64,000 nucleotides of DNA from positions 62,001 to 126,000 of the forward strand of contig CALKXJ010000003.1 of NCBI GenBank assembly GCA_938003835.1, written 5' to 3'. Below the pieces are notes generated by a model. That model had not been told where the DNA came from and searched no databases. It saw only the letters and a list, made by a program, of their open reading frames with translations. The stretch comes from an uncultured Bryobacteraceae bacterium. GTDB lineage: Bacteria; Acidobacteriota; Terriglobia; Bryobacterales; Bryobacteraceae. Shown one piece after another: positions 1-64,000 of this stretch; positions within the stretch are counted from its first letter, which is position 1; every line of letters begins with the position of its first letter. The position numbers and the translations under genes were made by a program.

Positions 1-502
1 CGCCGAACTGCACGCCCGGAACCAGCACCGCCAGTTGGACAATGTTACGCCCGTTCAGCGGCAGCTCGATGATCCTCTTGTTCTCGATCACCCCGCCGAC
101 CGTGGCATTCTCCGTTACCAGCGTCACCCCCGAGGCGGAGACCTCGATCGTCTCCGCCACGTCGCCCACTTGCAGGGTGAAGTCACGTCGGACCTGCGCT
201 GCGGTCTCCAGGCGGACGTTGCGGACCATTTCCGTCTTGAAGCCCTGCATCTCGACGCGGATGTCGTAGTTGCCCACCGGCAGCAGCGGGAAGCTGTAGT
301 TACCGGTGGCGTTGGTCTCCTCCGTCAGCGTCAGGCCGGTCTGGATGTTCGTGACGGTGACCTTCGCCCCGACGATGACCGCGCCGCTCGGGTCGGTCAC
401 CAGCCCCTGGATCGACTGGGTAATCGACTGACTCCAGAGCACCGCGGCGCTTACGAGAGAAAGCAGATATCCCACAGCCCAAATGGGCCTACTAGCCGTC
501 AT
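1..502 (-). CDS. TonB-dependent receptor, N-terminal fragment (Oar-like)
   Basis: Only the first 167 codons are inside the window; the gene continues beyond position 1. Translation shows a signal peptide (about residues 1-25), a carboxypeptidase-like regulatory beta-sandwich (about 27-105, with the typical VTDPSGAVIVGAKVTV and GNYSFPLLPVGNYDI stretches), then the start of the plug (IIELPLNGRNIVQLAVLVPG). This architecture is the large outer-membrane Oar/TonB-receptor family expanded in Acidobacteria, thought to import or bind oligomeric substrates. The ATG is supported by AGGAG at 511-515 with 8-nt spacing. A good promoter lies upstream with a leader of about 110 nt. The substrate cannot be told from this fragment. 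Confidence 0.9.
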   Translation of the reverse strand, partial: MTASRPIWAVGYLLSLVSAAVLWSQSITQSIQGLVTDPSGAVIVGAKVTVTNIQTGLTLTEETNATGNYSFPLLPVGNYDIRVEMQGFKTEMVRNVRLETAAQVRRDFTLQVGDVAETIEVSASGVTLVTENATVGGVIENKRIIELPLNGRNIVQLAVLVPGVQFG

Positions 503-620
503 TGCTCGGTCTCCTGATTGATTTCTAGCTAAGGAAGCCCTCCACCGCGAGCGGACAACCTGCAGCTGGTCGGCACCCTTCCTTCCGCCCCCCGTATGGC
601 GGAGCCCCCTCGCTCGCGCA

Positions 621-649
621 ATTATATCCCAGTCCCGCTCGGGCGTCCA
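621..649 (-). promoter_or_regulatory. Promoter of the TonB receptor
   Basis: On the minus strand TGGACG (649-644), a 17-bp spacer and a perfect TATAAT (626-621) form a sigma-70-type promoter pointing at the receptor gene. Transcription would begin near 614. Confidence 0.6.
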
Positions 650-665
650 GCCCCCGGCGCGGTCT

Positions 666-2024
666 CTAGCCCTGCTGCGCCAGCGCGAACCGGGCGGCTT
701 CCCCCATGAGCCGGATCGCCCGAATGATGGCTTCGGTCTCCTCGAAACCGTAGGAGAGCCGGAGTTGCCGGCGGCCGGCTTCCATCAGCGCGCCGCCCGA
801 ATCGACGCAGTACTCTCCCGGCAGGTAGACCACTCGCGGCCCGAGCCGCTCCGGCGGGCCGTCGAGTGCCGGATCGCCCGTGGTCCGGCTCAGATAACGG
901 AAAAACGGCGAGCCGGTGCAGGTCTCGATGCGGGAGAAGGTGAGGTAGAAGTAAAAACCGGCGCGCCCGCCCCGGCAGGACGCAAGATACGGCCCCAACT
1001 CGGCGTCGATCGCCTGCCGGACGGCGGCGGCCTTTTCGCGATAGCCCGCCCGGACGCGTTCGAGCTGCTCGCCGATATGGTGATCGAGCAGCCAGGCAGC
1101 CATCTCCTGGGCAAACAGCGGGGCGCTGAAGCCGGTGTCGGAGGTCTTCTGCACCACCGCGTCCATCAACGGGCCGGGCGGACCGAGCAGATAGCCGATC
1201 CGCAACGCGGGGGCGAGAACTTTCGACAGCGTGCCGATTTCATAGACCAGCTCGAGCGGATCCTCGCCGAGCGCCGAACGGCGCGCTCCGACGCGCGGAT
1301 CGTGGATCAGCAGCTCGTAGGCGAGGTCAAAGAAGACCGGAATCCTGCGACCGAAGCGTTCGCTCAACGACGCGGCGAGCCCGATGAGGGTACTCCGGCG
1401 GGCCTCCGAGAGGATCGTGCAGCTCGGGTTGTTCACCGTGACGACATAGAAGAAGGCGAGCTCGCCGAGGCGCTCGCCGAGCGCGCTCAGCCGTCGCTCG
1501 AGCGCCTCGGGCTCGATGCCCTCTTCGTCTTCGGGCGTCGCGAGAAGTTCGAAGCCTTTGCGCTCGAGCGCGTTCGCGTAGACGTAGTAGACCGGATCGG
1601 AGGTGACGACGATGCCCGGGGCGAAGATCTCGGCCAGAGCGTCCAGGACGCTCGTGGCGCCGCAGGGTCCGATGATGAGGCGCTTGCTCGCCAGCGTCTC
1701 CTCCTTGAGCCACCCCGTGCGGACGAGGAAGCGGCCGATCGAGTCGATAAGGTTCGGCGAGCCCTCCGGCCCGCCGTAGTTGAAGGCCTGCCGGTAGCGG
1801 ACCGGATCGGCGATGATGGCGTCCATGGCCCGGCGCAGCAGATCGACGGGAATCGTCCTTTCGTTGACGTAGCCCACGCCCAGGTTGATGTCGACGCCGT
1901 CGCGGAAGTCGCGCGCGAAGCCTGCCATCATCCGGTTGACCGGCGAGGGCGAGGTCGAGGCGCGCCCGTAAGGAGAGAACGCCGGTGGGGCCAGAGAGCG
2001 GCGTAAGCAGTCCACTTCACTCAT
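666..2024 (-). CDS. PLP-dependent class I/II aminotransferase
   Basis: The 452-residue protein has the fold-type I aminotransferase pattern: an asparagine-proline segment (VTVNNPSC), an aspartate segment (FFDLAYELL) for the PLP pyridine nitrogen, and the Schiff-base lysine in GTLSKVLAPALRIGY. The last motif resembles 2-aminoadipate/aromatic aminotransferases related to the MocR C-terminal domain, but no DNA-binding domain is attached. The open frame extends upstream to 2210, but that stretch overlaps the divergent gene at 2161 and does not look like protein; the ATG at 2024 (MSEVDC) is therefore chosen, although its Shine-Dalgarno sequence is weak. The substrate is not determinable. Confidence 0.85.
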   Translation of the reverse strand: MSEVDCLRRSLAPPAFSPYGRASTSPSPVNRMMAGFARDFRDGVDINLGVGYVNERTIPVDLLRRAMDAIIADPVRYRQAFNYGGPEGSPNLIDSIGRFLVRTGWLKEETLASKRLIIGPCGATSVLDALAEIFAPGIVVTSDPVYYVYANALERKGFELLATPEDEEGIEPEALERRLSALGERLGELAFFYVVTVNNPSCTILSEARRSTLIGLAASLSERFGRRIPVFFDLAYELLIHDPRVGARRSALGEDPLELVYEIGTLSKVLAPALRIGYLLGPPGPLMDAVVQKTSDTGFSAPLFAQEMAAWLLDHHIGEQLERVRAGYREKAAAVRQAIDAELGPYLASCRGGRAGFYFYLTFSRIETCTGSPFFRYLSRTTGDPALDGPPERLGPRVVYLPGEYCVDSGGALMEAGRRQLRLSYGFEETEAIIRAIRLMGEAARFALAQQG

Positions 2025-2160
2025 CGGGGGCAAACTGTCCTTGCTCTTGACTTCCCGGCCGCGCCGCCAGGGAGTCCCATCCAGTATCCTAGAAATCGAG
2101 GAGGGATGATCGGACGGGTGAGGGTGAACGCACGCGGGATCCCGAGCCCCCTCCCTGCGC

Positions 2161-3147
2161 ATGTCTTCATTTCGTAATATCCAGCTCCACGTTGCGCCGA
2201 AACGCTTCAAGAGCTGGGATGATTTCGTCAGCCTGACGCCGGAGTACTCGATCGGTCTCGAAGTGATCGACGACGTTCCCGGCCACCGCGGTCACTGGGT
2301 TCACTTCGACCATCATCGCGGCGTGGTGCGCGAAGCCACCATGAGCGCCGCCATGCAAGCTTACATCGCCGTCCGCCAGGGGCGGCTCATGGAGAAATGG
2401 CTCAAGCGCCAGAGCCCGATCCACCTTTGGGTCTGGAACGCCGATCAGGACGTGTGCCTGGCTACATTCGTCCTCGAGCATCACGAGCTGCTCGAGCGCG
2501 CCGAGGGCGAGCCGCAGTTGCGCTGGATCGTTCAGTACAACAACAAGATCGATGTCTGCGGCGGCCTCTATCCGGTGAAGATCGAGGAGCTCGAGCGCAA
2601 CCATTTCACCTGGGTCTTCGAGCCGTACCGCGAGCAGCGGATGCGGGGCAAGAGCGCCGGCGATGAGAAGATCATCCAGGAAACGATCTGCGCGGTCTGC
2701 GACCGCTTGCTCGCCCTGCTCGAGGGTCGCGCGGGCGTGGCGCCGGTGACGGCCCAGCCGGAGATCCTTTACGAGTCGCCTTATGACTTCGTGATCGCCG
2801 ACGAGAAAGGCGACCCGAATTCGCGCCTGGTGCTCGCCGCCAAGGGCTACACCAACCTGATCAGCCTGATCTGCCGGCGCCCCAACGGGCGCTACACCTA
2901 TAGCGTCATCCGCGGCTCGCCCTACGACGAGGACGTCTTCCGCGTCAAGAAGCTCATTTACGCCTTTCAGGCGGCCGAGGACTACCCGAACGAAAAGATC
3001 TGGGGCGGCTCGGGCCTGGCGGCGGGATCGGACAGCGAGCTCGGCAGCAGCCTGCACTGGACCCAGCTCCGGGACATCGCCGAGCCGATCGTGCGTGAGG
3101 CCTACCTGCGGCACTACCCCGATCCGCTGAAGGTTGCGGTTCGCTGA
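2161..3147 (+). CDS. Conserved protein with a DHH motif, unknown function
   Basis: This is a 328-residue soluble protein without signal peptide or membrane segment. The N-terminal half contains HWVHFDHH (D50-H51-H52), then a segment NADQDVCLATFVLEHHELL and a QYNNKIDVCGG segment, arranged like the metal-binding acidic/histidine motifs of DHH-type phosphoesterases. The C-terminal half (from about residue 200) is rich in aromatic and charged residues and ends in WGGSGLAAGSDSELGSS, whose glycine-rich end recalls the GGGH substrate loop of DHHA domains without matching it. I do not recognise a named family. It is divergent from the aminotransferase and converges on the next gene with a 7-bp gap. 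No clear Shine-Dalgarno precedes the ATG. Confidence 0.7.
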   Translation: MSSFRNIQLHVAPKRFKSWDDFVSLTPEYSIGLEVIDDVPGHRGHWVHFDHHRGVVREATMSAAMQAYIAVRQGRLMEKWLKRQSPIHLWVWNADQDVCLATFVLEHHELLERAEGEPQLRWIVQYNNKIDVCGGLYPVKIEELERNHFTWVFEPYREQRMRGKSAGDEKIIQETICAVCDRLLALLEGRAGVAPVTAQPEILYESPYDFVIADEKGDPNSRLVLAAKGYTNLISLICRRPNGRYTYSVIRGSPYDEDVFRVKKLIYAFQAAEDYPNEKIWGGSGLAAGSDSELGSSLHWTQLRDIAEPIVREAYLRHYPDPLKVAVR

Positions 3148-3154
3148 CGGGCGA

Positions 3155-3988
3155 TCACGGGAACGGGCCGGCGTGATGCCGCACACGGTCGCCATGCTTC
3201 CGCAAGCGCTCCAGTTCAGCGGCCGTAGGCGGCTTCCAATCTTTGAGCCAGGCCAGGTCCTCTTCCAGTTGGCCGCGGTTGGCCGGAGCGGCCAGAACCA
3301 CGGAGATTGCCGGCTGGGCCAGACAGAAGCGGTAACAATCGGGGGCTGTCGGCGGCCGGAACGCGGGCGGGTCGTCCGGCGTCGGCCTCAGCAACGCACC
3401 CCAGCGCAGGGCGGTAAAGCCAACCACGGGCATGTCGCGCTTCTGTGTTACCGGAAAGACGTCCTGCTCGGCGCCCCGGTGCGCGGCGTTGTAGCGAATC
3501 ATGAGCAGATCCAGAGCGCCGGAGGCGGCCCAGCTCGCCGCCAGCCGTCGCTGGTGGCTCGTGAGACCGACGAGCCGCACGCGGCCCTGCTCCTTCTGGC
3601 GCGACAGATAACTTAGGGCGCCGTCGGGAGCGAGCAGGCGGCGCCACTCCTCGGAGGTTTCGACGTAATAGCAGGTGACGACGTCCAGATAGTCGGTGCC
3701 GAGTTGCCGGAGCAGCCGGTCCAGTTCCCGTGCGGCGCCCCGCGCCGTGCGCGAGCGGAACTGCGCGGCCACGGCCAGGTCCTTGCGGGCCGTGCCGAGA
3801 CCTCGGATGGCCTGGCTCAGCCCGTCGGGCCGCCCGCACCAGTTCAGGTAGTTGATGCCGTGCGCGAGGGCGGCTTCGACGTCCTCGGGGCGAAGCTTGG
3901 AAGTTCCGCGGGTGGCCAGGCCCAGGCGGCAGACCTCCGGCAGGCCGGGCGCCAGGCGGACCGTGCGCGCGTACGGGACAGCGGTCAT
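3155..3988 (-). CDS. Aldo/keto reductase-fold protein lacking the catalytic tetrad
   Basis: The 277-residue sequence follows the aldo/keto reductase barrel: GINYLNW, a LRQLGTDYLDVVTCYYV strand, VRLVGLTSH, IRYNAAHRGAEQDVFP and a C-terminal PAISVVLAAPANRGQLEEDLA cofactor-side segment. The canonical tetrad Asp-Tyr-Lys-His is not present at the expected places: FDTA reads YLNW, no Tyr-Gly follows, the lysine strand reads AAQF, and the histidine strand ends CYYV. It probably does not catalyse normal carbonyl reduction, though NADP binding may persist. It converges with the DHH-motif gene and is divergent from the CocE hydrolase. Confidence 0.8.
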   Translation of the reverse strand: MTAVPYARTVRLAPGLPEVCRLGLATRGTSKLRPEDVEAALAHGINYLNWCGRPDGLSQAIRGLGTARKDLAVAAQFRSRTARGAARELDRLLRQLGTDYLDVVTCYYVETSEEWRRLLAPDGALSYLSRQKEQGRVRLVGLTSHQRRLAASWAASGALDLLMIRYNAAHRGAEQDVFPVTQKRDMPVVGFTALRWGALLRPTPDDPPAFRPPTAPDCYRFCLAQPAISVVLAAPANRGQLEEDLAWLKDWKPPTAAELERLRKHGDRVRHHAGPFP

Positions 3989-4066
3989 CGCGAGCGACCG
4001 CTATTATACGCGCCCCCGGAATCCTGCTTGCGAGACCGCGGCGGACTCTGCTAGCCTGTCGCGGCG

Positions 4067-5857
4067 ATGCTGGTGCGAATCTTTTTGTCTTTCACCGGGG
4101 TGGTTCTGCTGGCGTCCGAGCCGGTGAGGTTCCCCGAGGCCTACCCGCCCACCAACGATGTCGTGATGGAGAACCTGGTTCCCGTTCCGATGCGGGACGG
4201 CGTCACCCTTTACGCCGATGTCTACCGGCCGGCTAGGCCCGGCCGTTACCCCGTGATCGTCTCGCGCACGCCCTACAGCACCGAACGCTACCCGAGCGCC
4301 TACGCCGACGCGGTCTTCTTTGCCCAGCGGGGCTACGTCTTCGTCTACCAGGACGTGCGCGGCCGGCATGAATCCGAGGGCAAGTGGGAGCCGTTTCGCA
4401 ACGACATCGAGGACGGCTACGACACCATCGAGTGGGCGGCGCGCCAGAGCTGGTCCAACGGCAAAGTGGGCATGCAGGGCGGATCCTATCTCGGCCACGT
4501 CCAGTGGCGGGCCGCCATGGCCGCGCCGCCGCATCTGGTCTCGATCGCGCCGATGGTGGCCGCCACCAGTCTCTACCACGACTGGGTGACGCTCAACGGC
4601 GGCTGGCGCCTCTCGTTCAACTTTGGATGGGGCCCGGTGCGGCAGGAGTCGCGCATCATGCAGAACACCGGGCCGCACACGATGACCGGCGGCCCTGAGT
4701 CGTTAAGCTACGACCGCGTCCTGTGGCATCTGCCGCTCATCGGCATGCAGGAACTCCTGGGACGCAACGCGCAGTTCTACCGGGACTGGATTCGCCATCC
4801 CGATTACGACGACTACTGGAAGCCGCTCAACGCCGAGGAGGTCTTCGATCGCATCACGGTTCCCGCGCTCAACATCGGCGGCTGGTTCGACATCTTCAGT
4901 CAGGGGACGCTCCGGGGCTACATGGGCCTGCGACAGAAGGGGAAGACCGAAGCGGCCCGCCGCGGCACGCGCCTGCTGATCGGCCCCTGGGGGCACGGCC
5001 CCTCGCAAAAGACCGGGGATATCGACTTCGGACCCCATGCCAACGTCGATGTCGACGCCGTCCAGTTGCGATTCTTTGACTACTGGCTCAAAGGGATCGA
5101 CAACGGGCTAGACCGCGAGCCGCCGGTAACGCTGTTCGTCATGGGCGCCAATGTCTGGCGTCAGGAGCAGGATTATCCGTTGAGCCGGGCTCAGCTCAAG
5201 CGCCTGTATCTGGACAGCAACGGCAAGGCCAACACGCTGCATGGCGACGGCCGGCTGCGCTGGGAGCCGCCGGCCGACGATTCCCCACCGGACCGATACC
5301 GCTACGATCCCGACAATCCCGTGCCCAGCCTGGGCGGCAACAACTGCTGCGGCACGCCCACGCCGGCCGGTCCCATCGATCAGCGCCCCATCGAGCAGAG
5401 AGGCGACGTGCTCGTCTACACCTCGGACCGGCTCGCCGAACCGGTGGAGGTAACCGGGCCGGTCAAGGTCGTCCTCTATGCCGCGAGCGACGCCCCGGAC
5501 ACCGATTTCATCGCCAAGCTGGTGGATGTCTTTCCGGACGGTCGCGCCATCAATGTGGCCGAAGGGATCGTGCGGGCCCGCTACCGCGAGAGCCTGAGCG
5601 CCCCGAAACCGCTCGAGCCGGGCCGGGTCTACGCCTTCACCATCGATCTCGTCGGCACCAGCAACCTCTTCCGGCGCGGCCACCGGATCCGGCTCGACAT
5701 CACCAGCAGCCATTTCCCGCAGTTCGACCGGAACCCGAACACCGGCGAGCCCTTCGGCATGAGCGCCAGGGTCCGCGTGGCAAACCAGACGGTCTATCAC
5801 TCGCGCCAGCACCCCTCCCACATCGAGCTGCCCGTGGTGCCGAGCACGGCGCCGTAG
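4067..5857 (+). CDS. CocE/NonD family (X-Pro dipeptidyl-peptidase-like) hydrolase
   Basis: The 596-residue exported alpha/beta hydrolase has an N-terminal hydrophobic segment (about 1-17), an S15/CocE core with nucleophile elbow GMQGGSYLG (Ser140), acid GGWFDIFSQ (Asp275) and base GPWGHGP (His310). The C-terminal jelly-roll (about 370-590) carries the HRIRLDITSSHFPQFDRNPNTG pattern typical of the family. Members hydrolyse esters, N-acyl amino acids, beta-lactam side chains or X-Pro peptides, and the substrate cannot be inferred. Length is normal for the family. No Shine-Dalgarno is visible; TAGCCT lies 9 nt before the ATG and could be a -10 box. Confidence 0.9.
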   Translation: MLVRIFLSFTGVVLLASEPVRFPEAYPPTNDVVMENLVPVPMRDGVTLYADVYRPARPGRYPVIVSRTPYSTERYPSAYADAVFFAQRGYVFVYQDVRGRHESEGKWEPFRNDIEDGYDTIEWAARQSWSNGKVGMQGGSYLGHVQWRAAMAAPPHLVSIAPMVAATSLYHDWVTLNGGWRLSFNFGWGPVRQESRIMQNTGPHTMTGGPESLSYDRVLWHLPLIGMQELLGRNAQFYRDWIRHPDYDDYWKPLNAEEVFDRITVPALNIGGWFDIFSQGTLRGYMGLRQKGKTEAARRGTRLLIGPWGHGPSQKTGDIDFGPHANVDVDAVQLRFFDYWLKGIDNGLDREPPVTLFVMGANVWRQEQDYPLSRAQLKRLYLDSNGKANTLHGDGRLRWEPPADDSPPDRYRYDPDNPVPSLGGNNCCGTPTPAGPIDQRPIEQRGDVLVYTSDRLAEPVEVTGPVKVVLYAASDAPDTDFIAKLVDVFPDGRAINVAEGIVRARYRESLSAPKPLEPGRVYAFTIDLVGTSNLFRRGHRIRLDITSSHFPQFDRNPNTGEPFGMSARVRVANQTVYHSRQHPSHIELPVVPSTAP

Positions 5858-5884
5858 CGCCTTCGCGAGCCGCTACGATCGAAA

Positions 5885-6814
5885 GTGTGGGTTTTCAGGC
5901 GGGCACTGCTCGTGGCGGCGTTCTTCGGCTCTTCGGTCCTCGCCGGTGAGGACCCGGGCCTCGCCGAGGAGCTTATCCGGGCTCTGAAGGATTACCAGCA
6001 ATCGCTCGGCATCCCGACGACACGCAATTTCCAAGCCCGCTCCGATGCGCGCGAGGCCTTCTTCCGCTGCTACTACACGGGCAAGCTCGAGCTGCCGGAC
6101 TCTTACGACGAGCTCAAGTTTGCCGAAGGCGCCGCCGCGGGCTGCGCGATAGACACGGACCGCTACGACGTGTTTTTCTACCCGGCCGAGGCGGTGGCCG
6201 ACGGAGAGGCGCCGATCACGCCCTCGCTCGCCTCCGCGGCTCCGGAACGGCAGGCGATGGTGGTCGCCCACGAAGATCTGCACCAGATGCTTGAACGCCT
6301 GCCGGTGCATGTCGCCGAGGCGGCGACGACGCTGGCGGGATTCCTGACCGCCGCCGACTTCGCGCGCCGCCATTGGGGCGAATCCTCCCCGCAGGCCCAG
6401 GCCCTGGCGGGCGAGGCCGAGCTGTTTCTGGCCAAGGCCGCGGTGGTGAATTCGTTTCACCCGCGCCTGCGGACGCTCTACGAGCGGGTCCGCCGGGGCG
6501 AGCTGAACGGCGGGGACGCGCTCGAGCTCAAAGAACGGATCTTTCGCGAGCTGGAGCGCGAATGCCAGGCGATCGAGCCCGAGCCGCGCACCTTTAACCG
6601 CTGCCCGGCGGCGCTCAACAATGCGGGCCTCGCCTTCGATTACACCTACACGAAACACTACTGCCTTCTCTGGGAGCTCTACGAGGCGCTCGGCCGGGAT
6701 CTGGCCCGTTTCCTCGAAACGGTGCTCGACCTGGCGCGGCGCCCGGGCAACGAGCGGGAGACGCTCGCGGCGCTCGAGCGCGCCATCCGGGAGGCTTCCC
6801 GGCCCGTAAATTGA
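5885..6814 (+). CDS. Exported protein with a HExxH motif, putative metallopeptidase
   Basis: The 309-residue protein starts at GTG with a signal peptide (about 1-20, ending VLAGEDP). A helix carries HEDLHQ (residues 129-134, matching HExxH) and 12 residues after the second histidine comes Glu145 in HVAEAATTLAGF, which could be the third zinc ligand of a gluzincin. The remainder is helical, with paired cysteines. The layout recalls the predicted-aminopeptidase families of Gram-negative bacteria, but I cannot name the family. TACGAT ends 5 nt before the GTG, so the mRNA may be leaderless. It follows the CocE hydrolase after 27 bp. Confidence 0.65.
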   Translation: MWVFRRALLVAAFFGSSVLAGEDPGLAEELIRALKDYQQSLGIPTTRNFQARSDAREAFFRCYYTGKLELPDSYDELKFAEGAAAGCAIDTDRYDVFFYPAEAVADGEAPITPSLASAAPERQAMVVAHEDLHQMLERLPVHVAEAATTLAGFLTAADFARRHWGESSPQAQALAGEAELFLAKAAVVNSFHPRLRTLYERVRRGELNGGDALELKERIFRELERECQAIEPEPRTFNRCPAALNNAGLAFDYTYTKHYCLLWELYEALGRDLARFLETVLDLARRPGNERETLAALERAIREASRPVN

Positions 6815-6864
6815 TCTTGGGGCCCGAACGTGCTATTCCTGAAGGCGGAACGGGAGGACCTATC

Positions 6865-7755
6865 ATGAAACCAACGAGGCGAAGAGATTTTCTGAAAGGC
6901 GCCGCCGGCGCGGGTTGGAGCCTGAAGGCCGCGACCGCCCCGAAAGCGCTCCCCACCGTCGAGCTGGGCAAGTACCGCATTTCGCGCCTGATTGTCGGCG
7001 GCAATCCCATGCGCGGCTTTTCGCACTCTTCCAAGAAACTCTCCCAGCACATGCTGGAATACTTCACCGCCCCGCAGATTACGAAGTTCCTGCTGCGCTG
7101 CGGCGAAGAGGGAATCACGACCTTTCAGTCGTCGTACTCGACAACGGTGCGGGATGGGCTCCTCGGCGCCTGGGAGCGCGGCTCCACCATCCAGTTCATC
7201 TGCCTGACCTCGGAACGCCAGAAGGATCTGGCCGAAGTGCTTCGCCTCAAGCCGATCGCCATCTGCCACCACGGCGGCGTCACCGACAGCCTGTTCCGCT
7301 CCGGGCAAGCCGAGAAGGTGCACGACTTCGTGAAAAAGGTCCACGACAGCGGCGTGCTGGCTGGCATCTCGACCCACAACCCGGACTATCTGGCGCGGAT
7401 GGAAGATGCCGGCTGGGAGAACGACCTGTACATGGCCTGCTTCTTCAACCTGACCCGGACCGATGAGGAGCTCGAGGCCATGCTCCGGCACCGGGTGCTC
7501 GGCGAGGTTTTCATCGCTTCCGATCCGGCGCGCATGGCCGCGCGCATCCGCCAGTGCTCGAAGCCGTGCTTGGCTTTCAAGATCCTGGCCTCGGGACGCT
7601 TGAGCGAAACCGAGCGGGATCTCGAGGAGGCCTTTCGTTTCGCTTACGGGGCCATCAAGCCGACCGACGCGGCCATCGTGGGAATGTACCCGGTCTTCTC
7701 CGATGAAGTGGCCCAGGATGCCGAGCTGGCCCGGAAATACTCGAAGGCGACCTGA
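6865..7755 (+). CDS. Tat-exported TIM-barrel (aldo/keto reductase-like) protein
   Basis: The 296-residue protein begins with a twin-arginine signal (PTRRRDFLKGAAGAG). The mature part reads as a TIM barrel of the oxidoreductase/aldo-keto reductase type: LGKYRISRLIVGGNPMRGF, GITTFQSSY, AGISTHNPDYL, KILASGR, DAAIVGMYP. As in the aldo/keto reductase-like gene at 3155, the classic Asp/Tyr/Lys/His residues are not obvious. The frame is open further upstream, but ATG 6865 has GGGAGG at 6851-6856 and starts the Tat signal cleanly. Acidobacteria of this type often carry such proteins. It ends 12 bp from the convergent anti-sigma gene. Confidence 0.8.
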   Translation: MKPTRRRDFLKGAAGAGWSLKAATAPKALPTVELGKYRISRLIVGGNPMRGFSHSSKKLSQHMLEYFTAPQITKFLLRCGEEGITTFQSSYSTTVRDGLLGAWERGSTIQFICLTSERQKDLAEVLRLKPIAICHHGGVTDSLFRSGQAEKVHDFVKKVHDSGVLAGISTHNPDYLARMEDAGWENDLYMACFFNLTRTDEELEAMLRHRVLGEVFIASDPARMAARIRQCSKPCLAFKILASGRLSETERDLEEAFRFAYGAIKPTDAAIVGMYPVFSDEVAQDAELARKYSKAT

Positions 7756-7767
7756 GGGGCGGCGGGC

Positions 7768-8391
7768 TCAGTCGATCTTCAGGCCGAACTCGCGCCGGAG
7801 TTCGCCGCCGGCTTCATAGACCCGGACCCAGTAACCTCCCCGCTTCAGACCCTTGTGGAGCGAGACGACCGCCTTCTCTGTCGCGGACCGCGTGGTCGTT
7901 TGCCAGACGAGCCGGCCCGAAGCATCGACAATCTCCAGGCGGTAGTCCCGGTCGACGGCAAGCCCGGTGAGGTCCACCGTCAGGAGCAGCGGCCGGTCCG
8001 CCGGCGCCGCCGCCGCGGCAGCCTGGCGAACGGTCTCGAGCTGGACGGCGAACGGCGCCTGGTTCCCTCCCTGCCACGGAAGAAGCAGAACCAGAGCGAG
8101 GGTGGCGGCTAGGGCCCCGGCCCAGACCGGCTTGGGGAGGGCCACCAGCCGCCCCAGGCGTGCCGTCCAGCTCTCCACCCCGGGCTCGGGAGCCTTCATC
8201 TCCGCGAGGGCCGCCCGCATGGCGGCCGTAAACTCGTCGAACTCCTCCACGCGCCGCCGGCAAGCCTCGCAAACGAGCAGATGTTCCTCGACCGGCGCGC
8301 TTTGCCCCTCGTCCATTCGCCCCAGGCTGTAGAGCTCCAATACTTCGTCAGTGGGGTGAATTTCTCGCGCAGTTGACATCAAGATCACCAT
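7768..8391 (-). CDS. Membrane anti-sigma factor with zinc-finger (zf-HC2) domain
   Basis: The 207-residue protein has a cytoplasmic anti-sigma domain with a His37-x3-Cys41-x2-Cys44 zinc motif (HLLVCEAC), a single membrane helix at about 88-106, and an extracytoplasmic domain of about 100 residues that looks all-beta (LLLTVDLTGLAVDRDYRLEI, GGYWVRVYEAG). The zinc anti-sigma domain of this family binds an ECF sigma factor and is released by proteolysis or conformational change. It is the last gene of the CHAT-sigma-anti-sigma operon, 54 bp after the sigma gene. A second in-frame ATG at 8379 (MSTARE) is an equally possible start. Confidence 0.88.
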   Translation of the reverse strand: MVILMSTAREIHPTDEVLELYSLGRMDEGQSAPVEEHLLVCEACRRRVEEFDEFTAAMRAALAEMKAPEPGVESWTARLGRLVALPKPVWAGALAATLALVLLLPWQGGNQAPFAVQLETVRQAAAAAAPADRPLLLTVDLTGLAVDRDYRLEIVDASGRLVWQTTTRSATEKAVVSLHKGLKRGGYWVRVYEAGGELRREFGLKID

Positions 8392-8445
8392 CTCGATCTC
8401 GTTTGCCTGCTTTGCCGGAGACGGCAGCCGGCAACCCTCATCGAT

Positions 8446-9138
8446 CTAGTCCATACGACCGGGGGAAGCTCTCAGGAAAAAGCGGCCCAAGCCGCGCCGC
8501 TCCAGCCGCTTCTTGCCCAGCTCCCCAAAACGCGCCTTCGCGCGGGATTTCAGCAGCCGGAACTGCGTTTCCGTAAGCTTCATCTCGCGGCAGATCTGTT
8601 CCTGGCTCTGTTCGTAGATGTAGAACCGCGTGAGGATTTCCCGATCACGGCTCGAGATTTCGCTCAAGACCCGCTTCATGAGCTCGATTTTCTGGCGGGC
8701 GATGGCCTGGGCCTCGGGACTGGAGCTCTCGTCGGCGACCGGAGCGGCGGCCTCGAGATCGGCCTGATTGCGCCGCCGGTTCACTGCCGCTTCGATAAAG
8801 GCCGCCACCTGCCGCTTTACGATCGTGTGGACGAACCCCATCAAGCGTTCCGGTTCGCGGAGGTTTCCCCGCCGGATGGCCTCGACGACGATGAGAAAGG
8901 TGTCGTGAACCTTGTCGTCAAGTTCTTGCGGGCCGAGCTGGCGGCAGAGCTGAAAGCGTATGCCTTTGGAAAAGATGGCGTAGAGCTCGGCCAAAGCCTG
9001 CTCTTCGCCCGCCCGGATCCGCTCGACTAGGGCCGCCCAGGCGGCATACTCGCCGCCGGAGGCCAGATTGGGGCTTCCGGCGCCGTATTGATCGCTCCCG
9101 GCGGCATCGATGCTCATTTTCTTGCTCGCGGCCGGCAT
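8446..9138 (-). CDS. ECF-type RNA polymerase sigma factor
   Basis: The 230-residue protein has sigma region 2 at about 45-125 (ALAELYAIFSKGIRFQL, DDKVHDTFLIVVEAI, MGFVHTIVKRQVAAFI) and region 4 at about 160-215 (LSEISSRDREILTRFYIY, EQICREMKLTETQFRLLKSR helix-turn-helix). Region 3 is absent, as in ECF sigmas. The ATG at 9138 lies 2 bp after the stop of the CHAT gene, so translation is probably coupled; ATG 9117 (MSIDAAG) is an alternative. The membrane anti-sigma follows. The frame stays open upstream into the CHAT gene, but that part is out of frame with CHAT and not coding. Confidence 0.9.
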   Translation of the reverse strand: MPAASKKMSIDAAGSDQYGAGSPNLASGGEYAAWAALVERIRAGEEQALAELYAIFSKGIRFQLCRQLGPQELDDKVHDTFLIVVEAIRRGNLREPERLMGFVHTIVKRQVAAFIEAAVNRRRNQADLEAAAPVADESSSPEAQAIARQKIELMKRVLSEISSRDREILTRFYIYEQSQEQICREMKLTETQFRLLKSRAKARFGELGKKRLERRGLGRFFLRASPGRMD

Positions 9139-9140
9139 AT

Positions 9141-11621
9141 CTAGTTTCGGCTCATGACGAAAAAGGCGGCCCAGTGAGCGGGCCGCGCCCGCCAGTCCTT
9201 GGAGCGGATCATTTCGATTTGCGCCCGCTGCATGGCGCGCTCCGGACGCGCCCCCAGGCCGGCCGGCCCGGCGGCGTCCAGGTGGCTGTAGAAGCGCTGG
9301 AGCAGCTCGCCGGAGTGGTCCGTGACCGGCCAGAGAGTCGCCGCCACCGATTGAGCGCCGGCGCGAAGCCAGGCGCGCGTCAGTCCCCACAGCCCTTCTC
9401 CGGGGAGCAGGGCGCCGCCCCCGGAGCGGCAGCCGCTCATCACCACCAGGGCCGGACGTGCCTCGAGCGAAGCGATTTCCGGCATGCCGATCAGCTCCGG
9501 CGTCCCGTCCGGCAGAAGGCTGAGCGCGATCATGCCGACCGCGGGATCTTCGGGCGAAGCCACCACGTGGGTGGCAAAGTGCAGCACTGCGGGCTGAAGC
9601 GACAGAGCCTGGTGGAGGGCCTGGCGGCTGGCCTGCGGCCCCGCCAGCAGGATCGGCTCCGGCGAGCCACCCCGGTAGGCCGCGGCTACGCTTGCGATTT
9701 CCCGGCCGCTGCCGACCAGCCGGGCCAGCTCCGCCACTTCCGTTTCCTTTTCCTTGCGCCGGCCGCCGCTTGCAAGCCGCAGGAAGCCGGAGGGCCTTCC
9801 CTTCCAGCGGGGATCTGCCCGATTGTAGATGGGATCTCCGACCGCAACCAGCGGGCCGCGCCAGGTCTCGCCCCGCCCGGCCAGCAGCATGGCCGCGCTC
9901 GGCACCAGACGCAGCGAGTGGCGCTCGACGAGGTATCTCGGCGCGCCGTCCGGGCCCGGCACGGCCAGCGCCGCGAACGGCAATTCGAATAACGCCCGGT
10001 CCACCAGCAGCAGCCAGTCGGACTTGCGCCGAATCTCGTCGCTCAGGCCGCCAAAAAGCAGCTTTTCGAGCTCGGCTCCGAGCAAGCCGGCCTCCGCGGC
10101 GGCGGGGTCCGCGAGCGCACGCCGGAACTCGGCGACGAGCGCAGAGAGGCGAGCGGAGGGCCCGAGTTCGTGCATTTCGAACCGCTCGCGACTGAGCGCC
10201 CACAAATAGGCGTTCCTGGCGCTCAGATGGAAGCTCAGCAGCGCCTCGGAGGGCCCCAGGGTCTGTTGGATCGATTCCGCCGTCACCGGCTGGGCGTGAC
10301 GCGCCCGTTGCGAAGCCTGAGCCCTGCTCGCCAGGCCCGCAAGCGTCTCGAACTCGTTCAATCGCAGGCGGAGCCGGCGAATCTGCTCGCGCGCCTCGGC
10401 GCCGCCAGTGCGAAACGCCAGGTTCTCGGCTTCGGTAAGAGCCCGGAGCGTCTCGAAGTACTCCCCCGGCAGGCGAGGCCGGATTCGCTCGAACTCGTCG
10501 AGCGCCTCCCGTAGCGCAATGGCGCGATTCCGCTCGGCCAGCTCGAATGCGACGCGCGCAATCCTGGAAGATCGCTTCTTGCGATACAGGCTGGCGGAGA
10601 CCTCCACCGCCAGGTCGTATACGTCTCTGAGGCCCACGCTTGCGCCGGCGCGGACCGGCTCGGCCGGCAGGTAAGCCAGGCGCAGATTGCCGATCGAGTC
10701 GATGGCCTTTTGCAAGTCCGCGAGGGCTCCCTCGAGGTCGCCCTGAGCCTCAAGGATGCGCGCGCGGGTGTAGTAAAGAGTCCAGGAGGGGGCGAGCATG
10801 GGGCCGCTTCGCGCCGCCTGGAACGCGCGGGCGATCAGCCGCTCTGCGGAGTGCGGATGGCCCTGCGCCAGGCGGAGTTCGGCAAGCAGACGGTAACAGG
10901 CCGACGGAACGGGATTGCCGCTCAGCACCCACCGCCGGTAGGCGCCTTGCGCAGCCCGCTCGGCGTCGGCGAGGGCACCGGCGCGAAGCAGTATCACGGC
11001 GTACCTCTCCAGCACATGCGCGGACAGGGGGACATCTCCGCGCTGCTCGGACTCCGCGAGGGCCTCCTCGAACAGGCGCGAAGCCTCCGTGAGGTCTCCC
11101 TGCTCGAAGCGCAGTTCGGCCGCCAAGGGAAGTGCCTCGGGGGGGGTGCCGGGCTTGCCGGCTGCCAGAGCCCGCCGGAGTTCCGTCTCCGCTTCCCCCA
11201 AAGCGCCCTGCACGCGATACAGCCAGGCAAGGTTGACTGCCAGCACCGTAGCGAGCTCCTTGTCACCCGTCGCCGCTGCCAGCCGCCGGGCCTCGAGGTA
11301 TGCTTCCATGGCTTGCGCGTATTGGTAGTGCCCAATGCGAGCATTAGCGAGGTTGACCAGGAACCGGGCGGCAGCGCGCTGATCGGCCGCCTCCAGGGCC
11401 TGCCGGTAGCCTGCCTGGAAGCGCTCCGCTGCCTCGCGATAAAGCCCTTGGCTTGCCAGGCGCCGGCCCTCGACAAGCGTGGACTTAAAGGATTGCCCCG
11501 CTCGCGCCCGTTTCGCAGTCGCGGAAGACCCTTCGGCACGGCTGCTTGGCGAGACGTGCCCGACCGATCCAACCGTAGGAAGGACCAGCAGGAAGAGAAG
11601 CAGCCTGCTCAGAGCCTGCAT
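9141..11621 (-). CDS. TPR-CHAT caspase-like peptidase
   Basis: The 826-residue protein begins with a hydrophobic N-terminus (about 4-20, LSRLLLFLLVLPTVGSVG) that looks like a signal peptide or anchor. A long run of tetratricopeptide helices follows (about 45-335; for example GLYREAAERFQAGYRQAL, GALADAERAAQGAYRRW, GDLEGALADLQKAI). The C-terminal CHAT domain (about 520-826) retains both catalytic residues: His685 in VLHFATH and Cys731 in VVMSGCRSG, followed by GEGLWGLTRAWLRAGAQSV. CHAT proteins are separase/caspase-related cysteine peptidases or scaffolds. This gene heads a leftward operon with an ECF sigma and its anti-sigma, which suggests a role in that signalling pathway. Confidence 0.9.
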   Translation of the reverse strand: MQALSRLLLFLLVLPTVGSVGHVSPSSRAEGSSATAKRARAGQSFKSTLVEGRRLASQGLYREAAERFQAGYRQALEAADQRAAARFLVNLANARIGHYQYAQAMEAYLEARRLAAATGDKELATVLAVNLAWLYRVQGALGEAETELRRALAAGKPGTPPEALPLAAELRFEQGDLTEASRLFEEALAESEQRGDVPLSAHVLERYAVILLRAGALADAERAAQGAYRRWVLSGNPVPSACYRLLAELRLAQGHPHSAERLIARAFQAARSGPMLAPSWTLYYTRARILEAQGDLEGALADLQKAIDSIGNLRLAYLPAEPVRAGASVGLRDVYDLAVEVSASLYRKKRSSRIARVAFELAERNRAIALREALDEFERIRPRLPGEYFETLRALTEAENLAFRTGGAEAREQIRRLRLRLNEFETLAGLASRAQASQRARHAQPVTAESIQQTLGPSEALLSFHLSARNAYLWALSRERFEMHELGPSARLSALVAEFRRALADPAAAEAGLLGAELEKLLFGGLSDEIRRKSDWLLLVDRALFELPFAALAVPGPDGAPRYLVERHSLRLVPSAAMLLAGRGETWRGPLVAVGDPIYNRADPRWKGRPSGFLRLASGGRRKEKETEVAELARLVGSGREIASVAAAYRGGSPEPILLAGPQASRQALHQALSLQPAVLHFATHVVASPEDPAVGMIALSLLPDGTPELIGMPEIASLEARPALVVMSGCRSGGGALLPGEGLWGLTRAWLRAGAQSVAATLWPVTDHSGELLQRFYSHLDAAGPAGLGARPERAMQRAQIEMIRSKDWRARPAHWAAFFVMSRN

Positions 11622-11675
11622 GGAGCGCCGTTCTAGTACTGGTGAATCTTTCGGGGAAGGAACGTCGGGCCGGCG

Positions 11676-11712
11676 TTCTTAGGGGTACTCGCTGCGGTAG
11701 TACCCCTAAGAA
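11676..11712. repeat. 14-bp perfect inverted repeat (hairpin)
   Basis: TTCTTAGGGGTACT at 11676-11689 is repeated as its exact reverse complement at 11699-11712, with a 9-nt loop. No T-run follows on either side, so it does not look like an intrinsic terminator. It could be an operator, a transcript-stabilising hairpin or the relic of a small palindromic mobile element. Confidence 0.8.
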
Positions 11713-11821
11713 TCATACCAGACTTTGCCGTGTGTATGGCATCCCCCGGCTGGGGGTTAATGGTGAGCTTCCGTGCGCCTCTCGATCGCAACGAAGGATG
11801 AGATCTTCACCACAGAGGAAT

Positions 11822-11833
11822 ATCTGGCCAGAT
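11822..11833. repeat. 12-bp palindrome ATCTGGCCAGAT
   Basis: A perfect dyad 256 bp before the universal stress gene, immediately before the tandem repeat. It could bind a dimeric regulator; no family is implied by the sequence. Confidence 0.45.
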
Positions 11834-11837
11834 CACG

Positions 11838-11889
11838 ATCGGGTCCCTATCCATGATCTCCTCATCGGATCCCTGTCCATGATCTCCTT
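11838..11889. repeat. Two tandem 26-bp units
   Basis: Units 11838-11863 and 11864-11889 are directly adjacent and agree at 23 of 26 positions; both contain TCCATGATCTCCT. Only two copies are seen and there is no spacer, so this is not a CRISPR array. Confidence 0.8.
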
Positions 11890-11974
11890 AGAGGAATGGA
11901 ACGGTGAGCACCCCGTCCTATCCCGAGGCTACGATACCGGCCTCGACCGGCCGGCAAGGCACGGAGTCATCCTA

Positions 11975-12003
11975 CTGAAAATACAAGAGATCTGAGTTAG
12001 AAT
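11975..12003 (+). promoter_or_regulatory. Promoter of the universal stress gene
   Basis: CTGAAA (11975-11980), a 17-bp spacer and TAGAAT (11998-12003) give a near-consensus housekeeping promoter. The leader would be about 68 nt and contains a 12-bp GC palindrome at 12020-12031. Confidence 0.5.
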
Positions 12004-12077
12004 CGGTGGTGACCCGCCACGCGGCGCCGCGCGTCACGCGCCGGCTTGAAGTCGCATCTAAGGCTTGTGAGCCTGCC

Positions 12078-12950
12078 ATGAGCGCCTCTCCGCTTCCGCG
12101 TCATATCCTTTGCGCCGTCGATTTCAGCGAGATCTCCGCCCACGCTTTGGCTTATGCCGATGCGATCGCCCGGGGTGCGGGCGCCGATCTCACCGCCCTA
12201 TACGCCGAAACGGTGCCGATGCCTCCCTATTTCACCGAGCGCCAGATCGATGAACTCCGCCGGCAGTATCGCGAAAGCCTGGCCGAGGCCGAACGGAGCC
12301 TCCGGCGGTTCCTCGAAGCGAGCCTGGGTCCGGCCTCCGGGCGGATCCGCACCCGTGTGGTGGAAGCTGCGCCTGTGGAGGGGATTCTCGAAACCGCTTC
12401 GGCGCTGAGCGCCGACTGGATCGCTTTGGGCACCCACGGGCGCACCGGCATCAACCGCTGGTTACTCGGTTCGGTGGCCGAACGCGTGCTTCGGGCCAGC
12501 CGCCTGCCCGTGTTAACGGCACGAGGCCCGGCGCAACCCGGCCCGGTCGCCATCCGGCGCATCCTGGTGCCGGTGAACGACTCCGAGCTGGCGCGGCGCT
12601 CGCTCGAGCTGGCCGCCCTACTCGCCAAGACGCTCGGCGCGGAGCTGACAGCCATGCATGTCCGCGAAGCGGGCGCCCAACACCGGATTTCCGATCTCTG
12701 CGCCTGGATCCCGGCGGAGCAGCGCGCGCTGTGCCAACTTCGCGAACTGGAGCGGGAAGGCGAGGCGGCGGAAGAAATCCTCAAGGTCGCTCGCGAGACG
12801 TCCTGTGACCTGCTGGTAGTCGGGGCGCGCCACCGCGCGTTTTTCGACAGCACGGTGATTGGCACCACCACGGTGCGCGTCGTGCGGCACGCTCCCTGCC
12901 CGGTCCTCACGGTGATGGAAGCTGCCGGCGCGGCTCAAAGCGGCTCCTGA
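12078..12950 (+). CDS. Universal stress protein with two tandem UspA domains
   Basis: The 290-residue protein contains two UspA domains. The first (about 8-150) starts HILCAVDFSEISAHAL and keeps the ATP-binding signature GTHGRTGINRWLLGSVAERV. The second (about 160-282) starts IRRILVPVNDSELARRSLELA but its nucleotide loop is degenerate (GARHRAFFDSTVIGTTTVRV). Tandem Usp proteins typically bind ATP and help survival under starvation, hypoxia or envelope stress. The upstream frame is open, but ATG 12078 matches the family start. The stop overlaps the end of a small convergent membrane-protein gene. Confidence 0.9.
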   Translation: MSASPLPRHILCAVDFSEISAHALAYADAIARGAGADLTALYAETVPMPPYFTERQIDELRRQYRESLAEAERSLRRFLEASLGPASGRIRTRVVEAAPVEGILETASALSADWIALGTHGRTGINRWLLGSVAERVLRASRLPVLTARGPAQPGPVAIRRILVPVNDSELARRSLELAALLAKTLGAELTAMHVREAGAQHRISDLCAWIPAEQRALCQLRELEREGEAAEEILKVARETSCDLLVVGARHRAFFDSTVIGTTTVRVVRHAPCPVLTVMEAAGAAQSGS

Positions 12951-13102
12951 CGGTCCCGCTCGTAGACGATCCAGCTCTTTACCGCCAGCCCGCCCAGGAA
13001 GATCCACGTTACGAGGCGAAAGGGGCCTTCCAGAACCAAGGCCGCCATCGCCGCCAGAGCGGCGTAACAGGCCAGCGCGGAATAAAGCCTCCGCCGGGTC
13101 AT
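12935..13102 (-). CDS. Small two-helix membrane protein
   Basis: This 55-residue protein (start MTRRRLYSALACYA) has two predicted membrane helices (about 5-25 and 28-46) and a charged C-terminus ERDRQEPL. An AGGGG sequence lies just before the ATG at 13102; an in-frame ATG at 13120 would add six residues. Function is unknown. It is convergent with, and overlaps by 16 bp, the universal stress gene, and is divergent from the DUF1080 gene. It is supported by composition and ribosome site only. Confidence 0.5.
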   Translation of the reverse strand: MTRRRLYSALACYAALAAMAALVLEGPFRLVTWIFLGGLAVKSWIVYERDRQEPL

Positions 13103-13160
13103 TCCCCTCATTCCCCTCATTCTCCCAGAGCCTGCGATATACTCGGGAGCGAATCCGGCC

Positions 13161-15373
<2,213 letters not shown>

Positions 15374-15435
15374 CCCTCGGCGTTCGGAGGCCACCGCCGC
15401 CGCGTTTCGATCGGCTATGCTCTTCATGAACAGCG

Positions 15436-15843
15436 ATGGCCAATTCCGTGCATGTCGAGCTTCTGCGGCGCGACGTCGACCGGTGGAACGAGTGGCGCGC
15501 CGAACATCCGGAGGTAACGCCTGACCTGGCGGGCGCCGACCTCGAACGGCTGGATTTGACCGTGGCCAACCTCGCCGGAGCCGATCTCACCGGCGCCAGC
15601 CTCATCCTGGCCAACCTCCGCGGGGCGGACCTGCGCGGCGCCAAACTCACGGGCGCCAACTTGGTCGGGGCGCGCATGATCGGCGTCGATCTCGAAGGCG
15701 CGGACCTGCGCGGCGCCGACCTGCGCACCGCCGAGGATCTCACCGAGGAACAGCTCGAGATGACGCGCGGCGACGAGGCCACCGTCCTGCCCGAGGGCGT
15801 CCGGCGGCCCGCTGCCTGGAGCCGGGCCGCCAGTCGCGGCTAG
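15436..15843 (+). CDS. Pentapeptide-repeat protein
   Basis: The 135-residue protein has an N-terminal helix (LLRRDVDRWNEWRAEHP) and then about 13 consecutive pentapeptides of the A(D/N)LxX kind at about 30-98 (LAGADLERLDLTVANLAGAD). These would form a short right-handed quadrilateral beta-helix. There is no signal peptide. Such repeats mediate protein interactions, sometimes mimicking DNA, but no specific role can be given. Its TAG stop shares a CTAG palindrome with the stop of the convergent isomerase gene. Confidence 0.85.
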   Translation: MANSVHVELLRRDVDRWNEWRAEHPEVTPDLAGADLERLDLTVANLAGADLTGASLILANLRGADLRGAKLTGANLVGARMIGVDLEGADLRGADLRTAEDLTEEQLEMTRGDEATVLPEGVRRPAAWSRAASRG

Positions 15844-16892
15844 CGGTCGAGCCCCAGGATGCGCCGGTTGCGCGCCACGTCGGTTTCGACGCCCGCGAAA
15901 TCGTCGAAGGCCTTTTTGGGCGTCTCGATCAGCATCGAGGCGATGAAGGGCGCGCCTTCGCGAGCGCCCTGCGCGGCATCCTTGTAGCAGCACTCCCACT
16001 CGAGCACCGCCCAGGAGCGGTAGCCCACGGCCGTCAGGCGCGTGAAGACCTGTTTGAAATCCACCTGGCCGTCGCCGAGGCTCCGGAAACGGCCCGGCCG
16101 CTTCTTCCAGTCCTGATAGCCGCCGTAGACGCCGCTGCGGGGCGAGGGGCGGTACTCGGCATCCTTCACATGGAAGGCTTTGATGAACTCGCCGTAGACG
16201 TCGATGTAGCCGATGTAATCCAGGCACTGGAGGACGAAGTGGGAGGGATCGTAGAGGATGTTCGCCCGCGGGTGGTTGCCCGTGGCCTCACGGAACCGCT
16301 CGAAGGTGACGCCGTCGTGCAGATCCTCGCCGGGATGGATCTCGTAGGCCAGGTCGACGCCGTGCTCGTCGGCGTAGTCGAGAATCGGCTTCCAGCGCCG
16401 CGCCAGCTCGCGAAAACCTTCCTCGACGAGGCCCGCCGGGCGCTGCGGCCACGGGTAGACGGTGTGCCAGAGGAAGGAGCCCGAGAAGGTGGGCACCACC
16501 GAGAGCCCCAGATTGCGCGAGGCGCGGATCACCATCTTCATCTGCTCGACGGCCCACTCGGTGCGCGCCCTGGGATTGCCGCGCACCTGGGGTGCGGCGA
16601 AGCCGTCGAAGAGTTCGTCGTAGGCCGGGTGCACGGCCACGAGCTGCCCTTGCAGATGCGAGGCCAGCTCGGTGATCTCGAGCCCGTTGGTCTGCCCTTT
16701 CAGTTCGTCGCAGTAATCCTTGGACTCGGCGGCGCGCTTGAGGTCCATCACCCGCGCGTCCCAGGACGGCAACTGCACCCCGATGTAGCCGAGCGACTTC
16801 ACCCAGGCGGTGATCGCTGGCAGGCTGTTGAACGGTTCGGTGTCGCCCATGAACTGGGCCAGGAAGATTGCGGGACCTTTGATCTGTGCCAT
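15840..16892 (-). CDS. Sugar phosphate isomerase/epimerase (xylose isomerase-like TIM barrel)
   Basis: The 350-residue cytoplasmic protein has the AP endonuclease 2/xylose isomerase-like barrel with metal-ligand segments: YEIHPGEDLHDG (Glu/His), ILYDPSHFVLQ (Asp/His), KAFHVKDAEY (His-x-Lys-Asp) and AVLEWECCYKD (Glu). Such proteins isomerise or epimerise sugars, inositols or keto-sugars with a divalent metal. AAAGGAG precedes the ATG. No linked pathway genes are seen. Two other isomerases of the superfamily occur at 28422 and 52391, but those are Tat-exported. Confidence 0.88.
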   Translation of the reverse strand: MAQIKGPAIFLAQFMGDTEPFNSLPAITAWVKSLGYIGVQLPSWDARVMDLKRAAESKDYCDELKGQTNGLEITELASHLQGQLVAVHPAYDELFDGFAAPQVRGNPRARTEWAVEQMKMVIRASRNLGLSVVPTFSGSFLWHTVYPWPQRPAGLVEEGFRELARRWKPILDYADEHGVDLAYEIHPGEDLHDGVTFERFREATGNHPRANILYDPSHFVLQCLDYIGYIDVYGEFIKAFHVKDAEYRPSPRSGVYGGYQDWKKRPGRFRSLGDGQVDFKQVFTRLTAVGYRSWAVLEWECCYKDAAQGAREGAPFIASMLIETPKKAFDDFAGVETDVARNRRILGLDR

Positions 16893-16986
16893 GGCGCTCC
16901 TTTCGGCTGCGGGAAGTTACCGTTACTCATCGTATTCCAAGCTCGCCGGGCTTGACCAGCGCGTGTGAGAAGATCGAATCGGGAGA

Positions 16987-18570
16987 TTGTCGGCGGCAAT
17001 CAGCGCGGTGTACGGGCGATGGCTGGCCGTGGCGGTCCTGGCGGCCTGCCCGGCAGCCTTTGGCGCCTCCGTCGTCCGGGTGGAGAACCCGACCGGATCA
17101 GTTCGCGTGCGCGTGGCGGCCGTCGAGAATCTGACCGTAAAGCGAACCAGCCCTCAGCGCCCGCTCCGCGAGACCGACACGCGCGTCACGCGCCGGCCCG
17201 GCCTGATTCTCGTAGAGGCCGTGCCGGAGGACGGCGCCCGCATCGAGCTCGAAATCGAGCTTCCCTACCGCTTCGAGCTCGAGATCCGTGCGCGAAGCGG
17301 CGCCGTATCCGTGCGCGGCTTCCTGCCTCGCGTCGCCATCGACACCGAGGCTGGCGACGTCGAGCTGGCGATGCCGTGGCAGGCGATGCGCCTCGATGCG
17401 CGCGCCCCGGCGCGGCCCGGCGAGCTCGTTCTGCCTGCCGGGGGACGCTTCCGCGAAGAGCAGCCCGGGGGCCGGAAGGCGGCTTGGGGACTCCGCAGCC
17501 GGCCCGCCGGGGAGCGCACCAGCTACGGCGTCGTCGAGCTGCGCGCGGGCAGACTCCGGCGCTTGCACCTCGAGGATATGCCCTTCCCCGAGGAGGCGCC
17601 GCTCAAGCTCCCCTGGCAGGCGGCTCAAATCGTCAAAGAGTTGCGCCGAAGACCGGTGGCAACGCCCGGCGCGGGCGCGGCCGAGGCGACCGCCGCGCCG
17701 CCTCAAGAGGCGGGCCTCGCTCGCTTTGCTGCCGACGTGCGCCTGGTGAACCTGACGGTCTCCGTCTTCGATTCGAAAGGCCGGCCGATCACCGGACTTT
17801 CCGCCTCGGATTTCGAGGTGTTCGAGGACGGCGTGCCTCAGACAGTGGCGCACGCGGGCGCCGAAGAGGTCCCGTTCAACCTCGCGCTCCTGCTCGATCT
17901 GAGCGGCAGCACCCTGCGCGACCGCACGGCCATGAAGGAGGCGGCAAAGCGCTTTATCGGCGTGGCCCGGCCTCATGACCGGGTGGCCGTCTATGCCCTG
18001 GCCTACGACGTCTTTCAGGTGGTCTCCCCGCTGACAACCGATCGCGCGCGCCTGGAGGTGCTCATCGACGCCATTCCCGAGGTCGGCGGCGGCACGCCGC
18101 TTTATGACACCCTCGCGCTCGCCTACGCGCAGGAGTTCCGCCGCCGCCCCGCCGAACGCAACGCGCTCATCGTCATCAGCGACGGCGTGGACAACCGGCT
18201 GCACGAGCCCCGCGCCCCGGCCGCGGTCCCGTTTGCCGATCTCGTGGAGGCTGTGGCGGCGATGAACATGCTCATCTATCCGGTCTTCCTCGATCCCTTC
18301 ACCCGGGTGCCACCGCCGGCGTGGGCCAAGCGCGCGCGAGAGAACATGAGCTGGCTGGCGCGGGCCTCAGGCGGGCGGCTCTTCCCGGCGCGGTCACTCG
18401 CCGAGCTCGAGCCGGTCTACGCGCTGGTGGCCGAGGAGCTGCGCAGCGTCTACAGCCTGGCTTACTACCCGAAGAACCAGAAGTTCGATGGCGCCTGGCG
18501 CAAGGTGCAGGTGAAGGTGAAGCGCCCGCACGTCGAGGTCCGCACGCGCGCCGGCTATTACGCCCGGTGA
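16987..18570 (+). CDS. Exported VWFA-domain protein of the Acidobacterial type
   Basis: The 527-residue protein has a signal peptide (ending AAFGAS), an N-terminal beta-rich region (about 27-190, strands like SVRVRVAAVENLTVKR and IDTEAGDVELAMPW, reminiscent of DUF4097-type repeated strands), a linker, then the Acidobacteria-type VWFA region (about 250-525). The MIDAS signature DLSGS, a GGGTPLYDTL loop and the C-terminal RSVYSLAYYP segment are intact. It probably binds a ligand or surface partner through a metal. The frame starts at TTG 16987, which directly abuts GGGAGA; GTG 17008 is an alternative, so the start is uncertain. It converges on comEC. Confidence 0.85.
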   Translation: MSAAISAVYGRWLAVAVLAACPAAFGASVVRVENPTGSVRVRVAAVENLTVKRTSPQRPLRETDTRVTRRPGLILVEAVPEDGARIELEIELPYRFELEIRARSGAVSVRGFLPRVAIDTEAGDVELAMPWQAMRLDARAPARPGELVLPAGGRFREEQPGGRKAAWGLRSRPAGERTSYGVVELRAGRLRRLHLEDMPFPEEAPLKLPWQAAQIVKELRRRPVATPGAGAAEATAAPPQEAGLARFAADVRLVNLTVSVFDSKGRPITGLSASDFEVFEDGVPQTVAHAGAEEVPFNLALLLDLSGSTLRDRTAMKEAAKRFIGVARPHDRVAVYALAYDVFQVVSPLTTDRARLEVLIDAIPEVGGGTPLYDTLALAYAQEFRRRPAERNALIVISDGVDNRLHEPRAPAAVPFADLVEAVAAMNMLIYPVFLDPFTRVPPPAWAKRARENMSWLARASGGRLFPARSLAELEPVYALVAEELRSVYSLAYYPKNQKFDGAWRKVQVKVKRPHVEVRTRAGYYAR

Positions 18571-18582
18571 GCGCGCGCGGTT

Positions 18583-21138
<2,556 letters not shown>

Positions 21139-21235
21139 GGAATGCCTGCGAGCCGGAAAGACCCGCCAGAAGATTTAGTTGGCTGCCCGAGGCCGTCCGC
21201 TCAGGGGTTTTCGCCGCCCGTGTTAAGTTGGAGAA

Positions 21236-21766
21236 ATGCGAGTCACCGCCGCACTGACCGTGGCCGCCCTCTGCGCCGCCGTCGCGGCCTGGCCGGCCGG
21301 ACAACTCTCCGGGCGCCGGGCGCCGGGTTTCGCCCTCCCCGATCGCCAGATGCAGTTCCATGACCTGGCCGACTATCGCGGCCGGGTCGTCCTGCTTGAC
21401 ATCATGCAGACCGGCTGCCCGAACTGCGCGACGCTGGCACAAACGCTCGAAAAGCTGAAGGCCGACTACGGCGACCAGATCGCCGTGCTGAGCGTGGTCA
21501 ATCCTCCGGATAATTTCCAGACCGTCGCGGCCTTCATCGAGCGGTACAAAATCACCAGCCCCATCCTGTTCGACTGCGGTCAGATGGCAGGTTCCTATCT
21601 CCGGCCCGATCCCAAGAACCCGCGCATCCGGGTTCCGCACCTGTTCGTCATCGACCAGGAGGGCGTGATCCGGCAGGAGTTCGGGCACGACCAGACGGCG
21701 ATCTTCGAGGGCAAGGGGCTGAAAGAGATCATCGACCGGCTGCTTGCCCGGCCCGCCCGGCGGTGA
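21236..21766 (+). CDS. Exported thioredoxin-fold (TlpA/AhpC-like) protein
   Basis: The 176-residue protein has a signal peptide (about 1-22) and one redoxin domain: APGFALPDRQMQFHDLADYR, VVLLDIMQTGCPNC (active-site CxxC is Cys-Pro-Asn-Cys), AVLSVVNPPDN and VPHLFVIDQEGVIRQEF. It would act in the periplasm as a disulphide reductase or in cytochrome c/thiol maintenance. GGAG precedes the ATG. It lies 50 bp before citrate synthase on the same strand. Confidence 0.88.
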   Translation: MRVTAALTVAALCAAVAAWPAGQLSGRRAPGFALPDRQMQFHDLADYRGRVVLLDIMQTGCPNCATLAQTLEKLKADYGDQIAVLSVVNPPDNFQTVAAFIERYKITSPILFDCGQMAGSYLRPDPKNPRIRVPHLFVIDQEGVIRQEFGHDQTAIFEGKGLKEIIDRLLARPARR

Positions 21767-21816
21767 CCGCAGCCGGTTTGACGTTTTCTAGACAACACTT
21801 CGACAAGGACGTACCG

Positions 21817-23103
<1,287 letters not shown>

Positions 23104-23125
23104 AGGGTGTCCCTGGCGAGGCACG

Positions 23126-24775
23126 ATGCGCGGCGCGGCGCTTCTCGTGGCGGCGGCCCTGGCCCTCCCCGGCCAGGAGTTCGACCTGCTGATCGCCGGC
23201 GGCCGCCTCGTCGACGGCACGGGCAATCCGTGGTATCACGCCGACGTGGGCCTCCGCGGCGGCCGCATCGCCGAGGTGGGCAAGCTCGCCGGGCGGCCGG
23301 CGCGCCGTAGGGTGGACGCCTCGGGCTTGGTCGTCGCTCCGGGCTTCATCGACATACACAACCACTCCGACTTCACCATCCTCGAGGACGGCGACGCCCA
23401 AAGCATGATCCGCCAGGGCGTCACCTCGATGATCCTGGGCGAGGGCGGCTCGGCCGCGCCGCTCGGGGGCAGGCAGGGCCCGCCGCCCGCCGGCGCGGAC
23501 TGGACCGATTTTGAAGGCTATTTCCGCCGCGTGCTCCGCCAGGGCATCTCCACCAACATCGGCACCTTCGTCGGCAGCAGCCAGATCTGGACCTATGTGC
23601 GGGGGGAGCGCCCCGGGCCCCCGACCCGGGAGGAGGTCGCGCAGATGGCCGCGCTTGTGCGGCAAGCCATGGAGCAGGGCGCGCTCGGGGTGGCGAGCTC
23701 ACTGAGCGGGCCGCCGGGCTCCTGGATCGACACGGACACGCTGGTGGAGCTTTGCCGCGCCGCGGCGCCCTACGGCGGCATCTACGCGACGCACATGCGG
23801 ACCGAAGGCGAGGGCGTCTTCGAGGCGCTAGACGAGGCGCTCGAGATCGGCCGCCGCGCGGGTGTCCCCGTCGAGATCATTCATCTCAAGATCGCCGATC
23901 ACAGGCTCTGGGGGCGGATGCCCGAGCTGATCGGGCGCATCGCCGCGGCGCGCGGGAGGCTCCAGCAGGTGGAGGCGCACGTCTACCCCTACCGGGCCGG
24001 CCAGAACAACCTGGCGAGCATCATCCCGCCCTGGGCCCACGAGGGCGGCGCGGAGGCGATGATCGCGCGCCTGAAGGATCCGGCCTTGCGCCCGCGCCTG
24101 GAGCGCGAGATCCTCGAGGGCATTCCCGGCTCGAACTGGTACAACCACTACACGGCCACCGGCAGTTGGGAGGGCATGCTGCTGGTGGCGCTTTCCAACC
24201 CGGCCTACAAGCGCTTCGAAGGCCGGCGCATGAGCGAGGCGATCGCCGAGCTCGGCGGCAGCCCGGTCGATGTCCTGTTCCGCCTCCTGATCGACAACGG
24301 CGGCTCGGTGCCCACGGTTTACTTCCATCACTCCGAGCAAGACATGCGCTATGCGCTCGCTCAACCGTTTGTCTCGATCGGCTCCGACGGCTCGGCAGTC
24401 GCCACCCAAGGGCCGCTCGCCCGCGGCCATCCCCATCCGCGCTTCTACGGGACCTTCCCGCGCGTGCTGGGCCGCTACGTGCGCCAGGAGAAGGTGCTCA
24501 CCCTCGAGGAGGCGGTGCGGAAAATGACCTCGGCGAACGCGGCCAAGATCCGCCTCCTGGATCGCGGCCTCATCCGTCCGGGCATGTGGGCCGACATTAC
24601 CATCTTCGACCCGGAGCGCATCATCGACCACGCGACGTTCGAGAAGCCGCACCAGTACTCCACCGGGGTCGAATACGTACTGGTGAACGGCGAGCTCGTG
24701 CTCGACGCCGGGCGCCATACGGGTGCCCGCAGCGGTCGCATCCTCTACGGGCCGGGCCGCCGCGCGGCGGAGTGA
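23126..24775 (+). CDS. Exported D-aminoacylase-like amidohydrolase
   Basis: The 549-residue protein has a signal peptide (about 1-16), the beta-sandwich start FDLLIAGGRLVDGTGNPWY, the metal motif GFIDIHNHSD (His78, His80), IYATHMRTEGEGVFEALDEAL, PVEIIHLKIA, GSDGSA and the C-terminal RPGMWADITIFDPERI. It belongs to the N-acyl-D-amino-acid deacylase branch of the amidohydrolase superfamily, releasing D-amino acids from N-acyl precursors. An export signal suggests periplasmic use on cell-wall or peptide-derived substrates. GAGG lies just before the ATG. Confidence 0.9.
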   Translation: MRGAALLVAAALALPGQEFDLLIAGGRLVDGTGNPWYHADVGLRGGRIAEVGKLAGRPARRRVDASGLVVAPGFIDIHNHSDFTILEDGDAQSMIRQGVTSMILGEGGSAAPLGGRQGPPPAGADWTDFEGYFRRVLRQGISTNIGTFVGSSQIWTYVRGERPGPPTREEVAQMAALVRQAMEQGALGVASSLSGPPGSWIDTDTLVELCRAAAPYGGIYATHMRTEGEGVFEALDEALEIGRRAGVPVEIIHLKIADHRLWGRMPELIGRIAAARGRLQQVEAHVYPYRAGQNNLASIIPPWAHEGGAEAMIARLKDPALRPRLEREILEGIPGSNWYNHYTATGSWEGMLLVALSNPAYKRFEGRRMSEAIAELGGSPVDVLFRLLIDNGGSVPTVYFHHSEQDMRYALAQPFVSIGSDGSAVATQGPLARGHPHPRFYGTFPRVLGRYVRQEKVLTLEEAVRKMTSANAAKIRLLDRGLIRPGMWADITIFDPERIIDHATFEKPHQYSTGVEYVLVNGELVLDAGRHTGARSGRILYGPGRRAAE

Positions 24776-24802
24776 GCGTTCCGCCGGTGTTAGGCTGAAG
24801 GC

Positions 24803-26029
24803 ATGGGCGCGTTGCTGGCCGCTCTGGCGCTCGCCGCGGCCCTGCCGGTGGATCCCGAGGAGCTCCACGCGGCCGTGCGCGCCGGCGACCTGGCGCGCAT
24901 CCGCGCGCTGCTCGACGCCGGCGCGCCCGTGAACGCCAGGAATTCGCTCGGCGGCACCGCCCTGCACGATGCGGCCTGGAGCGGCAACCTCGCCGTGGTG
25001 GAGCTGCTGCTCGCCCGGGGCGCCGATCCAAATGCGCGGCACAGCGAGGGGGGCTCGACCCCTCTTCACTACGCCGTCATTACCAACCACCCCGAGGTCG
25101 TCGCACGCCTGCTCGCTGCCGGGGCCGATATCAAGGCCCGTTCGGGCGGCGGCTCCACCGCCTTGCATCTGGCGGCCAACCGCGGCTATCGCGAGGTGCT
25201 GGCGCTGTTGCTCAACAAGGGCATGGACGTCAACATCGCGGACGCCTCCGGCTCGACGCCGCTCGATGAGGCCGCCTGGAAGGGACAGGTGGAGATTGCC
25301 CGGCTGCTGCTACTCAAGGGGGCCGACGTGAACCGCCGGAATCCGAAGACGGGCGTCACGGCCCTACACCATGCAGCCGCGCGGGGGCACCCGGATGTCA
25401 TCCGGCTGCTCGTCGAAGCCGGGGCGGATGTGGGGGCGCGTAATGCCGACGGGGAGACGCCGCTTGAAGTCGCCTTGCACTTTCGGCACGCCAAGGCCGC
25501 GCAGGTGCTGCTCGAGCGCGGCGCGGCGATCGAGACGGCGAAGCCCTCCGGCCTGGGGCTGCTTCAGGAGGCGGTGATGCGCGGGCAGGCCGACATCGTG
25601 CGCCTGCTTCTGGACAATGGCGCCGATCCGAATTCGGCGACGCCGGGCGGCTCGACGCTGCTCCACGATGCGGCGCTTAAGGGTCATGCCGAGGTGGTGG
25701 AGCTGCTGCTGGTGAAAGGGGCCGATCCGAACCGGAGAAACGCCTCCGGTGCAACGCCGCTGCATGACGCTGCCCTGGCCGGGCACCGGCGCGTGGCCGA
25801 GCTGCTCATCGAGCACGGCGCCGACATGGAGGCGCGCGATGAGGAGAGCGGCGCCACGCCTTTGCATCACGCTGCCTCCTGGGGCCGGCTGGAAGTGGTG
25901 GAGCTGCTCTTGAGCCGCGGCGCCCGGCCGGCGCCGAACACCAGGGGCGTGACGCCGCAGGCGGCGGCCGAGGCCAACGGGCACGCCGAGGTGGTAGCCC
26001 TGTTTGACCGGGCGGGCTATAAACGCTAG
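24803..26029 (+). CDS. Ankyrin-repeat protein (about 12 repeats)
   Basis: The 408-residue protein has a short hydrophobic N-terminus (MGALLAALALAAALP), likely a signal peptide, then roughly 12 consecutive 33-residue ankyrin repeats to the end, each with the TPLHxAAxxGHxxVVxLLLxxGADxN pattern. It has no other domain. It would be a periplasmic protein-binding solenoid. TAGGCT ends 6 nt before the ATG, so transcription may begin at or next to the start codon. The following histidine kinase begins close to, or overlapping, its stop. Confidence 0.9.
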   Translation: MGALLAALALAAALPVDPEELHAAVRAGDLARIRALLDAGAPVNARNSLGGTALHDAAWSGNLAVVELLLARGADPNARHSEGGSTPLHYAVITNHPEVVARLLAAGADIKARSGGGSTALHLAANRGYREVLALLLNKGMDVNIADASGSTPLDEAAWKGQVEIARLLLLKGADVNRRNPKTGVTALHHAAARGHPDVIRLLVEAGADVGARNADGETPLEVALHFRHAKAAQVLLERGAAIETAKPSGLGLLQEAVMRGQADIVRLLLDNGADPNSATPGGSTLLHDAALKGHAEVVELLLVKGADPNRRNASGATPLHDAALAGHRRVAELLIEHGADMEARDEESGATPLHHAASWGRLEVVELLLSRGARPAPNTRGVTPQAAAEANGHAEVVALFDRAGYKR

Positions 26030-26054
26030 TCCGCGGCCGGTCGATCGAACCAGC

Positions 26055-27725
26055 GTGCCTCAGCCGATCGGCACGCTTGCGCTGCAAGAGACGGCCAACC
26101 TGTTGAGCGACCAGCTACGGGTGCGCCTCGAGCGCATGGCGGCGCTCCTGCGGCCTTGTCTCGATCGGGTGGAAAGGCGTTTCCGCCGGCGTCTGGAAGA
26201 GCTCGGCTACGCCCGGCTGGAGCGCTCGGCCTTGTCGGCGATCACGACGGGCGCCGCCGCCCGCCTGATCGCGCAGGGCCGCCCGCTCGCCGATTTCCTC
26301 GAGCAAGTGGAGTACAACGGGCGGCGCCTGGCCAAGTTGAACGTGGCGCCGGGCGCGGTGATTCAGGCGCTCGGGGCGTTCGACGAGCTGGCGGCGGCGC
26401 CGGCCAAGCCAGGCTCGGCAGCTGAGGAGACCGATCTCGACTGGGCGCGCCGGCAGTTGCACTTTGTCATCCTGCTGGCTCTCCAGCGCGCCTACCACCG
26501 GGTGCGCGAGACCGAGGCGCAGACCTTCTATGAGCTGTTCCGCGCACAGTCAGAGGCGGCGAGTCTCCAGGAGCTGCTCGCCGCGAGTCTTCGCGTGTTG
26601 GCCGGTTTCTGCGGGGCGGCGGAGGCGCACCTGTTTCTGCTGGATCGGGAGCAGGCCCTCTGGAGGTCGTGGGCCGACGTGGGCGCACGCAAGCGGCCCT
26701 GGGCCATGCCCACCTCGTCGTCGCTGGCCCGAAGGCTGGCGCGGCCCCGATCGCTGGCGACAAGGGGCCGCTCGGCAGGGCTCGTTCTCGATGCGACGTG
26801 GCAGCAGCGTTTCGCCTGGGCCTGGTCGGTGCCGCTGGTTCAGGAGGGCGCCGCGGCCGGCGTCATGCAGTTTGCCTTCACGAAGCCCTATCACTGGCTT
26901 CCGCGCGAGCGGGAACTGCTCGAGGCGGCGGCGGAGCGGTGCCTGGCCGCCGTGGAGCGGGCGCGGCTGCTCGAGGAGCTGGCCGAGCGGGAGCGCCAGG
27001 TCCGGCGGCTGGCCAAGCACATGCTTCATGTCGAGGAGGTCGAGCGGCGGCGGATCAGCCGCGAGCTGCATGACGAGACAGGCCAGTCGCTTCTCTACAT
27101 CCGGCTCCAGTTGGAGATGCTCGAAAAGGAGCTTCCGGAAGAGGCGGCTGCCTGGCGGGCGCGCCTGGCCGAGATCCGCGCGGTTGCCGAGAGTACCATC
27201 CTCGAGACGCGCCGGTTGATCGGCGCCTTGAGCCCGGCGGTGCTCGAGCAGCTCGGGCTGGCGGCGGCGATCCGGCAACTGGCGGCCCGGCTGCGGCAGC
27301 GGCACCCCTGTAAGGTGCGGGTCGAGGTGGGCGAACTCGGCCGGCTGCCCAGGACGGTCGAGACGGTGGCCTACCGGCTGGTGCAGGAGTGCACGAACAA
27401 TATCGCGCGGCATTCGCGCGCCTCCGAGGTAAAGATTTCGGTCCATTCCGCCGATCAAAGCTTGCGGCTTTCTGTCGAGGATGATGGCATCGGCTTTTGC
27501 GTACGCCAGGCATTGGCCGGGCAGCAGACCTATGGACTGGCGGGCATGAGGGAACGGGTGGCTCTTTTGGGAGGAAAGCTGGAGATCGAGAGCCGGCGCG
27601 GAGCAGGCGCCTCCGGGACACGCGTCAGGGCCGTCTTGCCGATCCGAGAGGAAAGCCTCGCCAACCACCGAGACTGGACCATCGCGGCCGCGGCGCGAGT
27701 CCCTCGAGAGCTGGAGGACGATTGA
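26055..27725 (+). CDS. Cytoplasmic NarL-type sensor histidine kinase with GAF-like domain
   Basis: The protein is 556 residues from GTG 26055; the frame is open from TTG 26004, which would overlap the ankyrin gene by 26 bp. There are no membrane helices. Order: N-terminal helical sensor domain (about 10-145), GAF-like domain (about 155-295), then a HisKA_3 dimerisation/phosphoacceptor helix (RRRISRELHDETGQSLLYIR, His339) and HATPase (VQECTNNIARHSRASEV N-box, VEDDGIGF G-box, YGLAGMRERV). It phosphorylates a LuxR-type regulator, encoded by the next gene with a 1-bp overlap (TGATG). The signal is unknown but must be cytosolic or diffusible. Confidence 0.9.
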   Translation: MPQPIGTLALQETANLLSDQLRVRLERMAALLRPCLDRVERRFRRRLEELGYARLERSALSAITTGAAARLIAQGRPLADFLEQVEYNGRRLAKLNVAPGAVIQALGAFDELAAAPAKPGSAAEETDLDWARRQLHFVILLALQRAYHRVRETEAQTFYELFRAQSEAASLQELLAASLRVLAGFCGAAEAHLFLLDREQALWRSWADVGARKRPWAMPTSSSLARRLARPRSLATRGRSAGLVLDATWQQRFAWAWSVPLVQEGAAAGVMQFAFTKPYHWLPRERELLEAAAERCLAAVERARLLEELAERERQVRRLAKHMLHVEEVERRRISRELHDETGQSLLYIRLQLEMLEKELPEEAAAWRARLAEIRAVAESTILETRRLIGALSPAVLEQLGLAAAIRQLAARLRQRHPCKVRVEVGELGRLPRTVETVAYRLVQECTNNIARHSRASEVKISVHSADQSLRLSVEDDGIGFCVRQALAGQQTYGLAGMRERVALLGGKLEIESRRGAGASGTRVRAVLPIREESLANHRDWTIAAAARVPRELEDD

Positions 27726-28390
27726 TGGCAAAGATTCGAGTGTTGCTGGCCGACGATCACACACTGTTCCGCCAAGGGGTGCGCACCCTGATTGCTGGCG
27801 AGTCGGACATGGAGGTGGTCGCCGAGGCGGCCAACGGCGCCGAAGCGATCGACCGCGCCCAAGAGACCCGGCCAGACCTGGTGCTGATGGATATCGGCAT
27901 GCCCGGCCTGTCGAGCTTCGAGGCCACCCGTCAGATCAAGCGGAACCGCCCGGAGACGAAGGTTCTGTTCCTCACCATGTACGACGACGAGGACTACCTC
28001 ATCGAGGGCATGGAGGTGGGCGCCAGCGGCTACGTCCTCAAGGACAGCCCGGCGCCGCAATTGCTGTCGGCGATGCGCGAGGTGATGCGCGGCGGCAGCT
28101 ACCTGAGCCCGCGCATGCTCTCGCAGCTGGTGGACGATTTCCGCAGCCGCATCCGGACCTCCGAGCGCACGCCGCGCTTTGCCACGCTGACGGCGCGCGA
28201 GCGCGAGGTGCTGAAGCTGCTCGCGGAAGGCAAGTCGGTCAAGGAGATCGCCTGCGAGTTCAACCTGAGCGTCAAGACGGTCGAGGCCCACAAGTTCAAC
28301 CTGATGCGGAAGCTGGACATTCACAACAAGGCGCAACTGGTGCAGTACGCCATCCAGAAAAAGATCATCCAGCTTCCCACGCCCGCCTAA
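27725..28390 (+). CDS. LuxR/NarL-family response regulator
   Basis: The 221-residue protein has a receiver domain with Asp10/Asp11, phosphoacceptor Asp56 (LVLMDIGMPG) and the conserved lysine in YVLKDSPAP, and a C-terminal LuxR helix-turn-helix (TLTAREREVLKLLAEGKSVK, LSVKTVEAHKFNLMRKL). Its ATG overlaps the stop of the kinase gene by one base, so the two are translationally coupled and almost certainly partners. It would activate or repress target promoters on phosphorylation; targets are unknown. Confidence 0.95.
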   Translation: MAKIRVLLADDHTLFRQGVRTLIAGESDMEVVAEAANGAEAIDRAQETRPDLVLMDIGMPGLSSFEATRQIKRNRPETKVLFLTMYDDEDYLIEGMEVGASGYVLKDSPAPQLLSAMREVMRGGSYLSPRMLSQLVDDFRSRIRTSERTPRFATLTAREREVLKLLAEGKSVKEIACEFNLSVKTVEAHKFNLMRKLDIHNKAQLVQYAIQKKIIQLPTPA

Positions 28391-28409
28391 GCCGGCGAGA
28401 CCCCGGTTG

Positions 28410-28415
28410 TACAAT
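28410..28415 (+). promoter_or_regulatory. -10 box TACAAT adjoining the isomerase start
   Basis: TACAAT ends 6 nt before the ATG at 28422, placing the transcription start at or beside the start codon. No Shine-Dalgarno is present and no good -35 box is visible. Confidence 0.45.
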
Positions 28416-28421
28416 CGGGGC

Positions 28422-29291
28422 ATGACCCGACGCAGTTTTCTGGCCGCGGCGGCCTCTCCCGCCGTCGGCGCATCCTCCGCTCGTTTGCCCATCCGCAAAG
28501 GCGTCCTGCTCGACATGCTCCCCAAGGATCTCCCTTACCCGGACCGCCTCAAGCTGGCCCGGGCAGTGGGCTTCGAGGAGCTGGAATGCCCCACCATTCG
28601 CGATCCGGCGGAAGCCGAAGCCATCTTGAGTGCGGCCAAATCCGCCGGCCTGCGTATCCACTCGGTGATGAACTCCGACCACTGGAAGTATCCTCTTTCA
28701 TCGGCCGATCCGGCCGTGGTGGCCCGCAGCATGGACTCGATGGAGGTGAGCCTGCGCAACGCCCGCCTGTGGGGCGCCGACACGGTCCTGCTCGTGCCCG
28801 CGGTCGTCAACGAGCAAACCCGATACGTGGAGGCCTGGGATCGCTCGATGAAACAGATCCGGAAGTTGCTGCCGCTCGCTCAGGAGCTGAAGGTTGTCAT
28901 CGCCGTCGAGAATGTGTGGAACAAGTTCCTGTTGAGCCCGCTCGAGTTCGCCCGGTACGTCGACGAATTCAACAGCCCCTGGGTGCGCGCCTACTTCGAC
29001 GTGGGCAACATTCTGCTTTACGGCTATCCTCAGGATTGGATCCGCACGCTCGGCAAGCGGATTGTCAAGCTGCACTTCAAGGATTTCCGGTTCCAGGTGG
29101 ACAAGGCGACCGGGCGGCGCTATGCGGAATTCGTCCCGTTGCGCGAGGGCGACCTGGACTGGAAGCAGGTCTACCAGGCACTGGTCGAGATCGGCTATCA
29201 GGGCACAGCCACCGTCGAGGTGCGCGGCGGCGGTCGCGCCGAACTGGAAGAGATCAGCCGGCGGGTGGAGCTGATCCTGACCAATGCCTGA
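28422..29291 (+). CDS. Tat-exported sugar phosphate isomerase/epimerase-like protein
   Basis: The 289-residue protein starts with a twin-arginine signal (MTRRSFLAAAASPAVGA) and continues as a xylose isomerase-like barrel: LKLARAVGFEELECP, VVIAVENVWNKFLLSP (Glu ligand), RAYFDVGNILLYGYPQDW (Asp), VKLHFKDFRF (His-x-Lys-Asp) and TATVEVRGGG (Glu). It would act in the periplasm on a sugar or keto-sugar. The frame can be extended to 28407, but ATG 28422 starts the Tat signal. The location close to a -10 box suggests a leaderless mRNA. Confidence 0.88.
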   Translation: MTRRSFLAAAASPAVGASSARLPIRKGVLLDMLPKDLPYPDRLKLARAVGFEELECPTIRDPAEAEAILSAAKSAGLRIHSVMNSDHWKYPLSSADPAVVARSMDSMEVSLRNARLWGADTVLLVPAVVNEQTRYVEAWDRSMKQIRKLLPLAQELKVVIAVENVWNKFLLSPLEFARYVDEFNSPWVRAYFDVGNILLYGYPQDWIRTLGKRIVKLHFKDFRFQVDKATGRRYAEFVPLREGDLDWKQVYQALVEIGYQGTATVEVRGGGRAELEEISRRVELILTNA

Positions 29292-29327
29292 CGGCCGAGC
29301 TCGGACGGCTGGAGGCTTGATAGCGCC

Positions 29328-31046
29328 ATGAAGAAGTTTCTCCTTGGAGTGTTCGTCGGCCTGGCCCTGGCGGGGCTGCTCGTGTTGGGGATGGTGCTCG
29401 CCGCCGTAAGTGCGGGCGCACGGCCGCCTTCGGTGCGCGACGGCTCGACGCTGGTGCTCGCCCTGCGCGGCGAAATCCCTGAGCGGCCGCCGGTGCGTGT
29501 CCCGATCCCGATAATCGAGGCGCGCCGGCCGCTCACCGTCCATCAGGTCTGGGACCTGATGAGGAAGGCCGCGGCGGATAAACGGATCAAGGCGGTCGCG
29601 CTCTTTCCGGAGGATCTGGGGGCCGGCTGGGGGAAGCTCCAGGAGATCCGCCAAGCGCTCGTCGAGTTTCGCAAATCGGGCAAGCCGCTGCTGGCCTATC
29701 TGCGCAGTCCAGGCGCCCGCGAGTACTATCTGGCCACGGCCGCCGAGCGCATCGCGATGTCGCGGGAGGATCTGCTGGACGTCAAGGGGCTGCGCGCGGA
29801 AGTCATGTTCTTGAAGGGCACGCTGGACAAGCTTGGCATCGAGTTCGAAATCGAGCATGCCGGCCGCTATAAGGACGCCGGCGACATGTTCACCCGCAGC
29901 TCGATGCGCCCGGAGACGCGGGAGGTTCTCGATGCGGTCCTCGACCGGCTCTTTGGGGATTTCATTCAGGCGGTCGCCGACGGGCGCTCGTTAAAGGCCG
30001 ACCGTGTCCGGGCGCTCATCGACGAAGGTCCGTTCCTGGCCGCTCAGGCGCGGGCCCGGGGACTGGTGGATGAGTTGGCGTTCGAGGAAGAGTTTTTCGA
30101 GTGGCTCAAGGAGAGACTCGGGCAGGAGGAGGTCCGCAAGCTCTCCTGTCGCGACTATGTTCGGGTGCCGGCCAGCTCACTCGGCCTCGAGGGCGGCGCG
30201 CGCATCGCCCTGGTCGTAGCCGAGGGGACGATCGTGCGGGGCGAGGACGGCCTCGAGGAGGAGGGCGTGCTCGCTTCGCGGAGCTTCGGGCGCCTGCTCG
30301 AGCAGATCCGCGAGGACGACAACATCCGAGGCGTGATCCTGCGGATCAACTCCCCCGGCGGGGATGCGATCGCCTCCGACGAGATTTTGCGCGAGGCGCG
30401 CCGCCTGGCGGAGAAGAAGCCCCTGGTGGTTTCCATGTCGGACTCGGCGGCCTCGGGCGGCTATTTCATCGCCATGACGGGCAGCCCCGTCGTCGCCTAT
30501 CCTCACACCTTCACCGGCTCGATCGGGGTGCTCTACGGCAAGGTGAACCTCCGCGGCCTGTATGACAAACTCGGTGTGCGCAAAGAGCTGCTGACACGCG
30601 GCCGGTTCGCCGACCTCGATTCCGACTACCAGCCGCTCAGCGCGGCAGGCCGCGAAAAGCTGCGCGAAGGCGTCGAAGCGATTTACGCGAGCTTTCTCCA
30701 GGTGGTGGCCGAGGGCCGCAAACGGCCGCTGGAGGAGATCCGGCCGCTGGCCGAAGGCCGCGTCTGGCTAGGGGCCCAAGCCCGGGAAAACGGCCTGATC
30801 GATGAACTGGGCGGCCTGGACCGGGCAATCGAACTGGTGAAGGAGAAGGCGGGCATCGCTGCCGGCGAGAGGATTCGTCTCGTCGTCTATCCCCGCCGCA
30901 GAAGCCTGTTCGATTACCTGTTCCGCGGCGCCGAGGAGACGGCGGTTTTTGGGGAGCTCCGCCGCTGGCTTCATGGCCTCGATCCCCGGCCGCTTCTGCG
31001 CGGCGGCTACCTCAGCCTGCCTCCATACCTGGTGGAGGTTCGCTGA
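29328..31046 (+). CDS. sppA: Signal peptide peptidase SppA, long (67K) type
   Basis: The 572-residue protein has one N-terminal membrane helix (about 4-28) and tandem SppA/ClpP-like domains. The catalytic lysine sits in the first domain (HAGRYKDAGDMF, Lys182) and the nucleophile in the second (SDSAASGGYF, Ser376), as in Escherichia coli SppA. GRLLEQIREDDNIRGVIL and RINSPGG are also conserved. It degrades cleaved signal peptides in the inner membrane from the periplasmic side. GGAGG lies upstream of the ATG. It ends 5 bp from the convergent amidase gene. Confidence 0.95.
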   Translation: MKKFLLGVFVGLALAGLLVLGMVLAAVSAGARPPSVRDGSTLVLALRGEIPERPPVRVPIPIIEARRPLTVHQVWDLMRKAAADKRIKAVALFPEDLGAGWGKLQEIRQALVEFRKSGKPLLAYLRSPGAREYYLATAAERIAMSREDLLDVKGLRAEVMFLKGTLDKLGIEFEIEHAGRYKDAGDMFTRSSMRPETREVLDAVLDRLFGDFIQAVADGRSLKADRVRALIDEGPFLAAQARARGLVDELAFEEEFFEWLKERLGQEEVRKLSCRDYVRVPASSLGLEGGARIALVVAEGTIVRGEDGLEEEGVLASRSFGRLLEQIREDDNIRGVILRINSPGGDAIASDEILREARRLAEKKPLVVSMSDSAASGGYFIAMTGSPVVAYPHTFTGSIGVLYGKVNLRGLYDKLGVRKELLTRGRFADLDSDYQPLSAAGREKLREGVEAIYASFLQVVAEGRKRPLEEIRPLAEGRVWLGAQARENGLIDELGGLDRAIELVKEKAGIAAGERIRLVVYPRRRSLFDYLFRGAEETAVFGELRRWLHGLDPRPLLRGGYLSLPPYLVEVR

Positions 31047-31051
31047 GGAAC

Positions 31052-32479
31052 TTAGACGGGCGGGCGGCGGCGGTGCCAGTCGGTCTGGCGCTGGAACTCC
31101 CTGCCGATGGCGAGCAGCGTGTTCTCGTAGAAAGGACGGCCCACCAGACTCAGGCCCAGGGGCAGTCCCTGGTCGAAACCGCAGGGAATGGAGAGCGCGG
31201 GCAGGCCGGCGAGGTTGGCCGCCGGAATCAGGTCGCGCAGGCCGCGCGATTTCGACGGGGGGCGATCGGCGCCCGGGCGCCGCAGCGGCTCGTCGACTTT
31301 CGGCGCAATGGAGAAGCGCGACGGTGACACCAGCACGTTCACCGAGATGAAGAGCCTGCGGAACTCCTGCTGGACCAGGCTCCGAACTCGCATGGCCTTC
31401 AGATACTCCTTCGCCCGGATTTCCAGGCCCGCCTTCAATCCGGCAATCTGCTCCGGGTCGGCGAGCTCCTCGACGCGCCCGCTGCGGATCAGAGGTTCAA
31501 AGACTGCCGAGCCTTCCGCGCTGATGATGAGGCCGGTCACGGCGCCGTAGGGCAGATCCGGCAGTTCGACCTCCCGGATGCGAAAGCCCATGCCGCGAAT
31601 GACGGCGAGGGCCTCGCGAAAGGCGGGCCGGGCCGACTCGTCAGCGAACTCCTCGAAATCGGCCGGGGCGTAGCCGATGGTGATGTCGGAGAACTTGCGG
31701 ACGAATTGCGGCGCGTAGAAGAAGCTTTTTCCGGCCGAGGCCGGATCGTTCGAGTCGCCGCCTGAGATCTGTTGGAGGACAAGGCCGCAGTCCTCGGCCG
31801 AGCGGGCCAGTACGCCGATCTTGTCCATGGTCCAGCTCAGGGCCATCGCCCCGTGGCGGCTGACATAGCCGTAAGTCGGACGCAGGCCGGTGACGCCGCA
31901 GAAGGCCGCCGGGGTGATGATGGAGCCCGAGGTCTCCGACCCGAGAGCGAAGGGCACCAGACCTGCCGCCACGGCCGCGCCTGAGCCGCTTGAGGAGCCG
32001 CCGGCCCATCGGGTGCGGTCCCAGGGGTTCAGGCAAGGCCCGGTGAGGGAGGCCGCGGCGGAATTGTAGCCCCCGCCGCCGGCCAGCTCGATCATGGCGA
32101 GCTTGCCGATGGCAACGGCGCCCGCCCGATTCAGGCGCCGGATGACGGTGGCGTCGAAGTCGAAGACCTGACCGGCATAGGGCCTGGCGCCCCAGGTGGT
32201 CGGCTGGCCGGCGATGCTGATCAGGTCCTTGACGCCGTAAGGGATGCCCTGCAAGGGGCCGCGCGTGCGCCCTCTCTTGAGATCGCCGTCGACCTCCTGA
32301 GCGCGCCGGATCGCCGCCGGGCGCAGCGACAGGGCCAGGGCGTTATAGCGCGGCCCGAGCTTCTCGAGTCGTTCCGAGAAGGCGCTCACCAGCTCGCGCA
32401 CGGAGAACTCGCCGGCTTTCAGGCGCTCCTGGAGCTCGGCCGTCGTCGCGAAGAAAACGTCATCGCCGGAGATGGCCAT
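31052..32479 (-). CDS. Amidase-signature hydrolase (GatA-like)
   Basis: The 475-residue protein has the amidase signature with the Ser-cisSer-Lys triad: Lys84 (GVKDL), the GGSSSGSGAAVAAG loop (162-164) and the nucleophile in GSETSGSI (Ser186). It resembles GatA but no gatB or gatC is nearby and the start has an unusual 20-residue lead, so a stand-alone amidase with unknown substrate is more likely. It is preceded by a small gene (stop 21 bp upstream) that may be co-transcribed. Confidence 0.9.
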   Translation of the reverse strand: MAISGDDVFFATTAELQERLKAGEFSVRELVSAFSERLEKLGPRYNALALSLRPAAIRRAQEVDGDLKRGRTRGPLQGIPYGVKDLISIAGQPTTWGARPYAGQVFDFDATVIRRLNRAGAVAIGKLAMIELAGGGGYNSAAASLTGPCLNPWDRTRWAGGSSSGSGAAVAAGLVPFALGSETSGSIITPAAFCGVTGLRPTYGYVSRHGAMALSWTMDKIGVLARSAEDCGLVLQQISGGDSNDPASAGKSFFYAPQFVRKFSDITIGYAPADFEEFADESARPAFREALAVIRGMGFRIREVELPDLPYGAVTGLIISAEGSAVFEPLIRSGRVEELADPEQIAGLKAGLEIRAKEYLKAMRVRSLVQQEFRRLFISVNVLVSPSRFSIAPKVDEPLRRPGADRPPSKSRGLRDLIPAANLAGLPALSIPCGFDQGLPLGLSLVGRPFYENTLLAIGREFQRQTDWHRRRPPV

Positions 32480-32500
32480 GCTCGGTCGGCTCCGCTGCGC

Positions 32501-32701
32501 TCAAGGTTTGAAGATGAAAGCCGGTTCGACGGCCATCGGCAGCTCGAATTCCTCCAGCCGGCGAATCGACTCGGAAAGCCGTTTCCGCGCGGTCTCGAGG
32601 GGCTCGGCCTCGCCGGGGGCACGCTGCCCTGCGAAAGCCTGTGCGGCGAGCATCGCCGGAAGGCGCGCGGCCACTTCCCTACGCGTGAAGTCGGTCTTCA
32701 T
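32501..32701 (-). CDS. Small Tat-signal-like protein upstream of the amidase
   Basis: The 66-residue protein reads MKTDFTRREVAARLPAMLAA at its start, resembling a weak twin-arginine or Sec signal, then an amphipathic helix (LETARKRLSESIRRLEEFEL) and a C-terminus PMAVEPAFIFKP. It sits 21 bp before the amidase and 7 bp after the AroDE gene on the same strand, so all three may form an operon. Function is unknown; the short conserved-looking tail suggests a partner or subunit of the amidase. The call rests on context and composition. Confidence 0.55.
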   Translation of the reverse strand: MKTDFTRREVAARLPAMLAAQAFAGQRAPGEAEPLETARKRLSESIRRLEEFELPMAVEPAFIFKP

Positions 32702-32708
32702 GGCGTTC

Positions 32709-34229
32709 TTACCCGATTATAGGGTGTGCATGCCCGAGCGCCTCCCGCGCGGCGCGCTCCATGGTCGAACGCGGGGCCTCGCATCCGGTCCAGATCTCGA
32801 ACTGCCGGGCCGCCTGTTCGAGAAACATCGCCAGCCCCGGGATGACGCGTTTCCTCTGCTCGCGAGCGCGGCGCAGGAGCAAGGTTTCGGCCGGATTGTA
32901 AACCATGTCGAAGACCACCTCGGCGGGAATTTCGCCTTCGAAAAAGCACTCGCCGGTGCGCGGGTACATGCCGAGCGGTGTGGCGTGGATCAGCGCGTCG
33001 AAGTGGTGCCCGGCGAGCTCTTCTCGGGTGAGGAACCGGGCGCCGCAGGCCTTAGCCAGCGCGCGCGTGCGCTCGGGGCTGCGCCCCACGATGGTCACCT
33101 GGGCGCCCTTGTCGACGAGGGCGAAGGCCGCCGCCCGGGCCGCGCCCCCGGTGCCGATCACCAGCACGGAACTCCTGGCGAGCTTCAGGTGCCGCGCCAG
33201 GGGAACCAGAACGCCGTCGACGTCCGTGTTCGTTCCCCGCCACTTGCCGGCTTTGCGCCAGACGGTGTTGACCGCGCCGATGCGCCGCGCCAGCGGCTCG
33301 ACCACGTCCAGGTAGCGGATCACCCGGCGCTTGTGCGGGATGGTCACGCTCATGCCCGTCACCGGCAGCAGCTCTGCCAGGTGAAAGTAATCCCGAAGCT
33401 GATGGGCGGGAACCAGGAACGGCAGGTAGACCGCGTCGATCCGGCGCGCCTGGAAGGCGCGATTATGGACGGCCGGGGAGATCGAGTGGGCCACCGGATC
33501 CGCGATGACGCCGTAAATCCTGGTCTCGCGCGAAAGGCGCTCAACCCGATAGAGCGTGCGGAGCAGGTGCGCCGCCACCTGCCCCGCCGCGGTGCCTGCG
33601 GCGCCGGACGGCGCGGCGTAAGTATACAGGCCTCCGTAGATCAGCGCCGCCACACGGCTGGGAAAGCCCATCTCGCCCATCGCCATGACAATGAGCGGAA
33701 CGCGAGGATGAGCGCGCGCCAGAGCGAGCACGCGGTAGTTGTCCGACGGCTTGCGGGCCGTGGTGACGATCTTGTAGGCGGCCGCCGGGATTTTTTGAAG
33801 GCGCCGGAGCACCGGCTCCATGGCGGGGGTGCCCGAGAAGTTGTGATAGGAGATGATCAGCGTGCTCTCCAGGCGCAGCCGCTCCAGGCTGGCGGGGGCG
33901 AATTCAGCCGTTTCGATCTCGACGTCGGCGGCCTGCGCGCCGGCGGCCACCGCCGCCTCCAGCAACCGGATCTGATCCGCAGTCGAGCCGTCGAACCGGC
34001 CGCCGTTCTGGTGTCTCCGGCAGGTCGCCAGCACCAGGCAATCGGGACATTGGGCGAGAAAGGTGCGGATGGCCTCCGGGCCTTGGCGCGGATCGCGGAG
34101 AAAATCCAGGCGGAACTCGAGGAACCGGCCTCCGCTCTCCACCTCGGCCACGGCATGCTCGACCAGGCTGTTTGGTTCTTCGAAACCGAGTGCGATGGCA
34201 ATGCGAGGGAACTGGGGTCGATGTGACAT
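32709..34229 (-). CDS. aroDE: Fused 3-dehydroquinate dehydratase (type I) / shikimate dehydrogenase
   Basis: The 506-residue bifunctional enzyme performs steps three and four of the shikimate pathway. The N-terminal AroD domain (about 5-225) has His129 (SYHNF) and the Schiff-base Lys153 (AYKIV). The C-terminal AroE domain (about 236-500) has HSISPAVHN, catalytic Lys300 (TIPHK), Asp336 (NTDVDG) and the NADP loop VLVIGTGGAARAAA. All key residues are present. The order is the same as in the plant bifunctional enzyme. It is divergent from the OmpA-type gene. Confidence 0.93.
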   Translation of the reverse strand: MSHRPQFPRIAIALGFEEPNSLVEHAVAEVESGGRFLEFRLDFLRDPRQGPEAIRTFLAQCPDCLVLATCRRHQNGGRFDGSTADQIRLLEAAVAAGAQAADVEIETAEFAPASLERLRLESTLIISYHNFSGTPAMEPVLRRLQKIPAAAYKIVTTARKPSDNYRVLALARAHPRVPLIVMAMGEMGFPSRVAALIYGGLYTYAAPSGAAGTAAGQVAAHLLRTLYRVERLSRETRIYGVIADPVAHSISPAVHNRAFQARRIDAVYLPFLVPAHQLRDYFHLAELLPVTGMSVTIPHKRRVIRYLDVVEPLARRIGAVNTVWRKAGKWRGTNTDVDGVLVPLARHLKLARSSVLVIGTGGAARAAAFALVDKGAQVTIVGRSPERTRALAKACGARFLTREELAGHHFDALIHATPLGMYPRTGECFFEGEIPAEVVFDMVYNPAETLLLRRAREQRKRVIPGLAMFLEQAARQFEIWTGCEAPRSTMERAAREALGHAHPIIG

Positions 34230-34288
34230 CGGGGGCCGGCGAGCATTTAGAATATCACGCTCGCCTTAGGATAGGATTAGGAATCGCC

Positions 34289-35746
34289 GTGCGAAATCAT
34301 CTGCCTGTTGGCGTGGTTGTGTGCGTGCTGGCCGGCGTGTGCGCGGTGGCAGGAGCGGCGGCTGCCGAGCCCGAATTCGTCGCCGTCACCCTGCTCGAGG
34401 ACAGCTCCGTAAAGATCCTGCTTCAGGCCACCGAGCGGCTGCCCGGCGCGAGCGGAGAGGCGCGGGTACGGGCGCGGGGCGGTGTCGCCGAGATCGACCT
34501 CCGGCTCAAGGCGATGAAGCCGGCGATCGGCTTCGGCGGCGATTTCAATACCTACGTGCTGTGGACGGTCTCGCCCGAGGGCCATGTCTTTAACGCGGGG
34601 GAGGTGATCCTGGACCGCGCGGCCGGAAACCTGCGCACGGCGGTGCCGCTCACCAGCTTCGCGCTTCTGGTTACCGCCGAGCCGCACTTTCTGGTGAGCC
34701 GCCCGAGCGATCTCGTTGTGCTGGGAAGCGCTGCGACAGGGCTCGAACGCCAGCGAGGTGCTTTCGCGGCCGCTCTCTCCTGGCGTCCGGAGAAGACTGC
34801 TTATCGCTATGAACGAGACAATCTGGCACAGGCCGAGTCGGCCGCCGGGAGGTTGCGCACCGAGCGGTTCCAGGCCATCGTCGCGCTCCGGCTCGCCGAG
34901 CAGGCCGCCGCGCCCCGGTACGCGCCGGAAGAGTTCGCCCGCGCGCAGACCGCCCTGAGCCAGGCGCAGCAGGCTTTCGCGCAGGGCATCGAAGAGCGGC
35001 AGCTCGCCCTAATCGCCCGGCGGGCGGTAAGGCAGGCGGTGGAAGCCACGCGCCTGGCCGAGCAGCGCGCCGCCGAGGCCGCCCTGGCCGCGGAGCGCCA
35101 GGCGGCCAAGCAGCAGACCGAGCAGCTGACACGCGCGGCGGCGGAGGCCGAGGCCGCCGCGTTCCGGGCGCGCGAGGAGGCGGCTCGTGCCCGCGCCGAG
35201 GCGGAGCGGCTCCGCGCCGCCAACGACGAGCTCGAAAAGAAGGTCCTCGCGGCCAACCTCGAGGCCGACCGCCTGGCGCGCATGAAGACGAAGGCTGAGC
35301 TCGAAGCGCGTGCGGCGCGCGAGCAAGCGGCGGCGCTTTATGCCCGCCTGGCCGCCGCTTTCGCCCAGGTGGCCCGGACCGAGGAGACGCCGCGGGGGCT
35401 CATGATCAGCCTTCCGGACATTCTCTTCGACTCAGGCAAGTCCACCTTGCGCCCGGCAGCCCGCGAGACCCTGAGCCAGATCGCAGGAATCCTGCTGGTG
35501 GTGCCGGAATACCGGATCAGCGTGGAGGGTCACACGGACAATGTGGGCCGGCCCCAGGCCAACCTCAAGCTTTCGCTCGCGCGCGCCGAGGCGGTGCGCG
35601 ACTATCTGGCCAAGGCGCACGTCTCCCCGGCGCTGATCACCACGCGCGGCTTCGGCGAGACACGCCCGATCGCCTCCAACGCGACGGCGGCCGGAAGACA
35701 ACAGAACCGGCGCGTGGAGATCATCATCGAGGGTTTGCTCAAGTAG
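34289..35746 (+). CDS. OmpA-family protein with long alanine-rich coiled coil
   Basis: The 485-residue exported protein starts at GTG (TTAGGA upstream) with a signal peptide (about 1-26). An N-terminal beta domain (about 27-170) is followed by a long Ala/Glu/Arg-rich coiled coil (about 190-375) and a C-terminal OmpA-like peptidoglycan-binding domain (about 385-485: LPDILFDSGKSTL, ISVEGHTDNVGR, RGFGETRPIASN, QNRRVEI). It likely tethers the outer envelope to peptidoglycan across the periplasm. The frame is open upstream, but that part antisense-overlaps aroDE. It ends 6 bp from the convergent deoC gene. Confidence 0.88.
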   Translation: MRNHLPVGVVVCVLAGVCAVAGAAAAEPEFVAVTLLEDSSVKILLQATERLPGASGEARVRARGGVAEIDLRLKAMKPAIGFGGDFNTYVLWTVSPEGHVFNAGEVILDRAAGNLRTAVPLTSFALLVTAEPHFLVSRPSDLVVLGSAATGLERQRGAFAAALSWRPEKTAYRYERDNLAQAESAAGRLRTERFQAIVALRLAEQAAAPRYAPEEFARAQTALSQAQQAFAQGIEERQLALIARRAVRQAVEATRLAEQRAAEAALAAERQAAKQQTEQLTRAAAEAEAAAFRAREEAARARAEAERLRAANDELEKKVLAANLEADRLARMKTKAELEARAAREQAAALYARLAAAFAQVARTEETPRGLMISLPDILFDSGKSTLRPAARETLSQIAGILLVVPEYRISVEGHTDNVGRPQANLKLSLARAEAVRDYLAKAHVSPALITTRGFGETRPIASNATAAGRQQNRRVEIIIEGLLK

Positions 35747-35752
35747 GGGCAG

Positions 35753-36478
35753 TCAGGCCGGCCGGGCCGAGGCGGCCTGCTGGGCCAGGCGCTCCTTCCA
35801 GGCGTCGAGGATCGCCGCGGTCGCCGTGGCTCCGAAACGCGTGCAGCCCACCTCGTAGACCTCGATCGCCTTTTCGAGCGTGCGGATGCCGCCCGCCGCC
35901 TTCACCTGGACATGAGGAGCGCAGTGCTCATACATCAGCCGCAGGTCGTCGATGGTGGCGCCGCCCGGCGCAAAGCCGGTGGAGGTCTTCGTGAAATCGA
36001 CCCCGGCGCGCTGGGAGATCTTGCAGGCGATGATCTTGAGCTCGTCGGTGAGGTAGGCGTTTTCGAAGATCACCTTCAAGATGGCGCCCTGCTCGTGACA
36101 GGCATCGGCCATCTGCGTCAACTCGGATTCGACGTACTGGAACTGGCGCGACAGCAGCTTGCCAATGTTGATCACCATGTCGATTTCCCTGACGCCGCGC
36201 CGCAGCAGATCGCGCGCCTCGTAAAGTTTGGCGGGCGTCGTCGAGGAGCCGTGAGGGAAGCCGACGACGCTTCCCACCGGAATGCCGCTGTCCTTCATGA
36301 GACTGACGGCGAGGTCGGCGTCCGAGGGCCGCACCGTGACGTTGGCGACGTTGTAGCGGATGGCGAGCTGGCACCCGGCGATGACCTGCTCCTCGGTCAA
36401 CTCCGGACGCAGGAGCGAGTGGTCGATCATCTTGGCAAGCTGCTCGTAGCTGGTGAGCGGAGGGCGAGAGATCTCCAT
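35753..36478 (-). CDS. deoC: Deoxyribose-phosphate aldolase
   Basis: The 241-residue class I aldolase splits 2-deoxyribose-5-phosphate into acetaldehyde and glyceraldehyde-3-phosphate. The Schiff-base lysine is Lys164 (DFTKTSTGF), with Lys193 (VKAAGGIR) and Asp100 (EIDMVINIG) also conserved. It is the last gene of the leftward tol-pal operon, starting 15 bp after ybgF, an unexpected partner for envelope genes. The N-terminus IDHSLLRPELTEEQV is typical. Confidence 0.94.
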   Translation of the reverse strand: MEISRPPLTSYEQLAKMIDHSLLRPELTEEQVIAGCQLAIRYNVANVTVRPSDADLAVSLMKDSGIPVGSVVGFPHGSSTTPAKLYEARDLLRRGVREIDMVINIGKLLSRQFQYVESELTQMADACHEQGAILKVIFENAYLTDELKIIACKISQRAGVDFTKTSTGFAPGGATIDDLRLMYEHCAPHVQVKAAGGIRTLEKAIEVYEVGCTRFGATATAAILDAWKERLAQQAASARPA

Positions 36479-36493
36479 AAACCGGATTGACTC

Positions 36494-37336
36494 CTACTTG
36501 CGGGCGCTCGTGAGCTGTTTCAGCTGGCTCTGCGCTTTCTCGGCGATCTCGCCGTTGGGGTATTTCTTGAGCAGCGCGCGCAGCTCCTCGATCGCCCCGG
36601 CGCGATTGCCGGCGCGGGCCAGGCTCAACGCCTTCATGTACATGGCGTCGGCGGTCTTCGGGTTCTCCGGATACTTCTCGAGAACGAGATCGAAGGCCTT
36701 GCGCGCCTGCTCGTAGTCACGCTTATTGTAATAGATTTCGCCGATGTTGTACTGCGCCACCGGCGCCAGATCGTTGTTCGGGAACGCCTTGAGGAAATCT
36801 TCGTACTGGGCGAGCGCCAGATCCAGCTGGCCGCCGGATTGATCGCGGCGGGCGTTATTGAACAGCGCCTCGGCCGACACTCCAGGAGCGGCCGGGGCCG
36901 CGGCAGTGGGTGAGGGCGGCGGGGGCGGAGCCGCCAGGACCTGCACCGAGGTCTTCAAATCCTCGAGTTGCGCCTGCATGCGGGAGATCCGCAAGTTCAG
37001 ATCAGCTACCGATTCCCGCACCGAGCGGAATTCGCCGGCCATCGATTCGACTCGGGTGCCCAGCGCAGCCACGGGCGCCGCCATGTGCTTTTCCTGCTCG
37101 CGCAGGGAATCCTTGACGCTCTTCTCGAGCACTGCCATGGCGGTGTTGGTGTTGTTGACCCGGTCGAGAACCTGCTCGACGAGGCTGGTGAGCGAGGCCA
37201 GTTTCTCGTTGGTGGCGCGCAACTGGTCCTGCAGGAGCGCCATGTCGCGCTGGAGTTCCTGGATCTGCTTCTTCTGGGCTTGAGCCAGGCCGGGCGTAAC
37301 CAGCAGAACGACTAAAATGAGGCGGCTCAGAAACAT
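36494..37336 (-). CDS. ybgF: Tol-Pal system protein YbgF/CpoB
   Basis: The 280-residue periplasmic protein has a signal peptide (about 1-21), an N-terminal coiled coil (about 22-130), a Pro/Ala linker and three TPR repeats (about 155-275) with ALFNNARRDQSGGQLDLAL, YNIGEIYYNKRDYEQARKAF and ADAMYMKALSLARAGN. CpoB/YbgF coordinates Tol function with cell-wall synthesis. AGGAGG lies before the ATG at 37336; the longer frame to 37402 is not supported. It follows pal after a 165-bp gap with two hairpins. Confidence 0.92.
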   Translation of the reverse strand: MFLSRLILVVLLVTPGLAQAQKKQIQELQRDMALLQDQLRATNEKLASLTSLVEQVLDRVNNTNTAMAVLEKSVKDSLREQEKHMAAPVAALGTRVESMAGEFRSVRESVADLNLRISRMQAQLEDLKTSVQVLAAPPPPPSPTAAAPAAPGVSAEALFNNARRDQSGGQLDLALAQYEDFLKAFPNNDLAPVAQYNIGEIYYNKRDYEQARKAFDLVLEKYPENPKTADAMYMKALSLARAGNRAGAIEELRALLKKYPNGEIAEKAQSQLKQLTSARK

Positions 37337-37418
37337 CGTTTGGGTCCTCCTCGACACACACCTACTCCGTGCGGCTTTCTCTACTGAGGTCAGACGCCCC
37401 ACCCCGCTCCTGTGTTTC

Positions 37419-37432
37419 GCCCGCTTTCGGGC
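37419..37432. repeat. Short hairpin upstream of ybgF
   Basis: GCCCG and CGGGC flank a 4-nt loop, next to the larger hairpin at 37440-37483. No U-run follows, so an RNA processing or stabilising element is more likely than a terminator. Confidence 0.4.
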
Positions 37433-37439
37433 CAGAGCT

Positions 37440-37483
37440 CGGGGAGGCGCTCCGGGTGGTCGACGCCGGAGCTTGCCTCCCCG
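37440..37483. repeat. Long hairpin between pal and ybgF
   Basis: A 16-bp stem made of CGGGGAGGC/GCCTCCCCG and GCTCCGG/CCGGAGC, with a 2-nt bulge and 10-nt loop, lies in the 165-bp pal-ybgF gap. No poly-U follows on the minus strand. Confidence 0.7.
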
Positions 37484-37501
37484 ATGCCGGCGGTCAGCAG
37501 C

Positions 37502-38275
37502 CTACTGGCCCGCCGAGAAGTGGGCGCGACGGTTGCGCTGCCAGCAGTCCTCGTTGCTCTCGGTGCACTGCGGCCGCTCTTTGCCGTAGCTGATCGTCCG
37601 CAGCCGGTCGCCCGGGATGCCGAGCTGGACCAGGAACTCCTTGGCCGCCGTCGCCCGGCGGTCTCCGAGCCCCAGGTTGTACTCGGCCGAGCCGCGCTCG
37701 TCGCAGTGGCCTTCGATAGTGATCACGGCGTCCGGGAAGTCGGCCAGGATCGACCGCAAGGCGCCGGCGTTTCTCGTCAGCGTCTCGCGCGCGTCGGGCC
37801 GGATGTCGAACTTGTCGAAGTCGAAGTAAGCATCCTGCACCTCTTCGGCGAGCCGCTGGCTCAGGCTCTTCTTGGGCGCTGGAGGCGGCGGAGGCGGCGG
37901 AGGCGGCGGCTGCGTGACCGTGACCGTCGCCGTGGCGGTGGCAGTGCCGCCCGGGCCCTTCGCCGTCAGCGTGTACGTGGTCGTGTCGCTCGGGAAGACC
38001 TGGCGGTTCCCGCTGGACTGCACGGCGCCGATGCCGGGCGAAATCGAGACCTCGGTAGCGTCGCTGGTAGCCCAACGCAGCGTCGAGGACTGACCCCGCT
38101 GAATGGTCGAAGGCTCAGCGACGAAAGTCGAAATCGTGGGCCTTGGTGGCGCCGGCGCTTCCTTGGGCGGCGGCGGTGGTGGCGGCGGGGGCGGCGGAGC
38201 CTTCTTCTTGCACCCCGCTGCGACCAGGAACAGTGAGAACGCCAAGACGAGAAGACGGATTTTTCGCTGATTCAT
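37502..38275 (-). CDS. pal: Pal lipoprotein with an inserted Ig/PKD-like domain
   Basis: The 257-residue lipoprotein has a lipobox (VAAGC), an 11-residue polyproline tract, a beta-sandwich resembling Ig/PKD domains (about 48-120: STIQRGQSSTLRWATSDATE, TTTYTLTAKGPGG), a second polyproline tract, and the C-terminal OmpA/Pal domain (about 140-257: YFDFDKFDIRPDA, ITIEGHCDERGSAEYN, YGKERPQC). Pal binds peptidoglycan and TolB. The Ig-like insert is an addition to the usual Pal. The ATG at 38275 has GGAGG upstream. It follows tolB by 48 bp. Confidence 0.9.
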   Translation of the reverse strand: MNQRKIRLLVLAFSLFLVAAGCKKKAPPPPPPPPPPPKEAPAPPRPTISTFVAEPSTIQRGQSSTLRWATSDATEVSISPGIGAVQSSGNRQVFPSDTTTYTLTAKGPGGTATATATVTVTQPPPPPPPPPPAPKKSLSQRLAEEVQDAYFDFDKFDIRPDARETLTRNAGALRSILADFPDAVITIEGHCDERGSAEYNLGLGDRRATAAKEFLVQLGIPGDRLRTISYGKERPQCTESNEDCWQRNRRAHFSAGQ

Positions 38276-38323
38276 CGTGAACGTTGCCTCCTGGAATTTG
38301 CACACAGACCTTCAATGATACTA

Positions 38324-39691
38324 CTAGTTGCTCCAAACGGGCTTTTCGTTGTTGCCTTGTGTCGTCAGCGGCTTGATCTGGGTCCCGTTGGCCAGCATCG
38401 TGTAGATTTGCGTGGAGCCGCTGCGGTTGGACGAGAAGACCAGATGGCGCCCGTCGGGGGCCCAACTGGGGTTCTCATTGCGTCCCGCCCCGTGAGTCAG
38501 CTGGACGTATTCTCTCGTCGCCACATCCATTATAAATATGTTGTAGTTTCCGGGCTCGTATCCCCGCGTCCAGGCAAAGGCGATGTGGCGGCCGTCGGGA
38601 TGCCAGGACGGATTCACCGCCTCTCCCTCGCCATCAGTGAGCCGCACCACGTCGGCGCCGTCCATGTTCATCTTGTAGATCTGCGGCATGCCCGAGCGCC
38701 CGGAGACGAAGACGATTTCCGCGCCGGTTTTCGGGTTCACCGTCGGCTCGACGTCGATGGCGTTGGAGAAGGTCAGGCGCCTCAGGTTCGAGCCGTCCAG
38801 ATCCGCAATGTAGATCTGCGCGTAGCGGCCCGCGGCGGTCGAGGAAAACACGATGTGGCGCCCGTCCGGCGTAAACTCGGCCGTGGCATTCATCGAAGCC
38901 TTCTGATTGTAAAACGGCAAGCGGCGACCGGTCTCGAGCGAGTGGATATAGATCATCGGATAGCCGCTGGCGTAAGTCGTGAATGCGATCATGGTCCGGT
39001 CGGGCGAGACCGCAGGGAACGTCGAAGTGGAGCGATACTGCGTGATCTGCCGCTGATTGGCACCGTCGTAGTCCATCTCCCAGATCTCCTTGTGCCCCGT
39101 GCGGTCGGAGACGAAGTAGATCTTGGTGCCGATCAGGCTCCGGAAGCCGAACTGGCCGAGAATATCGGCGGCGAACTCGCGGGCGACCTTGCGTGCGCCG
39201 GCCTCGTTCAGATCCCCGAAGTAGAGTTTGCCGAAGACTTGGGCGTTGGCCAGATCGGTCTGGTTGACGTTGAACAGCCAGCCGAACAGCACCAGCCGGC
39301 CGCTCTGCTCGGCGGCGTAGCCGATGGTGAGATAGTTGGCGCTCACGGGCGGCTCGGACCAGTCCGTCAGCCACGGGCCGCGCCGCTGGGGCGCACCGCC
39401 GCGCGCCGCCGGCGGGCCGGGCGGGATGAAGTCCTGCGGTCGTTGCGGCACCTCGAGCGGGTAGAGGCTCTTCGGCACCATCCGGAACAGGCCGGACTGT
39501 TGCAGCTCGCTGAACAGCGTGGCGTTCAGGGCGCCCATCAGCGGCGCAGTGGCCCCCGTTCCGCGAAAGTCCGGAACGGCAATGGCGGCGCGCTCGCCTT
39601 GTGTGAGCTTGATCAGGAGGTCGCTCTGCTGCGAGCCGAGGACAAGAGCGGCCGCGGCGAGGATCGCCGCGAAGAGCATTAGTTTCTTCAT
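38324..39691 (-). CDS. tolB: Tol-Pal translocation protein TolB
   Basis: The 455-residue periplasmic protein has a signal peptide (about 1-19), the N-terminal TolB_N domain (about 20-195) and a six-bladed WD40-like propeller with repeated SPDGRHIVFSS-type blades (FPAVSPDRTMIAFTT, AEFTPDGRHIVFSS, PSWHPDGRHIAFAW, PSWAPDGRHLVFSS). It contacts Pal at the outer membrane. Its ATG overlaps the stop of the upstream gene by 4 bp, indicating coupling. Confidence 0.95.
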   Translation of the reverse strand: MKKLMLFAAILAAAALVLGSQQSDLLIKLTQGERAAIAVPDFRGTGATAPLMGALNATLFSELQQSGLFRMVPKSLYPLEVPQRPQDFIPPGPPAARGGAPQRRGPWLTDWSEPPVSANYLTIGYAAEQSGRLVLFGWLFNVNQTDLANAQVFGKLYFGDLNEAGARKVAREFAADILGQFGFRSLIGTKIYFVSDRTGHKEIWEMDYDGANQRQITQYRSTSTFPAVSPDRTMIAFTTYASGYPMIYIHSLETGRRLPFYNQKASMNATAEFTPDGRHIVFSSTAAGRYAQIYIADLDGSNLRRLTFSNAIDVEPTVNPKTGAEIVFVSGRSGMPQIYKMNMDGADVVRLTDGEGEAVNPSWHPDGRHIAFAWTRGYEPGNYNIFIMDVATREYVQLTHGAGRNENPSWAPDGRHLVFSSNRSGSTQIYTMLANGTQIKPLTTQGNNEKPVWSN

Positions 39692-40476
39692 CTCTTTAAC
39701 TGAAACCAGAACTCGATGACGGCCACGTCCCGCTCGAAGCCACGGGGCAGCGGGGGAAAGGGCGCGGCTTCGAGGATGGCCCGCTGAGCCGAGTAGTCCA
39801 GCGTGGCGTTGCCGCTGCGCTGGAGAATGCGCACATTGCGCACGCTACCGTCGCGCAAAATCTCGAAAGTGACGATCACTGGCGGCGCCGTTTGCAGGCG
39901 CGGGTCGACCTGCGAGGTGTTCCATTTGGCCGCCACCATCTGGCGCAGGATCGCCGCGTAGGCGCCGAAGCGTTCCCCGAACGGGTTCCCCTCGCCCAGG
40001 CCGACGCCGGAGCCGGCGGAGGTGCTGCCGAACATCGGCGAGGCGGCGGCCGCTCCGCCGGGACTGTAAAGCTGCTGGGGCGGCGCCTCCTCCGCGCGGC
40101 GCCGCGTCCCGGCGCGGGCCGGAGTGCGCGCTTGCGCTTGGCGGCCCTTCAAGGCGACGGCGTCAGGCTCCTCCACCGGTTTGGGCGGCGCGGGTTTCGG
40201 CTTCGCCGCCGGCGGGGCAGGCACTTGCGACTCGGTGTCCGAGGCCACGGGATTGACGGGGCCGGCGCGCGGCGGCAGGGGAATCTTGCTCACGGGCGTG
40301 ATGGCGACGGCGCCGCCGCCGAGCGAGTTGGGATCTCCCCACGGAATTCTTCGCGCCGCCGGGAGCAGTCCCCAGAGGAGCGCAGACGCCGCCAGCAAGG
40401 CGTGTAAGCCGAGAGAAAACGCCAACGGCTTGGCCAGCGACTCCGGCCGGTCCAGAATGTCGTGGCGGGCGGCCAT
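39688..40476 (-). CDS. TolA/TonB-type energy-transducing protein
   Basis: The 262-residue protein has one N-terminal membrane helix (about 18-40), a Pro/Lys-rich periplasm-spanning region (PAPPAAKPKPAPPKPVEEP) and a C-terminal TonB/TolA domain (about 165-262) with VIVTFEILRDGSVRNVRILQ and AAPFPPLPRGFERD. It links TolQR proton flow to TolB-Pal. It stands in the normal tolA position between tolR and tolB. Confidence 0.92.
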   Translation of the reverse strand: MAARHDILDRPESLAKPLAFSLGLHALLAASALLWGLLPAARRIPWGDPNSLGGGAVAITPVSKIPLPPRAGPVNPVASDTESQVPAPPAAKPKPAPPKPVEEPDAVALKGRQAQARTPARAGTRRRAEEAPPQQLYSPGGAAAASPMFGSTSAGSGVGLGEGNPFGERFGAYAAILRQMVAAKWNTSQVDPRLQTAPPVIVTFEILRDGSVRNVRILQRSGNATLDYSAQRAILEAAPFPPLPRGFERDVAVIEFWFQLKR

Positions 40477-40489
40477 CGCTCTGTTCCCA

Positions 40490-40939
40490 TTATCGCCCGG
40501 GCCGCACGCTCTCCTCCGGCTGCGTCACCATTCGCACTTCGAGCTTGGCTTCATTGAGCGCGGAAATCACCTGCGCGATCGGGTCCCAGATCGTGTTCCG
40601 GTCGGCGCGCACGTAGACGGCCTGGGCGCCGCGAAAGCGCTCCCGCACGGCGGCGCCGAGCTCGTTGATGTTCACCGGCCGCTCGTTGAGATAGAGCTCG
40701 CCGCTGCGGGTGATGCTCACCACCGGCAGCTCCTCGGTGGTGTCGCGCACCTGGCGGACCTTAGGAACTTCGATCTCCAGGCCGAACTCCATCACGTGCG
40801 CCGTGAGCATGAAGATGATCAGCAGCACGAGGACGACGTCCACCAGCGGCACGACATTCATGTCCGACATCGGGCGGATGCCGCGGAAGCGGTGGCGGAA
40901 GCCGGTGACGGCCTGATCGTTGTTGGCAGGAAAGGCCAT
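40490..40939 (-). CDS. tolR: ExbD/TolR family protein
   Basis: The 149-residue protein has a single membrane helix (VVPLVDVVLVLLIIFMLT) carrying the proton-path aspartate, and a periplasmic domain with VVSITRSGELYLNERPVN and RADRNTIWDPIAQVISAL. It partners TolQ in the proton-driven motor. It lies 5 bp after tolQ on the same strand. Confidence 0.95.
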   Translation of the reverse strand: MAFPANNDQAVTGFRHRFRGIRPMSDMNVVPLVDVVLVLLIIFMLTAHVMEFGLEIEVPKVRQVRDTTEELPVVSITRSGELYLNERPVNINELGAAVRERFRGAQAVYVRADRNTIWDPIAQVISALNEAKLEVRMVTQPEESVRPGR

Positions 40940-40944
40940 CGGGA

Positions 40945-41631
40945 TCAGTCCCCGAAGTTGCGCTCGGCCACGTTCATGAACTCCAGCGAGAAGTCTTCCA
41001 TGCGCGCGCCCATCTCGCGGATGACGTGACCGAAGTAGTTATAAAAGATCGCCGCCGGGATGGCCGCACCGAGGCCCAGCGCCGTGGCGACCAGCGCTTC
41101 GGAGATGCCCGGCGCCACGGCGCGCAGGCTGGCGCTGCCGGCCAGGCCGAGGGCGCTGAAGGCGTCGATGATGCCCCAGACGGTGCCGAACAGGCCGATG
41201 AAGGGACAGACGCTGGCCGTGGTCGCCAGCCAGTTCATGTGCCGCTCCAGCTTGGCGATCTCCTCGCTGATGGCCAGTTGCAGGCTGCGCTCGAGCGCCA
41301 GCTTGTTCCGCAGCGTGCCCTTGGCGGAGATCTGCCGCGCGATCTCCTCGTAGCCGAAATCGAAGACGGTGACCAGCGGCGACTCCGGGAACTGCTCGCT
41401 GGCGACGGCCATCGTCTCGAGTGTGTTGGCCTTACGAAAGGCGCGCAGAAACTGCTGATTGGCCAGGCGCGCGTGGCGGAAGCTGTTCCACTTGGAAAAG
41501 ACGATCGCCCAAGAAAAGATGGAGAAGCCCAGCAAGATGACGAAGACCGTCATGGGGACGGGCTTGGCCCGGCTGACGAGTTCCCAGACGCTGACCTGGG
41601 CAAGCAGAGTCGGAAGGCAGCAGGAAATCAA
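40945..41631 (-). CDS. tolQ: MotA/TolQ/ExbB proton channel protein
   Basis: The 228-residue protein has three membrane helices with the conserved block ATTASVCPFIGLFGTVWGII and GISEALVATALGLGAAIPA. It forms the proton channel with TolR. The start is TTG at 41631, preceded by AAAGGAG with 5-nt spacing (minus strand). A TATGAT box at 41687-41682 is a probable promoter element for the whole tol-pal-deoC operon. Confidence 0.94.
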   Translation of the reverse strand: MISCCLPTLLAQVSVWELVSRAKPVPMTVFVILLGFSIFSWAIVFSKWNSFRHARLANQQFLRAFRKANTLETMAVASEQFPESPLVTVFDFGYEEIARQISAKGTLRNKLALERSLQLAISEEIAKLERHMNWLATTASVCPFIGLFGTVWGIIDAFSALGLAGSASLRAVAPGISEALVATALGLGAAIPAAIFYNYFGHVIREMGARMEDFSLEFMNVAERNFGD

Positions 41632-41681
41632 CCAGACTCCTTTCTTCGGGAGCGCCGGGGCGCTTCCCCATCGAGAAGACT

Positions 41682-41687
41682 ATCATA
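41682..41687 (-). promoter_or_regulatory. -10 box of the tol-pal operon
   Basis: TATGAT on the minus strand, about 50 nt before tolQ. The -35 region is weak. It is the only good -10 match in the divergent tolQ-recN gap on this strand. Confidence 0.4.
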
Positions 41688-41730
41688 GCGAAGGGGGCGG
41701 GAGCGGCCGAACATTCCGGCCCGGATCTGT

Positions 41731-41761
41731 TTGATTGAGCCGGCCCCTTGCCGCGTATAAT
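41731..41761 (+). promoter_or_regulatory. recN promoter
   Basis: A perfect TATAAT at 41756-41761 ends 8 nt before the recN ATG. TTGATT (41731-41736) or TTGAGC (41735-41740) may be the -35, with non-ideal spacers of 19 or 15 bp. The leader would be 0-2 nt. Confidence 0.5.
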
Positions 41762-41769
41762 CGCCTCGA

Positions 41770-43452
41770 ATGCTGCTCGAGCTGGTGGTGGAAAACTATG
41801 CCGTCGTCGAACGGCTTCGCGTGCGCTTCCACGCCGGCCTGAACCTGCTCACCGGCGAGACCGGCTCCGGCAAAAGCCTCGTCGTCGACGCCCTGGCGCT
41901 CCTGCTCGGCGGGCGCGCCTCCTCCGAAGTGATCCGCGCCGGCGCCGACCGCGCCCGCGTCTCGGGCCTCTTCGAGGTCGCCTCGGATGCCGCCTTGCGA
42001 GGTGTGCTCGAAGAGGCCGGCCTCCAGCTCGACGGCGACGAGCTGCTGATCGAGCGCGAGATTCTGCCCGGCGGAAAGTCACGCGCCTATGTGCTCAACC
42101 GGCCCGCCACCGTCGCCTTGTTGCGACAACTGGCGCCGTATCTCGGCGACATCCACGGCCAGCATGACCAGCAGCGGCTCTTCGAGCCGGAGGCGCAGCG
42201 GGAGATGCTCGACGCCTTTGGCGGCCACGCCGCCCTGCTCGACGAGGTCGCCTCGCTGTACGAGCGCTGGCGCGGCGTGCGTGACGAGCTCGCCGAAGTC
42301 GAGCGCGCCGAGAGGGAACGCCTCCGCCTGGCCGACCTGTGGAGTTTTCAGCGTCGGGAAATCGAAGCGGCGGCGCCGGCGCCCGGCGAGGATGCGGCGC
42401 TCGAAGCTGAGCGGCGCGTGCTCAAGAACGTCGTCACGCTCGAGGAGCACGCCACCGCCGCTTACGAAGCCCTTTATGACGCGCCCAATTCCGCACTGGC
42501 GCAGCTCCGCCAGGTTGGGCGGCATCTCGAGGAGCTCTCGCGCATCGACGCCGCTGTCGAGCCGTTGCGAGAGACTCTGCGGCAAGCCGAAGTCGCTCTC
42601 CAGGAGGCGGCGCATGAGCTGCGCGGCTACCTGGGCCGCCTGGAGGCGGATCCGGTGAGACTGGAGCAGATCGAAGCGCGGCTGGCGCTGCTCGACCGGC
42701 TCAAGCGCAAGTACGGGCCGACGCTCGAAGAGGTGCTGGCGTTCCTGGCCAAGGTCCGCGCGGATCTCGAGGCGATGGAATCGGCCGAAGAGCGCCGCGG
42801 CCGGCTCGAACGGGAACGCGAGGCGCTCGAGCAAGCCTACCGGGAGGCGGCCGCCCGGCTACGCGAGGGCCGGCGAGCCGCCGCGGCGCGCCTGGAGCGC
42901 GAGCTCGAGGGCGAACTCCAGGAGCTGGCGATGGAGCGCACGGCTTTTCGCGTCGAGATCGAGCCGGGCGAATGGACCGCGCGGGGTGCTGACCGGGTGA
43001 GCTTCCTGGTCTCGACGAATCCCGGCGAGCCGCTCCGCCCGCTCGAGAAGGTAGCTTCGGGCGGCGAGCTCTCACGCATCGCCCTGGCGCTCAAGACCTG
43101 CCTGGCGCGGTCGGGCCGTGCGGCGACAGGCGGGCGAACGCTGGTGTTCGACGAAGTCGACTCCGGCGTCGGGGGCGGCGCGGCCGAAACCGTGGGGCGG
43201 CGCCTGAAGCAGCTTGCGGCGACGGACCAGGTCCTTTGCGTGACTCACCTGCCCCAGATCGCCGCCTTCGCCGATCATCATTACCACGTCGCCAAGCGCG
43301 AGCTGGGCGGCCGGAGCGTCGCCTCCATCGAGGAGCTCACCGGGGAGGCTCGCGTGCGTGAGCTCGGAAGGATGCTCTCCGGGCGGCGCCTGACCGAGGA
43401 GGCGCTCCGCCACGCCGAGAGACTGATCCGGCTGTCGCGGACGGAGGGTTAA
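41770..43452 (+). CDS. recN: DNA repair ATPase RecN
   Basis: The 560-residue SMC-like ATPase has an N-terminal head with Walker A (LTGETGSGKS), a central coiled coil (about 165-375), and a C-terminal head with signature VASGGELSRIALALK and Walker B VFDEVDSGVGGG, followed by VLCVTHLPQIAAF. It acts in double-strand-break repair. The start codon lies 8 nt after a TATAAT box with no Shine-Dalgarno. The TAA stop forms part of the sigma-28 promoter of fliD. Confidence 0.96.
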   Translation: MLLELVVENYAVVERLRVRFHAGLNLLTGETGSGKSLVVDALALLLGGRASSEVIRAGADRARVSGLFEVASDAALRGVLEEAGLQLDGDELLIEREILPGGKSRAYVLNRPATVALLRQLAPYLGDIHGQHDQQRLFEPEAQREMLDAFGGHAALLDEVASLYERWRGVRDELAEVERAERERLRLADLWSFQRREIEAAAPAPGEDAALEAERRVLKNVVTLEEHATAAYEALYDAPNSALAQLRQVGRHLEELSRIDAAVEPLRETLRQAEVALQEAAHELRGYLGRLEADPVRLEQIEARLALLDRLKRKYGPTLEEVLAFLAKVRADLEAMESAEERRGRLEREREALEQAYREAAARLREGRRAAAARLERELEGELQELAMERTAFRVEIEPGEWTARGADRVSFLVSTNPGEPLRPLEKVASGGELSRIALALKTCLARSGRAATGGRTLVFDEVDSGVGGGAAETVGRRLKQLAATDQVLCVTHLPQIAAFADHHYHVAKRELGGRSVASIEELTGEARVRELGRMLSGRRLTEEALRHAERLIRLSRTEG

Positions 43453-43476
43453 ATTTTCCGGCACAGCCGCCGATAA
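43450..43476 (+). promoter_or_regulatory. Sigma-28 (FliA) promoter of fliD
   Basis: TAAA (43450-43453), exactly 15 bp, then GCCGATAA (43469-43476) is a perfect match to the flagellar sigma-28 consensus. The TAAA overlaps the stop codon of recN. The fliD ATG follows at 43512. Confidence 0.85.
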
Positions 43477-43511
43477 GGGAGGGTGGATCGATTTGTCTCG
43501 GGTGAGCAACG

Positions 43512-44870
43512 ATGGGCATCTCGCCTTTGGTCTTCACCGGCGTCAGCGAATTTTCCGACGACTTTCAGACCATTCTGAACCGTGCGGTGTCAGTCGCCAA
43601 CATACCGCTGCGCGCGCTGCAGAACGAGCAGGCCGACCTGCTGAGCCGCAAGCAGCTCCTCGCGGAGCTGCGCAGTGCCGTGGCCGGCCTGGCCGGCGCG
43701 CTCGAAGCGCTCGGGGCCGCGGGCCGCACGCGAGCTTTGTCGGCCTCGAGCACCAACACCGCCCGGGTCACAGTGACCCTCAATGGCGCCACCCAGGCCG
43801 GCACTTACACCATCAGCGAGATCACCTCGGTGGCTCGGGCGGCCTCGGAGACCACCGCCTCAGGCTACGCCACGGCCGACTCCACCGCTGTTTCAAGCGA
43901 CGGCCTTGTCGAGCTTGTGGTCGGCTCGGCCGCCTACACGATTGACCTGACCGGCCGCAATCACCTGAACGGGCTGCGCGACGCCATCAACGCGCTCGGC
44001 GCCGGCGTTACGGCCAGCGTGCTGAACACCGGCACCGGCGCGGCGCCCTACTATCTGGCAATCACGGCCGACAGTCCCGGAGAGACCACGCTCCAGTTAC
44101 GCGAAGCGCCGGGCGACCCAAACTCGAACCTGCTCACCGCCGACAACCAGGGCGCCAACGCCGTCTTCAAGCTCAACGGGCTGACGGTCATCAAAGCGAG
44201 CAACATCGTGAGCGACGTCATTCCCGGAGTCAGCTTTACGATCGTCAGCAAGACCGATCCGGGCGAGACGGTCGAGCTCAGGCTCTCCTCCAGCCGCAGC
44301 ATGCTGGCAGCCAAGCTCGCCGACTTCGTCAACGCCTTTAACGCGTTGCGCACAAAGGTATCGGCGCAGGTGGGTCCGTCGGCCGGCCTGCTCAGCGGCG
44401 ACTTCATCGTCCGCGAGATTCAGCAGCAGCTCCGCTCTCTGGCCGCATACGAGACCGGCGGCGCGGTGCGGCGCCTGGCTGATCTCGGCATCGCGTTCGA
44501 CCAGCAGGGCGTCATGTCGTTCGACTCGGCCAAGTTTTTTTCCCTTTCCGAGGCCGAGCTGGCTGGGGTGTTCGCTTTTCTCGGCTCGGAGACGACGGGC
44601 TTGGGCGGCTTCTCGCAGGCGCTGAAACGGATCAGCGACCCGGTCTCGGGTCTGATCAGATTGCAGCAGGACTCTTACGATGCGGCTGATCAACGGCTGA
44701 GCCGGCAGGTGGAAGAGCTCGCCGGCCGGATCGAGTTCATGCAGGCCTCGCTTGCGGCCAGGCTCCAGCAAGCCGACGCGCTACTGGCACAGCTCGAATC
44801 GCAGCAGGTGTTGCTCGAGGCCAGCATCAAGGGGCTGGAGCTGGCGCTCTACGGCAAGAAGGAGCGCTGA
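43512..44870 (+). CDS. fliD: Flagellar filament cap protein FliD (HAP2)
   Basis: The 452-residue protein caps the filament and promotes flagellin assembly. The N-terminal FliD domain (about 15-110: SVANIPLRALQNEQADLLSR), a central D2/D3 region (TYTISEITSVARA) and the C-terminal domain with LADLGIAFDQQGVMSFD and a final coiled coil (RIEFMQASLAARLQQADALL) are all present. It is driven by its own sigma-28 promoter and followed 1 bp later by a small FliT-like gene. Confidence 0.94.
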   Translation: MGISPLVFTGVSEFSDDFQTILNRAVSVANIPLRALQNEQADLLSRKQLLAELRSAVAGLAGALEALGAAGRTRALSASSTNTARVTVTLNGATQAGTYTISEITSVARAASETTASGYATADSTAVSSDGLVELVVGSAAYTIDLTGRNHLNGLRDAINALGAGVTASVLNTGTGAAPYYLAITADSPGETTLQLREAPGDPNSNLLTADNQGANAVFKLNGLTVIKASNIVSDVIPGVSFTIVSKTDPGETVELRLSSSRSMLAAKLADFVNAFNALRTKVSAQVGPSAGLLSGDFIVREIQQQLRSLAAYETGGAVRRLADLGIAFDQQGVMSFDSAKFFSLSEAELAGVFAFLGSETTGLGGFSQALKRISDPVSGLIRLQQDSYDAADQRLSRQVEELAGRIEFMQASLAARLQQADALLAQLESQQVLLEASIKGLELALYGKKER

Positions 44871-44871
44871 G

Positions 44872-45231
44872 GTGGGCTCCCTCGAGGAGCGTGCCGGCGG
44901 GCTGCTGGCCCAACTCGAGCAGGTGACCGCGCGGCTGGGGGCGCTGTCGCCAGACGATTTCGAGGGCATTGCCGCGGCGATGAACGAGCGATCAGCTTTG
45001 CTCCTCGAGCTCCGCGAGCTGGTGGCTCAAATGCCCCGTGCGGCCGTGCCTGGGGACCTGCTGGCGAGGTTGCGGAGCCAACTGGCGAGCAGCGGGGTCA
45101 TCGGGCGCAAGCTGCTCGTGGCGCGCGCCGCTGCGCGTGCCGAACTCATGCGCCTACTCGAGGCGGGCTTCCTGGCGCGGTCGCTGGGGCGGCGCGGCGG
45201 CCGAGCTCCCCACATCGACTGCCAGGGCTAA
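44872..45231 (+). CDS. Probable FliT-type flagellar export chaperone
   Basis: The 119-residue protein, starting at GTG (AAGGAG upstream, inside the end of fliD), is helical with heptad-like stretches (ERAGGLLAQLEQVTARL, AMNERSALLLELRELV). Size, helical content and position directly after fliD match FliT, which keeps FliD export-competent. Sequence similarity is too weak to be sure. Expression would come from the fliD promoter. Confidence 0.6.
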   Translation: MGSLEERAGGLLAQLEQVTARLGALSPDDFEGIAAAMNERSALLLELRELVAQMPRAAVPGDLLARLRSQLASSGVIGRKLLVARAAARAELMRLLEAGFLARSLGRRGGRAPHIDCQG

Positions 45232-45244
45232 GGGAAAAGACCAC

Positions 45245-45292
45245 AAAAAAAACCGCGACCGCCACCCGGGAGGAACCGGGTGGCGGCCGCGG
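45245..45292 (-). terminator. Intrinsic terminator of the flagellin gene
   Basis: Stem arms at 45253-45269 and 45276-45292 pair at 16 of 17 positions with a 6-nt loop; on the minus strand eight U residues follow (45252-45245). It ends fliC transcription and lies between the convergent fliT-like and fliC genes. Confidence 0.9.
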
Positions 45293-45333
45293 AAAGGTGA
45301 ACGCGAATCAGTCCGGGTTCACCGAGCGGGCGC

Positions 45334-46956
45334 CTAGCCCCGCAACAGGCTGAGCACTGCCTGGGGCGCCACGTTGGCTTGGGCCAGGGCGGCGATGCCG
45401 GCCTGCTGGAGGATCTGCGCCTTGGTGAGGTTGGCGGCCTCGGCGGCCAGATCCGCGTCGCGGATGCGCGACTCGCTGGCGGCGAGGTTGTTGAGCTGCG
45501 TGTAGGCCAGGCTAATGGCGAAGTTCAGCTGGTTCTGACCCTTCCCGACAGCGGCCTGGGCCTCGCCGAGTTTGCGCACGGCATCGGCCAGCGCCGAGAC
45601 GGCCTGTTCGGCGCCCTCCTTGGTTGCAATGCTCAGATTGGCGCCGTTGCTGTTGTTCAGCGTGGTCTCGGTGGAGCTGTTGGTAACCGACTCGGCCGTT
45701 GTCGCCGTGCCCCCGTTGACGCCTTCGGAAGCCGAGCCGGCGTGCACGACGACCTTGAACTTGGCGGTGCTATAGAAGACCAGCCGGTTGGCTCCGTTGC
45801 CCGCTTCGGAGACGACGATCTTGCGCAGCGCTGCCACGCCGCTGTTTTGGAGCCTGTTGTTGATCGTGTCGGCGGCGGTGTCGGCATTGGCGCCGGTGGT
45901 GTCATCGAGGTCGACGTCGATCGACCGGATCGCGCCGGAGTCATCCACCGCCGTGATGGTGATCCGCTGGGAGTTCCCGGCACCGATGTCGACCCAGTTG
46001 AACGAGCGCGCCTCCAGACCGCCCGCGGCCCAGACGTTTGCGGCGGCCGTGCGGTTGAACAGGTTGAGCGCCGCCTGGTCGGCGCCGGCCTCGACCGAGT
46101 AGGCCGTCGTGGCTGAAACCAGCGAGAAGCTCTTGCCGTCGGCGTTGATCAGCGCGCGGATGTTGGCGCTCCTGAGCGCGACCGCCCCGGAAGTTCCGCT
46201 ATTCTCCACGGTTTCGATGCCGGCGTTGATGGCGTTCACCAGCCCCTCAAGGTCCTGCACGCCGTTCAGGTTCACCGTGACGGTCAGATCGTCGAAGCCG
46301 ACCCCTGACAGATTAAAGGTCATGGAGGTCTGCGAGTTCAGCGCGCTTTGCATGTCGTTGGGGCTGCCGTCGTCCCAGACGCTGAGGTCGTAGGAGCTAT
46401 TGCTCGAGACCGAGTAGCCGCTGAGGCCGAGGCTGCGGGCGTCGACGGCCGACTGGCTCAGATCGACCTCCACGGAGCCGTTGGTGATAGTTTCCGAGCT
46501 GGTGGCGCCGCGACCGCCGCCGATGAAGACGCTCAGCGTCCGGGCGAAGTCGCCGCCCTGGTTGAGGCCGATCACTTTCGCCTGGCGGTCGATCTCGGTC
46601 AGCACGCTCTGGAACTCCTGATTGAGCACCTCCCGGTTGCCCTCGAAGGTGCCGGAGGCCGATTGGGCGGCGAGCGTGCGCGCGCGATCGAGCAGTTTGG
46701 AAATGTTGTTGATGCCGCCGTCGATCGTCTGTAGCGTCGACAGACCGTCGTTGGCGTTCCGGATACCCTGCGTCAGCACGGCGCGGTCGGAGCGAATCGC
46801 GTTGGCGATCGCCAGGCCGGCCGCGTCATCGCCCGAGGCGACGATCCGCAAGCCGGAGGTGACCCGGTTGATGGTCTTGGCGTAAAAGTCCGCGTTGACG
46901 CGCAGATAGTCCTGCGCTTGCAACGAAGTGACGTTAGTGTTGATGGTGTACGACAT
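45334..46956 (-). CDS. fliC: Flagellin
   Basis: The 540-residue filament subunit has the conserved N-terminal D0/D1 (about 1-165: INTNVTSLQAQDYLRVN, SGLRIVASGDDAAGLAIAN, LSTLQTIDGGINNISKLLDR) and C-terminal D1/D0 (about 445-540: AVGKGQNQLNFAISL, ILQQAGIAALAQANVAPQAV, ending LLRG). The middle is a variable Ser/Thr/Asn-rich domain that is exposed on the filament. AGGAG precedes the ATG. A sigma-28-like promoter and a CsrA-type hairpin lie in the leader, and fliW-csrA are directly upstream. Confidence 0.96.
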   Translation of the reverse strand: MSYTINTNVTSLQAQDYLRVNADFYAKTINRVTSGLRIVASGDDAAGLAIANAIRSDRAVLTQGIRNANDGLSTLQTIDGGINNISKLLDRARTLAAQSASGTFEGNREVLNQEFQSVLTEIDRQAKVIGLNQGGDFARTLSVFIGGGRGATSSETITNGSVEVDLSQSAVDARSLGLSGYSVSSNSSYDLSVWDDGSPNDMQSALNSQTSMTFNLSGVGFDDLTVTVNLNGVQDLEGLVNAINAGIETVENSGTSGAVALRSANIRALINADGKSFSLVSATTAYSVEAGADQAALNLFNRTAAANVWAAGGLEARSFNWVDIGAGNSQRITITAVDDSGAIRSIDVDLDDTTGANADTAADTINNRLQNSGVAALRKIVVSEAGNGANRLVFYSTAKFKVVVHAGSASEGVNGGTATTAESVTNSSTETTLNNSNGANLSIATKEGAEQAVSALADAVRKLGEAQAAVGKGQNQLNFAISLAYTQLNNLAASESRIRDADLAAEAANLTKAQILQQAGIAALAQANVAPQAVLSLLRG

Positions 46957-46978
46957 GCTCTCTCCTGAATGGTGTTCC

Positions 46979-46998
46979 GCCGGGAGTCCGTTCCCGGC
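46979..46998 (-). promoter_or_regulatory. CsrA-type GGA hairpin in the flagellin leader
   Basis: On the minus strand GCCGGGA and TCCCGGC form a perfect 7-bp stem presenting ACGGAC in the loop, matching the ANGGA core of CsrA sites. A second GGA lies in the Shine-Dalgarno at 46962-46966, giving the two-site arrangement used for CsrA translational repression. Confidence 0.7.
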
Positions 46999-47036
46999 TT
47001 TTGGCGTGACCCGCCGAGGGGTTCACACACGGGTCC

Positions 47037-47063
47037 TTATCGGAGCGAGAGCGGTTTTCTTGA
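47037..47063 (-). promoter_or_regulatory. Sigma-28-like promoter of fliC
   Basis: On the minus strand TCAA (47063-47060), 15 bp and TCCGATAA (47044-47037) match sigma-28 TAAA-N15-GCCGATAA at 10 of 12 positions. The -10 overlaps the TAA stop of csrA. The leader would be about 75 nt. Confidence 0.65.
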
Positions 47064-47315
47064 ATTTTCTTTCTCAGCGGCGGGGCGCTGCTGCCCGAGC
47101 CGCCCCAGCAGCGAGCGAACCAGACCGGAGGTGAGGCCCTTGGCGGCGGCCAGATTCTGCTGCGCGGCCAGGCGGATCTCCTTGCGCAGGATCAGCACCT
47201 CGGGCGGCGCCGAGATGCCGAGCTTGACGCGGCCCGGCGTGATCTCGACGACCTGGATTTCGATCGCCTCGCCGATCAGGACCGATTCCCCTGCGCGGCG
47301 CCGGATCACGAGCAT
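47037..47315 (-). CDS. csrA: Carbon storage regulator CsrA, extended C-terminus
   Basis: The 92-residue RNA-binding repressor has the full CsrA core: MLVIRRRAGESVLIG, EIQVVEITPGRVKLGISAP and Arg44 (LRKEI) for GGA recognition. It is about 20-30 residues longer than typical CsrA, with a basic C-terminal tail (RSLLGRLGQQRPAAEKENSR). It overlaps fliW by 10 bp and is followed by fliC, the classical FliW-CsrA-flagellin partner-switch arrangement. Confidence 0.95.
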   Translation of the reverse strand: MLVIRRRAGESVLIGEAIEIQVVEITPGRVKLGISAPPEVLILRKEIRLAAQQNLAAAKGLTSGLVRSLLGRLGQQRPAAEKENSRKPLSLR

Positions 47316-47767
47316 GAAGTCTCCTCCTCGGGCAGAACCAGTGGGTGCCGGTGGGAATAGTCCGACCCGGACTGGATGACCTGGCGTGCCCGGCGGGTCT
47401 TCATGTTAATCACCACGGGGGCCAGCAAATTCGCCGTCGGGGGCTCCGTGGCGGCGATGGTGACGATCGCCAGGCAAAGCAGATCGGCCGCAGCTTCCGA
47501 CGGCTCCCCCTCGGGCAGGCCGAGTGAGACCAGATCCTCGGGCTCGATCGTGAACCGGTAGTCCGGCTCGATCCGGCGCACCGGCAGGGTAATGAAAGCA
47601 AGGTCCGGCCGGCGAAGGCTTTGCAGGAAAATTACGGGCGCCATCGACGGCGGCTCGAGGAGCAGGAATTCGCGCTCCTCTTCGAAGGCCGGCAAGCCTT
47701 CCGGGAACAGGATCACCTGTTCCGGCTCGTAGCGGAGCAGGCCGAAATGTTCGCTCAGGAACTCCAT
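47306..47767 (-). CDS. fliW: Flagellar assembly factor FliW
   Basis: The 153-residue protein has the FliW pattern: QVILFPEGLPAFEEEREFLLLE, PVIFLQSLRRPDLAFITL, LLCLAIVTIAATEPPTANLLAPVVINMKTRRARQVIQ. FliW binds CsrA and releases it from flagellin mRNA, and is itself sequestered by unassembled flagellin. Its 3' end overlaps csrA, so the two are coupled. No sigma-28 promoter is seen just upstream. Confidence 0.95.
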   Translation of the reverse strand: MEFLSEHFGLLRYEPEQVILFPEGLPAFEEEREFLLLEPPSMAPVIFLQSLRRPDLAFITLPVRRIEPDYRFTIEPEDLVSLGLPEGEPSEAAADLLCLAIVTIAATEPPTANLLAPVVINMKTRRARQVIQSGSDYSHRHPLVLPEEETSCS

Positions 47768-47849
47768 GCCGCGCCTGGCCTCATTGAGGATGGTGCCGCC
47801 GCCCCGCTCAGCCTCTCGCCGAAGCTTCGGCCGGCGGCAAGGGCTTGGC

Positions 47850-47855
47850 TATACT
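47850..47855 (+). promoter_or_regulatory. -10 box TATACT adjoining the aminopeptidase start
   Basis: TATACT ends 7 nt before the ATG at 47863, with no Shine-Dalgarno between, so a leaderless transcript is likely. No clear -35 is visible. Confidence 0.45.
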
Positions 47856-47862
47856 CGTAGCG

Positions 47863-49122
47863 ATGCACAGGCTGGCGTGGTTGGGCCTGGCGGCGGCGCT
47901 CTGGGGGCAGCCTTTCGCGGGCGTTCCCCACAGCGAATATCGCAGCCGGCGCGACGCCTTGCGCGAGTCGCTCAAGAGCGGCATGCTGATTCTCTTCGGC
48001 AACACGGAGAGGGAGCATGGCGAGCTGCGCTCGGGCTTCTCCCAGGAGCCCAATTTCTTCTACCTGACCGGCTGGGAGGAACCCGGGGCGATCCTGGTGA
48101 TGAGCCCCGGCGAAGAGGCGCTGTTCGTGCCGCGGCGGGATGCGGAGCGCGAGCGTTGGACGGGACCGAAGGCGGCGCCCGAGGACCCCAACATTCGCGA
48201 AGTGACCGGCTTCGACCGGGTCTTCGCCACCGAGGAGTTCGAAGCGCGGTTGCCGGAGCTCATCAGGAACGCCTCCCGGATCTACACCTTGACGGAGGCG
48301 CCCGCGGCCGGGCGCCTGAAAGCGCTGCTGCCGCTGCGCGAGCTCACCGACATTGCGGCGCCCTTGGCGCGCCTGCGGATGAAGAAGTCTCCGGCCGAAC
48401 TCGAGCTGATCCGGAGGGCCACCGCCGTGACCCTGGAGGCGCACCGGGCTGCCTGGCGGCGGCTGGCCGCCGGCCTGTTCGAGTATCAGCTTGCCGCCAC
48501 CGCTGCCGGGGTCTATTTCGAGGCTGGCTGCCGCCGGCACGCCTATGCGCCGATTGTGGCGTCGGGCCCCAACGCGCTGACCCTGCATTACAACGCCAAC
48601 CGCCGGCGGATCGAGCCGGGCGAGCTGGTGCTGATGGACCTAGGCGGCGAGTGCGCCTCCTACGCCGCCGACATCACGCGCACGGTTCCGGCGGGGGGCA
48701 AGTTCGGCGAGCGCCAGAGGGAGCTGTACGAGATCGTGCTCGGGGCGCAAAGGGCGGTGATCGCCGCCGTCAAGCCGGGCATGACGCTGGCCAGAAGCGG
48801 GCCGAACTCGCTGCACCAGATCGCGGTGGATTATTTCAACCAGCACGCGAAAGGGCCCGGCGGCGAGCCGCTCGGCAAGTATTTCACCCACGGCATCGGC
48901 CACCACGTCGGCCTGGAGGTTCATGACGCGGCCGAGGCGGCCCGCCCGCTCGAGCCGGGCATGGTGATTACCGTCGAGCCCGGCCTTTACATCCCCGAGG
49001 AGGGCATCGGCATTCGGATCGAAGATATGGTGCTGGTGACGGAGGACGGCGCCGAGGTTTTGAGCGCCGCTCTGCCCAAGGAGCCCGCCGAGGTGGAACG
49101 GGCGCTATCGAAAGGCGGCTGA
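47863..49122 (+). CDS. Xaa-Pro aminopeptidase (M24B, PepP-like), exported
   Basis: The 419-residue protein has an N-terminal hydrophobic signal (MHRLAWLGLAAALWG), an AMP_N domain (about 20-150: YRSRRDALRESLKSGMLILFG) and a pita-bread M24 domain with the five metal ligands in LMDLGGECASYAADITRTV, HGIGHHVGLEVHD, VITVEPGLYIP and GIRIEDMVLV. It removes an N-terminal residue before proline. ATG 47863 is preferred to the frame start at 47845. The CHASE2 kinase starts 2 bp after its stop. Confidence 0.92.
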   Translation: MHRLAWLGLAAALWGQPFAGVPHSEYRSRRDALRESLKSGMLILFGNTEREHGELRSGFSQEPNFFYLTGWEEPGAILVMSPGEEALFVPRRDAERERWTGPKAAPEDPNIREVTGFDRVFATEEFEARLPELIRNASRIYTLTEAPAAGRLKALLPLRELTDIAAPLARLRMKKSPAELELIRRATAVTLEAHRAAWRRLAAGLFEYQLAATAAGVYFEAGCRRHAYAPIVASGPNALTLHYNANRRRIEPGELVLMDLGGECASYAADITRTVPAGGKFGERQRELYEIVLGAQRAVIAAVKPGMTLARSGPNSLHQIAVDYFNQHAKGPGGEPLGKYFTHGIGHHVGLEVHDAAEAARPLEPGMVITVEPGLYIPEEGIGIRIEDMVLVTEDGAEVLSAALPKEPAEVERALSKGG

Positions 49123-49124
49123 AG

Positions 49125-50996
49125 ATGCGCCGGCTCCGCCTCTCCGAGTTCGGCTATGTGGCGGCGCTGGCGGCCTGCTCGGTGGTGGCGATCGTCGCCG
49201 GCTGGACGGCGCCCGCCTCCCAGCTGGACAACGACGTTTACGACTTCCTGTTCCGGCTGACGGCCCGGCCGGTGGGCGATGCGGAGGCCGTGGTGCTGGC
49301 GATCGATGAGCCGACACTGGTGGCCCTGGGGGGCATGCGCCGGCTCCGCTCGATCGTCGCCCAGGGACTCGAGCGGGCCGCCCCGGCGCGCCCCAAAGCG
49401 GTCGTTGTGGATCTGATCCTGGCCGATGCGGGCGAGCCGGCCGAAGACGCCCGCCTGGAGGCGGCCCTCTCCCGAACGAACAACCTGGTTCTGGCCTGCA
49501 ACCTGGTCGAAGGCAACTGGGAGGATCCGCTGGCGCGGTTTGCGCGACAGGCGCGCGCCATCGGCCACGTCCATGCCGACCCGGACCCGTTGGACAGCGT
49601 CACGCGGCGCATTCCGCTCGAGAAGGCCACGCGGGCGGAGCGCCGCTGGGCGCTGGCGCTCGAAGCCTTTCGCCTGGCGCGCGGCGGAGGGCCGGTGCTC
49701 GAAAGCCCGGAGGGGGTGGAAGTCGCCGGAACCTTCATCCCGGCGCGGCGCACCGGCGAGGCGAGCCGCTCGATGCTGGTGCGGTACTTCGCGCGGCCCG
49801 AGCAGGCGCGGGCATCGATGCCGCTCGTCTCCATTCTCGAGCTGGAGCGAGGGCGCGCGGCGCTCGACGAGCTCCGCGGGAAAGTGGTCTTCGTCGGCCT
49901 CACCGCGCAGTCGGCGCCGGGCGATCGCCACGCCACGCCCCACGGAGGCGGCCGCCAGTTGCCCGGCGTGGAAATTCACGCCTCGGCCTACGAGACGATG
50001 GCCCGGGGAGAGTTTCTCCGGCCGGTCCGGGACTCCGTGGTGTTGCTCTCCTGCCTCGGCATCGCGGCTGCGGCCGGGCTCACCTTCGCGTTTGTGTCCG
50101 GCTGGGTGGCCTACTTGTTCGGGGCGCTGCTGCTCGTGGCGGTGCATCTGGCGCCGGCGGCGCTGTTTCGAGCCGGCCTGGTCTTCCCCTACGCCGCGCC
50201 GCTCGCCACCGCCTGGCTGACCGTGGCCGGGGCGGCGACCTACCAGCACTTCGTCGTGCGGCGCCTGCTGCGGAAGTCCGAAGCCGCCCGCAGCCGCTAC
50301 CAGCAGGCCATTCACTTCGTCACGCACGAGATGCGCACGCCGCTGACGGCGATTCAGGGCTCGAGCGAGCTGATGGGTCGCTATGCGCTCAGCGAGGACA
50401 AGCGCCGCCAGCTTGCCCAGATGATCAACGCCGAATCCAAGCGCCTGGCGCGGATGATCCAGACCTTTCTCGATGTCGAGCGGCTCAGCGAGGGCCAGAT
50501 GGAGCTCAAACGCGAGCCGTTCGCCGTCGCTACAATCATAGAGTCGTGCCTGGAGCGCGTGCGGCCGCTGGCCGAACGCAAACGCATCGCCCTGTGCCAA
50601 GGCGAGATCGCCGACGCCGAGCTCGTGGGCGACCAGGAGTTGATGGAGTACGCCGTCTATAACCTGCTGAACAACGCCGTCAAGTACTCGCCGCCCGAGA
50701 CCGAGATCACGATCTCGGCCCAGCGGGACAACCAGCGCCTGCGGCTTTCGGTCAAGGATCAGGGCATCGGGATGGACGAGGCGGAACTGAAGAACATTTT
50801 CCGGAAATTCTACCGGACCAAGCGGGCCGAGGCCTCCGGCGAGGCGGGCACGGGCATCGGGCTGGCTATTGTCGAACAGGTGGTCAGCCACCACGGCGGC
50901 CGCATCGAGGTGACGAGCAAGCCGGGCGCCGGCTCCTGCTTCACGCTCGTGTTGCCGGTGGCGGTCCCGGCTCGGGAGGCGAAGTCCCGCAGGTGA
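49125..50996 (+). CDS. CHASE2-domain sensor histidine kinase
   Basis: The 623-residue kinase has an N-terminal helix, a periplasmic CHASE2 domain (about 30-290: DNDVYDFLFRLTARP, AVVLAIDEPTL, GKVVFVGLTAQSAPGDRHATP), three membrane helices (about 302-375), HisKA with HEMRTPLTAIQGSSELM (His401), and HATPase (YNLLNNAVKYSPPETE, VKDQGIGM, GTGIGLAIVEQVVSHHGGRI). It senses an unknown extracytoplasmic cue. The regulator gene overlaps or closely follows, so the two form a cognate pair. Confidence 0.94.
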   Translation: MRRLRLSEFGYVAALAACSVVAIVAGWTAPASQLDNDVYDFLFRLTARPVGDAEAVVLAIDEPTLVALGGMRRLRSIVAQGLERAAPARPKAVVVDLILADAGEPAEDARLEAALSRTNNLVLACNLVEGNWEDPLARFARQARAIGHVHADPDPLDSVTRRIPLEKATRAERRWALALEAFRLARGGGPVLESPEGVEVAGTFIPARRTGEASRSMLVRYFARPEQARASMPLVSILELERGRAALDELRGKVVFVGLTAQSAPGDRHATPHGGGRQLPGVEIHASAYETMARGEFLRPVRDSVVLLSCLGIAAAAGLTFAFVSGWVAYLFGALLLVAVHLAPAALFRAGLVFPYAAPLATAWLTVAGAATYQHFVVRRLLRKSEAARSRYQQAIHFVTHEMRTPLTAIQGSSELMGRYALSEDKRRQLAQMINAESKRLARMIQTFLDVERLSEGQMELKREPFAVATIIESCLERVRPLAERKRIALCQGEIADAELVGDQELMEYAVYNLLNNAVKYSPPETEITISAQRDNQRLRLSVKDQGIGMDEAELKNIFRKFYRTKRAEASGEAGTGIGLAIVEQVVSHHGGRIEVTSKPGAGSCFTLVLPVAVPAREAKSRR

Positions 50997-51007
50997 GGAG
51001 CACGAGC

Positions 51008-52327
51008 GTGCCGCGCCTTCTGGTGGTGGAGGACGACAGCGCCGTGCGCACCACCATCACCACGTTTCTCGAGCTGGAGGGCTATGAGGTCGACGCCGTG
51101 GCGAGCTCTGCGGAAGCGCTCGAACGGTTGAGGACGGCCCGCTACCCGATCATCGTCTCCGACATCTATCTGGACGAGCGCACGGGCCTGGACATTCTCC
51201 AGGCGGCTCGGCAGATGGATCCGCGGTGCGCCGTGATCCTGATGACAGCGCGCGGAACCATGGAAACGGTGATGAAGGCGACCGAGGGCGGCGTCTTCGA
51301 CTACCTCGCCAAGCCCTTCGAGCTCGACCGCATGCTCGAGACCATCAAACGGGCCGAGGCGGCGCTGGCCGAGGCCGAACGGGGCGAGGCGTCGGAGCCC
51401 GAGGAGCTGCCGGAGACCGAGATGATCGGCAGCTCGGCGCCCATGGTCGAACTCTACAAGACGATCTCGCGCGTGGCGCCGACCGACGCCACAGTGCTGA
51501 TCGAAGGCGAGACGGGAACAGGCAAGGAGCTGGTGGCGCGGCTCATCCACCGCAACAGCAAACGCGCCGGCCAACCCTTCGTGCCGGTGGATTGCGGGGC
51601 GATTGCGCCCACGCTGCTCGAAAGCGAGCTCTTCGGCGCGCTCAAGGGCTCCTACACCGGGGCCGACCGCGACCGGGTCGGCGTGCTCGAGGCGGCGCAC
51701 CGGGGCACGGTCTTCCTCGACGAAATCGGCGACATCGAGCTCGGCTTCCAGCTCAAGCTGCTGCGGTTTCTCCAGGAGCGGCAGGTGCGGCCGCTGGGCT
51801 CGGCGAGGGCGCGCGAAGTCGATGTGCGGGTGCTGGCGGCGACCAATCGCGACGTGCAGCGACTGGTGGACGAGGGCAAGTTCCGCCAGGATCTCTGGTT
51901 CCGCCTGAACGTGGTACGCATCAAGGTGCCGCCGCTGAGGGAGCGCTTCGGCGACGTGCGTCTGCTGGCGGCCTTCTTCCTGCGCCGTTACAACGAGCGC
52001 TACGGGCAGCAGGCTCGCCTTCTGGAAAGCGGCCTGGGGGTGATGGAGCAATACCGCTGGCCGGGCAACGTGCGCCAGCTCCAGCACATGATGGAGCGGC
52101 TGGTGATTCTGGCCCCGGCCGGTCGCATCGACGCCGAGGCGGTGCGCGAGGCGATTCGCGCCATGGAGTCTCGCGAACAGGTCAGCGAATCGCTAGCCGA
52201 CACCGAGGCGGAGCAGATCCGCCGCGTGCTGGCGGCCACTAAGGGTAACAAGAGCCATGCCGCCAAGATCCTGGGCATCGAGCGCAAGACGCTCTACCGG
52301 AAGCTGGAGCGGCTGGGCATGATCTAA
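51008..52327 (+). CDS. NtrC-family sigma-54-dependent response regulator
   Basis: The 439-residue protein has a receiver (phosphoacceptor Asp52 in [10 protein letters not shown]), AAA+ domain (about 138-375) with Walker A GETGTGKE (Lys173), Walker B FLDEIGD and the sigma-54 loop reading GSYTGA (214-219) in place of the usual GAFTGA, and a Fis-type HTH ([20 protein letters not shown]). The start at GTG 51008 is decided by AGGAG at 50996-51000 with 7-nt spacing; GTG 50993 would overlap the kinase by 4 bp. Targets are unknown. Confidence 0.93.
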
Positions 52328-52390
52328 GCGGTGCCGCTTGCGGAGCGGGCGGCAAGCAGGCACCATAGGGCAAGGAGAGTTTCGAAGCCG

Positions 52391-53221
52391 ATGAAATCCA
52401 CGCTAAGCCGACGTTCCTTTTTCGCTTTGCCCGCACTCGGAGCGCTCGCCCAGCGCATGAAGGTTCCCTACGGGCTCGAGCTGTACTCGGTGCGCGACCA
52501 GATGAAGGCGGACGTTCCGCGCGTTCTGCGCGAGGTGGCGCGCATGGGGTACGAGGTGGTGGAGTTCTACGCCGTCTACTTCGACTACACCGCCGAACAA
52601 GCCAAAGAGCTGCGTAAGGTGATGGACGATGTCGGCCTGCGCTGCACGAGCACGCACAATGCCGGGAAGTTCCTCGAACCGGAGAATCTGAACCGCACCA
52701 TCGAGCTCAACCAGATTCTCGGCAGCCGGCACATCATCCAGGCCAGCGCCGGCAAGATCACGTCGCTCGACGGCTGGCGCCGCGTGGCCGATCGGCTCAA
52801 CGAGGTGGCCGACACGCTCCGGCCCCACGGCCTGCGGACCGGCTTCCACAACCACCCGCTCGAGTTCCAGCCGCTCGAAGGCCGGCTGCCCATGGACGTG
52901 CTCGGGGAGAGCACGGCGAAGGAGGTGATTCTCCAGCTCGATGCCGGCGCGGCGCTGGCCGCCGGCGCTGACCCGGTAGCCTTCATCCGCCGCTTCCCTG
53001 GCCGCGTCGCCAGCATTCACGTCAAGGACTACTCTCCGGAGCCGGGCAAGGGCTTCCGCGTGTTGCTCGGCGAGGGCGCCGTCGACTGGAAAGCGCTGTT
53101 CGAGGCTGCCGAGACGGTGGGCGGCGTCGAGTACTACTTCATCGAACAGGAAGGCTCCGAGTATCCCTCGATGGAGACGGCGGAGCGGTGCCTGGCGGCG
53201 TTGCGCAAGCTGCGCGGCTGA
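52391..53221 (+). CDS. Tat-exported sugar phosphate isomerase/epimerase
   Basis: The 276-residue protein has a twin-arginine signal (STLSRRSFFALPALGALAQ) and a xylose isomerase-like barrel with metal-ligand segments GFHNHPLEFQPL, ILQLDAGAALAAG, ASIHVKDYSPEPG and YFIEQEGSE. It would act in the periplasm on a sugar. AGGAGAG is upstream of the ATG at 52391; the frame is open to 52331. It follows the sigma-54 activator by 63 bp. Confidence 0.88.
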   Translation: MKSTLSRRSFFALPALGALAQRMKVPYGLELYSVRDQMKADVPRVLREVARMGYEVVEFYAVYFDYTAEQAKELRKVMDDVGLRCTSTHNAGKFLEPENLNRTIELNQILGSRHIIQASAGKITSLDGWRRVADRLNEVADTLRPHGLRTGFHNHPLEFQPLEGRLPMDVLGESTAKEVILQLDAGAALAAGADPVAFIRRFPGRVASIHVKDYSPEPGKGFRVLLGEGAVDWKALFEAAETVGGVEYYFIEQEGSEYPSMETAERCLAALRKLRG

Positions 53222-53235
53222 AGGGCCCCAACCTG

Positions 53236-53241
53236 TATAAT
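53236..53241 (+). promoter_or_regulatory. -10 box TATAAT before the DUF362 gene
   Basis: A perfect TATAAT 32 nt before the preferred ATG 53274. Transcription would start near 53248, leaving a short leader with GGAGG at 53264-53268. The -35 is weak. Confidence 0.45.
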
Positions 53242-53273
53242 CAGGTATGAAAATCCTTCTGGCGGAGGCCATC

Positions 53274-54323
53274 ATGCCTGATTTGACGCGGCGGCATTTC
53301 TTTCATTCTGCGCTGGGGGCGGTGGCAGCTTCCCCCCTGGTGCGGGCGCAGAGTCCCATCCCCGTCTATGACCAGCGGGCCCGCGTGGCTCTCGTGCACG
53401 GTGAAGACCGGCGCAAGAACATCTACGAGGCGCTCAAGATGATCGAGCCGGACATCGCGCCGGCGCTCAAGAGCAAGCGTTACGTCATCATCAAGCCTAA
53501 CAACGTTTCCACGCGCAACCAGCTCGCCAGCACCCATGCCGACGCTCTGCGCGGCATCCTCGATTTTCTGGAGCCCTACCGCAAGCCGGTGGTCATCGCC
53601 GAATCCTCGGCCGGAGACACGCGCGAGGGCTACGAGACCTTCCTCTACACGCGCCTGCCGGGTGAGTACAAGCCGCTCCAGGTGAAGCTTGTCGACCTCA
53701 ATGAAGAGGGGCTTTACGAGGTGATTCACATCCTGGACGCCAATCTTCACCCGGTGCCCGTGCGCCTGGCCAAGCGGCTGCTCGATCCGGACGCCTTCGT
53801 GCTTTGCGCGGCGGTCATGAAGACGCACAATACCGTCATCGCCACGCTTTCGGTGAAGAACATGACGCTCGGGGCGCCCCTGCACCAGCCGCCGGGCGAG
53901 ACGCGGCGCTGGAACGACAAGCGGCACTACCACGGCGGGGTGCGACAGACGCACTACGGCATGATGCTGACGGCGCAAAAGATGCGGCCGTACTGGGGCG
54001 CCACGGTCATCGACGGCTTCGAGGGAATGGAGGGCAACGGCCCGGTTTCCGGCACGCCCGTGCCTTCGCGGGTGGCCATCGCCGCGGCCGACTACATCGC
54101 CGCCGACCGCGTGGCGGTCGAGGCCATGGGCATCGATGCCGACTGGATCGGCTACCTCAAGTTCTGCCATCAGGTGGGGCTCGGCCAGTACGAGCTCGAC
54201 AAGATCGACATCGCCGGCGCCCCGCTCGAGAAGGTTCGCCGGAAGTACGTCCTGCATCGGGACATCGAGCGCCAGCTCCAGTGGATGGGCGAGATGACCG
54301 AGGTGCCGCCGAAGCTCGGCTGA
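53274..54323 (+). CDS. Tat-exported DUF362 protein
   Basis: The 349-residue protein has a Tat signal (LTRRHFFHSALGAVAASP) and a DUF362 core: VIIKPNNVSTRNQLASTHADAL, AESSAGDTREGYETF, VLCAAVMKTHNTVIATLSVK, VIDGFEGMEGNGPVSGTPV, AADYIAADRVAVEAMGID. DUF362 proteins are often linked to iron-sulphur or redox functions, but here there is no ferredoxin domain or cysteine cluster, so the role is unknown. ATG 53274 with GGAGG is preferred to ATG 53247. Confidence 0.85.
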   Translation: MPDLTRRHFFHSALGAVAASPLVRAQSPIPVYDQRARVALVHGEDRRKNIYEALKMIEPDIAPALKSKRYVIIKPNNVSTRNQLASTHADALRGILDFLEPYRKPVVIAESSAGDTREGYETFLYTRLPGEYKPLQVKLVDLNEEGLYEVIHILDANLHPVPVRLAKRLLDPDAFVLCAAVMKTHNTVIATLSVKNMTLGAPLHQPPGETRRWNDKRHYHGGVRQTHYGMMLTAQKMRPYWGATVIDGFEGMEGNGPVSGTPVPSRVAIAAADYIAADRVAVEAMGIDADWIGYLKFCHQVGLGQYELDKIDIAGAPLEKVRRKYVLHRDIERQLQWMGEMTEVPPKLG

Positions 54324-54358
54324 GGCCCCGGCGGGCCGGCGGCGCCGCGCGCCGATGC

Positions 54359-54364
54359 TATGAT
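54359..54364 (+). promoter_or_regulatory. -10 box of the tRNA-Leu gene
   Basis: TATGAT ends 9 nt before the mature tRNA start, suiting a start of transcription close to the tRNA 5' end. Confidence 0.4.
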
Positions 54365-54373
54365 GGCAGTCGA

Positions 54374-54458
54374 GCGAACGTGGCGGAACTGGCAGACGCA
54401 CCAGACTTAGGATCTGGCGGGGCAACCCGTGGGGGTTCGACTCCCCCCGTTCGCACCA
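54374..54458 (+). tRNA. tRNA-Leu (anticodon UAG)
   Basis: The 85-nt sequence folds into a class II tRNA: acceptor arms GCGAACG/CGTTCGC, anticodon stem CCAGA/TCTGG around loop CTTAGGA with anticodon TAG at 54408-54410, a long variable arm, and T loop GGTTCGACTCC. The CCA end is encoded. It reads CUA and, by wobble, other CUN leucine codons. Confidence 0.95.
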
Positions 54459-54531
54459 CTCCCCGGCCCTAAAGCGCAAGGTCCTCGCTCGGTTCAAGGC
54501 GTGATAGATTCCGCGTAGCGGGGATCATCCG

Positions 54532-55215
54532 GTGCCATTCGGGTTTTGGTTGGCCGTCGTTCTCTCCTCCGCCGCAAACTCATCGACGTTTGTGGCCGAC
54601 TACGTCGAGGACCGCTCGAACCGGGTCTTCGGCTGCTACTGCGAATGGTCCAGCGAAAATGTGATCTCGGGGCGCGAGGCGGCCCTGGTCTGGCATGTGC
54701 GTTCGGGCTGTTACCGGGGCGTCGATCTGGCGGGCGTCACGGTGGCGGCGGTCATCGAAGGCGAGGACAACCTCAGCCGCGGCAACCCACCGCGCAAGAG
54801 CGTGCTGAACGTCAGCGAGGCGGCCAGCGCCGAGCAGCGGAGCGCCGCCGAAGCCTGGGTGCGGGACCGCTACGGCGCGCTGCTGGGAACCGTGTTGCGG
54901 GTCTGCGCCCTGCCGTTGCGCTTCCTCCGCCAGGGTGATCTGGCGTCGCTCAAGGTCGGGGACCGGTTGGAGCTGGAGATGCGGCGGGCCCGGCCTAGGG
55001 TGGACGTGATGCAGGCGGCGACGCACTGGTACGATCCCTTCATCGCGCTCGAGGAGACGATCCTGGCCACCGGGCTGCGCTCGAAGTATTCGGGCGGGGA
55101 AATTGATCGCCGCTGGGACTGGCGCGATCCGGGCATTACCGGCTACTTCGGCACGGTGCGGCTCCAAGGGGAGGAGATGGCCTGCGCCGGGCGCCCCTCC
55201 GTCGGGCGCAGTTGA
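54532..55215 (+). CDS. Exported protein, resembles DUF1326-type proteins
   Basis: The 227-residue protein starts at GTG with a short signal peptide (MPFGFWLAVVLSSAANSSTF). The body has an early Cys-x-Cys (VFGCYCEWSSEN), GREAALVWHVRSG, GVDLAGVTVAAVI and a C-terminal region HWYDPFIALEETILATGL and GYFGTVRLQ. The first half resembles DUF1326-like proteins; I am not certain of the family. It may bind a metal or heme via the cysteines. No Shine-Dalgarno is obvious. Confidence 0.6.
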   Translation: MPFGFWLAVVLSSAANSSTFVADYVEDRSNRVFGCYCEWSSENVISGREAALVWHVRSGCYRGVDLAGVTVAAVIEGEDNLSRGNPPRKSVLNVSEAASAEQRSAAEAWVRDRYGALLGTVLRVCALPLRFLRQGDLASLKVGDRLELEMRRARPRVDVMQAATHWYDPFIALEETILATGLRSKYSGGEIDRRWDWRDPGITGYFGTVRLQGEEMACAGRPSVGRS

Positions 55216-55254
55216 CCCCCGCCGGGGGCCGGCAGCCCCGCCGGAGGGTCTTGT

Positions 55255-55260
55255 TACAAT
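55255..55260 (+). promoter_or_regulatory. Likely -10 box before the LolA-like gene
   Basis: TACAAT, about 95 nt before the start of the 55357 gene, in the 141-bp gap. No clear -35; a GC-rich dyad (CCCCC-GCC-GGGGG) lies at 55216-55228. Confidence 0.35.
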
Positions 55261-55356
55261 AAGCTTTCGCAACGGGCGGGCACAAACGCGCATCTAGGTG
55301 AACGAAGGCCGGTTTGGGCGAAAAGGTTCAAAGAGAAGCGGCAGGGAGGAAGTCGA

Positions 55357-56088
55357 TTGTTCTTTCGTAGCATGACCAGCTTGTTGTTGCTGGCGGCGGG
55401 AGCCTTTGCCTCCGCCGAACCGGTTGCCAATCCGAGGCCTGCCGAGGAGGTGCTGCGGCGCTACCTCGCCGCCACCGGCTCCCAGCGGACGGCGCTCCGG
55501 GACGTCTCCATGCAGGTCGACATCCAGGCCAACATCCCGGCGCTCAACAAGTCCGGCCGGCTGACGGCCTTGCGCCACATCTCGAAGGTGGGCAAGGTCA
55601 CCTACGAAGTGCTGTCGTTCATGGGCGACAACATGATCAAGCGCGATGTGATCGCCCGTTACATGACAGCCGAGGTCAAGTCCTCCTCCAACGGCGACGC
55701 CGACGCCATCGCCATCAACACCGACAACTACCGGTTCCGCTACCGCGGCATGTACGGCGACGGCGACTGGCGGCTGCATCTGTTCGAACTCAAGCCCAAG
55801 AAGAAGCGCGCCGGGCTGTTTGAAGGCTGGCTGTGGGTCGAGGACCGGACCGGCTTGCCCGTGCGCGAGTCGGGCCGGTTTGTCACGACGCCGTCGGTTT
55901 TTCTGAAGCGGATCGAGTTCGTTCGCGATTACGAGCTTCGGGACGGCATGGCCCTGCCGGCCTCGATCGAAAGTAGCATCGTGACCCGCGTGGTCGGCCT
56001 CGCCAAGATCAACATCCGCTTCCACGACATTCACTTCAACGGCGACCGCGGCGAACTGCGCGCCCAGACGGCCGCTCTGCTGCGCTAG
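55357..56088 (+). CDS. Exported outer-membrane lipoprotein-sorting (LolA)-like protein
   Basis: The 243-residue protein starts at TTG with GGAGGA at the ideal distance; ATG 55372 is an alternative. It has a signal peptide (about 1-21) and a half-barrel beta fold like LolA/LolB: RRYLAATGSQRTALRDVSMQ, YRFRYRGMYGDGDWRLHLF, GWLWVEDRTGLPVRESGRF, PASIESSIVTRVVG. It could carry a lipid or lipoprotein. It sits before rimP but has its own promoter. Confidence 0.6.
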   Translation: MFFRSMTSLLLLAAGAFASAEPVANPRPAEEVLRRYLAATGSQRTALRDVSMQVDIQANIPALNKSGRLTALRHISKVGKVTYEVLSFMGDNMIKRDVIARYMTAEVKSSSNGDADAIAINTDNYRFRYRGMYGDGDWRLHLFELKPKKKRAGLFEGWLWVEDRTGLPVRESGRFVTTPSVFLKRIEFVRDYELRDGMALPASIESSIVTRVVGLAKINIRFHDIHFNGDRGELRAQTAALLR

Positions 56089-56122
56089 GCCTCCCTCCGG
56101 CCGGTCCCGGCGGGGGCCGATG

Positions 56123-56128
56123 TATAAT
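56123..56128 (+). promoter_or_regulatory. -10 box of the rimP-nusA-infB operon
   Basis: A perfect TATAAT between the LolA-like gene and rimP. Transcription would start near 56135, so the hairpin terminator at 56154-56177 lies inside the leader. The -35 is not clear. Confidence 0.55.
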
Positions 56129-56153
56129 GTGGGAGAGGTATCGGCCGGCAAAC

Positions 56154-56177
56154 GGTGGGTTAGAAACCCACCTTTTT
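56154..56177 (+). terminator. Attenuator-like hairpin in the rimP leader
   Basis: GGTGGGTT (56154-56161) and AACCCACC (56165-56172) make an 8-bp perfect stem with a 3-nt loop, immediately followed by five T residues (56173-56177). This is a textbook intrinsic terminator, yet it lies after the operon promoter and 5 nt before the rimP ATG, as expected for premature-termination control. Confidence 0.75.
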
Positions 56178-56182
56178 CGTGA

Positions 56183-56665
56183 ATGGGCGTGCAACAGGCA
56201 ACAAAAGAAGGCGTCGTGGCTCGTGTCCTGGAGATCGCCGAACGTGTCGGCGCGGCCGAAGGAATCGAGATCGTGGACGTCGAATTCAAGGGCGCGGGAA
56301 GCCGGCGGGTTCTGCGCGTTTTCATTGACAAGCCTGAGGGGATTTCGCACGCCGATTGCGAGTTCATGTCACGCCAGATCGGGACGATCCTCGATGTCGA
56401 AGACGTCGTTCCCGGCGGCGCCTACCACCTCGAGATCAGCTCTCCCGGCATCGAGCGCCGGTTGAAAAAACCGCGCGATTTCGAGCGGTTCGTGGGACGC
56501 AAGGTGAAGGTCACGCTGCGCGTGCCGGTGGCCGAGCGGCGGCACTACGAAGGGGTGCTGAGCGGTTTCGCCGACGGCGTTGTGACGATCGAGCCGGCCG
56601 AGGGCCGGCCCGTGTCGTTCCGCCTCGAGGATCTCGAGCGGGCCAACCTGAAGTTCGACTGGTAA
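56183..56665 (+). CDS. rimP: Ribosome maturation factor RimP
   Basis: The 160-residue protein assists 30S assembly. It has an N-terminal alpha/beta domain (VVARVLEIAERVGAAEGIEI, RRVLRVFIDKPEGISHADCE, YHLEISSPGIERRL) and a C-terminal SH3-like domain (VGRKVKVTLR, SGFADGVVTI, EDLERANLKFDW). ATG 56183 has no Shine-Dalgarno; an in-frame GTG at 56216 does (AGAAGG), so the start may be further in. The gene leads the rimP-nusA-infB operon. Confidence 0.95.
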   Translation: MGVQQATKEGVVARVLEIAERVGAAEGIEIVDVEFKGAGSRRVLRVFIDKPEGISHADCEFMSRQIGTILDVEDVVPGGAYHLEISSPGIERRLKKPRDFERFVGRKVKVTLRVPVAERRHYEGVLSGFADGVVTIEPAEGRPVSFRLEDLERANLKFDW

Positions 56666-56689
56666 TTCCCGACACAGGAAGCAACGAGG

Positions 56690-58168
56690 ATGCGCAATAC
56701 GTTGGCGACCATCTATCAGTCCATCGAGATCTTGAGCAAGGAGAAGGGGATCGATCCGCAGATCGTGCTGGATGCGGTCAAGGATGCCATGCTGGTGGCG
56801 GCGCGCAAGCATTACCGGACCGAAGAGGACCTGGTCGCCGAGATGGACGAATCGAGCGGGGCCATCTCGATTTACGCCGTCAAGAGGGTGGCCGAGCCGG
56901 TCGTGGATCCCGTACACGAAATCTCGCTCGAGGAGGCGCGGCGCCTCGATCCGGCCGCCGAGATCGGCGCCACCGTGCGCATTCCGAAGAACACCGAGGC
57001 GCTGGGGCGGATCTCGGCGCAGACAGCCAAACAGGTGATCCTTCAGAAGGTGCGCGAGGCCGAGCGGGAGACGATCTATTCGGTCTACTCCGGGCGGGTG
57101 GGCGAGCTGGTCAACTGCACGGTGAAGCGGTTCGAGGGGCCGGACATCATCGTCGACCTGGGCAAGACCGAGGCCCGGCTGCCCAAGAAAGAACAGTCGA
57201 AGCTGGAGAGTTTCTCGATCGGCGACCGCGTCCGGTGTGTGATCAAGTCGGTCGACAAGACGGGAAAGAACGCCGGCGTGACCGTCTCGAGGGCCGCTCC
57301 GGAGTTCGTCGTGCGCCTGTTCGAGCAGGAGGTGCCGGAGATCTATGACGGCACGGTGGTCATCAAGGCCTGCGCGCGCGAGGCAGGCGAGCGAACCAAG
57401 ATCGCCGTCTGGAGCCGCGACCGGGACGTCGACAGCGTCGGGGCCTGCGTAGGAATGAAGGGCATGCGGGTGCAGTCGATCATCCGCGAGCTTCGCGGCG
57501 AGAAGATCGATATCATCCAGTATTCCGACGATCCGGTGGTGTTCGCGACCAACGCCCTCAGTCCGGCCAAGATTACCCGCGTGGCGATCATCGATCCGGT
57601 GGAAAAGCACATGGAGGTGATCGTCGACGACACGCAGCTTTCGCTCGCCATCGGCAAGAAAGGCCAGAACGTGCGCCTGGCGGCAAAGCTGCTCGGCTGG
57701 CGTATCGACATCAAGAGCGAGGAAGAGAAGCGGCAGGAGATCGAGTCGCAGATGGCGGCCCTGGTGGTTCCGGGCGCACCGGTCTCGGTCCTGCTCGATT
57801 TCGGCCTGCCCGAAGAGCTGGTGGAGGCGCTGGTGCGGGCGGGGGTGGCGACGGTGGAGAAGCTGGGTTCGATGACGCCGGAGGAGCTTCAGGAGATCCC
57901 GGGCATCGGCGCGGAGACGGTGGAGGCGATTCAGGCGGCGGTGATCAGCTACTACGGGCAGTTCGAGGTGGCGCTCGAGCCGGAGAACGCCGAGGCGCAG
58001 CCCGCCCAGACGGCCGCCCAGGAGTTCGAACAAGCTGAGGAGGCCCCGGAGCCGGACGGCCTCGAGCCGCTGACGGAAAACCTCGCGGAAAGCGACTCCA
58101 GCTCCCTGGAATTCGATTCGTCCGAGATTGAATCTGATACGATGGAAGGAAGAGACCGAACGGAGTGA
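56690..58168 (+). CDS. nusA: Transcription termination/antitermination factor NusA
   Basis: The 492-residue RNA polymerase-associated factor has an N-terminal domain (ILSKEKGIDPQIVLDAVKDA), an S1 domain (about 135-200), two KH domains (about 205-345: GACVGMKGMRVQSIIRELRG, SLAIGKKGQNVRLAAKLLG) and a C-terminal helix-hairpin-helix (about 375-425) plus an acidic tail. It follows rimP by 24 bp with AGGAAG upstream. The protein can itself act on hairpins like the one in the operon leader. Confidence 0.96.
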   Translation: MRNTLATIYQSIEILSKEKGIDPQIVLDAVKDAMLVAARKHYRTEEDLVAEMDESSGAISIYAVKRVAEPVVDPVHEISLEEARRLDPAAEIGATVRIPKNTEALGRISAQTAKQVILQKVREAERETIYSVYSGRVGELVNCTVKRFEGPDIIVDLGKTEARLPKKEQSKLESFSIGDRVRCVIKSVDKTGKNAGVTVSRAAPEFVVRLFEQEVPEIYDGTVVIKACAREAGERTKIAVWSRDRDVDSVGACVGMKGMRVQSIIRELRGEKIDIIQYSDDPVVFATNALSPAKITRVAIIDPVEKHMEVIVDDTQLSLAIGKKGQNVRLAAKLLGWRIDIKSEEEKRQEIESQMAALVVPGAPVSVLLDFGLPEELVEALVRAGVATVEKLGSMTPEELQEIPGIGAETVEAIQAAVISYYGQFEVALEPENAEAQPAQTAAQEFEQAEEAPEPDGLEPLTENLAESDSSSLEFDSSEIESDTMEGRDRTE

Positions 58169-58280
58169 CGCGGCAGAGGCCACCTCTCTGAGCTTTCATC
58201 TCCCCGAGGTGAATCATGTCGGAATGACGTGAACAGTGCGTGGCGGCAGGGCCACCGAAGGAGCAAGACAGCGACACAGT

Positions 58281-61187
58281 ATGAGTCGAATTCGCATCAA
58301 TGAGCTGGCGCGGGAACTCGAAGTCAAGCCCGGTGTTATCCTCGATCTACTCCCCGAAATCGGCATTCACGACAAGAAGACCCACTCCAGCTCGATCGAC
58401 CAGGAGGACGCGCAAAAGATTCGCGCCTTGCTCCGCCGCGAGACGCCGCCCGAAGCGCCCGAGGCTGCGCCTGTGTTAGTCTCCAAGGAGCCGGAGGCTC
58501 CGGTCGTCGTCGAGCCTGCTCCGGCCCAGAAGGAGGAAGTCTCGCCCGCCGTCAGTCCGATCCCGCCAAGCCAGGCGCCTGAGCTGGGAGTCCCTGAAGA
58601 TGGCGCCGGGCGTCCCCAGGCGCAGCCGGCGGCGCCGGCCCCGGTGGCTGCCGCGGCCGCACCGCCGAAGCCGGCTGAAGCGCCGGCGCCTCGACCGGCG
58701 CCGCAGCCTCTGCGCCCGCCGCTCGCCGGCCAGGCGAGAACCCCGGCGGCCCCGGCAGCACCTCCTACGCCCCCGCCGCCCGCCCCCTCGGTTGCGCCGC
58801 CTCCCAAGACAGTGGCGATTCCGGCGCGTCCCGCGCCGCCGCCGCCTCGACCGGGGCAGATTCTCTCCGGGCCGCGGCAGCCGCTGCCTCCTGGTCTCTC
58901 GGGGCTGTCGGAGGGATCGCCGGCAGTGGCGCCCGTGCCGGGTCGGCCCGTTCCCGCACCGCCACGACCGCGTCCACCGGCAGCCAGGCCCAATGCGCCT
59001 GCGCCGGTTGGTGCCCAGGCGCAGCAGGTTCGAGGGCCGCTGGTGGGCCAGCCGCCGCCGCGGCCGGTGGTACCGCCGCGTCCGGAACTGGTGAAGAAAC
59101 TGGCCGAGCAAGGAAAGATCCCCGGGCAACCGGTGCCCCGGCCGGGCCTGCCGCGACCCGCGCAGACCCCGGTCCCCGGCCAGCCGATCTATCGCGGACC
59201 GATCCGTCCCGGGCAGCCCGTCTTGCGGGGGCCGGGCGTCCCGAGCCCTCGGCGCCATCCGGTCTCGCCGGTTGAGCCGCCTGAAGTGGTGAGCCCGGCT
59301 CCAACAGCACCCGGGCGGCGACATCCGGCGAAGCCTCGGCTCGTCCCGCGTGAGCGCGACGTCGACGGTGAGGGTAAGCTGCGTGCCCCGGGTCCCCGGA
59401 CGGCCGAGCCCGAACCGGTGGCCGTCAACAAAGAGATCACGATCTCCGAGGGCATCACGGTCAAGGAGCTGGCGGAGAAGCTCGGCCTGAAGGCGAGCCT
59501 CGTCATCAAGAAGCTGCTTGACCGGAAGGTTTTCGCCACCATCAATCAATCGCTCGACATCAAGCTCGCCCGGGAGCTGGCAGAAGCCTTCGGGGCGACG
59601 GTCAAGCAGATGAGTTACGAGGAGGAGACTGCGGCGGCGGTGGTCAGCGTCGAGGGCGAGGACCAGGAGCTGGTCAAGCGGCCGCCGGTGGTGACCGTGA
59701 TGGGTCACGTCGACCACGGCAAGACCTCCCTGCTCGACGCCATTCGCGCCACGCGCGTGGCCGAGCGCGAGGCGGGCGGCATCACCCAGCACATCGGCGC
59801 CTACTGGGTGGAGAAGAACGGCAACAAGATCGTCTTCATCGACACGCCGGGTCACGAGGCCTTCACGCGCATGCGCGCCCGCGGAGCCAAGGTCACCGAC
59901 ATCGTCGTTCTGGTGGTGGCGGCCGACGATGGCGTCATGCCGCAGACCAAAGAGGCGATCGACCACGCGCGCGCTGCCAATGTGCCGATCATCGTGGCCA
60001 TCAACAAGATCGACCGGCCCGATGCGAATCCGGAGCGGATCAAGCAGCAGTTGGCCGATCTGAACCTGCTGGCCGAGGATTGGGGCGGCGATGTGGTCAT
60101 GGTTGCGGTGTCGGCGCGCACGGGCCAAAATCTGGATCGGCTGCTTGAGATGATCAACCTGGTGGCCGACATGCTCGAGCTCAAGGCCAATCCAAAGCGG
60201 CCGGCAGAGGGGACGGTGCTCGAAGCCAAGCTCGACCGCGGACGCGGTCCGGTCGCCACCGTGCTGGTGCGCAACGGGACGCTGCGGGTGGGCGATACGT
60301 TTATCTGCGGCGCGGTACTCGGCAAGGTGCGCGCACTGTTCGACGACCGGGGCAATTCGGTCGAGGAGGCGGGCCCGTCCATGCCCGTCGAGGTTCTGGG
60401 CATGGAGAGTGTGCCGGAGGTGGGCGACGTCTTCCAGGTGGTCACCGACATCGCCAAGGCGCGGCAGATCGTCATGTACCGGGAAAACAAGGCGCGCGAG
60501 CAGGCCCTGGCCAAGAGCAGCCGCATCACGCTCGAGCGGTTGCACGAGCAGCTCCGTGAGGGCGAGGTCAAGGAGCTGAACGTGATCCTGAAGGCGGACG
60601 TCGGCGGCACGGCGGAGGTGATCTCGGAGACGCTCCAGAAGCTTTCCAACGAGAAGGTGCGGGTGCGCGTGCTGCACAGCGGCGTCGGCGCCATCACGGA
60701 AAGCGACGTCGATCTGGCGGTGGCCTCCGACGCCATCATCGTCGGCTTCAACGTGCGGCCGGAACGCAGCGCCGCGCAACTGGCCGAGCAGGAGAAGGTG
60801 GACATCCGGCTGCACACCGTCATCTATGAGCTGACCGACGAGATCAAGGCGGCCATGGCGGGCCTGCTCGAGCCGGTTTACAAGGAGGTGTACCGCGGCC
60901 GGGCCGAGGTGCTGCAAACCTTCCGCATCTCGAAAGTGGGCACCGTCGCCGGCTGCCTCGTACAGGACGGCACGCTGAGCCGCGACCACCAAGTCCGGCT
61001 GCTGCGGGACAATGTCGTCGTCTACACCGGCCGGATCAGTTCGCTCAAGAGGTTCAAAGATGATGTCCACGAGGTGCGCTCGGGCATGGAATGCGGGGTC
61101 GCTTTCGAGAATTTCAACGATGTCAAGCCGGGCGACGTCGTGGAGGCCTTCGTCACCGAACGGGTGGCGGCGGAAGTACCCGTCTAA
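58281..61187 (+). CDS. infB: Translation initiation factor IF-2
   Basis: The 968-residue GTPase places initiator tRNA on the ribosome. It starts with the IF2_N domain (MSRIRINELARELEVKPGVI), then a Pro/Ala/Arg-rich linker (about 55-390), a second IF2_N (ISEGITVKELAEKLGLKASL), the G domain (GHVDHGKT, DTPGHEAF, NKID) and domains II-IV (DVGGTAEVISETLQ, TFRISKVGTVAGC). The start at 58281 fits the family better than the upstream-open frame. The linker is unusually proline-rich, with long low-complexity stretches. Confidence 0.96.
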   Translation: MSRIRINELARELEVKPGVILDLLPEIGIHDKKTHSSSIDQEDAQKIRALLRRETPPEAPEAAPVLVSKEPEAPVVVEPAPAQKEEVSPAVSPIPPSQAPELGVPEDGAGRPQAQPAAPAPVAAAAAPPKPAEAPAPRPAPQPLRPPLAGQARTPAAPAAPPTPPPPAPSVAPPPKTVAIPARPAPPPPRPGQILSGPRQPLPPGLSGLSEGSPAVAPVPGRPVPAPPRPRPPAARPNAPAPVGAQAQQVRGPLVGQPPPRPVVPPRPELVKKLAEQGKIPGQPVPRPGLPRPAQTPVPGQPIYRGPIRPGQPVLRGPGVPSPRRHPVSPVEPPEVVSPAPTAPGRRHPAKPRLVPRERDVDGEGKLRAPGPRTAEPEPVAVNKEITISEGITVKELAEKLGLKASLVIKKLLDRKVFATINQSLDIKLARELAEAFGATVKQMSYEEETAAAVVSVEGEDQELVKRPPVVTVMGHVDHGKTSLLDAIRATRVAEREAGGITQHIGAYWVEKNGNKIVFIDTPGHEAFTRMRARGAKVTDIVVLVVAADDGVMPQTKEAIDHARAANVPIIVAINKIDRPDANPERIKQQLADLNLLAEDWGGDVVMVAVSARTGQNLDRLLEMINLVADMLELKANPKRPAEGTVLEAKLDRGRGPVATVLVRNGTLRVGDTFICGAVLGKVRALFDDRGNSVEEAGPSMPVEVLGMESVPEVGDVFQVVTDIAKARQIVMYRENKAREQALAKSSRITLERLHEQLREGEVKELNVILKADVGGTAEVISETLQKLSNEKVRVRVLHSGVGAITESDVDLAVASDAIIVGFNVRPERSAAQLAEQEKVDIRLHTVIYELTDEIKAAMAGLLEPVYKEVYRGRAEVLQTFRISKVGTVAGCLVQDGTLSRDHQVRLLRDNVVVYTGRISSLKRFKDDVHEVRSGMECGVAFENFNDVKPGDVVEAFVTERVAAEVPV

Positions 61188-61220
61188 GCGCCGGCCGGCG
61201 CCATCAAACGGAGCCAGACC

Positions 61221-61508
61221 ATGCCATCGATCGGCGTGATCACCCTCGAGATGCGACTCGACCACTCCCACTCGCTCAAAGACAAGCGGCATGTCGTCAA
61301 GAGCCTCAAGGAGCGCCTGCGGAACCGCTATAACGTCGCGGTCGCCGAGATCGCCTACCAGGATCTCTGGCAGCGGGGCCTCCTGGCCGCCGTCACGGTG
61401 GCCAGCAGCCGGGCGATCGCCGAGAAGACGCTGCAATCGGTCGAGAAGGAGGCGAGCGACACGCTGGGCCCGCTGCTCGTGGAGACGGTGGTGGAGTGGC
61501 TGGATTGA
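61221..61508 (+). CDS. DUF503 (YlxP-like) protein
   Basis: The 95-residue protein has the DUF503 pattern: IGVITLEMRLDHSHSLKDKR, NVAVAEIAYQDLWQRGLLA, LVETVVEWLD. It is regularly encoded between infB and rbfA and is thought to help ribosome maturation, although its biochemistry is poorly known. It starts 33 bp after infB. Confidence 0.9.
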   Translation: MPSIGVITLEMRLDHSHSLKDKRHVVKSLKERLRNRYNVAVAEIAYQDLWQRGLLAAVTVASSRAIAEKTLQSVEKEASDTLGPLLVETVVEWLD

Positions 61509-61518
61509 CGCGAGCGCC

Positions 61519-61908
61519 ATGGATCCGCACCGGAGCGAGCGCCTCGCCGAGCTGCTGCGGGAGGAGCTTGACGAGATCATCAACTACGAGCTCGATGATC
61601 CGCGCATTGTCGATGCCGCAGTGACCGAAGTGCTTCTGGCGCCGGATCTTCGCTATGCCGAGGTCCGCCTGGCATTCTCCGGGGGCATCGAGGCGGCTGC
61701 CGGCGCCCTGAAGGCGCTCGAGCATGCCAAAGCCCATATCCGCCGGCTGCTGGCTGCGCGAATCGAGGTGCGGCGGCTGCCGGATTTGCGATTTGCCTCG
61801 GATCTGGCAGTGGACTCGCCGGAGCGTCTGAAGCGGCTGCTGGGGCGGATCCGGCGGGGGAGGCCGCGGGAGGGCGCGGGCGGGGCGGGACCGGGCGGGC
61901 GGCCATGA
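61519..61908 (+). CDS. rbfA: Ribosome-binding factor A
   Basis: The 129-residue protein acts in 30S maturation. It shows MDPHRSERLAELLREELDEI, DDPRIVDAAVTEVLLAPDLR, ALEHAKAHIRRLLAARI and the characteristic RRLPDLRFASD. The tail is Gly/Arg-rich. It follows the DUF503 gene by 10 bp and overlaps apbE by 4 bp (ATGA). Confidence 0.93.
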   Translation: MDPHRSERLAELLREELDEIINYELDDPRIVDAAVTEVLLAPDLRYAEVRLAFSGGIEAAAGALKALEHAKAHIRRLLAARIEVRRLPDLRFASDLAVDSPERLKRLLGRIRRGRPREGAGGAGPGGRP

Positions 61909-62867
61909 AACAGATTGTGCTAGTTTTGTCCTTGGTGTCGCCCCTGCTGGCTGCCGAGATGCTCCGCATCTCCTCCAGTCTCGACGCCATGGGCACCACC
62001 TTCACCATCGTGGCTTACGACGAGGATCGCGCCCGGCTGGAGAGCGCCACCGACGAGGCCTTCGAAGAGGTGCGCCGCCTGGATGCCCTGTTGTCCAACT
62101 ACAAGAGAGACAGTGAGTGGAGCCGGGTGAACCGCGAGGCGGCCACCCGGCCGGTCGCCGTCAGCCAGGAGCTCTTCGATCTGCTCGCCGCCTGCATCGA
62201 CTACAGCCGCCGAAGCGGGGGCGCCTTCGACATCACGGTGGCCCCGCTGGTCAAGATCTGGGGCTTCTACAAGGGCTCCGGCCGCCTGCCGCACCGGGCG
62301 GAGATCCGCGATGCTATGGCCAAGGTCGGCTTCGAGGGCTTGATCCTCGACCCGGTCTCCCGGACGGTCCGCTTCGCCAAACCGGGCATGGAGATCGACC
62401 CCGGCGGGATCGGCAAAGGCTACGCCGTCGATCGGGTGGTGGCCGTTCTCAAGGCTGCGGGCATCGGCGTCGCGCTGGTCTCCGCCGGCGGGAGCAGCAT
62501 CTACGCCCTCGGCGCACCGCCCGGCCAGGCGGGCTGGAAGGTCAAGATCCGCCATCCGAAGTCGCCCAGCGAGACGATCGAGGAAACGATCCTCAACAAC
62601 GAATCGATGTCCACCTCCGGCAGCTACGAGAAGTTCTTCGTAGTCGGGGGGAAACGCTACACCCACATTTTCGATCCCCGCACCGGCTACCCCGCCACCG
62701 GTGCCGTCTCCGTCTCGGTCGTCGCGCCGAAAACGATCGACAGCGAGGCCTGGACAAAACCGTTTTTCATCCGCGGCCGCGCCTGGACCGCCCGGCACAA
62801 GCCGGAGGGATTCCGCGTGTACTTTTGCGAAGAGAAGATGGAAGTGGCATGCGCATGGCTCCAATGA
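61905..62867 (+). CDS. apbE: FAD:protein FMN transferase (ApbE)
   Basis: The 320-residue protein has a signal peptide (about 1-16) and the ApbE fold: SLDAMGTTFTIVAYDED, DALLSNYKRDSEWSRVN, EIDPGGIGKGYAVDRVV, ALVSAGGSSIYALG, YTHIFDPRTGYP. It covalently attaches FMN to threonines of flavoproteins such as Rnf/Nqr subunits. The gene is coupled at both ends by ATGA overlaps, to rbfA upstream and to hemE downstream. No flavoprotein target is in the window. Confidence 0.94.
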   Translation: MKQIVLVLSLVSPLLAAEMLRISSSLDAMGTTFTIVAYDEDRARLESATDEAFEEVRRLDALLSNYKRDSEWSRVNREAATRPVAVSQELFDLLAACIDYSRRSGGAFDITVAPLVKIWGFYKGSGRLPHRAEIRDAMAKVGFEGLILDPVSRTVRFAKPGMEIDPGGIGKGYAVDRVVAVLKAAGIGVALVSAGGSSIYALGAPPGQAGWKVKIRHPKSPSETIEETILNNESMSTSGSYEKFFVVGGKRYTHIFDPRTGYPATGAVSVSVVAPKTIDSEAWTKPFFIRGRAWTARHKPEGFRVYFCEEKMEVACAWLQ

Positions 62868-63886
62868 CCTCTCGCTTTCTCGATGCCTGCCGCCGCAGGC
62901 CGACCGATGTTCGCCCCGTGTGGTTCATGCGGCAGGCCGGCCGGTATCTCAAGCAGTACCGGGAGGTCCGCGCCCGGCACGGGATCCTGGAGATCTGCAA
63001 GCGTCCGGATTTGGCGGCGACGGTCACGCTCCAGCCGGTGGAATATCTGGACGTGGACGCGGCGATCATCTTCGCCGACCTGCTGCTGCCGGTCGAGCCG
63101 ATGGGCCTCAAGCTCCGGTTTGCGGCCGATCAGGGTCCGGTGATCGAAAATCCCGTCCGGACTTCCGAGGACGTCGACGCGCTGTCGATTTCCAACACCG
63201 ACGACCTGGGTTACGTCGGCGAAGCGATCCAAATCGTCACGCGCGCCCTGGCCGGCCGCGTGCCCGTCATCGGCTTTGTCGGCGCCCCGTTCACGATCGC
63301 CAGCTACATGATCGAGGGCGGCGCCTCGCGCACCTTCCTCACCACCAAGAAGATGATGTACAACGACGAGGCGCTCTGGCGGCGGCTGATGGGCAAGCTG
63401 GTGGATGTGCTCGGACCGTTCGCCCTGCTTCAGGTGACCGCCGGCGCCCGCGCCATTCAGGTCTTCGATAGCTGGGCGGGCGCGCTGGGCCCGGACGATT
63501 ACGCCCGGTACGTCGCCCCGTACTCGCGCGCGCTGATCGAGCGGATTCGCTCAAGCGGTGTGCCCGTGATTCATTTCGGGACCGGCACCGGAGGATTTTT
63601 CCGGGAGCTCCACGCCGCCGGCGGCGACGTGCTCGGGGTCGACTGGCGGATCAACATCGATCAGGCCTGGATGGACATCAGCTATCGGGCCGCCATCCAG
63701 GGGAACCTGGACCCGGCGGTGTTGTTTGCGCCGCTGCCCGAGCTCAGGATGCGAGTCCACGAGCTGCTCAAGCGTACCGGAAGCCGGCCGGGCCACATCT
63801 TCAATCTCGGCCACGGCATCCTGCCCGAGACGCCCCAGGCCAACGTCAAGGCCGTGGTCGAGTTCGTCCGGGAGTTTCGCCTGTAG
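62864..63886 (+). CDS. hemE: Uroporphyrinogen decarboxylase
   Basis: The 340-residue enzyme converts uroporphyrinogen III to coproporphyrinogen III. Motifs PVWFMRQAGRYLKQYR, PFTIASYMIEGG, VFDSWAG and NLGHGILPETP are intact. ATG 62864 overlaps the apbE stop (ATGA); in-frame ATGs at 62849 and 62855 are possible. hemH follows 5 bp later. Confidence 0.95.
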   Translation: MTSRFLDACRRRPTDVRPVWFMRQAGRYLKQYREVRARHGILEICKRPDLAATVTLQPVEYLDVDAAIIFADLLLPVEPMGLKLRFAADQGPVIENPVRTSEDVDALSISNTDDLGYVGEAIQIVTRALAGRVPVIGFVGAPFTIASYMIEGGASRTFLTTKKMMYNDEALWRRLMGKLVDVLGPFALLQVTAGARAIQVFDSWAGALGPDDYARYVAPYSRALIERIRSSGVPVIHFGTGTGGFFRELHAAGGDVLGVDWRINIDQAWMDISYRAAIQGNLDPAVLFAPLPELRMRVHELLKRTGSRPGHIFNLGHGILPETPQANVKAVVEFVREFRL

Positions 63887-63891
63887 CCGGC

Positions 63892-64000
63892 ATGAAGGAC
63901 GCGGTTCTGCTGCTCGCACACGGCGCTCCGGAACGCGTCGAGGACGTGCCGGAGTATCTCCGCTACGTCCGCGGGGGCCGCCCCACGCCTCCGGAGCTGG
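63892..64000 (+). CDS. hemH: Ferrochelatase, N-terminal fragment
   Basis: The last 109 bases encode MKDAVLLLAHGAPERVEDVP and following residues, the typical start of ferrochelatase, which inserts iron into protoporphyrin IX. It begins 5 bp after hemE, matching a hemE-hemH cluster. The gene runs off the window end, so only the first 36 codons are visible. Confidence 0.85.
   Translation, partial: MKDAVLLLAHGAPERVEDVPEYLRYVRGGRPTPPEL

Follow-up and report, generated by a model that had tools for sequence, protein, structure and literature searches.

What could an exported-looking caspase-like protease be doing beside an ECF sigma factor and the membrane-bound inhibitor of that sigma? The question arose from a 64,000-nucleotide stretch of DNA of an uncultured Bryobacteraceae bacterium (herein the window; contig CALKXJ010000003.1 of assembly GCA_938003835.1), in which a gene for a TPR-CHAT protein is followed by genes for an ECF sigma factor and a single-pass zinc anti-sigma factor. 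The original prediction was that this CHAT protein may sense a ligand through its TPRs and cut the outer domain of the anti-sigma, forming a CRISPR-independent CHAT-sigma switch. Thus, we re-examined the locus and compared it with its relatives, all of the window's own family (Acidobacteriota, probably Bryobacteraceae). We found that where the protease is lost the inhibitor usually lacks its outside part too, which suggests that the protease works the switch through that part.

Genes of the locus and their conservation

The features identified are as follows (all on the minus strand):
9141-11621: TPR-CHAT protease gene, 826 aa, with an N-terminal export-like segment
10701-11480: TPR superhelix (residues 48-307)
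9153-10076: CHAT caspase-like domain (residues 516-823)
9567-9569: codon of catalytic His685
9429-9431: codon of catalytic Cys731
8446-9138: ECF sigma factor gene, 230 aa
7768-8391: single-pass zinc anti-sigma factor gene, 207 aa
8260-8283: HxxxCxxC zinc motif (residues 37-44)
8083-8130: predicted transmembrane helix (residues 88-103)
7771-8058: predicted outer beta-sandwich domain (residues 112-207)
8026-8028: codon of Arg122, a conserved loop arginine and, by inference, a candidate cleavage site
11807-11854: tiny ORF of 15 codons, MDRDPIVIWPDIPLW, with a Shine-Dalgarno-like sequence, conserved upstream of CHAT
11833-11880: partial tandem duplicate of the start of the tiny ORF (reads MDRDP, then differs), read from the sequence
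11712-11722: extended -10 promoter-like element, TCTGGTATGAT
11677-11711: 35-bp palindrome with 13-bp arms, directly after the -10

The gene arrangement described in the original prediction was confirmed. The CHAT protein matches Pfam CHAT (PF12770) at E 5.5e-48 (164.3 bits against a cut-off of 24) and TPR_MalT at E 3e-19, and Pfam CHAT was found in 32 of 32 members of the alignment termed A3. His685 and Cys731 lie at those residues and are invariant in 48 of 48 rows (the window and 47 relatives, one of them partial), although the relatives aligned in A3 share 25-42% with the window protein; protease activity itself was not assayed. The sigma gene starts 2 bp after the CHAT stop and scores 47.8 bits with the ECF model TIGR02937 (cut-off 42.9), while its Pfam region 2 and region 4 hits are below their cut-offs. 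The anti-sigma gene starts 54 bp after the sigma stop, and its product has the features of a class I zinc anti-sigma with one membrane span: its zf-HC2 score (19.8 bits) is under the cut-off of 22.2, but the HxxxCxxC residues are invariant in 36 of 36 sequences, and the structure model (mean pLDDT 86.7, pTM 0.52) predicts one TM-like helix (88-103) and an outer beta sandwich (114-206). A Foldseek search with this model returned only generic Ig-like and cupredoxin folds.

Conservation of the three genes across relatives and a non-cytoplasmic location of CHAT had been set out in advance as conditions on which the prediction would stand or fall, and neither of these two objections applies. The sigma follows CHAT in 46 of 46 evaluable loci of the set L033-L079, which is more than chance, and in a scan made with the sigma alone, which kept the best 80 of 219 relatives, CHAT adjoins in 74 of the 80. 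Moreover, 47 of 47 complete CHAT orthologues have a hydrophobic stretch within the first 57 residues, so CHAT looks exported, although its location was not examined directly. Paralogous CHAT, sigma and anti-sigma genes also lie together in 9 of 9 loci, which were, however, picked because a CHAT hit and an anti-sigma hit were close. In 7 of these CHAT follows the sigma pair, and in 2 (L217, L218) it comes first.

Covariation of CHAT with the outer domain of the anti-sigma

The best evidence comes from a natural experiment. Of 134 distinct sigma loci, 95 have CHAT and an anti-sigma with its outer beta domain, none has CHAT and a zinc-domain-only anti-sigma, 13 (in 7 genera) lack CHAT and have only the zinc domain, and 2 lack CHAT but have the outer domain. 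Thus, the outer domain is absent in 13 of the 15 scored CHAT-less loci that have a zinc domain. For this count, 34 of 168 rows were dropped, namely 29 with a sigma identical to that of another row and 5 with a sigma under 250 bits: L071 (CHAT present, contig ends in the sigma), L209, L210 and L211 (distant sigmas, neither CHAT nor anti-sigma found) and L213 (CHAT present, no operonic anti-sigma, genome not checked). L200 and L208 were set to unknown by hand; the 63-aa zinc-only ORF of L200 ends in a stop and would add to the CHAT-less zinc-only class. The zinc-only match of L179 has stop codons within the matched stretch and no ORF, L169 is counted as having the outer domain from a profile hit although its first ORF is only 139 aa, and, among the zinc-only proteins, that of L174 has a weak hydrophobic tail and that of L194 a TM.

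Both CHAT-less loci with an outer domain fit the rule. The genome of L167 has a full CHAT on another contig, whereas the genome of L199 has no orthologous CHAT, and its outer domain reads Thr at position 122 while keeping Arg190 and Glu201. Arg122 is present in 104 of 105 outer domains, L199 being the exception; this contrast rests on one genome, a MAG of about 1040 contigs, and an Arg lies four residues earlier in its strand. We also considered whether the 15 loci with CHAT but without an operonic anti-sigma refute the model, and rejected this: 13 were checked (L122 and L160 were not), and all 13 genomes encode a full-length anti-sigma elsewhere (E 1.1e-41 to 2.5e-53), although these are assigned to this sigma by similarity only; 7 of 7 fetched keep the outer domain. 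Additionally, the CHAT of L180 lacks the TPRs but keeps a hydrophobic N-terminus, the dyad and a partner with outer domain and Arg.

The CHAT-less zinc-only label needs 8 changes on the best tree and at least 5 by starred branches. On starred branches only 3 independent pairs remain (average 2.5 concordant, 0 discordant, 0.5 without difference; median p 0.25), hence the phylogeny-corrected sign test is not significant. Correlated absence shows a functional link, not proteolysis, and it is as such that we regard it as supporting the connection of CHAT with the outer domain. This connection is also supported by the anti-sigma genes that lie elsewhere yet keep the outer domain, and by the absence of Arg122 in the one genome without orthologous CHAT that kept the domain.

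The region upstream of CHAT

Upstream of CHAT we found three elements that the original prediction had not mentioned: the tiny ORF, the extended -10 and the palindrome. A promoter motif shared upstream of the operon had been proposed beforehand as a check; the element at the window looks like a housekeeping extended -10, and no conserved ECF-type -35 was seen in 55 aligned promoters. The motif TCTGRTATGAT occurs twice in the window's genome, once at this operon, so no regulon showed. We rejected the possibility that the palindrome is an intrinsic terminator, since no T run follows it and a terminator scan did not list it. An RNA hairpin at the 5' end of the mRNA is doubtful, because the palindrome starts right at the end of the -10 (an inference), and a protein operator is as likely. 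An Rfam search gave one sub-threshold match.

The tiny ORF (typically M..DPIIII.PP..W) is conserved upstream of CHAT in 65 of 90 loci, against a shuffled mean of 5.0. No DPII-type ORF was found upstream of the sigma in 18 loci without adjacent CHAT, and in the one genome where CHAT and the sigma are apart the ORF sits before CHAT, not before the sigma. A search of three genomes with the DPI codon pattern gave 9 hits, of which 2 are the short ORFs before CHAT, 6 lie in long frames and 1 lies in a 31-codon frame without the rest of the motif; the window's own ORF escapes this pattern because it uses GTG for Val. Possibly, the ORF makes a hydrophobic peptide that binds the TPRs of its neighbour CHAT and licenses or inhibits it, which would be a peptide-gated caspase-like protease that opens an ECF sigma switch, joining RRNPP-like peptide sensing to separase-like proteolysis. 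We consider this doubtful, although it is not excluded: the ORF has no export signal, its run of Ile codons could be a transcription or translation leader, and nothing shows that the peptide is made. The TPR part aligns with the peptide receptors Rap and NprR at Z about 21, but equally with unrelated TPR proteins, which leaves membership among the RRNPP receptors undecided, peptide binding not having been measured.

Interpretation and related systems

The proposed interpretation is thus supported in part. We favour, with moderate confidence, a CRISPR-independent protease-to-sigma switch, in which the TPR-CHAT protein is exported to the periplasm, while the anti-sigma holds the ECF sigma in the cytoplasm with its zinc domain and shows an Ig-like domain outside. 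In this view, activated CHAT acts on that outer domain, most likely by cutting the loop at Arg122 just outside the membrane, after which the stump would be removed by ordinary intramembrane proteolysis and the sigma freed. Our analysis demonstrates the genes, their co-conservation, the intact dyad and the correlated absence of CHAT and outer domain, whereas export (from the N-terminus), cleavage, its site, its sign (activation) and the stimulus are inferences; cleavage of the anti-sigma, which had been named as a further test, was not assayed, no complex was predicted, and neither activation of the sigma by cutting nor ligand binding by the TPRs has been shown. Some observations do not favour an Arg site: separase Asp2151, which reads the P1 arginine (PMC9729208), corresponds by our own count to residue 772 here, which is acidic in only 15 of 48 sequences, so the pocket does not predict Arg specificity. 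For Csx29, one paper reports a cut after Leu407 and another between residues 427 and 429, and in the text consulted no Arg is reported.

Among alternatives, the one that survives best, although we consider it unlikely, is that CHAT controls the sigma through the outer domain without cutting it, binding the domain as a sensor subunit (as a two-gene form of DdvA), while its protease acts on something else or on itself. DdvA carries a TPR-CHAT fold in the anti-sigma chain itself, where no cut in trans is needed, correlated absence fits binding as well as cutting, and the separase-like Arg pocket is not conserved by our count. However, the dyad is invariant and kept even in the TPR-less L180, and Arg122 lies in a loop after the first strand, not within a strand of the model. 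Less likely still, CHAT may be an output gene of the sigma, i.e., an exported protease made under stress in an autoregulated operon, with the outer domain sensing its activity or products as feedback. CHAT is the first gene of the operon here, as in 2 of the 9 paralogous loci, and loss of the output could relax selection on the sensor domain, but the housekeeping-like -10, the lack of a conserved ECF-type -35 and the position of CHAT after the sigma pair in the other 7 argue against this. It is also improbable that CHAT matures or polices the anti-sigma, so that cutting keeps the sigma off: comparative data do not fix the sign of the effect, but lineages without CHAT keep a zinc-domain protein that should still bind sigma, so CHAT is not needed to make an inhibitor. 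Finally, inherited linkage, i.e., one ancestral operon decaying piecemeal with losses that coincide by chance and lineage, draws on the few independent events on well-supported branches and the non-significant sign test there, but is very unlikely given the number of changes required, the absence of any CHAT locus with a zinc-only anti-sigma (0 of 95 with either form) and the genes that lie elsewhere yet still obey the rule.

The best structural match by VIA-align is Csx29 (Z 25.0, 467 aligned, rmsd 10.6) of the type III-E CRISPR system Csx29-Csx30-CASP-sigma (Craspase), which likewise has a TPR-CHAT protease with a His/Cys dyad and an ECF sigma held by an inhibitor that the protease cuts (PMC10028731). 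Here, however, CHAT looks exported, and the inhibitor gene looks like a zinc anti-sigma with one membrane span and a beta domain, not Csx30 (no Csx30 model was run). The Cas7-11/gRAMP gene and CRISPR array of type III-E were not seen in the locus: no CRISPR-like repeat (no direct repeat of 23 bp or more within 120 bp) was found in the 64-kb window, and no cas gene among six flanking ORFs (peptidase S15, aminopeptidase, one without a Pfam hit, Usp, 3-keto-disaccharide hydrolase and beta-eliminating lyase); the rest of the genome was not searched for cas genes. PADLOC gave no CHAT match.

The closest relative is the transmembrane anti-sigma DdvA (PDB 8rot, 8rw5; identified from the entry titles and named as in Myxococcus xanthus), whose chain of 991 residues contains a TPR-CHAT fold of the same architecture (Z 20.9, 573 aligned, rmsd 6.3), with a CHAT sequence match at E 1e-11 in which His and Cys are aligned. 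A phmmer search of the window's CHAT domain alone against the PDB gave 0 hits. In M. xanthus, DdvS becomes active when DdvA is inactivated, by an unknown signal (PMC4374960); no paper on the structure turned up, and whether DdvA binds zinc was not checked. Here, protease and anti-sigma are separate genes and the anti-sigma has its own beta domain. In the ECF54 group, which has CHAT, subtilase or carboxypeptidase genes in its context, CHAT genes lie beside ECF sigmas and control by proteolysis was proposed (PMC8999054), but for sigmas without an anti-sigma, whereas here a membrane anti-sigma is present and its outer domain tracks CHAT; our sigma was not scored against ECF group models, which leaves its assignment to ECF54 unsettled. 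CalpL-CalpT-CalpS of type III CRISPR is likewise a three-part cascade of protease, anti-sigma and ECF sigma (PMC11417357), with a Lon-type protease switched on by cyclic oligoadenylate. In the RseA-DegS and RsiW systems, a protease cut of a membrane anti-sigma leads to release of an ECF sigma (PMC10028731). DegS is a PDZ serine protease, while the candidate protease here is caspase/separase-like. In a literature search confined to open-licence papers, we saw no CHAT-sigma-anti-sigma operon of this kind.

If our interpretation is true, caspase/separase-like CHAT proteases are not only CRISPR or death effectors but also first-step proteases of membrane sigma switches, and Csx29-Csx30-sigma would be one branch of a wider, chromosomal kind. 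The two-gene form described here and the one-chain DdvA suggest how such switches split or fuse, and the short ORF gives a concrete candidate for the missing signal. Given a predicted protease, a substrate, a candidate residue (Arg122) and a negative control (C731A), a function for CHAT in soil bacteria becomes directly testable.

Organization and conservation of the CHAT-sigma-anti-sigma operon

The three genes were found to lie as the original prediction had described them, so that the observation itself held:
11621-9141, minus strand, TPR-CHAT protein gene
9138-8446, minus strand, ECF sigma factor gene, starting 2 bp after the CHAT gene
8391-7768, minus strand, anti-sigma factor gene, starting 54 bp after the sigma gene

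Pfam assigns a CHAT domain at 164.3 bits over residues 516-823 and TPRs over residues 48-307 of the first product, and NCBIfam recognizes the second as an ECF sigma factor above its cut-off. The third matches anti-sigma models only below their cut-offs, but its HxxxCxxC residues are invariant in 36 of 36 rows. The structure model of the anti-sigma (pLDDT 86.7, pTM 0.52) possesses N-terminal helices, a TM-like helix at 88-103 and a beta sandwich at 114-206, for which Foldseek returned only generic Ig-like and cupredoxin folds, while the model of CHAT (pLDDT 86.8, pTM 0.86) matches Csx29 (Z 25.0), DdvA (Z 20.9), separase and many TPR proteins. Across the intergenic region from the operon lies a divergent universal stress protein gene:
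12006-12950, universal stress protein gene with two Usp stretches

Since a lack of co-conservation among relatives had been named beforehand as an outcome that would speak against the prediction, we investigated how often the genes occur together. Among 250 genomes of the class, 89 have some CHAT match at 1e-20, and all matches better than 1e-42 lie in the window's own family. In the 47 loci with such a CHAT (L033-L079 in our numbering of loci), the sigma gene follows at once in 46 of 46 evaluable cases (in L071 the contig ends), whereas a matching anti-sigma gene follows in 35, is absent from the operon in 10, and could not be judged in 2. In all 237 genomes examined for the family, the sigma was found in 219 (E 1e-45) and CHAT in 215 (E 1e-60, a count that includes paralogues); moreover, in a sample of 200 genomes of the class, all 40 with a sigma match at 1e-50 belong to the family. 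Of 80 named sigma loci, which are the best 80 of the 219, 77 are titled as Acidobacteriota and 41 as Bryobacteraceae or Bryobacterales, hence Bryobacteraceae is inferred as the family; CHAT adjoins the sigma in 74 of these 80. Records titled Acidimicrobiia, Bordetella parapertussis and Nevskia soli (loci L096, L140 and L161) carry this operon of an acidobacterial family as well, and are probably mislabelled genome bins.

His685 and Cys731 are invariant in 48 of 48 CHAT sequences. A cytoplasmic location of CHAT had likewise been set out in advance as contrary evidence; all 47 complete CHATs have a hydrophobic stretch within the first 57 residues, and 8 of the 47 also have one further in. As the first start codon of each frame was taken, the N-termini may be too long. 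A few of them, in our reading, look like lipoprotein signals.

Co-occurrence of CHAT and the predicted anti-sigma outer domain

As a natural experiment, we collected sigma loci from genomes with weak or no CHAT matches and scored 168 loci with profiles of CHAT, the sigma, the zinc domain and the outer domain. After 34 were dropped, 134 distinct loci remained. Of these, 95 have CHAT and an anti-sigma with the outer domain, 15 have CHAT but no operonic anti-sigma, 2 have CHAT and an anti-sigma of unknown state, and 0 have CHAT and a zinc-only anti-sigma; 13 lack CHAT and have a zinc-only anti-sigma, 2 lack CHAT and have the outer domain, 3 lack both CHAT and anti-sigma, 3 lack CHAT with the anti-sigma state unknown, and in 1 the outer domain is present while the CHAT state is unknown. 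Fisher's exact test on the four main cells gives 4e-15, but the rows are related. The 13 loci without CHAT and with the zinc domain only lie in 7 genera, and on a sigma tree this label needs 8 changes, at least 5 by the supported (starred) branches, while the CHAT state changes 12 times. Many forks of this tree are unsupported (56 of 131), and the independent-pairs test on starred branches has only 3 pairs (average 2.5 concordant, 0 discordant, 0.5 with no difference; median p 0.25), so that it is not significant; 9 pairs exist on the best tree if support is ignored. The zinc-only proteins that were counted and listed have 73 to 135 aa, and L179 gave no ORF.

We then followed the exceptions at the genome level. 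For 13 of the 15 loci with CHAT but without an operonic anti-sigma, the genomes were checked, and all 13 hold a full-length orthologous anti-sigma elsewhere (E 1.1e-41 to 2.5e-53; the next best matches in those genomes are at 4e-16 or weaker); 7 of these were retrieved, and 7 of 7 have the outer domain. Of the two loci with an outer domain but no CHAT, L167 matches contig C99 of genome G342 by coordinates, and G342 has a full CHAT on another contig (E 1e-217). The other, L199 (genome G423), has no CHAT better than 3e-54; it comes from a MAG of about 1040 contigs, so a missed CHAT is possible. Among the loci with neither CHAT nor an assigned anti-sigma, genomes G250 and G337 have zinc-only matches elsewhere, while L197, L208 and L212 were left unassigned. 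Of 24 genomes searched for CHAT in this way, 7 have no match at 1e-30, and the others (G342 and G401 apart) have CHATs at 5.5e-108 or weaker, which we judged to be paralogues from score and frame length, given that most full orthologues lie at about 1e-170 to 1e-285.

An arginine of the outer domain, Arg122, is retained almost throughout. In 105 outer domains (98 scored rows and 7 found elsewhere in genomes), the aligned residue is Arg in 103, and L049 carries the Arg before a repeat-rich (TAKE-type) insertion that follows the Arg122-Gly in the loop, as if this loop tolerates flexible linkers; hence, 104 of 105 have it. The one without is L199, which in a second alignment reads Thr at this position, with an Arg four residues earlier in the strand, and which keeps Arg190 and Glu201. 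In the model, Arg122 sits in the loop after the first strand, and the next residue is Gly in 82 of 105. Of seven paralogous anti-sigmas, six were aligned and 5 have Arg there. That Arg122 is the scissile residue is an inference. The position of separase Asp2151 does not look conserved by our own count, in which the number of the separase Cys was taken as given (15 of 48 acidic), which speaks against a simple separase-like Arg pocket; Asp768, on the other hand, is invariant (48 of 48).

Related loci and the region upstream of CHAT

PDB entries 8rot and 8rw5 call DdvA a transmembrane anti-sigma; its residues 397-991 align with the CHAT model, with His and Cys retained in the sequence match, whereas zinc binding by DdvA was not examined. 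Within the family, nine loci (L214-L222) were picked because a distant anti-sigma hit lay near a CHAT hit, and 9 of 9 hold paralogous ECF sigma, membrane anti-sigma and CHAT genes together, 7 in the order sigma, anti-sigma, CHAT and 2 with CHAT first. The outer-domain profile hits 5 of the 9, weakly, and in L220 the part beyond the membrane looks TPR-like. Three other CHAT loci, retrieved for CHAT alone (L223-L225), have neither sigma nor anti-sigma hits, and among 14 further loci (L080-L093) an anti-sigma-like gene lies directly upstream of CHAT in 2, L080 and L090. The window's own genome encodes a second CHAT protein on contig C27 (loci L002 and L093; 649-aa frame, Pfam E 3e-24), and none of our sigma, anti-sigma or CHAT profiles matched in the 16 kb around it. 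L180 (3128-4549, plus strand, in that locus) has a CHAT of 473 aa without TPRs that keeps the hydrophobic N-terminus and the dyad, and an anti-sigma with the outer domain and the Arg.

The features found upstream of CHAT in the window are the following:
11807-11854, short ORF of 15 codons and of unknown function
11833-11880, partial tandem duplicate of the start of this ORF
11677-11722, extended -10 element directly followed by a long palindrome

A promoter motif shared upstream of the operon had been listed among the checks of the prediction, and of 90 CHAT-containing loci with 420 bp of upstream sequence, 58 have a YCTGRTANNNT-like element (shuffles: mean 2.0, maximum 5). Of 55 with the TCTG/CCTG form, 35 are followed by a strong palindrome (score 9 or more; 0 of 275 shuffles), the arms of which differ between species but stay complementary. 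Moreover, a short ORF of 8-26 codons (typically M..DPIIII.PP..W) with an early P-aliphatic-aliphatic or four-aliphatic run lies upstream in 65 of the 90 loci, or in 62 by the strict form (shuffles: mean 5.0, maximum 10; strict, mean 2.2, maximum 7; opposite strand, 4 and 2), and 45 have a Shine-Dalgarno-like sequence. Upstream of the sigma in 18 loci without adjacent CHAT no DPII-type ORF was seen, although three of the 18 (L175, L183 and L201) have other hydrophobic short ORFs. In G342, where CHAT and sigma are apart, the ORF, a -10-like element and a palindrome precede CHAT (locus L226), while the sigma (L167) has no such ORF but also has a TCTGGTATGAT, as does L212, and L199 has a related form. 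Hence, the ORF goes with CHAT, whereas the -10 element does not discriminate.

Interpretation of the protease-sigma association

The original prediction had further proposed that CHAT senses a ligand through its TPRs and cuts the outer domain of the anti-sigma, and this interpretation is only partly supported by our results. We favor, with reasonable but not firm confidence, a reading in which exported CHAT, switched on by an unknown signal, acts on the outer domain of the anti-sigma and so frees the sigma. The functional link between CHAT and the outer domain is well supported by comparison, whereas the export, the proteolysis, its site and its sign are inferred. To the original prediction our analysis adds the correlated absence of CHAT and outer domain, the follow-up of the exceptions, Arg122, DdvA as the nearest relative, and the upstream ORF and palindrome. 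In this view, the switch of this family would work like Csx29-Csx30-sigma and RseA-type switches, but it is a member of neither.
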